IMG/VR virus record: IMGVR_UViG_3300043775_001945
Span: 1 to 30,700 of that record
Length of the DNA stretch: 30,700 nucleotides
DNA from: a virus
Reading direction: 5' to 3' (one strand)
The notes under the pieces are model-generated. The model was not told the origin of the DNA. It worked only from the letters and a program-made list of their open reading frames with translations, and did not search any database. Both the position numbers and the translations under genes were made by a program. Within the stretch, counting starts at the first letter, position 1. Each line of letters opens with the position of its first letter. Positions 1-30,700 of the stretch are shown piece after piece.

Positions 1-17
1 TTTCGAAATATTGTATT

Positions 18-195
18 GCTGCGATAATCTTATACAAGATTATTCGATTTGGTACATACTTAACTTTAAGTTATTATGTATCGTTTCCAAATCTATGAAG
101 TCGAGATTCACTACTAGTTTTCAATTTGAAGTGAAATTTGTATAGGTTGCTGATGGAATCTCTTTACTTCAGAATAATTATATTATAATCGCAGC
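18..195. other. Hairpin-rich leader or structured RNA region
   Basis: This gene-free left edge holds nested inverted repeats. An outer 8-bp pair, GCTGCGAT at 18-25 and ATCGCAGC at 188-195, encloses three hairpins. The first is ATAATCTT/AAGATTAT (24-31/36-43) with a 4-base loop. The second is GATTTGG/CCAAATC (46-52/87-93), continued inward by TACATA/TATGTA (53-58/75-80) and a TAACT/AGTTA tip. The third is TTCACT/AGTGAA (107-112/130-135), flanked by CTAT/ATAG. No reading frame of useful length is present. A leftward promoter at 177-206 would start RNA near 170, so the three hairpins would form a leader of about 170 nt for a gene beyond the edge. The outer pair would then not be transcribed whole and may be chance or an operator. 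Pairing was found by eye; function is unknown. Confidence 0.45.
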
Positions 196-206
196 TCATT
201 AGTCAA
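177..206 (-). promoter_or_regulatory. Sigma70-type promoter, leftward
   Basis: On the minus strand TTGACT (206-201) is followed after 18 bases by TATAAT (182-177). A second TATAAT (187-182) lies at an unsuitable 13-base spacing. It faces the left edge and would drive a gene outside the window through the hairpin-rich leader. The hexamers match the other promoters found in this window. Confidence 0.6.
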
Positions 207-217
207 GCTTTTTATTA

Positions 218-505
218 CTAAAATGTTTCAAATCCTAAATCTAACAAGATTTGTTCGGTTTTTGATACATTTAGTGGTTTATCTACAAATGATTTAATAT
301 CTTCAATCCGTGCTTTGATATATCTCGGTAAATCATCTGATAATATTAGTTCCCGATTATAATAATTAGAAAAGCCCATATCATTAACCGTTACTTCATG
401 CCAAACATCACCATCCAGTTTTTTTTCGACTTTAGATTCCAAAACAACTTGAATATTAAATTTGCGACCTTTATATTCGAATACTTTATTATATTGTTTG
501 GACAT
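218..505 (-). CDS. Small protein of unknown function downstream of nrdB
   Basis: This is a 95-residue protein, MSKQYNKVF to LGFETF, that I do not recognise. The start chosen is the ATG at 505-503, one base after the nrdB stop codon (TAA-T-ATG). A longer in-frame version starting at 544 would overlap the nrdB end by 38 bases and is less likely. The tight junction means it is probably translated with nrdB as the last gene of the nrdA-nrdB transcript. The protein is charged, with no signal peptide, membrane segment or cysteine motif visible, so a soluble cytoplasmic protein is likely. Its position suggests a link to nucleotide metabolism only by association. Confidence 0.7.
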   Translation of the reverse strand: MSKQYNKVFEYKGRKFNIQVVLESKVEKKLDGDVWHEVTVNDMGFSNYYNRELILSDDLPRYIKARIEDIKSFVDKPLNVSKTEQILLDLGFETF

Positions 506-506
506 A

Positions 507-1463
507 TTAATCCCAGGCCTCAGCCCAATTACCGGATAAACCACCTTTTACGTAAGATGTTACCTTAGCTTCAAAGAAATTAGCATGTTCTGGAGTACCC
601 ATTAATTCATCCCACCATGGCAATGGATTATCTTTAACTCCAAATTCACCTTTAAATCCCATACTAATTAATCGGCGATCAATTAAATATTTAAAATAGG
701 TTTTAACTTCATCTTTAGTTAAACCTTCTAAATCACCCATTTCAAAAGCAAGATCAATAAATTTTTCTTCTAATTGCCAAGCCATTCGAGCCATATCATA
801 AACATTCTTTTTAAAATCGTTTGTAACTACTCGAGGATGCTCTTCTACATACTGTTTAAATAATAAAATCAAACCATCACAATGATCATTTTCATCTAAT
901 GCACTCCATCGATTAACTTCGCCCATTCCTTTCATTTTACCAAATCGTTGGAAATTAATTAACATAACAAATGAACTGAATAAACAGACCCCTTCAGTAA
1001 AAATATTTTTAATAAGTGATAATGCTTTACCGGTTTGAGACGACGTGTTATTATCGCCCATAAAATCAATTTTATCGGCCATTTCCTTGTATTCTAGGAA
1101 AGCCTCGAAATCAGTATCAGGTAAATTTAAAGTCGAATTTAAGGCCGAATATGCCCGCTGGTGTATCCCTTCTCTAGCTGCAAATGAAATTAACATTTGT
1201 TGAATTTCATTATTTTTAAAAATAGGAATTAGGTTCATTGTATACATTGAAGCAACGGTTTTATCACTTTCGGTAAATAACCGTAGAATTTGATGAATTA
1301 AATTCCGTTCAGATGGAATTAAATGATTTTGCCAATCCGCAACGTCACCACTAAAATCAATTTCCTGATGAGTCCAGTGCAATTGTTCTGATTTTTCAGC
1401 TAATTCAACAGCCCATGGATATTTAAATGGTTTATATGTTTTTGATGGTTCTAATACGGACAT
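507..1463 (-). CDS. nrdB: Ribonucleotide reductase small subunit (class I, R2)
   Basis: This 318-residue protein is the R2 subunit that houses the di-iron/tyrosyl radical cofactor and passes the radical to NrdA for dNTP synthesis in the cytoplasm. The metal ligands keep E. coli spacing: D67, E98 and H101 with radical tyrosine Y105 (motif REGIHQRAY) correspond to D84, E115, H118 and Y122. E157 (FTEG), E191 and H194 (DENDH) correspond to E204, E238 and H241. All are present, so the subunit should be active. An AGGA ribosome site lies about 8 bases before the ATG. nrdA lies just upstream in the same direction, separated by a 9-bp hairpin (1498-1519) that may tune the ratio of the two subunits. 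Confidence 0.96.
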   Translation of the reverse strand: MSVLEPSKTYKPFKYPWAVELAEKSEQLHWTHQEIDFSGDVADWQNHLIPSERNLIHQILRLFTESDKTVASMYTMNLIPIFKNNEIQQMLISFAAREGIHQRAYSALNSTLNLPDTDFEAFLEYKEMADKIDFMGDNNTSSQTGKALSLIKNIFTEGVCLFSSFVMLINFQRFGKMKGMGEVNRWSALDENDHCDGLILLFKQYVEEHPRVVTNDFKKNVYDMARMAWQLEEKFIDLAFEMGDLEGLTKDEVKTYFKYLIDRRLISMGFKGEFGVKDNPLPWWDELMGTPEHANFFEAKVTSYVKGGLSGNWAEAWD

Positions 1464-1497
1464 AATTATTCCTATGAATTTAAAATAAATTTAAAAT

Positions 1498-1519
1498 GGG
1501 GTTAATTTACATTAACCCC
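1498..1519 (-). terminator. Terminator-like hairpin between nrdA and nrdB
   Basis: A perfect 9-bp stem, GGGGTTAAT (1498-1506) and ATTAACCCC (1511-1519), closes a 4-base loop right after the nrdA stop. On the minus strand it is followed by an A/T tract with T runs (ATTTTAAATTTATTTT). This resembles an intrinsic terminator or attenuator. Because nrdB has no clear promoter of its own in the 64-base gap, partial read-through or an RNA-processing or stabilising role is likely. Confidence 0.6.
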
Positions 1520-1527
1520 GATGAATA

Positions 1528-3438
1528 TTAGGCTTGACAAGCAATGCATTCGTTATCAGTTGCTTGACTTTCATAATCTTTTAATGCATCGCGAATTATT
1601 TTACCGGATACATTTTCTAATTTAGCTTTTTTCTCAGCTCTTAAATAATATAAAGTTTTTAATGGATGTCCGGGTAAACTTTCATCTCTTGAAAATGCTC
1701 TGCGGTGATGTTGATTTAATGTGCGTTTTGAAACGCCTTCTTTATAAAATAAATTAATTGATGAGGCTTGATCGATAAATTCTTGTCTAATACGAGCTTG
1801 GTCGATTACATATCGCATATCAATTTCATCGCCAACTTTAAATACATTTTTTTCATGATCGGTAAATATACCGTCTATATTTTGGATTGAACCGCCATTA
1901 GCTGTAATTTCACGCCAAGTCTTATCATAATCACAATCTTTAGATTTAATAAGTTGATCTAGATATTTGTTTTTAATTACATATGATCCAATTCTAGTTC
2001 TGTGTGTGTAAATATTTGCTTTGATTGGTTCAACTGATGCTGAAGTTAATGCGATAATCGAACTATTTGCATTAGGTGCTATAGCAATAACCGTTGCATT
2101 TCTACGACTAGATCCTTTTAAAAATAAAGGCTCTCCCCGCTCAGCTGCCATTTTTTCAGATTCACTTACGGCCTTAGTATAATTATTTTTTGCTATTTGA
2201 TATGCGTGTTGCATTGATGATCCTACACCGCCCGATTCAAACGCGATATTATGTTTCATCAAATAATTATGCCATCCCATTAAACCCAATCCGATATCTC
2301 TACCGCCTTTAGCAGAACGAACGGCTTTTGATATCGATTCTGGTGCGTAATCAATAAACCACTGTAAAACGTTATCTAAGAATCTAGTAAAATCTTCAAC
2401 TATAGTAGTATCTTTCCATTCATCATAATATTCCGCATTTAATGATGATAAACAACAAACCGCAGTTAATCCATCTTGATTACTTTGGCCTGATATGTTA
2501 TAGGTTTCAGCTCTAGTTGGTATAATAATTTCGGTACATAAATTTGATGCATTAATTTTAAGACCATTTTTTGCTAATGATGGATGCATTCTACGATTTG
2601 ATTCATCGACATAATGAATATAAGGTTCGCCAGTTTTAAATCTAGTTTCGATGATTTGTTGCCAAACTTCTCTAGCATTAACTGTTGCTGTTACATTTTT
2701 CGAATAAGGATCTATTAAATCCCACGGAAGATTATTATCGCACGCATCAAGGAATGCATCGGTTATATTTACCGCAATATGCGAATTAAATGATTTTCTA
2801 TTAATATCACCACCCGATGGTGTTCGAGCCCCAATAAACTCAATTAAATCCGGATGTGTAATGTCGAGGTACCCTGCTACTGACCCTCTTCGGGTCCCTG
2901 CTTGATGATAATATAATATATTCGAATCCATAGTCTTTAGATATGGAATCGCGCCCGGACTTTTATCCGTAATACCTCTTAATCCCAAATACATACCAAC
3001 ACCGCCACCCAAAGTCGATAGAGTAGCTAATTCTTCGGCCGCTAATATTTGTCCTCTAAGAGTATCTGGAACCACGGGTAAAAAACAAGAAATTGGCATC
3101 GCTTTAACTTGTTTATCAGTAACAAACATACTTTTTCTTATATGGACATGATCCGGTGTATCATTCCAAGCACCTACTTTACCTTGCCATTCTCCCTCAA
3201 TAGCATTTGATATAATAGGACTAGCAAAACAAGCCCATTGTTTAGATACGTACCCATAAATCCGTTGTGCTAAATCATAATCTCCATAACAAAAATTAGT
3301 TGAGGCTCTAGCGAAAGCTTGTTGTGGGCTAGTCTCATAATCGTTTAGATAATGTTTTCGCAATAACTCAGATGCAAATTCGCCATAATTTTCGTCCCTT
3401 TGTAAATCGACAGTGATGCCTAGATATTTTTCATTCAT
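1528..3438 (-). CDS. nrdA: Ribonucleotide reductase large subunit (class I, R1), lacking the ATP cone
   Basis: This 636-residue catalytic subunit reduces NDPs to dNDPs with NrdB. The redox pair is C118 (PISCFL) and C328 or C329 (AVCCLSS). The thiyl-radical site N299-C301-E303 (NLCTE), the radical-transfer tyrosines Y597-Y598 (KTLYYL) and the C-terminal CxxC shuttle C631/C634 (ECIACQA) are all present. At 636 residues it is about 120 shorter than E. coli NrdA (about 760). The N-terminus enters the catalytic region directly, so the ATP-cone domain that gives dATP feedback inhibition appears to be missing. The ATG at 3438-3436 is the first sensible start; its ribosome site is weak. A sigma70-type promoter at 3500-3528 precedes it, and nrdB follows in the same transcript. 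Confidence 0.96.
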   Translation of the reverse strand: MNEKYLGITVDLQRDENYGEFASELLRKHYLNDYETSPQQAFARASTNFCYGDYDLAQRIYGYVSKQWACFASPIISNAIEGEWQGKVGAWNDTPDHVHIRKSMFVTDKQVKAMPISCFLPVVPDTLRGQILAAEELATLSTLGGGVGMYLGLRGITDKSPGAIPYLKTMDSNILYYHQAGTRRGSVAGYLDITHPDLIEFIGARTPSGGDINRKSFNSHIAVNITDAFLDACDNNLPWDLIDPYSKNVTATVNAREVWQQIIETRFKTGEPYIHYVDESNRRMHPSLAKNGLKINASNLCTEIIIPTRAETYNISGQSNQDGLTAVCCLSSLNAEYYDEWKDTTIVEDFTRFLDNVLQWFIDYAPESISKAVRSAKGGRDIGLGLMGWHNYLMKHNIAFESGGVGSSMQHAYQIAKNNYTKAVSESEKMAAERGEPLFLKGSSRRNATVIAIAPNANSSIIALTSASVEPIKANIYTHRTRIGSYVIKNKYLDQLIKSKDCDYDKTWREITANGGSIQNIDGIFTDHEKNVFKVGDEIDMRYVIDQARIRQEFIDQASSINLFYKEGVSKRTLNQHHRRAFSRDESLPGHPLKTLYYLRAEKKAKLENVSGKIIRDALKDYESQATDNECIACQA

Positions 3439-3499
3439 GAATTGGTCTCAGTTTTTGTTAAAATCTTGGAAAGTGAAATATTTATGATATTAAAATAGA

Positions 3500-3528
3500 A
3501 TTATAAACCAGCCTTAAAAAATCATCAA
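3500..3528 (-). promoter_or_regulatory. Sigma70-type promoter for the nrdA operon
   Basis: On the minus strand TTGATG (3528-3523), a 17-base spacer and TATAAT (3505-3500) lie about 60 bases before the nrdA ATG. A CATAAATA element (minus, 3486-3479), resembling a T4 late promoter, lies between them and may be chance. The 269-base divergent gap 3439-3707 holds no gene. The only plus-strand candidate there for the polymerase-like gene is a TATAAT at 3673-3678 without a good -35. Confidence 0.7.
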
Positions 3529-3707
3529 GAAATAAGTAGCAAAACTAATACTTTAATTTTATCCATATAAAACAATAGGTTATCTAATTATAAAATCAAA
3601 ATATCACTAAAATATAATATATTGCTTTAATTGATTTGGTTTTCTCGTATAGATCTCTATTTTTTATTGCTATATAATACAAATAAGTTAATTTACAAAT
3701 TTAAAAT

Positions 3708-5666
3708 ATGAACTTAAAAGAGCATCAATTATTAGTTGATTTAAAAATTACTACTAAGTTTGGACAATTTATATTAGTAAACAAAAAGCATGGTAGTGTT
3801 TATAACCCGCATAAGCAAATATGGATATCGGATAATTATTTTACTAAATTTGATATAGCCGATATTCAGAAATTAAATTTAAAAACGCCGAACGACGTTA
3901 AACGGTTTTATATTGATTCTGTTATTAGTGGTTTATGTAAAACTGAAATTATTGAGTCGGATAAAAGTAAATCTAAAGCGCAGCGATGTTTTGAGCGATT
4001 GCAAGTAATTCATAATTTTAAGAATAGTCGAGCAATGATTCCAGTTAATTTAACTGATGATATGATTATGGCTGTTATGCTTAGATTTAAAAGGCATTAT
4101 GATAAAAATCATATAAAACCATTTAATATTAATATAGATATCGCTTATTCTATTATTAATACGATATCAACTAAATATTCATATAAAAAATTTAATTATC
4201 GTCGCAAAAATAAAGATGATTTTCAAGAAAATGATATTAATAAGGGTTGGATACAAGTTAAATATTCTGAATTAGTTGAGTTATCGCATATTGATTGTAA
4301 ATATTATTTAAAAGCATTAATTAATAGTGGTTATATTGAAACTGATAATTTATGGTGGCATATACCGGGAGCGCCTCCGGGAACAAATAAAGCGCGATGC
4401 TATAAATTAGCAGATCATTTATATCAACCGAATGAAAAAACGCATAGATTTGTAGATTATCAAACATATGAAATTAAATTAAAAATTGCAAAATATAAAT
4501 CTAGATTGAGAAAAGAATCTCAAATCGATAATATAAAATATCAGTTATTAATGGACGATGTTGAAACTTTATTTTATCAGATAGATGAAAAACAAATATA
4601 CGATTATTATAAAAATCGACCGCATGAATTTTACGAAACTGATGGTTCGATATCGCAGCTAATGGAAAAATTAAATGATCCGCATATTATAAAATTAAAT
4701 GAACTAATTGAATTTATAGAACAGACTAAGGCGAATAAAAATTTTTATTATAATAATAAAGATATATTTGGCGGTCGATTCCATTCGATATTAACGAACA
4801 CGCCAGCAAAATTACGTAAATTTATTCGTCATAATAATATACCGTATATTAATGTTGATATTAAAAATTCACAAATGGCGATCATCGCGATTATTGTTTC
4901 TCATCCAGATGTTGCGGAAGAGTTATTGAAAAAATGCGATGAGATTGAAGTTAATGGATTAAAAATACCATTATTTGAACATTATAAAAATGTAGTTAAA
5001 GAAGCTAATGTTGATTTAAAGTTACTGCAATCGTTTTGTAATGATGCTATGACTGGCGTAGTTTATGAAAAAATGGCCGATAGTAATAATGCGGATCGAT
5101 CTATTGCTAAATTAGATGCAATGAAGATATTTTTCAGTAATAATAAGCAATTTACTGCATTAAAGCAAGAATATGGTAATGTTTACCCCGAATTAATAAA
5201 ATTATGCAATGCATTAAATGTAGCTGGCGGAATTCATATAATACCAAAATTAACACAACAAGCAGAAAGTGAAATTTTTATTAACCGAGTAGTTAATGAA
5301 TTTTTTAAACATAAAAAATATCCGGCGGCAACGGTCCATGATTCTATTATGGTACATCCATCAGATTTAGAGTTATTTGATAAATGTTATAATGACGTAT
5401 TTAATGAATTAGGATTAAATCCATTATTATTACGATATGAAAGTTCTATGACTGTAGCCGAAGCGGAAAATTATGGATTTTCTTATTACATTCATAAAAT
5501 TAAATTACAAGAATTAATTAAAGATTATCCGAAAATAGATAGGATTATACCGGAACCATCATTTATCGATATATCAAATATGAATATTAATGAATTGATA
5601 GTTATATCTAATTATAATTTAAAGCCAAAAATCGAAGCGCATAGATTTAATTCATTACATATATAA
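3708..5666 (+). CDS. Single-subunit polymerase-like protein (T7 RNA polymerase/Pol I palm superfamily)
   Basis: This 652-residue protein carries the three palm motifs in order. Motif A is D384 in VDIKNSQ, with D-x3-S spacing as in T7 RNA polymerase (D537..S541). Motif B is R464-S-I-A-K468 followed by M472 and F476; T7 has R627-S-V-T-K631, then M635 and Y639. Motif C is H544-D545-S in ATVHDSI, the RNA polymerase form (T7 HDS with D812) rather than the Pol I HDE. The A-to-B spacing (84) is near T7 (94) rather than Pol I (53), while B-to-C (77) is shorter than in either. Residues about 183-240 look like a winged-helix region, and 355-373 is a conserved-looking arginine-rich stretch (GGRFHS..LRKFI). 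No DnaQ or Toprim motif is evident. Neighbours give no pathway. It could be an RNA polymerase, a primase or a divergent DNA polymerase. Superfamily membership is well supported; the substrate is not. Confidence 0.7.
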   Translation: MNLKEHQLLVDLKITTKFGQFILVNKKHGSVYNPHKQIWISDNYFTKFDIADIQKLNLKTPNDVKRFYIDSVISGLCKTEIIESDKSKSKAQRCFERLQVIHNFKNSRAMIPVNLTDDMIMAVMLRFKRHYDKNHIKPFNINIDIAYSIINTISTKYSYKKFNYRRKNKDDFQENDINKGWIQVKYSELVELSHIDCKYYLKALINSGYIETDNLWWHIPGAPPGTNKARCYKLADHLYQPNEKTHRFVDYQTYEIKLKIAKYKSRLRKESQIDNIKYQLLMDDVETLFYQIDEKQIYDYYKNRPHEFYETDGSISQLMEKLNDPHIIKLNELIEFIEQTKANKNFYYNNKDIFGGRFHSILTNTPAKLRKFIRHNNIPYINVDIKNSQMAIIAIIVSHPDVAEELLKKCDEIEVNGLKIPLFEHYKNVVKEANVDLKLLQSFCNDAMTGVVYEKMADSNNADRSIAKLDAMKIFFSNNKQFTALKQEYGNVYPELIKLCNALNVAGGIHIIPKLTQQAESEIFINRVVNEFFKHKKYPAATVHDSIMVHPSDLELFDKCYNDVFNELGLNPLLLRYESSMTVAEAENYGFSYYIHKIKLQELIKDYPKIDRIIPEPSFIDISNMNINELIVISNYNLKPKIEAHRFNSLHI

Positions 5667-5669
5667 ACC

Positions 5670-5698
5670 TTGAAATTGTGGATATTGTATGATATAAT
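5670..5698 (+). promoter_or_regulatory. Sigma70-type promoter
   Basis: TTGAAA (5670-5675), a 17-base spacer and TATAAT (5693-5698) sit 36 bases before the ATG of the 169-residue gene. They start 4 bases after the polymerase-like gene ends, so the two genes can be expressed separately. Confidence 0.75.
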
Positions 5699-5734
5699 TT
5701 AATTTTAAACGATTATTTTAAAGAGAATTAAATC

Positions 5735-6244
5735 ATGTCCAGTTTTAGATATAATAATGCCAGATCAGTTTATTTAGTAAACGAAAAAAAAATACAATTT
5801 AGAATTGAAACGACAGTAGACGGTGAATTTAGCGGTTTAATCTACGCTACTTTTAAAAATAAAAATCAAATAAAATCAATATTCGGTAAGGAATTAGATG
5901 ATATAACAAATGATGATTTGATATACTTCGTAGATCCATACCGCGGATCCGAATACCATGAATACTTAGAAGAAGCTGCGATGCAACATATTTTGCTATT
6001 CGGTGATAAAGAAGATGATTATCGCGACTTTTCGTTTTATAATATGTCTAAACGAGATCAATTAATTTTTTTAAGACATTTCGCACAAACTGCGTTAGAT
6101 TTTTCCGATTTTGAAGTTTCTGATAATTTCGATGTAATTAATCATATTGAAACGCGATTTGTAGAAGATAAAAAGATTTGGGATGAAATAGCTAAAGCTG
6201 CAGGCAAATCTTTAACTATTTCATACCGACAAACAGAACTTTAA
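5735..6244 (+). CDS. Unknown soluble phage protein
   Basis: This is a 169-residue acidic protein, MSSFRYNN to YRQTEL, which I do not recognise. It has its own sigma70-type promoter and an AGAG ribosome site about 9 bases before the ATG. There are no membrane segments, signal peptide or cysteine clusters. It contains several aromatic-acidic stretches (DDLIYFVDPYRG, KEDDYRDFSFYN). Its stop codon overlaps the stop codon of the convergent nucleotidyltransferase gene (TAA at 6242-6244 against minus-strand TAA at 6243-6241), with no terminator between them. An early host-takeover or metabolic accessory role is possible but is inference from promoter type only. Confidence 0.75.
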   Translation: MSSFRYNNARSVYLVNEKKIQFRIETTVDGEFSGLIYATFKNKNQIKSIFGKELDDITNDDLIYFVDPYRGSEYHEYLEEAAMQHILLFGDKEDDYRDFSFYNMSKRDQLIFLRHFAQTALDFSDFEVSDNFDVINHIETRFVEDKKIWDEIAKAAGKSLTISYRQTEL

Positions 6245-6963
6245 TCTAACGATAATTCATCATCAAACGCATTCGTTTTCGCAATTGATAATTTATCTAG
6301 ATAGCCGGAGTTTCTTAGTTCCTTGAAAACTAAATTTTCAACACTAAATTCACCGGCTTGTTTTAATCCCGCCTTGCGCATATTTTTAATTTTGTCTTGA
6401 ACCGCTTTAATTGACTCAACTTCTTCATCTTTAGATGAAACAATGCGATCAATTATTTTCTTAATAGCTTTAGCTTTAATCTTAATTGCATATTCATCGA
6501 CTTTAAGATCATGCAAATATGATGGTTTAAGATTCCACTTATTATTTTTAATACTATAAACGCCGGTTGCAGTTAAAATTTCATTTTTTAACTGTGCGTA
6601 TAATTCAACTGGGTAATTGTATATAGTAATTTCATGAGTTTCACCCCATAATTTCTTTTTAGTGTCTAATAAATCCTCTAAATCAATACCATCCGATTTA
6701 CCGCGATGTTTCGGCACATCTAATATAATATGCAAATCCATATCTGAATATCGAGTATAATTATAATTTGCTAAACTACCAGTAAGAATAATATCGGATA
6801 TAGGGAAATCGGGTAATTCTAAATATTCATAATATTCATCTGCGATTTTTAATAATTTTTTTCGTATTTCTGGTTTTAATGTATCATCTTCCCATACAAT
6901 TGAGTTTAAATGCCGATGATATTTAAAAGCACTTTCGATAAGAAATTCAGTAAATGTAGCCAT
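6241..6963 (-). CDS. Nucleotidyltransferase (Pol beta/MNT fold)
   Basis: This 240-residue protein has the minimal nucleotidyltransferase signature. G62-S63 in the LTGSLAN motif is followed at family spacing by D74-x-D76 (SDMDLHI), and E120 (PVELYA) is a candidate third metal carboxylate. Enzymes of this fold transfer a nucleoside monophosphate to a protein, RNA or small molecule. The substrate cannot be told from the sequence, and no HEPN-type antitoxin partner is adjacent, so a MntA-like toxin-antitoxin pair is not supported. The C-terminal 80 residues are lysine-rich and helical-looking. It stands alone on the minus strand with a weak ribosome site. A TATAAT at 7001-6996 may be part of its promoter, but no good -35 accompanies it. 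Confidence 0.8.
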   Translation of the reverse strand: MATFTEFLIESAFKYHRHLNSIVWEDDTLKPEIRKKLLKIADEYYEYLELPDFPISDIILTGSLANYNYTRYSDMDLHIILDVPKHRGKSDGIDLEDLLDTKKKLWGETHEITIYNYPVELYAQLKNEILTATGVYSIKNNKWNLKPSYLHDLKVDEYAIKIKAKAIKKIIDRIVSSKDEEVESIKAVQDKIKNMRKAGLKQAGEFSVENLVFKELRNSGYLDKLSIAKTNAFDDELSLD

Positions 6964-7033
6964 AGTAGTAATTTAAAAATATAAAACTATTATTTATTAT
7001 ACATGTTATCGGATAATACTAATTAATATATGT

Positions 7034-7062
7034 TTGATTTAATTACTAAAATATATTATAAT
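7034..7062 (+). promoter_or_regulatory. Sigma70-type promoter for the helicase gene
   Basis: TTGATT (7034-7039), 17 bases and TATAAT (7057-7062) lie 34 bases before the helicase ATG at 7097. The hexamers are identical to those at 11795-11823, 16941-16969 and 23201-23229. Confidence 0.8.
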
Positions 7063-7096
7063 TATACATTATAACTTGATAATAATTGAGGGCTGT

Positions 7097-8677
7097 ATGA
7101 ATATAAATGAGCATTGGGCAATGGAAGGCCATCAACCTAGAGATTCCCAAATTACTGCGTTTGATTTTATGGTATCAAATTCAGATAAAAAATACTTATT
7201 TTTAGAATTACCGATCGGTACCGGTAAATCTGCATTGGGTGTTACTTACGCGAATTGGATTAAGACATTAAATGCATCCCAATTGGCATCATATATTTTA
7301 ACACCTCAGAAAATATTACAAGAGCAATACGAAAAATCATTTAAGTCAAATAATTTTACATCATTATACGGTAGAAACTATTATCGTTGTAATACGGTAA
7401 ATGGTAATTGCGAAATGGGTAATATAGTTAAAGCATCATGCCCCGGATGTCCGAGTAAAGCCGCCCATACTAGAGCTATTAATGCAGACCATACTGTATT
7501 AAATTACACATTAGGTTTAATATTATTTGGCGGTAATTCAAAATACGAACGCCGCAGTTTAATGGTTTTCGATGAATGTCATCAATTGGAAAAAATATTA
7601 ACTGATTTTAATAATATGATGATAACGAAATATAATTGTACAAAATATAAGATTCCGTGGATTACGAGTCGGACTATAGAAGATATACAAAAATGGGTTA
7701 AAGAATTGTATTGGCCATCAATGGATGAGCAATATACCGCATTATCGGATGAATGTGAATTAATAGATAATACAAGAAAATTATCATCGGAAGATATTAA
7801 TAAATTAACTACATTATCTACATTATCAGAACACTTAAATACTGTTAATTCGTTTATGATGAGAACGACCGATGAATTATACGATAATTTTATTGTTACT
7901 GGCGATGACGATAGTATTAAATTAAAATACATATTCGGTCGTGAAAATTTTCACGACGTTTTAGAACCGAAAGCTGATAAGTTTTTGTTTATGTCGTCGA
8001 CTATATTCGATTATACTGAATTGTGTAAAAATTTAAATATTCCATTAGAAGAGACTGCGTTTATTTCATTAGAATCCGAATTTAATAAAGATAATAGACC
8101 GGTTATATATAAACCGACTATGAAAATGAGTTACGGCTGGGATCATGCAAATAAAATAAACGAACGTAAGGTTTTAATTAAAAATATTAAGTTTTTATTA
8201 AAACAACATACTGATGAAAGCGGAATTATACATACTGGAAATTTTCAGATTGCTAAATGGCTTGTTTCTGAATTAAGTAATGGAACCCATGAAATATTTC
8301 ATCATAATCCGGGTTCAGGAGATAATAGAAATAAAATCATTAGTGCATATATTAATAGTAGAAAACCAAGTTTGTTAATATCACCTAGTATTACTGAAGG
8401 TTTAGATTTAGTCGATGATAGGGCTAGATTCGTTATTTTCGCTAAAATTGCATTTGGTAGTTTAGGCGATGCTTGGATTAAAAAAAGAATGGATATGTCG
8501 AATAATTGGTATTTAATAAATGCATTAACTGACGTAATTCAAGGATGTGGTAGAGTAGTTCGATCTCACGATGATTTTGGCGTTTGTTATATTTTAGATT
8601 CATCGTGGGAATACTTATTTAATAAAACAAAACATCATATTCCTAGATGGTGGTTAGACGCATACCATAAAATGTAA
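7097..8677 (+). CDS. DinG/XPD-type superfamily 2 helicase with iron-sulfur cysteines
   Basis: This 526-residue helicase probably unwinds DNA 5' to 3' at the expense of ATP, as DinG and XPD do. The Walker A motif is GTGKS (41-45) and the Walker B/DEAH box is DECH (159-162). Between them lie four cysteines (C98, C105, C115, C118; spacing 6, 9, 2) where DinG and XPD hold a 4Fe-4S cluster. Near the end come motif V (TEGLDL) and motif VI (QGCGRVVR). The ATG at 7097 is chosen because GAGG lies 5 bases before it; an upstream in-frame TTG at 7076 would overlap that ribosome site. It is monocistronic behind its own promoter. T4 has Dda, UvsW and gp41 helicases but no DinG type, so this looks like an accessory repair or replication helicase. 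Confidence 0.87.
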   Translation: MNINEHWAMEGHQPRDSQITAFDFMVSNSDKKYLFLELPIGTGKSALGVTYANWIKTLNASQLASYILTPQKILQEQYEKSFKSNNFTSLYGRNYYRCNTVNGNCEMGNIVKASCPGCPSKAAHTRAINADHTVLNYTLGLILFGGNSKYERRSLMVFDECHQLEKILTDFNNMMITKYNCTKYKIPWITSRTIEDIQKWVKELYWPSMDEQYTALSDECELIDNTRKLSSEDINKLTTLSTLSEHLNTVNSFMMRTTDELYDNFIVTGDDDSIKLKYIFGRENFHDVLEPKADKFLFMSSTIFDYTELCKNLNIPLEETAFISLESEFNKDNRPVIYKPTMKMSYGWDHANKINERKVLIKNIKFLLKQHTDESGIIHTGNFQIAKWLVSELSNGTHEIFHHNPGSGDNRNKIISAYINSRKPSLLISPSITEGLDLVDDRARFVIFAKIAFGSLGDAWIKKRMDMSNNWYLINALTDVIQGCGRVVRSHDDFGVCYILDSSWEYLFNKTKHHIPRWWLDAYHKM

Positions 8678-8685
8678 AAAAAAGC

Positions 8686-8713
8686 TGGACTTTTATAAAA
8701 ACCAACATATAAT
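8686..8713 (+). promoter_or_regulatory. Weaker sigma70-type promoter for the small acidic gene
   Basis: TGGACT (8686-8691), 16 bases and TATAAT (8708-8713) precede the 85-residue gene. The -35 is imperfect. A short GAGG/CCTC hairpin with a T-rich tail follows in the leader, and GGAG lies 7 bases before the ATG. Confidence 0.45.
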
Positions 8714-8771
8714 TAGATATTCGAGGCTAAAATACCTCTTATTTTTATTTCAATTTATATCGGAGATCACG

Positions 8772-9029
8772 ATGGCAACAACCACATTAACAATTGGCGA
8801 GCAAAATTTAGAAGTAGCATCTTTACCAGAAAATATTCAGCGTATTGTGGCGGCTTATGATGAAGCGGTAGTTCGTGCGCAAGCTGCAGAACAAGACTTA
8901 ATTCATTCTAGTTCAGCTAGTAAATGGTTATTCCATGAAATTAATCGTTTAGTTAGTGCGTTATTAACAGAACAAGAAGAAGGTTCTGAAGATGGTGAAG
9001 CAGTTACTGAAGAATCAGAAGAAGTTTAA
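8772..9029 (+). CDS. Small acidic protein, probably highly expressed
   Basis: This 85-residue protein starts MATTTLTIGEQ and ends in a glutamate-rich tail (EEGSEDGEAVTEESEEV). The middle, about 22-67, is alanine-rich and helical and could form a helical hairpin. It sits alone in an expression cassette with a promoter-like element upstream, a strong GGAG ribosome site and a very good intrinsic terminator directly after it. Its base composition is visibly richer in G+C and its codons less AT-biased than its neighbours, as in heavily expressed phage genes. The layout (short beta-like start ending in a proline, then paired helices) resembles small conserved phage proteins of the DUF6447 kind, but that is a memory-based guess. 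Function is unknown. Confidence 0.8.
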   Translation: MATTTLTIGEQNLEVASLPENIQRIVAAYDEAVVRAQAAEQDLIHSSSASKWLFHEINRLVSALLTEQEEGSEDGEAVTEESEEV

Positions 9030-9051
9030 TTTTTTATAAATTTAAACTTCT

Positions 9052-9086
9052 AACCGGAAAATAATAAAATATTTTCCGGTTTTTTT
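9052..9086 (+). terminator. Intrinsic terminator
   Basis: A perfect 12-bp stem (AACCGGAAAATA at 9052-9063, TATTTTCCGGTT at 9070-9081) with a 6-base loop is followed by a T run to 9086. It ends transcription of the small acidic gene and isolates it from the capsid gene. Confidence 0.92.
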
Positions 9087-9112
9087 ATACTTATTAAAAA
9101 TGGACATTCAAA

Positions 9113-10186
9113 ATGGATGAAATCATTAAAGCATTATATAATATAACTATTACTCCGAAATTAACAAAACAAATATTAGATTTAATCGAAGATAATAATA
9201 AAATTAATGACGATGAATCGTTTATTAATAATGCGATATCAAAATATGACCCATCCAATAGTAAATATACTATTGCTAAACAATTATTATCGAATCAAAT
9301 AAAATATTATGAATTAGCTAGCTCCGAAAATAATACTATTTCGCCAGATATACAAAATCTAGGGTATAATGCAATATTGCAATTTATAGATACTTCGATT
9401 ATTTTAGATATATTCGGAACTCAACCAATGTCCGGCCCAGTGGGTTTAATATATCATTTACAAATGAAAGAATCGGATGATAGTAGTAATTCCGGCGCTA
9501 CTCGATTATCGATGGAATTTATATCAATGGCAGTCGAAGCGATATCTAAAAAAATGCAAGCTAGTTTTTCCGTGGAATTATTACAAGATTTAAATGCAAT
9601 GCATCAACCGTCATTAATAAATGAAGTTTATAATGCGGCAAATGTACAATTAATATCAGAATTAGAAAATTACTTAATCGGCGAATTACTAACAGTTGTA
9701 GAAACGGATTATAAATTTATTGATGCGTCAGTAGATCAAATCTTAACTGCAATTATGATTACTGCGAATAATATCGCTAAAAAATCAAAAAGAGGTGTCG
9801 GAAATTTCGCAGTAATTTCTCACGAATTATTCGCTCGATTTATAGGCCACCCATCATTTACTATATCTGAAGATGGTGAATATATCCGAGATGAATATTT
9901 AAAGAAAGAATCGAATATAGTTAATGGTTTTTGTGGTAGTGTAGGCGGCGTTACTAATATTATCGCATATACTAACGACTCAATTTTAACTAATCAAATT
10001 TTAGTTGGATATAAAGGATCAACTACTTCTGATTGCGGAGCTTATTTCGCCCCATACCAATATTTAATGAATGGCGGCGCGAAATTAAATGAAACTAATA
10101 TGCAGCCATCAATGTCTTTCCTTTCTAGATTCGGTTTAAAAATATTTGAAGATACTCCTAAATATTACGGATTAATTTCATTATAA
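9113..10186 (+). CDS. Capsid protein of the T4 gp23/gp24 family, probably vertex-type
   Basis: This 357-residue protein resembles T4 major capsid gp23 and its paralogue gp24. Recognisable stretches are QPMSGPVGLIY (about 104-114), a helix with SFSVELLQDLNAMH (about 151-164), and the C-terminal run LVGYKG, CGAYFAPYQ and MSFLSRFGLKIF. It is shorter than gp24 (427) and gp23 (521). It has no clear prohead-protease leader and is far from any prohead genes here, so a gp24-like vertex or minor capsid paralogue is more likely than the main capsid protein. It follows a strong terminator, so it must have its own promoter; TATACTTA at 9086-9093 is a poor late-promoter candidate. A bidirectional terminator follows it. 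Confidence 0.75.
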   Translation: MDEIIKALYNITITPKLTKQILDLIEDNNKINDDESFINNAISKYDPSNSKYTIAKQLLSNQIKYYELASSENNTISPDIQNLGYNAILQFIDTSIILDIFGTQPMSGPVGLIYHLQMKESDDSSNSGATRLSMEFISMAVEAISKKMQASFSVELLQDLNAMHQPSLINEVYNAANVQLISELENYLIGELLTVVETDYKFIDASVDQILTAIMITANNIAKKSKRGVGNFAVISHELFARFIGHPSFTISEDGEYIRDEYLKKESNIVNGFCGSVGGVTNIIAYTNDSILTNQILVGYKGSTTSDCGAYFAPYQYLMNGGAKLNETNMQPSMSFLSRFGLKIFEDTPKYYGLISL

Positions 10187-10213
10187 AAAAAAGGGCCTAT
10201 AAGGCCCTTTTTT
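10187..10213. terminator. Bidirectional intrinsic terminator between convergent genes
   Basis: A perfect 11-bp stem, AAAAAAGGGCC (10187-10197) and GGCCCTTTTTT (10203-10213), has a 5-base loop. Both strands end in a T run, so it can stop the capsid gene (plus) and the gp41-like gene (minus). Confidence 0.92.
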
Positions 10214-10215
10214 AT

Positions 10216-11535
10216 TTACTCATTACCGAACATATCAAGCAATCGATTTCGCTGAGCTTCTTTTGCGTTCTTTAATTCATTATTAGTCACAACAAATTTC
10301 GATACCGGAGCCCCGGTCGGTCCGATCTTCGGATCAGTTACTCTTAATGCATTTGCATTCCATGATAAATGAACCGTCTTACCAACACCATCAGAACTTC
10401 TAGTTTTTAATAATAAGAAAGCCATCTCCCCCTGTTGTTTCATTATATCAGTAAAAATAATTGATATGTAAACATCACAAGTTTGAATTTTTGAAATACC
10501 ACCAGCAATATGACTATGATTTACTTCTTTAGCTTCAACCCCGCCTCTATTTTGCTGAGATGCGCTAATACCTATCATATTATAATCAACTAATATTTGT
10601 CTAAATTCTTCAGATGCTGCTTTATCTTTTTGATTAACATTATCCGCCGATATGCGATCATTAGTTCCTAATAAATCTATATAATCTAAAACAATACAAT
10701 CCGGAATACATTTTCGTTTTAATTCAAATTCTCGCAATAAAGCTCGTAATTGATTAGATGTTGTTCCTACCGGCATCTGCTCAATAAACAACATACCTGA
10801 ATTCGACGACGCTGCATTTTTAATTTTAATAGCAGCTTCTTGTTTATTTTTTTCAATATCTCGTTGATTAATTCCAGTTACCATACTGACGTAACGTTTA
10901 TAAATCATCGAAACCGATAATTCTAAACTAACATATAAAACATTATACCCCTGCTCAACTAAATTTAATCCAATATTAGCCATAACCATACTTTTACCAC
11001 CGCCACTATTCGCAGCTAATAATAAAAATTCGGTTCTTCTCAAACCATCACCTAAATAATCATTTAATAACGAATAACCAGATGATATAGCCGGCTGAGA
11101 TGATATTTGATCTAACATGATATCCGGATCATCAAAAAAACTAACACCAACTGTTTTATGAATGGCTACTTCGGATGCTTTATCAATAATACTTTTAATT
11201 TGATGGATATCTTTACCACCAGCGATAATCTCAGATGCTTCGAAAACTGCTTTCTCTGCCGCTTTAATCTGACAAAAGAATTCAACTTCATTGATACAGT
11301 ATTCAATTTTATCTTTTGTTAATTCTTGATGTTTAAATTGTATATCTGACTCGGCATATACTTGATCTAAATCAGGTAATGCACTAAATTGATCAAAATA
11401 TTTTTTAATAAACTTAACCGCATATCGATATTCAGGATCGAAATACTTATATTCGATTATATTGTTAGTAATAGTAAATACGTCTGCAGATGATAACAGA
11501 TATTCAATAATTAATTTCTGTTTTTCCGGATTCAT
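10216..11535 (-). CDS. 41: Replicative DNA helicase, DnaB/T4 gp41 type
   Basis: This 439-residue protein (T4 gp41 has 475) is the hexameric 5'-3' helicase of the replication fork. The C-terminal RecA domain begins near 150. It has Walker A NSGGGKS (176-182), the catalytic glutamate E205 (SLEL), Walker B in IVLDYIDLL, the sensor stretch GISASQQNRGG and a basic KTRSS loop near the end. The N-terminal 130 residues are helical, like the primase-interacting collar of this family. The ribosome site (GAGGA) overlaps the stop codon of a 46-residue upstream gene, so the two are translationally coupled. Both are driven by the promoter at 11795-11823. No gp61-type primase is seen in the window. Confidence 0.92.
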   Translation of the reverse strand: MNPEKQKLIIEYLLSSADVFTITNNIIEYKYFDPEYRYAVKFIKKYFDQFSALPDLDQVYAESDIQFKHQELTKDKIEYCINEVEFFCQIKAAEKAVFEASEIIAGGKDIHQIKSIIDKASEVAIHKTVGVSFFDDPDIMLDQISSQPAISSGYSLLNDYLGDGLRRTEFLLLAANSGGGKSMVMANIGLNLVEQGYNVLYVSLELSVSMIYKRYVSMVTGINQRDIEKNKQEAAIKIKNAASSNSGMLFIEQMPVGTTSNQLRALLREFELKRKCIPDCIVLDYIDLLGTNDRISADNVNQKDKAASEEFRQILVDYNMIGISASQQNRGGVEAKEVNHSHIAGGISKIQTCDVYISIIFTDIMKQQGEMAFLLLKTRSSDGVGKTVHLSWNANALRVTDPKIGPTGAPVSKFVVTNNELKNAKEAQRNRLLDMFGNE

Positions 11536-11543
11536 ATAGTCCT

Positions 11544-11684
11544 CTATTTAATTTTTGATTTGTAATACTTAATTTGGTTTTCTAAATCTCGATTTTTTCG
11601 TTTTTCATTTTTCAACTGCTTATTTAAAGTATCGATTAGCTGCTTTAAATACACAATATATTTCTTTTGATCTTTTTCATCCAT
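11544..11684 (-). CDS. Small coiled-coil protein upstream of the gp41 helicase
   Basis: This is a 46-residue reading frame, MDEKDQKKYI to YKSKIK. It is highly charged, with hydrophobic residues at heptad-like spacing (Y12/L13, L16, L20, L24, L34, I38), so a single coiled-coil helix is expected. AAGG lies about 9 bases before the ATG. Its TAG stop is part of the TAGAGGA ribosome site of the gp41-like gene, the classic arrangement for coupled translation. It lies just behind a sigma70-type promoter. It could act with the helicase (loader or adaptor) or serve as a leader peptide; neither is shown. Confidence 0.6.
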   Translation of the reverse strand: MDEKDQKKYIVYLKQLIDTLNKQLKNEKRKNRDLENQIKYYKSKIK

Positions 11685-11794
11685 AATTACATGCCTTAAT
11701 TGGGGTTTAAACGGGATTTCTTAAGAATTAATCATATTGCATAACAAATAATATATCGACCGCAATAACAGCAGATACGCCCAATATAATACAT

Positions 11795-11823
11795 ATTATA
11801 CTATATTGAGCGCATTTAATCAA
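11795..11823 (-). promoter_or_regulatory. Sigma70-type promoter for the gp41 operon
   Basis: On the minus strand TTGATT (11823-11818), 17 bases and TATAAT (11800-11795) predict a start near 11788. That gives a leader of about 100 nt before the 46-residue gene. The promoter starts 5 bases after the upstream gene's stop codon. Confidence 0.8.
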
Positions 11824-11828
11824 GATGA

Positions 11829-12716
11829 TTATGGATTATTAACTAAGACATTCGGATAACAATCGCGAATTATACTAGGAGAACAATATAATTCACCATT
11901 CCTGATTTCATTGTTGGTTGAATTTAAATCACTCAATAAAACAACTCTATCATATATTTTATCAATAGGATCGGTACTATTGGATAATAAAATATAGATT
12001 GGTTTTTCTTCGAAAACAAATTCTTTATTAAAATACAATTTTTCATTCGAAAAGGCAATTTGAAATGTATTTACCTTAAAAATATTACCAAATATAGTAA
12101 CGTCAAAAATTGGGACATTATCATGAGTTCTACCCCAAGCCAAATACGGATTATTAGTCGTTAATGGATAATCAGTAATTAATCTAGAACCTAACATAAT
12201 AGGCGGTAAATAATTTAGTGACTCTATATGGGTATGGGTAGCGACTGTAAGATACCTATTTTTTGTACATTTAAAATACTGATCTGAAGTCTCTATATCA
12301 TAAGTATCGATAGATTTATCATACGATAATAATTGAGCCGCTCCAGATCTAGGCTGTCTAAATTTTATATTGATATATTCATTATCGATATACGTTAACT
12401 CATAATCATAAACCCGTTCTAAAACATTATCAATATAATTAAAAACTAAAACTTCGGGATGATTATTTAACTGATGTTTTATTCGCCAATTTTTAACTGG
12501 TTTCACTTGATTAAAGGTAAAAATATGATCCTGTTTAATCCAATCAATATAATCAGTCGCCGGCGGCTCCTGCCCTCTACTAATATTTTTATTATACTTA
12601 ATAAAGAACATTTCACCATTGCAATCAGCAGAAATAACACATCGATACATAGCCGGAACTGTAGTTATTAAATCGATTTGTCTATTGCATTTATTGCATT
12701 GATATAAAATAGTCAT
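11829..12716 (-). CDS. Zinc-ribbon protein with a virion-type beta module
   Basis: This 295-residue protein has two visible parts. Residues 7-32 hold four cysteines (C7, C10, C26, C32), which look like a small zinc ribbon. Residues about 75-130 hold a module, NWRIKHQL..HPEVLVF through IKFRQPRSGAAQLL. It matches the pattern W-x-I-x-H-x-L-x(3-4)-P-x-V-x-V-F followed by I-x-F-x-x-P-x-x-G-x-A-x-L, which also ends the tail/baseplate-type protein at 28689-29963. Such modules are common in phage tail and fibre proteins, so a virion role is likely. Its ATG overlaps the preceding gene's stop by one base (TAATG), so the two are coupled. It is the last gene of the gp55-gp46 operon. The exact function is unknown. 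Confidence 0.75.
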   Translation of the reverse strand: MTILYQCNKCNRQIDLITTVPAMYRCVISADCNGEMFFIKYNKNISRGQEPPATDYIDWIKQDHIFTFNQVKPVKNWRIKHQLNNHPEVLVFNYIDNVLERVYDYELTYIDNEYINIKFRQPRSGAAQLLSYDKSIDTYDIETSDQYFKCTKNRYLTVATHTHIESLNYLPPIMLGSRLITDYPLTTNNPYLAWGRTHDNVPIFDVTIFGNIFKVNTFQIAFSNEKLYFNKEFVFEEKPIYILLSNSTDPIDKIYDRVVLLSDLNSTNNEIRNGELYCSPSIIRDCYPNVLVNNP

Positions 12717-13045
12717 TAGTCTTTTGATTTCGGAATAATAATTGAATCGTAATCATCCATAGTTAAACATTCGGATTGACGTTTAGTAATACGCTCAGCT
12801 ACTTCATGCAAATCCATATCAGTTTCCGAATCTTCTTTAGCCCATTCCAATAATCGAATGAATAATGGAATATCCATTGTTACTTTATCTTCTTGTTCAG
12901 TCGGATGATTGGTATTTTGAGTTTGATGATTTGGTTCTGCAGTCTGTGATTGTGGATAAGCTGGATGCATATTTCTAGGTTTATCATTATACATTGCAGT
13001 TGTATGATTAATAGTACCGCCGTTTAATAATTCATGTAAATTCAT
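12716..13045 (-). CDS. Conserved-looking phage protein of unknown function
   Basis: This is a 109-residue protein. Residues 1-55 are polar, rich in N, Q, T, H and P, and probably disordered. The remainder is a compact helical domain (IPLFIRLLEWAKEDSETD, then MDLHEVAERI) with a short acidic end. I have an impression that the helical part is shared among T4-like phages, but I cannot name the family. The ribosome site lies inside a perfect 10-bp palindrome, AGGTATACCT (13046-13055), 7 bases from the ATG. It sits 17 bases behind the resolvase gene and overlaps the next gene by one base. A structural or assembly role is possible. Confidence 0.7.
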   Translation of the reverse strand: MNLHELLNGGTINHTTAMYNDKPRNMHPAYPQSQTAEPNHQTQNTNHPTEQEDKVTMDIPLFIRLLEWAKEDSETDMDLHEVAERITKRQSECLTMDDYDSIIIPKSKD

Positions 13046-13062
13046 AGGTATACCTGTTAGTT

Positions 13063-13566
13063 TTATTTTGAAATCGATTGATTATACTTCGCCAGATAAT
13101 AAGCATCAGTTACATCATATAATCCAGTAGATGTTTTATATTTCGTTTTAAATAATGCTTTTATTTCTTCTGGTAACGAATGCACCATCATCGTTTTAGT
13201 TACTTTTACTTTTGAACTCCCACCAGAACCAGTAGCAAATTTCTTGATCGATTTCGGAGATATTATATTTATGTCTAATACTTTTAACTGAAACCGTATA
13301 TGATTGATAATAATAAATTGCAAACCAGCTAAATCTCTAGTCGCACTACCGCGTTGACCGAAGGATAAACCCTCCATTGAAAATTTAAAATCATTATAAT
13401 TATTACATAATGACGTAATACTATTTACTACATTATTTGCACGATCGTGAATATCACCATCATGGATCGACGTTTTAAAAACACCAAAATCTAAAACATC
13501 ATTATCTTTTATTACGCAATACCCAGTACTAGTATATGATTGATCTATCCCTATAAAAACGGTCAT
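13063..13566 (-). CDS. RuvC-like Holliday junction resolvase
   Basis: This 167-residue RNase H-fold nuclease should cut branched DNA before packaging. It has the RuvC start motif GIDQSYTSTGYCVI with D8, a second acidic residue E65 (MEGLSFG), and the C-terminal pair D151/D154 (DVTDAYYLA). Its length is typical of RuvC (about 170). T4 uses the unrelated endonuclease VII (gene 49) for this job, so this is a non-homologous replacement next to gp46/gp47. Its AGGA ribosome site and ATG (13566-13564) are buried in a long hairpin (13561-13609) that also contains a late-promoter-like octamer. This suggests translation is blocked on long early transcripts and allowed on short late ones. Confidence 0.88.
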   Translation of the reverse strand: MTVFIGIDQSYTSTGYCVIKDNDVLDFGVFKTSIHDGDIHDRANNVVNSITSLCNNYNDFKFSMEGLSFGQRGSATRDLAGLQFIIINHIRFQLKVLDINIISPKSIKKFATGSGGSSKVKVTKTMMVHSLPEEIKALFKTKYKTSTGLYDVTDAYYLAKYNQSISK

Positions 13567-13609
13567 ACTTATATCCTAAATGTTAATATTTAGAATATAA
13601 TATATGACC
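13561..13609 (-). promoter_or_regulatory. Hairpin sequestering the resolvase ribosome site and AUG
   Basis: An inverted repeat of 21-22 bases flanks a 6-base loop (13582-13587). The plus-strand arms are 13561-13581 (begins GGTCATA, ends CTAAAT) and 13588-13609 (begins ATTTAG, ends TATGACC). They pair with one bulged base and two mismatches on this strand. In the minus-strand RNA the 3' arm carries AGGA (13577-13574) and the AUG (13566-13564) of the resolvase. Long transcripts from the gp55 promoter would therefore fold this ribosome site shut. Confidence 0.75.
13587..13594 (-). promoter_or_regulatory. Candidate late promoter inside the resolvase hairpin
   Basis: TCTAAATA on the minus strand differs at one base from the T4 late consensus TATAAATA. 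A start about 6-7 bases downstream (near 13580) would give an RNA with the ribosome site but without the 5' arm of the hairpin. The match is short and the region AT-rich, so this is suggestive only. Confidence 0.4.
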
Positions 13610-13617
13610 GGTGGATA

Positions 13618-15387
13618 TTAGCCAATTAAATTGCTTTTATACTCGATTTTACTAAAATCATTATCCATAGTAATATGCATTACTTGATCAAATAAATTAC
13701 TAGTTTCCGCTCTATGAGTAATAATATAGATTGTAATTTTATCTTCGTATGCTTTTTTCTTTAAAATCGAAATAGCTGCAGAAATACCACTTTCATCTAA
13801 ACCGACATCTAAACATTCATCGCACATAAACACATTAACTGGAGCACTCATCTTTTGTCGTACATCTCTAAATGCTAAAGTTAATGCTATATTAACTCGA
13901 GATTTTTGACCGTTGGATAATTTACCAAATGGTCTTTTTCTACCTAATTTTTTAATTTCTGCAGCCATAGCAGAATTAAATTCAACTAAGAATGGTAATC
14001 CCATATCTTGTAGATATTTTTGAACTCTACTATTTAAATATTTTAAATTCGAATTTAATAGAGTCTTTCTTACGAAACTATCTTTTTTAGTTAATAATTT
14101 TAAAAGAAAATCTTGATGCGCTGATAGATTCTTTAATTTATCTAAACCTTCAGTATCTATCGGATCTAATTCGATTTGCTCTAATTCAGTTAACTGTTCT
14201 AAATAAACATTTTTACTATCTTTTAAATCAGATATCTTAGTTTTAATAGTATCAATTTCGTGCTTAATATTTAAAATTGCTTCTAATTCTTTCACCGACA
14301 TTTTAGATAATATATCATCATGTTCCAACATTTTCTCTTCGATTGATTTATCTAATTCATCTAAAAAATCAACCATTTCTAAAATATTCTGATTGCATTC
14401 ATCTATCTTAATAGTACATTCATTAATTTTTTCTTCGTTATGATAATGTTGTTCGCAATACGGGCATTTACTATTTTTTAAGCTCACTAATTCTGATTCT
14501 TTTTGATCTTTAATCGCATTTTGTTTAGTATAACTATTAGATAATGTAATTTGCTGTTGTTTAAATTCATTAATTTCAAGCTTCGCAGTTTTTACTTGAT
14601 CATAATATGCCCGTTCCTGATCTATATTAATGCAGCTAATTTTTTCTAAACGTTCATTATAATGAAATATATTTTGTTTAACTGTAGAATCATGATTTTC
14701 TGCTTTATTTCTTGCATTTTCGATTTGCTGATTTAATCTACTTTGTTCTTGTCTAATTTGATCAATTTTCGATATATGTTGTTTAACTGCAACTTCATTT
14801 AATTTAATTTGATCTTTTAACACTTGAGCTTTTTCTGCTAATATATGTAAATCAAATAACCGTTCCATAAATCCAGTTTGTGATGATTTACCGGTCGCAG
14901 TTACGGGCAAATCAAGGAATGGTGAATTAGTAGCAGATACTACAATCATACGTGAAAACATTTCGTACGTCATACCTAATACAGTAATTATTAATTGATC
15001 AGTCGTTCTAGTACCATCTAATGAAATTTCATGATCATCTTCAAATACTAATTCGGTTTTATTATGATATAGTTTAACGAAATTTCCATTTGCTGATTTA
15101 CCAACTTTTCTTGCTCGTGTTACTTTATAATAACCTTGAGTTGGTTTATGAAAAGTAACCGAGACTTCCATATCTCGGCCATTAATATCATTTACTAAAT
15201 CATCAACATTACCTTCAGCCATAGTTGTATTATATAATGCAAATATTAACGCTTCGATAATGGAGCTTTTACCTACTCCGTTTGTTCCCGATATTAAAAC
15301 AACACCACCTTGATTTAAATTAACTGAAGTGGGAACATTTCCATAGGATAAAAAATTTCTAATATTTAATTCGAAAAAGGTAATCAT
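13618..15387 (-). CDS. 46: Recombination exonuclease ATPase subunit, SbcC/Rad50 type (gp46)
   Basis: This 589-residue SMC-like ATPase (T4 gp46 has 560) works with gp47 to resect DNA ends for recombination-dependent replication. Walker A is SGTNGVGKSS (G34 to S42). Long coiled coils run from about 180 to 450 and are split by the zinc-hook C308-P-Y-C311. The ABC signature is SNGQKS (491-496), Walker B is D523-E524 (MCDECLD), and a THRAE switch follows. All catalytic elements are present. The ATG overlaps the gp47 stop in ATGA (15387-15384), indicating coupled 1:1 translation. Confidence 0.95.
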   Translation of the reverse strand: MITFFELNIRNFLSYGNVPTSVNLNQGGVVLISGTNGVGKSSIIEALIFALYNTTMAEGNVDDLVNDINGRDMEVSVTFHKPTQGYYKVTRARKVGKSANGNFVKLYHNKTELVFEDDHEISLDGTRTTDQLIITVLGMTYEMFSRMIVVSATNSPFLDLPVTATGKSSQTGFMERLFDLHILAEKAQVLKDQIKLNEVAVKQHISKIDQIRQEQSRLNQQIENARNKAENHDSTVKQNIFHYNERLEKISCINIDQERAYYDQVKTAKLEINEFKQQQITLSNSYTKQNAIKDQKESELVSLKNSKCPYCEQHYHNEEKINECTIKIDECNQNILEMVDFLDELDKSIEEKMLEHDDILSKMSVKELEAILNIKHEIDTIKTKISDLKDSKNVYLEQLTELEQIELDPIDTEGLDKLKNLSAHQDFLLKLLTKKDSFVRKTLLNSNLKYLNSRVQKYLQDMGLPFLVEFNSAMAAEIKKLGRKRPFGKLSNGQKSRVNIALTLAFRDVRQKMSAPVNVFMCDECLDVGLDESGISAAISILKKKAYEDKITIYIITHRAETSNLFDQVMHITMDNDFSKIEYKSNLIG

Positions 15388-16415
15388 AATTGTATATAAA
15401 TTTGGATTAATTGATTATTATCGATGCCGTTCGATTCGATGTTTTTACTTAACATATCAACAATAGCATCATTTATTGAAATAACTTTTGTATCTTCAAT
15501 TTCTTCAATTCCGTCCGCAAAAAATTGAGTTGGTGGTTCTTCTATAGCAATATCAGCTAAATTATAAACTTCCATGATAGTTCGTTTAAATTCTATCATT
15601 TTACTATAATCCATAGTAATATCAGCTATACATTTAATATTTGCACCATCCGGTATTTCTATTTGATTATCAATAATAGTAGATAGATTGGTACTAATAT
15701 ATTTCGGACAATCAGGCCAATTAATAAAACTAACATCATCATTAATATGATCGTGAATTGCAAATCCTCGATCAAAATCATTAGCGTCACTAAAATCCAT
15801 CGGAAATGTATTTCCAATATAAATGACATTATCAGTTATTTGTCTTTTATGAAAGTGACCTGAAAATACGCGTTTAAATTTACTATAATCCGTATGATCA
15901 GGTCCGCCTTGGAATTTAGTACTCGCCCCAGTTACAACAAAGCCGGAAAATTCAAAATGCCCATAGACATTTTTAACATTATAATCATTTAATGTTGGAT
16001 ATTCATAATGAAATAAGAACGGACTTAATAAAGCCCCATTACCTATATTTTCAACTACAGTAGGATGATCGATTACTATAAAATTAGTTAATTCATCAAA
16101 CCAATGGCATGAATGAACTTCTCTACTATGTTTAGTATAAAGGTCATGATTTCCAATAATAAAATAAATTGGAATATTTAAATCGTTTAATAAACTAGCG
16201 CCGTTATAACTATAATATAAAGTAGATACATTAATAGCCGATCTATTTTCATGCCAATCTCCTAAAAATATAACATGATCAATATCTTGATTTTGTTTAA
16301 TATGATTACAAACAAATTCAATAAATTGAATACAATGTAAATTATGTTGATCTGAGTTATTTTTTTTACCAAAATGAATATCGGTAAACATTAATGATTT
16401 GTTTAATGTTTTCAT
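15384..16415 (-). CDS. 47: Recombination exonuclease nuclease subunit, SbcD/Mre11 type (gp47)
   Basis: This 343-residue calcineurin-like phosphoesterase (T4 gp47 has 339) is the nuclease partner of gp46. The metal-binding motifs are in order: D12-x-H14 (TDIHFG), G52-D53-x-H55 (LGDWHE), G88-N-H90-D91, H153 (YGHFEF) and G186-H187-x-H189 (SGHFHK). It starts 12 bases after gp55. No ribosome site is close to its ATG, so translation may depend on ribosomes ending at gp55. It overlaps gp46 by 4 bases. Confidence 0.95.
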   Translation of the reverse strand: MKTLNKSLMFTDIHFGKKNNSDQHNLHCIQFIEFVCNHIKQNQDIDHVIFLGDWHENRSAINVSTLYYSYNGASLLNDLNIPIYFIIGNHDLYTKHSREVHSCHWFDELTNFIVIDHPTVVENIGNGALLSPFLFHYEYPTLNDYNVKNVYGHFEFSGFVVTGASTKFQGGPDHTDYSKFKRVFSGHFHKRQITDNVIYIGNTFPMDFSDANDFDRGFAIHDHINDDVSFINWPDCPKYISTNLSTIIDNQIEIPDGANIKCIADITMDYSKMIEFKRTIMEVYNLADIAIEEPPTQFFADGIEEIEDTKVISINDAIVDMLSKNIESNGIDNNQLIQIYIQL

Positions 16416-16427
16416 GTCGTTTTTGAC

Positions 16428-16907
16428 TTACTCGTCATCGTCGGTTTCTGGAGTGGGTTCTTGGAACATAATTTCGGCTGGATTAAATAATAATGCTGGG
16501 TTTGATGCTACGTTTTCGTTTTCAGCATATTCAGCAGAAAATGAATGTGATGGATCTAATCCATTATTCACTAAAAGTTTATCTCGTATATTTCTATGTT
16601 TCTTCTCCATATTAAGGTATTGAACAAATGAGTAGTGTATATTTTGAGTATAATACGCAAATGGGTTATCAAATCTAGCTTCATCAAATGATCTCCAATT
16701 TTTTACAATATTTAATATAGCATAACTTTGCATATCAGCAATAAATGTGTACCGTGCGAAGTTGCTTTTTTTAGAATACCGCTCACATAATAACATAATC
16801 ATTTTTGAAAATTCGTGGGTCATTTCACCCTTTTGTCTACTTAAAGCCAACTGCTCCAATAAATTGGCGTTACTTAAGTAGTTTCTTGGTATTCTTTTTT
16901 TCGACAT
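16428..16907 (-). CDS. 55: Late-transcription sigma factor, T4 gp55 type
   Basis: This 159-residue protein (T4 gp55 has 185) is a minimal sigma70-family factor that directs host RNA polymerase to late promoters with help from the sliding clamp. The sigma region-2-like core includes LCERYSKKSNFARYTF and FDEARFDNPFAYYTQNI (roughly 40-95), close to the T4 FDE..KNPHAYITQ stretch. The C-terminus (NPAEIMFQEP, then an acidic end) may be the clamp-binding tail, as in T4. GGAG lies before the ATG. It is the first gene of the gp55-gp47-gp46-resolvase operon behind the promoter at 16941-16969. Its presence supports reading the NATAAATA elements here as late promoters. Confidence 0.88.
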   Translation of the reverse strand: MSKKRIPRNYLSNANLLEQLALSRQKGEMTHEFSKMIMLLCERYSKKSNFARYTFIADMQSYAILNIVKNWRSFDEARFDNPFAYYTQNIHYSFVQYLNMEKKHRNIRDKLLVNNGLDPSHSFSAEYAENENVASNPALLFNPAEIMFQEPTPETDDDE

Positions 16908-16940
16908 CTTTCACTCCGTGAATTAACGTAAATTTTAATG

Positions 16941-16969
16941 ATTATACCGGATTTAACATAAATAATCAA
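16941..16969 (-). promoter_or_regulatory. Sigma70-type promoter for the gp55 operon
   Basis: On the minus strand TTGATT (16969-16964), 17 bases and TATAAT (16946-16941) precede gp55 by 33 bases. It overlaps an opposing late-promoter-like element for the baseplate operon, so early leftward and late rightward transcription may exclude each other. Confidence 0.8.
16957..16964 (+). promoter_or_regulatory. Candidate late promoter for the baseplate operon
   Basis: CATAAATA lies 35 bases before the ATG at 17000 and differs from the T4 late consensus TATAAATA only at the first base. No sigma70-type promoter points this way, which fits a late operon. Confidence 0.4.
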
Positions 16970-16999
16970 TACTTTATATGTATTAATTTAGGCAAATCA

Positions 17000-17611
17000 A
17001 TGACCCCGGATGAATTAGATAATAAATTTAAAATAAGATTAGAAGGAACTATTAGTAAAGACTTGGTCGTTTTTAATACCATGCCTACAATATCAGAGCA
17101 AAATTCAGCAATTTACGGAACATTAAATCCAACTCATTTAATTGGTAATTATCATCCGTACGAAAATTCACCTAGTCGGAAATTCGATCTTGGTGATATT
17201 AAATTAGTATCTAGAAATGCATTAGAAGCTAGACGTAATTTAAAAAAAGTATTAACACTAAGAGCTTGGACTAAAGCTTATTTTGGTGATACTAGCGGCC
17301 CAATGGGCGACCAGTTAAAAAATTGGTTAGGTGCACCACCAGAAGTTTTATTATTTTCCGCATATGCTTCAGAAACAAATAGAGGCCATATGGTAAAAAT
17401 ACCGGTAGTCTTAGAAAACTTTAGTATGTCATATCCTAATGACGTCGATTATATCCCAACATTAGCCGAATCGAATGATGATCAATTAGGTGGCGTTCCA
17501 TTTCCTATAATAACAACAGTTACAGTTTCATTATTAGAACAACATTCCGCAGTTGAATTTGAAAAGTTTAACTTATATTCTTTTAAACAAGGCATTTTAC
17601 CATCATTTTAA
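17000..17611 (+). CDS. Baseplate/tail-tube junction protein, gp48-like
   Basis: This 203-residue protein is recognised by the run GAPPEVLLFSAY (about 111-122) followed by KIPVVLENFSMSYPNDVDYI (about 133-152). That resembles T4-type gp48 tail-tube initiator proteins (a PP-x-V-L-x-F-x-A-Y stretch, then IPVV-x(4)-S-x(3)-P-x-DVDYI). It is shorter than T4 gp48 (364). AGG lies 8 bases before the ATG. It heads a compact operon with a gp53-like wedge protein and the hub protein, consistent with baseplate assembly. The assignment rests on remembered similarity, so another baseplate or tail-terminator component is possible. Confidence 0.6.
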   Translation: MTPDELDNKFKIRLEGTISKDLVVFNTMPTISEQNSAIYGTLNPTHLIGNYHPYENSPSRKFDLGDIKLVSRNALEARRNLKKVLTLRAWTKAYFGDTSGPMGDQLKNWLGAPPEVLLFSAYASETNRGHMVKIPVVLENFSMSYPNDVDYIPTLAESNDDQLGGVPFPIITTVTVSLLEQHSAVEFEKFNLYSFKQGILPSF

Positions 17612-17613
17612 TT

Positions 17614-17898
17614 ATGAATCAATATAGTAGATATAAAATAGGTGGGTCGGTAGACGATCTAAAAAAACCCGGTTGGTGGAATAGACAAATCTTTACTAAG
17701 TCATATGATGACATAACTATTACTATTGATAAAAAATACAGTAAAAAACCCCATATGATCGCTTTCGATTATTTCGGTAGAAGTGACGTCGCTTGGTTCG
17801 TTATGCAATATAATAATATATTAGAGGTTAATGAATTAGTAGAAGGATTGCAAATTCAATTACCAACAATCAAACGATTTCATATGGGATTAATTTAA
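17614..17898 (+). CDS. 53: Baseplate wedge protein, gp53-like (LysM-type fold)
   Basis: This 94-residue protein shows the pattern of gp53-type wedge proteins: KPHMIAFDYFGRSDVAWFVM (about 46-65), then QYNNI, then LVEGLQIQLPT near the end. These join the baseplate wedge to its neighbours. T4 gp53 is longer (196), so this is a minimal version. It starts 2 bases after the previous stop without a strong ribosome site, and its TAA overlaps the hub ATG by one base (TAATG), so the operon is translationally coupled. Confidence 0.72.
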   Translation: MNQYSRYKIGGSVDDLKKPGWWNRQIFTKSYDDITITIDKKYSKKPHMIAFDYFGRSDVAWFVMQYNNILEVNELVEGLQIQLPTIKRFHMGLI

Positions 17899-20800
17899 TG
17901 TCAGCTACACCAAATCCACTCCACAAATATAGAAGCTACTCATATCATTTTATTTTATTAGCCGGCCCATCAGTTGAAACCACATTCGCTGATATCGATA
18001 ATACAGAAGATAAATCTGATTTAAGTAGATATTCACACCCAGATAATGCAGCAGATAGATATACTGCAAAAACAACATCAGCCGGGAACAAATATTCGGT
18101 TATTTACAATTCAATGCAAGATGCCGATTTTAGTATTGTGGATTTGGAGATTTCTCACGTATTTCAAAATACACCCGAGAAAAGCTTAGGTTTTAGTTTA
18201 GAAGTTATGACGCTTCTAAATATGTCCATTTTAGAACCGTTTACTATGGATTTCCCAGCTATATTATTAATAGCTGCACAATCATCTGCCGGACTTAGTG
18301 ACGGCGCTGATATATCAATGGCAATTGAAAGTTTAACTTTCGGATTAAAAATTATTTTTGTCGGTTATTTAGATGATTATAATAATAATCAACCCCACGT
18401 AATTGATAGTATAAATGTAATCCCATTTGAAATAACTACTATGTCGATGACCTTATCAAATAAGGGAACTAGTTATTCATTAAAATGCGCTAGTTTATTT
18501 AACGACGCAGCTAATAGTTCCGCATCGATGAATACTGGTGGGGTTTCATATAAATCAACCGCATTATTATCCGACGCATTACAAAAATTACAAGAGTCGG
18601 TTAATAAACGATCAGAAGAAAATAAATCAGCTTCATTGGTCCAACCAAATCAATTATGCGAAATTAAATTAGACGAAGCTTATAAATCAAATGAATATGT
18701 TTTAGAAGTTAGTGATGATCAGCGAGTAGCTCCTCCAAAAACATCACCAAAAACTAATAATACAACACCGCCGGATAAAGTTCCTAATGCCGCGAATTCC
18801 ACTGCAAAAAGCCCATCATTAACTGATATGGCCGGATATAATATCCCATCGAATAATAATATCGGTAATATAAGAAATACTAACGGTAAAGGATTTCAAT
18901 CTTATGCAACCCCAGAAGAAGGAAGAAAGGCATTAAGTAGACAAATTGGTTTATATTCATCTAAACATGGTATTCATAGTTTAAGGGCGTTTACTAATAG
19001 ATATGCACCAAAAGGTGACGGTAAAAATAATCCAGAAGCTTATGCTCAATTTCTATCGAAACAAACTGGCGTTTCATTAGATGATAAGAATGTAGACTTT
19101 ACAGATCCAAAAATTAACGAGGCTATGACTAACGCCGTCGCCAGAATGGAACAAGGTGGTGGTAAACATAGCGGTAAAGTAACGCCAGCTAATAATAAAA
19201 ATAATAAAACCGACGTTGCAAATGAAGAAGTCGATTATATAATATTAAATACTTCGATCGGAGAACATATATTAGATTCAATACAAAAAATTATTAGTTT
19301 ATGTCCAAAAATCCGAGAAGAATATAATATATCGGGCGATAAAGTTTTTTATAAACCAGTTATTAAATCATATACGTATTTTAATAAAGATAAACAAGCT
19401 AGAACGTTAATTTATTCTATTGAAAAAACGGTTATGGAAACCGAAGCATCAATCGACGATAAAGTAGCAGCTCAAAGTAAAGAAGACCCAGCTGTAAGCA
19501 ATACTCAAAATAATAATCAAGTATCAACTGATGATACTAAATTACCATCAGTTTTAGAATATGATTATATCTATACTGGTAAAAATTTAGATATATTGCA
19601 ATTTGATATGAGTTATAATGGTTCTTGGAGTTCAGGTCACGCTTTTAAATATTATCATCCACAATCTGTTATAACTAATAAGCAATTAAATGATAATGTA
19701 AAAGATATAACTGATCCGGCAGAAACGGACGGTGATAAAAAACAAACCGGAGCAATAAATCCGACGATAGGTACGGTTCCATCTAATAGATTAGCTAATA
19801 CGCCGATATCACCTCCAGTAATGGATCCAACTAGAGCTGGATCTGGATCAATGGATCCACAAACATTGTTTCAATCTAGAAAAGTAATTTCTGATATTAT
19901 TGGTCAAACCGCAGAAAAACATTCATTAAAAATAATCGGTAATCCATTATTATTAGCTGGTTATACGCCACCTAATGATACGTACGTTAATGCCGACGGA
20001 ACTAGTAAATCAGCAGAAGAATCAAAAAAAGTAACCGAAGATCATAATAACAAATACGGAACTTCGGAATCCATGCCGACTTGTAAAGTGAACGTTCGAG
20101 TTCCAAAACCGTCATATATGCAAGGCGGTTCTGATGCATCTGCCGAAAATTATTATAGTACGCCGGGATGGTATCAAGATTCATATTATGTTTATCAAGT
20201 TGATAGTAAATTTAGTAAAGGTGAATTTACTCAAATATTAACATTATGTCCAGTTCCAGCTTCAGACGGTATGCAAGATAGTAATCAACCGGCTAAAAAA
20301 GGAGGAGCTGGTGGGGGTGGCGGTGGTGGTAATGGCGGCTTGGGTAATGGTAGTAACGGAGATCCAAATAGTACACCAGAAAGTAATGATAATTTAACCG
20401 CATTTATGAAAACTATAGGTAAATTAGAAACTGATTTAGCTGGCGATGATGGATATAATCAATTAGTTATGATAAGTGGACGTAGAACATTCGATGATTA
20501 TAGCCATCATCCGTTTGATCCAAGTTATCCATTAAAATATCAACCATTCGTTTATAAAGATGGTAGAAAATCAACAGCTTCAGGTAGATATCAAATAGTA
20601 TGGACTACATTTAATGATCATAAGCAATCTGATTTTAGTAAAGCTAGTCAAGATAAGGTATGTAAATTAATATTAAAAAGTATCGGTATTCTTGATTTGG
20701 TTATTGCCGGTAAGATAAACACTGCAGTTGCACATAAATCAAATGCATTAGGTAATCAATGGTCATCGATGCCGAGTTCAAAAATATCAACTATAATTAA

Positions 20801-21284
20801 ATTGTATCATCAATATGGTGGTACCGTAACCGACGGACCTAATCCAGACGTAGTACAACCGACATCTGGGGGCGGTAATAGTAAATTAGTTCAAATCGCT
20901 TTAGGTGAAGTTGGATTTAAAGAAGGTCCAAATAATGATACGAAATACGGAGCTGAAGCAGGTACCAATCATAAAGCATGGTGCGCTGCGTTTGTTATGT
21001 GGTGTGCTAAACGAGCCGGTGCTGCAGTTCCAATGACTCCTCTAACTTCGGCTATGGCCTCACAATTTAAATCTCAAGGTAAATGGATTAATAATAGTAC
21101 CCAATTACAACCAGGCGATATTGTTTTCTATACCCACAATGATGGTAATATCGGACATTGTGGTATAGTAGTTAAAGATAATGGAGACGGTACCTTTAAT
21201 TCAGTAGAGGGGAATACAACGGGTGGTGGAGTAGCTACTAGAACTCATAGTAAGCGAGATGCTACTGGTTTTGGTAGACCGTAA
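17898..21284 (+). CDS. Baseplate hub protein with three cell-wall-lytic domains
   Basis: This 1128-residue protein probably forms the central hub/spike and opens the cell wall during injection. Residues 1-270 look like a hub domain (start NPLHKYRSYSYHFIL). Residues about 308-420 resemble phage structural muramidases of the P5 type (NNNIGNIR, F-x-S/T-x-x-E-G-x-x-A, FTNRYAPKGDGKN, AYAQFLSKQTGVSL). A second hub-like part spans about 445-790. A glycine-rich linker (801-818) leads to a GH104-like lysozyme domain at about 832-975 (E844; HPFD; SGRYQIVWTTF). A CHAP endopeptidase/amidase domain follows at about 994-1128 (C1029 in WCAAFVMWC, H1087 in GHCGIVV, E1104 in SVEGN). T4 gp5 has one lysozyme domain, so three is unusual. 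No signal peptide is seen. It ends the baseplate operon. Confidence 0.85.
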   Translation: MSATPNPLHKYRSYSYHFILLAGPSVETTFADIDNTEDKSDLSRYSHPDNAADRYTAKTTSAGNKYSVIYNSMQDADFSIVDLEISHVFQNTPEKSLGFSLEVMTLLNMSILEPFTMDFPAILLIAAQSSAGLSDGADISMAIESLTFGLKIIFVGYLDDYNNNQPHVIDSINVIPFEITTMSMTLSNKGTSYSLKCASLFNDAANSSASMNTGGVSYKSTALLSDALQKLQESVNKRSEENKSASLVQPNQLCEIKLDEAYKSNEYVLEVSDDQRVAPPKTSPKTNNTTPPDKVPNAANSTAKSPSLTDMAGYNIPSNNNIGNIRNTNGKGFQSYATPEEGRKALSRQIGLYSSKHGIHSLRAFTNRYAPKGDGKNNPEAYAQFLSKQTGVSLDDKNVDFTDPKINEAMTNAVARMEQGGGKHSGKVTPANNKNNKTDVANEEVDYIILNTSIGEHILDSIQKIISLCPKIREEYNISGDKVFYKPVIKSYTYFNKDKQARTLIYSIEKTVMETEASIDDKVAAQSKEDPAVSNTQNNNQVSTDDTKLPSVLEYDYIYTGKNLDILQFDMSYNGSWSSGHAFKYYHPQSVITNKQLNDNVKDITDPAETDGDKKQTGAINPTIGTVPSNRLANTPISPPVMDPTRAGSGSMDPQTLFQSRKVISDIIGQTAEKHSLKIIGNPLLLAGYTPPNDTYVNADGTSKSAEESKKVTEDHNNKYGTSESMPTCKVNVRVPKPSYMQGGSDASAENYYSTPGWYQDSYYVYQVDSKFSKGEFTQILTLCPVPASDGMQDSNQPAKKGGAGGGGGGGNGGLGNGSNGDPNSTPESNDNLTAFMKTIGKLETDLAGDDGYNQLVMISGRRTFDDYSHHPFDPSYPLKYQPFVYKDGRKSTASGRYQIVWTTFNDHKQSDFSKASQDKVCKLILKSIGILDLVIAGKINTAVAHKSNALGNQWSSMPSSKISTIIKLYHQYGGTVTDGPNPDVVQPTSGGGNSKLVQIALGEVGFKEGPNNDTKYGAEAGTNHKAWCAAFVMWCAKRAGAAVPMTPLTSAMASQFKSQGKWINNSTQLQPGDIVFYTHNDGNIGHCGIVVKDNGDGTFNSVEGNTTGGGVATRTHSKRDATGFGRP

Positions 21285-21286
21285 GA

Positions 21287-21315
21287 TTGATCTTTAATTA
21301 TAAATGTATTATAAT
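21287..21315 (+). promoter_or_regulatory. Sigma70-type promoter for the replication operon
   Basis: TTGATC (21287-21292), 17 bases and TATAAT (21310-21315) begin 2 bases after the hub gene ends and lead into dsbA and the polymerase genes. A TATAAATG (21298-21305), one base from the late consensus, overlaps it, so the operon may also be read late. Confidence 0.78.
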
Positions 21316-21321
21316 ATTTTT

Positions 21322-21335
21322 AGTACTATAGTACT
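21322..21335. promoter_or_regulatory. Perfect 14-bp palindrome at the transcription start, operator candidate
   Basis: AGTACTATAGTACT is its own reverse complement and begins 6 bases after the -10 box, covering the expected start site. A dimeric repressor bound here would block the replication-operon promoter. No repressor is obvious in the window. Confidence 0.5.
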
Positions 21336-21362
21336 TTAACTTTTATATAGGAATATTTAAAA

Positions 21363-21641
21363 ATGACTAATACATCTGAATTAATTTTACCAACTAGCCC
21401 AGCCGATATTAAAAAATTAAAAGGTATGATCGAGGAAGCGGCTTTATGTATGCAACGAATCGACGATCAAAAAGATCAAATGAAATCAATTTTTGATGCA
21501 ATTAAAGATCAATTACAAATTGCTCCGAAACATGCTAGAAAGATGACAAAAACATATCATAAAAATAATTTTAGTGAAACCCAAGCTGAATATAGTGAAT
21601 TCGAAGCATTATATGAAAGTGTTATGGGAATTGATGATTAA
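21363..21641 (+). CDS. dsbA: Double-stranded DNA-binding protein, DsbA-like
   Basis: This 92-residue protein aligns by eye along its whole length with T4 DsbA (89 residues). Shared stretches are an N-terminal helix (DIKKLKGMIEEAA), an IKDQL-x(4-5)-K-x(2)-R/N core, the YHKNN motif (T4 YHKDN) and a C-terminal acidic helix (EFEALYESVM; T4 VLELYDAV). T4 DsbA is a small DNA-binding protein that assists late transcription, which suits the gp55 and clamp genes nearby. It is the first gene behind the replication-operon promoter and its palindrome. Confidence 0.75.
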   Translation: MTNTSELILPTSPADIKKLKGMIEEAALCMQRIDDQKDQMKSIFDAIKDQLQIAPKHARKMTKTYHKNNFSETQAEYSEFEALYESVMGIDD

Positions 21642-21653
21642 GTAGGTATTGCG

Positions 21654-21848
21654 ATGGAATATTTAAAAGCTGGCGTTAATGTTATAGTTACTGGTATATC
21701 CGGCAGGTTTAAAGTTATTTCATCTACTTATCGAAATAATGGTATAATACAAGCAATATTGGATAATGGGGATTATCGATTATGTATTAGTCGCCCATTA
21801 TCCAGTATTAAAAAAATACCAAAAGTAGATAACGAAATAGAGGATTAA
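21654..21848 (+). CDS. Small unknown protein
   Basis: This 64-residue protein, MEYLKAGVN to VDNEIED, looks mostly beta-stranded (VNVIVTGISGRFKVIS). This suggests a small beta-barrel of the KOW/SH3 kind, but no family is recognised. AGG lies 8 bases before the ATG, and it sits 12 bases behind dsbA and 2 bases before the polymerase N-terminal gene. Its end carries GAGGA, the ribosome site of the next gene, so they are co-translated. Confidence 0.72.
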   Translation: MEYLKAGVNVIVTGISGRFKVISSTYRNNGIIQAILDNGDYRLCISRPLSSIKKIPKVDNEIED

Positions 21849-21850
21849 GT

Positions 21851-22270
21851 ATGGGCTATATATCAGCAACGATGAAACGAAATGATAAAGGTTTCGTTGA
21901 AGGTGATGAAGTTTATGTTTGGGAATGTATCGATCATAAACACGTACTAAAAAAATATCCGGGTATATTCGAATTTTTTATGAAGAATGATGAAGAAGGT
22001 GAACATACCAGTATTTTTAATGATAAATTAAAGAAATACGAATTCGATAATCTTCGAGATTTTCGAGCAGCTAAAAAAATGCTTATCGAAGAACGAGGTG
22101 AAAAATTATACGAATCGGATATAGGCGTAGATACTAAAGTATTATCAAAGTATTATTATAATCAACCAGCGCCCGATCTTAATATTATGTTATATGATAT
22201 TGAGGTTGATTATAAATCGCAGACGTTCCCCGATGAAACTGTTGTTAAAATAAGAATGAAACCAAAATAA
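21851..22270 (+). CDS. 43: DNA polymerase family B, N-terminal fragment with exonuclease motif I (gp43A)
   Basis: This 139-residue protein corresponds to about the first 125 residues of T4 gp43. It starts like gp43 (GYISATMKRNDKGFVEGDE), has the FDNLRDFRAAKK region (T4 FPSMKDARDWMKR), and ends in YDIEVDYKSQTFPD (T4 CDIEV..KFPDP). D116 and E118 are the exonuclease I metal ligands. The protein then stops at 22270 after FPDETVVKIRMKPK, while the rest of the polymerase begins at 23265. It must bind the large part for proofreading to work. It is followed at once by an AGGA site for the next gene, not by a continuing frame, so this looks like a stable gene split rather than a sequencing error. Confidence 0.85.
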   Translation: MGYISATMKRNDKGFVEGDEVYVWECIDHKHVLKKYPGIFEFFMKNDEEGEHTSIFNDKLKKYEFDNLRDFRAAKKMLIEERGEKLYESDIGVDTKVLSKYYYNQPAPDLNIMLYDIEVDYKSQTFPDETVVKIRMKPK

Positions 22271-22282
22271 TAGGAAAATAAA

Positions 22283-22564
22283 ATGATTTTAGATCCGAAA
22301 GAATATGATACATTTCCAGGCCGTCAAAATAAATTAAAACATTATAATAGAAATGGATACCCAACGAAATCATTACAAGATTCTGATCCAGTAGTTCGAT
22401 TGAATGCATATCGCAAATTAGGTTTTACTAAAGATGCACTAGCAGATGAACACCACGCTATTAGATTCGAAGCATACGCCGCATTGGGGTGGACTAATGA
22501 TGCATATCATGACCCTATGGATTATATTAAAGCTTACGCATTATCCCAACCAGTGAAACGATAA
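22283..22564 (+). CDS. Small HEAT-like repeat protein inside the split polymerase locus
   Basis: This 93-residue protein is made largely of three repeats of 20-22 residues: GYPTKSLQDSDPVVRLNAYRKL, then GFTKDALADEHHAIRFEAYAAL, then GWTNDAYHDPMDYIKAYAL. The consensus is G-[YFW]-[PT]-x(2)-[SA]-x(2)-D-x(4)-[VI]-[RK]-x(2)-A-Y. Such helical repeats are usually protein-binding scaffolds. AGGA precedes the ATG by 8-9 bases. Its position between the two polymerase parts suggests it may help them assemble, or that it is simply a passenger; the sequence does not decide. Confidence 0.72.
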   Translation: MILDPKEYDTFPGRQNKLKHYNRNGYPTKSLQDSDPVVRLNAYRKLGFTKDALADEHHAIRFEAYAALGWTNDAYHDPMDYIKAYALSQPVKR

Positions 22565-22567
22565 ATA
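22560..22567 (+). promoter_or_regulatory. Candidate late promoter for the 198-residue gene
   Basis: GATAAATA overlaps the end of the repeat-protein gene and lies 30 bases before the ATG at 22598. It differs from TATAAATA at one base. Spacing to the ATG is the same as for the exact TATAAATA at 28216-28223. Confidence 0.35.
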
Positions 22568-22597
22568 ATTTTTATTTAAATCAATCGGCGGAGTAGT

Positions 22598-23194
22598 ATG
22601 GCGACTTATTTGAGGGCTAATATATCACAAAATCTAGTGTATACTCCGCCCGGTTATACGTATACTAATACTTTATCATCAATGGTAATTGATTATACTG
22701 GTAATAATTATAATATGACGTATGAAGGCACTATAGTTCGAAATTCAGTTTTATATGTAGTATGGGCGGAATATTCTGATAGTAGTGTTAATAGTTATAT
22801 TAATAATCAAATATGGCGATACGCCGTTTTTGAAAATCAACAATCTGCGAATGAAGTTGCAAACTTCATTAATAATATTAAAATATACAAAGATCTAAAA
22901 TTAAATGTTACTTATGATGTTCCGATAAGTGGTATTGGTTTATCTCCAATGTTAGTTACTCCGGATAGTGAAGGATATAAATCTAATGTTTCGGTTCCTA
23001 ATCCAGCATCTTTTACTAGAACTAATACTACAATGTTCTCTCCAGATACGCCAACTAATGCACCGAATAGACCGTATCTTACTATCAGAACAACAGCGAC
23101 ACAAGAAGTATTTAATTTTTATTCATTCCCCTGGTTAACTACGACCTGTAAATTCGGCAATGCATACGCAACTAGAATATTAGCATCAGTTTAA
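22598..23194 (+). CDS. Unknown beta-rich protein, possibly a virion protein
   Basis: This is a 198-residue protein, MATYLRANIS to TRILASV, with no recognised domain. It is rich in N, T, S and Y, low in charge and appears beta-stranded throughout, a composition typical of phage head-decoration or tail proteins and unlike the replication genes on either side. A strong GGCGGAG ribosome site precedes the ATG, and a late-promoter-like GATAAATA lies 30 bases upstream. No signal peptide or membrane segment is seen. It probably came in with the insertion that separates the two polymerase genes. Confidence 0.75.
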   Translation: MATYLRANISQNLVYTPPGYTYTNTLSSMVIDYTGNNYNMTYEGTIVRNSVLYVVWAEYSDSSVNSYINNQIWRYAVFENQQSANEVANFINNIKIYKDLKLNVTYDVPISGIGLSPMLVTPDSEGYKSNVSVPNPASFTRTNTTMFSPDTPTNAPNRPYLTIRTTATQEVFNFYSFPWLTTTCKFGNAYATRILASV

Positions 23195-23200
23195 AAATAA

Positions 23201-23229
23201 TTGATTTTAATCAATATTTCAAGTATAAT
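23201..23229 (+). promoter_or_regulatory. Sigma70-type promoter before the large polymerase fragment
   Basis: TTGATT (23201-23206), 17 bases and TATAAT (23224-23229) lie 35 bases before the ATG at 23265. This gives the large polymerase part its own early expression, independent of the operon start at 21287. Confidence 0.8.
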
Positions 23230-23264
23230 ATAATAAATTAAATTTACCTAATTAAAAATATATT

Positions 23265-25862
23265 ATGGATAACTTAGAAGTCACTTTGGGTGAAATTCGA
23301 CAATTACCTAAAAAACAACAAGAACAAATTGAAATATACGACGAACAAACTAAAAAATGGATTTCGTATACTAATTCAAAATATGAATATAGTGGTCCGA
23401 CGGGTTTTTCAAGTCCATTAAATCCATACGCCCCAATTAATGCAATATCGATGCATAAAGAATGGCTTACTAAATCAAAAGTATTTGCCGTCCCACCCCC
23501 AGGTTTTGATTTAAATAATTTTGATAATTCGTTATCTGAATTAACTGAGATTATTTTTTTTAAAAATGAATCCGATATGTTATTGTCATTTTTAGATGAA
23601 ATAGAAGACGTTAGTTTATTATCCGGATGGAATAGTTCGGGCTTCGATGATCCGTATATTTGCCGCCGAATTGAAATGGTTTTAGGTGAACATCATTTAA
23701 AAAGAATGAGTTTTCCTCAAGCGAATATTCCAATATATAGATCGGTTTTCGTTAAAGGTAAAGAAAATTTACAAGTAGAATTAAGCGGTAGGGTATCATT
23801 AGATTATCTCGAATTATTTAAAAAATTCGAAGTTGTTGAAAGGCAAAGTTATAAATTAGAAGTTATATCTGAAGATGTTTTACCGCATTTAGCGAAATTA
23901 TCATATCCTGGAACATTAGAACAATTATACGTAAATGATTTTAATCATTTTTTAAGATATAACGTTCGCGATACCGAAATTCTAGCCGGATTCGAATCTA
24001 AATTAAAATATATCCGATTAGCTAATGATATGATTCATACTAGTACTAATCAATTTACTCATATTTTCGGAACTGTTCGAATGGTTGATAATGCTATTAT
24101 CAACTATTGTCATTACGAATTAAACAAGCGAGTTCCTGATAGATGGGATACTGCGGATGGCTCGATTCAAGGAGCTTACGTTTTATTTCCGCAACGAGGA
24201 CTACATAGATGGATTGCATCAATTGATATTAATTCATTATATCCATCGGCTATTCGAGCTATCAATATTAGCCCGGAAACTATTCGCGGGCAATTCGTTA
24301 ATAATATTAAAGATTGGGCTTGTATTGCTGAATATAAAGAATGCGAATTAACATTAAGATATGAAGATGGTTCGTATGAAACTAGATTAACTACGGAGTG
24401 GATTGATTTCTTTATAGAAAAGAAATGGTCGGTTAGTGGATACGGAACGGTTTATACTCAAGAATTTGAGGGTGTTATCCCGTCATTATTAGGTACTTGG
24501 TATACGCAGCGAAAAATATATCAAGCTAAAAAGAAAGAGTGTGAAAAATTAGCAGAACAATATAAAGGTAAGGATCAGGCGTTATATACAAAATACTTAG
24601 AAGAAGCTAAACATTATGATCGATTTCAATTTATCTTTAAAATTAAATTAAATTCAACTTATGGATGTCTAAGTAATTATAACTTTAGGTTCTTTAGGTT
24701 AGAATCTGGCGAATCCGTAACTGGTACTGGTCGAATGATTTTAAGACATCAATGTCGTAAAGTAAATGAATTAATCGAAGGTAATTATAATATTGATTTT
24801 CCATTATATGAAAATAACAAAGTTATCGATGAATTAAATAAGGAACATAGTAAAAAATACTTAGCTAATAATCCATTTGATGAAGAATATATGGCGAATT
24901 CTACTCATAATGATAGATCAAGTGTATTAGATTTATTAACTGCAGAACGTAAAGAATATTATCACCCGAATACATTAACTTATGATATTTCATTAACTGG
25001 TCCTATATTTAATGGTAAATTCCAATCAGAAACGGTTATTTACGGCGATACTGATAGTACATATTTCGTAGTTCCTACTAACGATAAAGACGAAGCGATT
25101 CAAATAGCTGATGCAGTAGCAGACCAAGTTAATAAATCATATCAACCATTTATGAAACAAGCTTTTTTATGTCAACCAGTATTTGATGAAATGATTAAAT
25201 GCGGGCGTGAAATTGTCGGCGATAGTAGTATATTTGTTGAGAAAAAACGTTATACTATACATGTAGTTGATAATGAAGGTAAAGCTAGCGATAAAATGAA
25301 AACGATGGGTTTAGATATTAAAAAAACTACGTTACCTAAACCAGTAGCTGCAAAATTAACTAGTTTTATTAAACGTTTATTGTTGGGTGAAGATTGGAAT
25401 GATATTGCAAAAGATATTGTCGCATACAAAGAAGAGTTAAATGATTTTAAAAATTTATTAGAAATGGGATTACCAAAAGGCGTTAATAAAGTAGAGGAGT
25501 ATACTGAATTATACGAAAACTTAGGTAGTAAGGCTAATATTCCTGGTGGCGCAGCAGCAAGTATATTTTTTAATATTAATTTAGTTCAGTATGGGGATAC
25601 GGAAAATCAACCGATTGGTTCTGGATCTAAAATTAAAGTTTATTATTTAAAACGAGCAATAGGTAAATTTAAATCGATTGCGATACCGACTGATTTAGAA
25701 CATTTACCACAATGGTTTATTGATGATTTTATTCCTAAAATAGATAAAGATCAGCAAATTAATAGATTAGTAGATAAACCATTAGATAATATTTTAAAAG
25801 CAATCAATTTAAAAACACCGACTATGCAGATATTACAAGCAGAAGATTTATTTAATTTTTAA
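23265..25862 (+). CDS. 43: DNA polymerase family B, large fragment (gp43B)
   Basis: This 865-residue replicative polymerase lacks the N-terminal and exonuclease I part, which is encoded at 21851-22270. Residues 1-50 have no gp43 counterpart that I can see; gp43-like sequence begins near 52 (NPYAPINAISMHKEW). Exonuclease II is N123..D128 (GWNSSGFDDPY) and exonuclease III is Y232-x3-D236 (YNVRD). Polymerase motif A is D321 (DINSLYPS), motif B K461-x-NSTYG, and motif C D595 and D597 (YGDTDS). Between motifs B and C are about 134 residues, against about 60 in T4, so there is an insertion of about 75 residues. The C-terminus AEDLFNF resembles the clamp-binding tail of T4 gp43. No ribosome site is visible before the ATG. 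The clamp gene follows 9 bases later. Confidence 0.95.
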   Translation: MDNLEVTLGEIRQLPKKQQEQIEIYDEQTKKWISYTNSKYEYSGPTGFSSPLNPYAPINAISMHKEWLTKSKVFAVPPPGFDLNNFDNSLSELTEIIFFKNESDMLLSFLDEIEDVSLLSGWNSSGFDDPYICRRIEMVLGEHHLKRMSFPQANIPIYRSVFVKGKENLQVELSGRVSLDYLELFKKFEVVERQSYKLEVISEDVLPHLAKLSYPGTLEQLYVNDFNHFLRYNVRDTEILAGFESKLKYIRLANDMIHTSTNQFTHIFGTVRMVDNAIINYCHYELNKRVPDRWDTADGSIQGAYVLFPQRGLHRWIASIDINSLYPSAIRAINISPETIRGQFVNNIKDWACIAEYKECELTLRYEDGSYETRLTTEWIDFFIEKKWSVSGYGTVYTQEFEGVIPSLLGTWYTQRKIYQAKKKECEKLAEQYKGKDQALYTKYLEEAKHYDRFQFIFKIKLNSTYGCLSNYNFRFFRLESGESVTGTGRMILRHQCRKVNELIEGNYNIDFPLYENNKVIDELNKEHSKKYLANNPFDEEYMANSTHNDRSSVLDLLTAERKEYYHPNTLTYDISLTGPIFNGKFQSETVIYGDTDSTYFVVPTNDKDEAIQIADAVADQVNKSYQPFMKQAFLCQPVFDEMIKCGREIVGDSSIFVEKKRYTIHVVDNEGKASDKMKTMGLDIKKTTLPKPVAAKLTSFIKRLLLGEDWNDIAKDIVAYKEELNDFKNLLEMGLPKGVNKVEEYTELYENLGSKANIPGGAAASIFFNINLVQYGDTENQPIGSGSKIKVYYLKRAIGKFKSIAIPTDLEHLPQWFIDDFIPKIDKDQQINRLVDKPLDNILKAINLKTPTMQILQAEDLFNF

Positions 25863-25871
25863 GGAATTGAG

Positions 25872-26564
25872 ATGGTACTAGACGAAAATACAGTAAATAT
25901 AATATTAAATGCAGTTCATGTCGCTAAATTATTTAGTATCGAATCATTTATTATAGAGCCTAATATTATTAGAGGGATCAATGAAGATCGCACTGCCGCT
26001 ATATTAACAGAATGCGATATTAATATCGGATGTAAATCGATTGGTATTAATAGAATGGATGTTTTATTAAGTAGATTAAATTTAGTTTCGAATGATGCTA
26101 TTATTGAATGTCATACTAAATCAGAGGATATGGATGCAGATAAGATATCTATCACGACTGATAGATTAAATTTAGAATATAGTTGCGCTAATACATTAGC
26201 AATTAAAGCACCGACTAGTGCAAAAGTAAATGATTTATTTGAAGTTTCTATAGAAGAAAGTTTAGTAAATATCCTTAAAAAAGGACGAAATGCAATGAAA
26301 ACTGACGTTATTATGATTATGTGTGATAATAATTCGGTTCAATATAAATTACAGGACGAAAATAATGATAAATTACTGTATAATGAAGGCTTCGCATATA
26401 ATTTAGTTGATAATTCAGATATTAATTTTGTTTATAAGTACCCAATTAAATCTATATTATCAGCATTTACCGATTGCGATGCTAAGAAATTTTATATTAC
26501 CGAACGAGGGATGATTAAAATTAATACTAAAGGTATCGATCTTTATATCCCTCAAAAATCATAA
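25872..26564 (+). CDS. 45: Sliding clamp, T4 gp45 type
   Basis: This is a 230-residue protein (T4 gp45 has 228) of the PCNA-like fold. It forms a trimeric ring that tethers the polymerase and, in T4, activates late transcription through gp55. Similarity to gp45 is spread over the length (FIIEPNIIRGINEDRTAAI near the start; LSAFTDCDAKKFYITERGMIKI near the end), and there is no single catalytic motif. AAGGA lies 7 bases before the ATG, and the gene follows the polymerase after 9 bases. The clamp loader (gp44/62) is not in the window. Confidence 0.87.
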   Translation: MVLDENTVNIILNAVHVAKLFSIESFIIEPNIIRGINEDRTAAILTECDINIGCKSIGINRMDVLLSRLNLVSNDAIIECHTKSEDMDADKISITTDRLNLEYSCANTLAIKAPTSAKVNDLFEVSIEESLVNILKKGRNAMKTDVIMIMCDNNSVQYKLQDENNDKLLYNEGFAYNLVDNSDINFVYKYPIKSILSAFTDCDAKKFYITERGMIKINTKGIDLYIPQKS

Positions 26565-26576
26565 TAGGGTATTTCA

Positions 26577-26864
26577 ATGAATATATTTAAAAGATTATTT
26601 AAAAATAAGGCTGAATCTGAAGTTAATGAATCGATAAAACAGAAAAAAGAAAATCATTTTAGCATAGTTAGTGATAAAATTGATCCAGTTAGAGGAATTG
26701 AATTAAAATTAGATTGGGACGATGATTTTATTCGGTATCTAAGAGCAAATGGATATCATGGCGCGAGTGATGAAATAGTTGTTCAAAAATGGTTGCATGC
26801 GACTAGTTTGTCGCTAGAAGAGCGACTTAAATTAGAATCTGATTTTACGAGTGATTTTGAATGA
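26577..26864 (+). CDS. Unknown small protein between clamp and RNase H
   Basis: This 95-residue protein has a basic N-terminus (MNIFKRLFKNK) and a likely flexible stretch to about 35. The core at about 36-80 looks conserved (DPVRGIELKLDWDDDFIRYL, then GASDEIVVQKWL), followed by an acidic end (LESDFTSDFE). I recall comparable DWDDEFI/VQKWL-type small proteins in T4-like phages but cannot name a function. A gp33-like late coactivator is conceivable from size, acidic tail and neighbourhood, but no motif proves it. AGGG precedes the ATG, and its TGA overlaps the RNase H ATG (ATGA, 26861-26864), so the two are coupled. Confidence 0.75.
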   Translation: MNIFKRLFKNKAESEVNESIKQKKENHFSIVSDKIDPVRGIELKLDWDDDFIRYLRANGYHGASDEIVVQKWLHATSLSLEERLKLESDFTSDFE

Positions 26865-27844
26865 ATACGATAGATAAACAGCATTTATTAGTTTTTGATA
26901 TGTCAACTATTTTATATAAGGCGTTTTATGTAAATAGTAGAGAATTGGATAAAGATTTATTAATGAAATTAGCGTTCAATACCGGTTTCGGTATGACTAA
27001 TAAGTATTATCGAACATATAAACCACATAAGATGATATTCGTTTTCGATAGAACTCCTTGGCGTAAAGAATATACTCAATCTGAAGATGCGTATATGAAA
27101 AAACTATATAAAGGTCATCGCAGACAATCAATGACACCTACTCAAATCGAATTATATCAAATGTATAAATCATTTATTACTACATTTGAACAGATAATTC
27201 AAGATTGTACATCTATTGTTTGTTTAGCCGCGGATGGTTTAGAAGCTGATGATCTTATTGCCGGCATTTGTAGAAAATATGGCGGTGATGATACCGCGAG
27301 TGATAATAGAAGCACTGAAACTACATTATATGATAATCATTGTGTTACCGTAATTAGTACCGATAAAGATATGTTACAATTACTAAGATATAAAAACGTT
27401 CAATTAATCGATCCAGCTACTGGGAATAATAGATACGTTGAAGATTGTGGTTTTGATTCAGTTGATTATTACTTATATGAAAAAGCTATGACTGGAGATT
27501 CTGGAGATAATGTTCCGTCGGCTTATCCTAGATATAGAAAAAAGAAGATCAAAGAAGCATTTTACGATCCATATTTGCATACGAATTTGATGAATTCTGA
27601 ATGGACTGATGCTGATGGTAGAACTATTACGGTTGGAACTGCAGTTAATGAAAATAAATTATTAACTAATTTAACTCATCAGCCGGAAGATATCCAACAA
27701 ATTATGTGGGATACTATCGAAGCTGGATTTAATAACATCGGTAAGTACGATCATTTTAAATTTTTAAAAGTATTGGGTAAATACGAATTAAAAAATATTA
27801 GTAAAGCTATTGATTCGTATATACCGATGTTATCGTTGAAATAA
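26861..27844 (+). CDS. rnh: RNase H / 5'-3' flap exonuclease, T4 Rnh type
   Basis: This 327-residue FEN-family nuclease (T4 Rnh has 305) should remove RNA primers from Okazaki fragments. The acidic metal-site residues are in order: D13 (VFDMS), D63 (FVFDRTPWR), E128-A-D130-D131 (GLEADDLIAG), D168 and D170 (STDKDML), and D213 and D216 (GDSGDN). The basic clamp stretch YKGHRRQ at 83-89 fits the arch region. It is the last gene of the replication operon. No ordinary terminator follows its stop; a 12-bp perfect hairpin lies 84 bases further on, inside the opposing gene. Confidence 0.93.
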   Translation: MNTIDKQHLLVFDMSTILYKAFYVNSRELDKDLLMKLAFNTGFGMTNKYYRTYKPHKMIFVFDRTPWRKEYTQSEDAYMKKLYKGHRRQSMTPTQIELYQMYKSFITTFEQIIQDCTSIVCLAADGLEADDLIAGICRKYGGDDTASDNRSTETTLYDNHCVTVISTDKDMLQLLRYKNVQLIDPATGNNRYVEDCGFDSVDYYLYEKAMTGDSGDNVPSAYPRYRKKKIKEAFYDPYLHTNLMNSEWTDADGRTITVGTAVNENKLLTNLTHQPEDIQQIMWDTIEAGFNNIGKYDHFKFLKVLGKYELKNISKAIDSYIPMLSLK

Positions 27845-27845
27845 G

Positions 27846-28160
27846 CTATTTGTCGTTATTTAAAGATGAATCTACCGTATATCCAGTAGTTAATCCGATA
27901 TAAAGCAACGAGTAGATACTCATATCAGGCGTTATCAAACCATTTGATAACGCCCCTAATATAGCCATAAATGCGGCACTAATTGAACTAATAGTTCCAT
28001 ATAAACCGACACTACCGAACCACTCAGAAAGTTTAACCTCAGTTTCTTCTTTAATTTTCTTTTTAGCGTAATGCCCAATCATACCTATAATAACACCATA
28101 CGAAAAAATAGCTTGGTACGAAACTAATATTTTTAGTATTAATAAATTTATTTCATCCAT
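27846..28160 (-). CDS. Small membrane protein, holin-like
   Basis: This 104-residue protein has three hydrophobic segments, about 8-30, 50-72 and 82-97. A lysine/glutamate-rich loop (YAKKKIKEETEVK) lies between the first two, and the end is short and polar (GYTVDSSLNNDK). The size, segment number and glycine-rich third segment with a following DS are typical of phage holins that form inner-membrane pores for lysis. No lysin gene is adjacent, so this is a candidate only. GGTG precedes the ATG. A late-promoter-like AATAAATA (28195-28188) lies 27 bases upstream. It converges on rnh with 1 base between stop codons. Confidence 0.7.
   Translation of the reverse strand: MDEINLLILKILVSYQAIFSYGVIIGMIGHYAKKKIKEETEVKLSEWFGSVGLYGTISSISAAFMAILGALSNGLITPDMSIYSLLYIGLTTGYTVDSSLNNDK
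27928..27954. other. Perfect 12-bp hairpin within the holin-like gene
   Basis: GGCGTTATCAAA (27928-27939) and TTTGATAACGCC (27943-27954) pair perfectly around a 3-base loop. It lies 84 bases beyond the rnh stop on the plus strand and is coding on the minus strand (ALSNGLITP). No T run follows on either strand, so it is not a standard terminator. It could stabilise or mark the 3' end of the replication-operon mRNA, or slow translation of the holin-like gene. Confidence 0.6.
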
Positions 28161-28187
28161 ATAAGTTCACCGTTAATTGTAATATTC

Positions 28188-28195
28188 TATTTATT
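28188..28195 (-). promoter_or_regulatory. Candidate late promoter for the holin-like gene
   Basis: AATAAATA on the minus strand is one base from TATAAATA and lies 27 bases before the holin-like ATG. It is paired back-to-back with the exact late consensus at 28216-28223. Confidence 0.4.
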
Positions 28196-28215
28196 TTTCA
28201 CCCAAAAAATACCGT

Positions 28216-28223
28216 TATAAATA
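28216..28223 (+). promoter_or_regulatory. Late promoter, exact T4 consensus TATAAATA
   Basis: The only exact TATAAATA noticed in an intergenic position lies 30 bases before the ATG at 28254. Start of transcription is expected near 28230. It fits the gp55-type sigma factor encoded at 16428-16907. Confidence 0.65.
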
Positions 28224-28253
28224 ATGACATTATTATTTTATATGGAGTTTTAC

Positions 28254-28685
28254 ATGAATCCTCAATCACCATATCCATTCGTTGAATGGTTAGATCTAGA
28301 CGCAAACGGTATGTTAACTGAATGTGCAATTATGAACCGCGCACCATCGGGCGACGTTTATTATTTCCCATTAAATGCATTAGATCGTATTGATAAATCA
28401 AGATTGCGCAAAATTTTAAAAAATAGAAATACGCAATTGCATGATCAATTATGGAAAGTTTTAGAACAGCATACTTTAGGTAATGGTGCTAATGCTCTAG
28501 AATTTTTTAATCAATTAGTAAAACATAAAACTACAAATGGTCATATTTTACCATTCGGTAGTAATCAGCAGGCCGCATATACACCCCAACAAGCATCAAC
28601 ACAAGCACCATTTCAAGCACCAGAAGTTGCGCCCGAAGTCGCCCCTAGTTTCGATGCAGTAGCAAAACCAACAAAAACTAAATAA
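28254..28685 (+). CDS. Probable late virion or assembly protein with a PQA-rich tail
   Basis: This is a 143-residue protein. The start is the ATG at 28254, with GGAG 6 bases before it; an in-frame ATG at 28224 directly abuts the late promoter and would not be transcribed in full. The first 105 residues form a compact domain (NRAPSGDVYYFPLNALDRID, LHDQLWKVLEQHTLGNGANALEFFNQL). The remainder is low-complexity, rich in P, Q, A and T (APEVAPEVAP), and probably flexible. Base composition is less AT-biased than neighbours, suggesting strong expression. I recall similar small proteins in T4-like phages without a firm name. With an exact late promoter, a structural or assembly role is likely. Confidence 0.8.
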   Translation: MNPQSPYPFVEWLDLDANGMLTECAIMNRAPSGDVYYFPLNALDRIDKSRLRKILKNRNTQLHDQLWKVLEQHTLGNGANALEFFNQLVKHKTTNGHILPFGSNQQAAYTPQQASTQAPFQAPEVAPEVAPSFDAVAKPTKTK

Positions 28686-28688
28686 TTG

Positions 28689-29963
28689 TTAAACTAATTT
28701 TGCTACGCCTATTTGTGGCGTAGCAAAAATTAATACGATAGAATCAACAGATGGATATGATGTTTGATATGTCGTATATAAAATATCATTAATAAAAACA
28801 TTAATTTTTGGATAATATCCTAAATTATGATTTATAGTCCATCTATTAGAACTAGTTACTGCATGAAATATAAACGGACTGGTGACTCGATAATCATCTG
28901 GTATCGTATAATCATCTGAAACCGGATCTGTTCTATCAACTAGAATATCAATACAATAAGTAAGATAATAATTACTTAATGCTGGTTTTCTAACTGGATT
29001 AAACGTCATATGAGTTAATAAACGAGGTGCTTCTTTTAATGGATTGCTTATATTATTTTTATCGGTTTGTTCGAGTTCTAATTCCGCAATATTATTATTA
29101 GTAACTGATTTTAAACCAAATCCATTAAAACTAGATATATTAAATAACCAGTTTTTATCATTAGATTGAACTATTTCTATTATACTACTCGGACTATAAA
29201 AAGTAATAGAACCAGCTAATTTATTAAAAGATACTTGAATTAAAAAAGTCGGATCATAAACTGCATTAGTTAATGATTCAATTAAATCTAAATATGTGCA
29301 TCTATAATTGATGCCAGTCCCGTATTTTAGTGTTGTTATCGTATATTGGCGAATAACACCATTTATTTTGATATCTAATATATAATCATGATTATTAATT
29401 AGATTCGGATGTTCCGAATCCTCAGTTAAATTTAATAATATTATATGAGAACTAGAATTTTTATAATTCGATAATCCGGAATATAAAGCTAATTCATCAA
29501 ATACATAAACCCCACCATCTTGCTGATGAAATGGTTCATCCGAATCTAATAATAGGTTAATTTCTAAACTCGAATTATTAGCATTGATACTACCAGCATT
29601 AAATAATGGATCTGTAAGTGGTAATCCGAAATTTGAATTAGCCGATTCTATACTTCTAATAGTTAAATTAGTATTATCGATATATTTAGTATAAGTTTGA
29701 TTATATAATGAGGATCTCCAACCATTATAATCCGGCTCTAACCCATCATTAGCGCTTCGGTGTATAATACCATCGTTAGTTGGATAAGAACCCATATCGC
29801 CCAGTTTTAAGCTACTAATCCAGTGATTTTGTTCGCCGGCGAGACCGCGAGATATTATTCTAGCCATATTAGCTGGATGTATATCGTTTTTTTGGTCTAA
29901 TATTACATTGTTATTGTCGTCTAATATTTTACAATGACCCAGTATATTAACATTATAACTCAT
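28689..29963 (-). CDS. Tail/baseplate-type structural protein
   Basis: This is a 424-residue beta-rich, low-charge protein. The central part shares a pattern with the upstream gene at 29960-30700: a VYVFDELALYSG stretch, a TYLDLIESL stretch, a NWLF stretch, and APRLLTHMTFNPV. These resemble tail-fibre and baseplate-wedge proteins. The last 50 residues form the module RWTINHNLGYYPKINVF..IVLIFATPQIGVAKLV, also present at residues 75-130 of the protein at 11829-12716. Its ATG overlaps the upstream gene's stop (ATGA, 29963-29960), so the two are coupled. It ends 3 bases from the convergent gene, and its last codons form part of a 12-bp hairpin (28698-28728). The exact component is unknown. Confidence 0.78.
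   Translation of the reverse strand: MSYNVNILGHCKILDDNNNVILDQKNDIHPANMARIISRGLAGEQNHWISSLKLGDMGSYPTNDGIIHRSANDGLEPDYNGWRSSLYNQTYTKYIDNTNLTIRSIESANSNFGLPLTDPLFNAGSINANNSSLEINLLLDSDEPFHQQDGGVYVFDELALYSGLSNYKNSSSHIILLNLTEDSEHPNLINNHDYILDIKINGVIRQYTITTLKYGTGINYRCTYLDLIESLTNAVYDPTFLIQVSFNKLAGSITFYSPSSIIEIVQSNDKNWLFNISSFNGFGLKSVTNNNIAELELEQTDKNNISNPLKEAPRLLTHMTFNPVRKPALSNYYLTYCIDILVDRTDPVSDDYTIPDDYRVTSPFIFHAVTSSNRWTINHNLGYYPKINVFINDILYTTYQTSYPSVDSIVLIFATPQIGVAKLV
28698..28728. terminator. Strong hairpin between convergent genes
   Basis: TTTTGCTACGCC (28698-28709) and GGCGTAGCAAAA (28717-28728) form a perfect 12-bp stem with a 7-base loop, spanning the last codons of the minus-strand gene. In either direction the T run is on the 5' arm and no clean T run follows, so it is an atypical terminator or an RNA-stabilising 3' structure for both convergent transcripts. 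Confidence 0.5.
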
Positions 29964-30700
29964 ATTATCACCAATACTTGTTTATCTTTATTTTCTGATT
30001 TTTTAGTATGTATAGTTAAAGTATATCGTATATTAAAAGTTCGACTGTTTGATTTTAAGACTGGTGAAAAGATAATATGAGTTAATAATCGTTCACTTTC
30101 TTTTGCTGGATCTAATGGATGGTTTCTCATCCCCGCCGATTTACCATTTATTGGTTTATTTAATTCGGAATAATGTTTTAATGAGCCAAATAACCAATTA
30201 TTAACCGGATGTATTTTTTTAATATTTACTTTTGAATATTTACTAACATTATTACTCTGAATTTTAATATAACTGTTTATAATACTACCATCGTTATAGC
30301 AGATTATCGAGGCAGTTGCATTATATTTAGCTAAATCAATATTCAGCAAATCAATTAATTCTAAATAAGTTATTGATTTTAAAATATTTAATGATATTAA
30401 CCGCGGTTCTCCATCATCTATTACGATAATATATTCATAATTACCGGCATCAATACATATATTATCTAAACTATCAGTCGATAATCGAACGGTCTGATAT
30501 CCATGAGTAGGTTTTAATGGTAAACCCCCACTAAATAAACCAATTTCATTAAAAACAAAAGGTTCATTTAATTTTAATGGAATATAATCATTAATATTTC
30601 TAATCAATTGAGTCGGTAAATTAAAGTTATCTAATTTAAATTCAATTATAACTTGAGATAATCTATCATTATCCACACTATACATATTAAAATTAGTAAT
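29960..30700 (-). CDS. Tail/baseplate-type structural protein, 5' end outside the window
   Basis: The frame is open to the window edge. An ATG at 30685 exists, but the codons before it (ITNFN) are also open, and the paralogous gene downstream has over 100 residues before the matching region, so the true start is probably beyond the window. Shared elements with the neighbour at 28689-29963 are PFVFNEIGLFSG against VYVFDELALYSG, TYLELIDLL against TYLDLIESL, NWLFGSL against NWLFNIS, and ERLLTHIIFSPVLK against PRLLTHMTFNPVRK. It lacks the C-terminal HNL-type module of that neighbour and ends in a lysine-rich stretch. It is likely a duplicated virion component of tail, fibre or wedge. Confidence 0.72.
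   Translation of the reverse strand: MTNFNMYSVDNDRLSQVIIEFKLDNFNLPTQLIRNINDYIPLKLNEPFVFNEIGLFSGGLPLKPTHGYQTVRLSTDSLDNICIDAGNYEYIIVIDDGEPRLISLNILKSITYLELIDLLNIDLAKYNATASIICYNDGSIINSYIKIQSNNVSKYSKVNIKKIHPVNNWLFGSLKHYSELNKPINGKSAGMRNHPLDPAKESERLLTHIIFSPVLKSNSRTFNIRYTLTIHTKKSENKDKQVLVII

Follow-up and report, generated by a model that had tools for sequence, protein, structure and literature searches.

In a 30,700-nt stretch of viral DNA (positions 1 to 30,700 of IMG/VR record IMGVR_UViG_3300043775_001945, hereafter the window), the gene for DNA polymerase B (PolB) is divided inside its exonuclease domain. The arrangement is likely that of a "gene in pieces" made by a homing endonuclease, here emptied and refilled, whose two products would reassemble through a small module inserted behind the Exo I motif. 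Two open reading frames carry the PolB sequence, one of 139 aa at 21851-22270 and one of 865 aa at 23265-25862, 994 nt apart (all features given here lie on the + strand). The N-half comprises the N-terminal domain and Exo I (YDIEVDY; the D-I-E codons, residues 116-118, are at 22196-22204), and the C-half comprises the remaining exonuclease domain and the polymerase domain, with Exo II (GWNSSGFDD, 23625-23651), Exo III (YNVRD, 23958-23972), SLYPS and YGDTDS all found. This bears out an earlier note, made from the sequence of the window, which had placed Exo I in a separate small gene and all other motifs in the large one. Taken together, the halves have the exonuclease motifs (Exo I-III) and the polymerase motifs (A, B and C) in full, with Pfam and PHROG matches; in Pfam, the C-half matched DNA_pol_B (E = 1.9e-33) and, starting at profile position 124, DNA_pol_B_exo1 (E = 6.7e-12). 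The N-half is similar to the N-terminal part of jumbo-phage PolBs that are intact (XacN1, 40% identity; E = 5e-21 in a comparison with four proteins), and its kinship to T4-type gp43 is visible only via such intermediates (blastp against 43A of phage 44RR, E = 0.23). The gp43 fold was recognized in a model of residues 1-483 of the unbroken relative L103, compared with RB69 gp43 (TMq 0.68, Foldseek E = 1.6e-26). With DIE in the N-half and Exo II and III in the C-half, two polypeptides share the exonuclease site, and therefore proofreading would need both halves.

The 18 aa that follow DIEVDY in the N-half (22214-22267, KSQTFPDETVVKIRMKPK) and the first 46 aa of the C-half (23265-23402) make up one module of about 60 aa, which sits in the loop following the Exo I strand and interrupts the exonuclease domain. 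Relatives mostly carry the module in one uninterrupted gene (L103, L104, L106 and L108, and also L203-L209), with residues 119-186 forming it in L103, and the split of the window falls inside it. The joined pieces of the window aligned to L103, L104 and L106 without gaps, over 81 aa each, and match the length of the unbroken module there, an insertion without loss of coding sequence. The N-terminal extension of about 50 residues on the C-half, which had been thought novel, is part of this module and is found whole in relatives. The distribution of the module is patchy: by parsimony the polymerase tree (41 rows) calls for no fewer than three changes, and the module is additionally present in Xanthomonas X1 and Stenotrophomonas phages, IME-SM1 among the latter. 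No relatives were found in bacterial and archaeal genomes by one contig scan, and a search of the viral fold library gave no clear match (best E = 0.24). AlphaFold predicted a compact module whose first hairpin turn holds the break, between model strands 130-135 and 141-145, where the pLDDT of the module is 86-94. The stop of the N-half gene falls in this turn; the first piece corresponds to strand 1 of the hairpin and the second to strand 2 onward.

A split at about this place was also found in two related lineages. In L102/L199 and in L091 PolB is broken at about the same hairpin turn (the break points in L102 and L091 are within about 2 residues of that of the window), and an HNH homing-endonuclease gene lies in the gap. 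The gap ORFs of L102 and L091 matched the homing-endonuclease family phrog_655 (E = 8.7e-24 and 4.6e-32, respectively) and are homologous to each other at both ends; in L102 the final 17 nt of the endonuclease ORF contain the start of the C-half, which a Shine-Dalgarno match precedes. Judged from these gaps, an HNH homing-endonuclease gene is the likely cause of the split, a cause overlooked by the earlier note, and the three splits are apparently independent of one another, as judged by parsimony on the 41 rows. The gap of the window contains two other ORFs, of 93 aa (22283-22564, with a weak HEAT-repeat match) and 198 aa (22598-23194), which leave only 115 of the 994 nt outside ORFs. Neither matched a homing endonuclease in profile searches; among 50,697 phage records the first had no relatives and the second a single match with an E-value of 0.2. 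No endonuclease trace was found in the gap by tblastn with both endonucleases (best E = 0.29), nor is an endonuclease present in records L001 and L002, which share the arrangement. Because of this lack of any trace, we infer the endonuclease origin of the window's split from the position of the break. Because the endonuclease is missing from the gap, the window was not counted as a present member of the "gene in pieces" class; it probably works like one and descends from one. The absence of an endonuclease or its remnant could otherwise be explained by ordinary insertion of the two small genes, with no homing endonuclease involved and with the enzyme working in pieces. This alternative is tenable but rather improbable, given that the break shares its hairpin turn with those of two endonuclease-bearing lineages.

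Part of the phage group carries the extra module of about 60 aa in the exonuclease loop behind the Exo I strand. Under the endonuclease explanation, the turn of the module's first beta-hairpin was entered by an HNH homing-endonuclease gene that cut the gene in two, an arrangement seen in L102/L199 and L091 and presumed as the past state of the window. The window would later have lost the endonuclease, its gap coming to be occupied by two unrelated small genes and a promoter. Strand 1, TVVKIR, at the end of the N-half, would pair non-covalently with strand 2, LEVTL, in the opening part of the C-half, and this pairing would set Exo I (D-x-E) beside Exo II and III, restoring proofreading. As for the promoter, the earlier note had proposed a site of the sigma70 type before the large half, and a TTGATT-17-TATAAT sequence is indeed present at 23201-23229. 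The local promoter scan, with 16 sites against 15.3 expected, showed no excess over shuffles. What favors the proposal is found window-wide, where strong promoter sites are enriched upstream of genes (with the right orientation for 8 genes and the wrong one for 3) and TTGATT-17-TATAAT occurs in four intergenic gaps. A promoter of its own for the C-half is credible on these scans; no Shine-Dalgarno match was found at the C-half start in the window.

The C-half carries all polymerase motifs in addition to its promoter-like site, and could polymerize alone, with weak or no proofreading, if the N-half were decaying or dispensable. The heavy interruption of the gene in L091, where another in-frame stop (at 7765) is joined by a group I-like intron (E = 6.8e-5, under Rfam's gathering score) and an intein, points in the same direction, and because of these features the L091 polymerase may be broken. 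However, Exo I, including its DIE, is retained in all three split lineages, as are Exo II and III. The dN/dS of the N-half between L102 and L106 is about 0.03 (with synonymous sites near saturation), and outside the module the values for this pair are 0.03-0.06 (dS near saturation for the N-half). Split branches are no faster than their intact sisters outside the module, with 24 vs 31, 64 vs 102 and 51 vs 77 derived residues. As judged from these substitution patterns, purifying selection acts on the PolB halves, and a dispensable N-half is improbable, more so than an ordinary insertion.

Two further explanations would join the halves covalently or at the mRNA level, and both are disfavored. 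If the gap were a self-splicing intron, the mRNA would be joined, and the group I-like intron elsewhere in the same gene of L091 gives some precedent; but no group I or II match was found in the gap of the window (E<=5) or of L102 (E<=2), and both gaps are nearly all ORF, with about 34 and 28 nt of non-ORF sequence beside the endonuclease ORF in L102. An intron is very unlikely. Protein trans-splicing by a split intein is equally unlikely. It has in its favor the half-Hint-like predicted fold of the module and the known split PolBs with inteins, MIJ3 (PMC6892783) and Aes123 PolB1 (PMC11923092 and PMC12707363). Against it, the module has only about 60 residues, and the window pieces and unbroken modules lack the block B histidine and the C-terminal His-Asn of blocks F and G. 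Among ten members its residue 1, where an intein would have a Cys, Ser or Thr nucleophile, is variously T, S, K or D. In hhalign the module scored 0.1% probability against ten PolB inteins of the same group, compared with 97.2-99.8% for left-out inteins. The N-half tail and C-half extension were at one point considered as a functional split intein, a candidate that was dropped once unbroken modules appeared.

We tentatively consider, as a possibility of rather low probability, that the module represents one half of an intein (Hint) fold which lost splicing and was kept in the polymerase as a docking hairpin, a "non-splicing split intein". The strand-helix-strand order of the module is that of the N-terminal half of Hint. 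Like homing elements, the module lies next to a conserved catalytic motif, and mobility would fit its patchy distribution. Foldseek of the module model against the PDB ranked inteins 1, 2 and 4, and the best VIA Z was 5.1 (4.0 A over 63 residues). This reading is opposed by the weak E-values of those hits (0.54-1.7), by the Z of 5.1 itself and by the failure of all sequence tests against inteins. NCBIfam returned no family for the joined 61 aa at E<=10, and Pfam returned only Kelch motifs and GtgE for the L103 module at E<=5. Kelch and EVH1 chains came up in a profile search of the PDB, with no intein in the best 60 of 65 matches; the Kelch and EVH1 matches were taken as convergence because they are driven by a 15-residue EVYDxxxKKW stretch. 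If the reading is true, the exonuclease domain could be broken by homing-endonuclease genes and still survive thanks to the docking hairpin, and the "non-splicing split intein" would rejoin two chains through strand pairing.

An assembly artefact has practically no likelihood: every record is metagenomic, but L001 (100% identity across 13,436 nt) and L002 (a single mismatch across 13,210 nt), both IMG/VR contigs, show the identical arrangement with different contig ends, and a break at this place also occurs in two other lineages, in one case (L102/L199) on two contigs. Misassembly and splicing out of the intervening kilobase, either of which the earlier note had recognized as fatal to its claim, are not borne out, given three records that agree and a gap free of intron signals, and neither is a second, intact gp43, none being present in the 133-kb and 61-kb contigs, which are incomplete genomes.

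Both split phage polymerases and genes in pieces made by endonucleases are already known, with the proofreading site on one chain in those examined. According to PMC2988022, citing Petrov et al. 2010, gene 43 is split (43A/43B) in Aeromonas phages 25 and 44RR, T4-related phages with PolB in two genes like the window, and the phage 25 products co-purify and show polymerase activity. A homing-endonuclease gene lies between 43A and 43B of phage 25, as in L102 and L091 and unlike the window. In both phages DIE, Exo II, Exo III and SLYPS are all in 43A (498 aa), which retains the whole exonuclease and motif A, whereas the window separates Exo I from Exo II/III inside the module; for these two, the earlier assertion that known split gp43s are not divided in the exonuclease site is correct. 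The same text reports that the split ribonucleotide reductase of Aeh1 (nrdA/mobE; Friedrich et al. 2007) still works from two chains. There too an essential enzyme is in pieces, through an HNH homing-endonuclease insertion; the enzyme is a different one, and the window differs in having no endonuclease left and a break in an accessory module. According to PMC6892783, the jumbo-phage PolB of MIJ3 has a split intein and is encoded by two ORFs that flank an HNH endonuclease ORF, its pieces carrying intein blocks A, N2, B, N4, F and G, of which B, F and G are missing from the window. Aes123 PolB1 and related cysteine-less split inteins of T4-like phage PolBs splice functionally, and PolB is split as in the window, but there the splicing residues are present (PMC11923092 and PMC12707363). 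In Jug phages, according to PMC12363816, DNA polymerase genes are often split by intervening endonuclease sequences. The phage of the window is a large phage. Neither the split nor the module was described in the literature listed on PolB splits within the exonuclease and on intein remnants, with coverage mainly of papers outside subscription journals. What sets the present case apart from those examined is the parting of one catalytic exonuclease motif from the others, in lineages whose breaks coincide at one hairpin turn of an accessory module. The split PolB is a testable case for the tolerance of enzymes to cutting, for site choice by homing endonucleases and for whether supplying the 139-residue subunit can control proofreading. 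The N-half tail of about 20 residues, if it docks the exonuclease subunit, is a possible non-covalent split tag.

The split DNA polymerase B (PolB) described in the earlier note was found as two ORFs separated by 994 nt: a 139-aa N-terminal half with Exo I (21851-22270) and an 865-aa C-terminal half (23265-25862), which comprises the remaining polymerase parts, Exo II and Exo III among them (PHROG DNA polymerase, E 1e-153). The N-terminal half, with 49 phage records matched by tblastn at E<=1, resembled the start of the single-chain polymerases of XacN1, RAS14, Phosso and SCTP-2 in a comparison with these four (E 5e-21 to 2e-12). Its proposed equivalence to residues 1-125 of T4 gp43 held only through such intermediates, since pairwise blastp against 43A, one part of the split gene 43 of Aeromonas phage 44RR, gave no link (E 0.23). 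Two related contigs, L001 (133 kb) and L002 (61 kb), were identical in arrangement. A search of these two incomplete records with the 483 N-terminal residues of the unbroken L103 polymerase returned the two halves only, and not the second intact gp43 that had been considered.

At the site of the break, the intact polymerase of the jumbo phage XacN1 reads DIEVDYDKEQ-GFSSP. The window reads DIEVDYKSQTFPDETVVKIRMKPK followed by a stop, and then MDNLEVTL...EYSGPT-GFSSP. The extra sequence is present as one open frame in contigs L103, L104, L106 and L108, and the N-terminal extension of the C-terminal half, thought to be novel, is thus not so. Joined end to end, the window pieces form an 81-aa stretch, the same length as in L103, L104 and L106; the gene was therefore cut within a pre-existing module and nothing was lost. 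A census covered 192 loci, several being one contig fetched twice, of which 159 were callable and 33 were not. The two flanking landmarks were separated by 13-16 residues at 140 of the 159 callable loci and by 70-74 unbroken residues at six (four contigs), while 13 were split (the window's record and four contigs). A later scan added seven contigs with an unbroken module (L203-L209) and a second contig, L199, split as L102 is.

In a maximum-likelihood tree of 41 polymerases, from which the module columns were excluded, the presence of the module takes at least three changes, placed on branches with good support, to explain; the split state takes three. The module is missing from L184, the sister of the window's clade, and from L107 and L110, the sisters of L091/L108. 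It occurs at the same site in Xanthomonas phage X1 and 16 Stenotrophomonas phage records, each time as one piece spanning the full 78-aa query (the sequences inspected were X1 and IME-SM1), and the blastp match of the C-terminal half to X1 begins within the module, at residue 6 (E 4e-46). Module profiles compared between clades scored 98.2% (E 5.8e-14), 93.6% (2e-7) and 82.3% (1e-5). Divergence is as great in the module as in the surrounding polymerase, so the module could be ancient, with many losses. Splits were seen only among module bearers (3/9 tree rows vs 0/32 others; Fisher p 0.008, related rows not being independent). The proofreading site of the window polymerase is divided within a patchy accessory module.

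The gap in L102 is filled by an ORF of 332 aa that bears an HNH motif (Pfam HNH, E 0.0012, under the Pfam cut-off) and matches phrog_655 (E 8.7e-24); the C-terminal half starts 17 nt ahead of the end of this ORF. In the L091 gap, two ORFs of 170 and 163 aa match opposite ends of the L102 ORF (pairwise E 7e-15 and 2e-12), so that the endonuclease there looks frameshifted; the first also matches phrog_655 (E 4.6e-32). No endonuclease was found in the window gap by Pfam, PHROG or NCBIfam, and tblastn with both endonucleases gave a best E of 0.29. The breaks in the three lineages lie within about two residues of each other. This shared site, together with the three endonuclease states, can be read as a cycle of gain, decay and loss, an order that we infer, in which the window would represent the final stage. 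The window PolB is probably a gene in pieces made by an endonuclease.

According to PMC2988022, gene 43 of 44RR is split by an untranslated stretch, the 43A and 43B products of phage 25 co-purify and polymerise, and Aeh1 NrdA is functional from two chains. In 43A of 44RR and phage 25, DIEV, GWNSEGFD, VRDTDI and SLYPS stand at residues 112, 201, 311 and 400; the break is thus far downstream, whereas in the window Exo I is parted from Exo II. A split PolB with a full intein is described for MIJ3 in PMC6892783. Our literature search, with most subscription papers outside its scope, found no split between Exo I and Exo II.

The window, L102 and L091 all keep the residues of Exo I, II and III. When split L102 was compared with unbroken L106, dN/dS was 0.029 for the N-terminal half, where synonymous sites were near saturation, the others being 0.049 and 0.058. 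With the module set aside, the split branch evolved no faster than the unbroken comparison (derived residues 24 vs 31, p 0.42; 64 vs 102, p 0.004; 51 vs 77, p 0.03). The exception was the L102 module, with 22/58 derived residues against 3/58 in L106 and 24/937 in the rest of the L102 polymerase (L102 module vs rest, p 3e-17; L102:4874-6135), which could reflect either a tract imported with the endonuclease by co-conversion or adaptation to the break.

An AlphaFold model of L103 residues 1-483 (37 sequences, mean pLDDT 86) matched RB69 gp43 as a whole. The module (about 123-183) is predicted to form a strand (130-135), a turn, a strand (141-145), two short helices and strands at 160-164 and 169-172, with pLDDT block means of 94, 93, 91, 86 and 79 over residues 131-180 and borders of 69 and 67; the window's break would fall in the turn, 136-140. 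Modelled alone (68 aa), it took the same fold (pLDDT 81). None of its 122 PDB matches reached E<=0.001. Ranks 1 and 2 were two Prp8 inteins (E 0.54 and 0.86, both weak), rank 4 was the VidaL intein (E 1.7, weak), and the PolB16 and RadA inteins ranked 35 and 36 among the best 50 of the 122. VIA-align gave the Prp8 inteins Z 5.1 and 4.7, under its safe level, and the next chain 3.5. A bold and less probable reading is that the module may derive from a half-intein.

The 70-nt gap upstream of the C-terminal half contains TTGATT-17-TATAAT, and the ATG of this half has no Shine-Dalgarno match. The earlier note had placed a promoter here. A local scan near this half gave no excess of promoter sites. 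Across the window, 32 stretches of 100 nt upstream of genes were considered; 7 contained a site with >=10/12 matches, where shuffles gave 1.9 (p 0.002). The exact pair occurs four times, at 7034 and 23201 (+) and at 11795-11823 and 16941-16969 (-), each mostly intergenic. The pair is likely a phage promoter, and one belonging to the C-terminal half itself appears credible. Directly upstream of the polymerase lies a gene for a DsbA-like transcriptional regulator (21363-21641; PF11126, E 1.4e-11), and short ORFs resembling it precede the polymerase in L102, L091 and L010. Beyond the C-terminal half, the region 25872-27844 holds a clamp-like gene (phrog_223, E 7e-5) and a gene for an RNase H/exonuclease (phrog_107, E 1.8e-31).

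Other mobile elements were seen in this polymerase group. In L106, an insert of about 1.36 kb (4642-6000) following GWN of Exo II is stop-free in frame (937-aa reading) and is probably an intein at a second exonuclease site. Inteins of 153-376 aa interrupt motif C at YGD^TDS in ten distinct polymerase sequences of the group (L102, L104, L108, L091, L010, L110, L011, L029, L184 and L190). The L091 polymerase gene hosts several mobile elements: an in-frame stop at 7765 is followed by a LAGLIDADG ORF (region 7765-8708; Pfam E 4.6e-33), and a group I-like intron match after KIKLNS had E 6.8e-5, under the gathering score.
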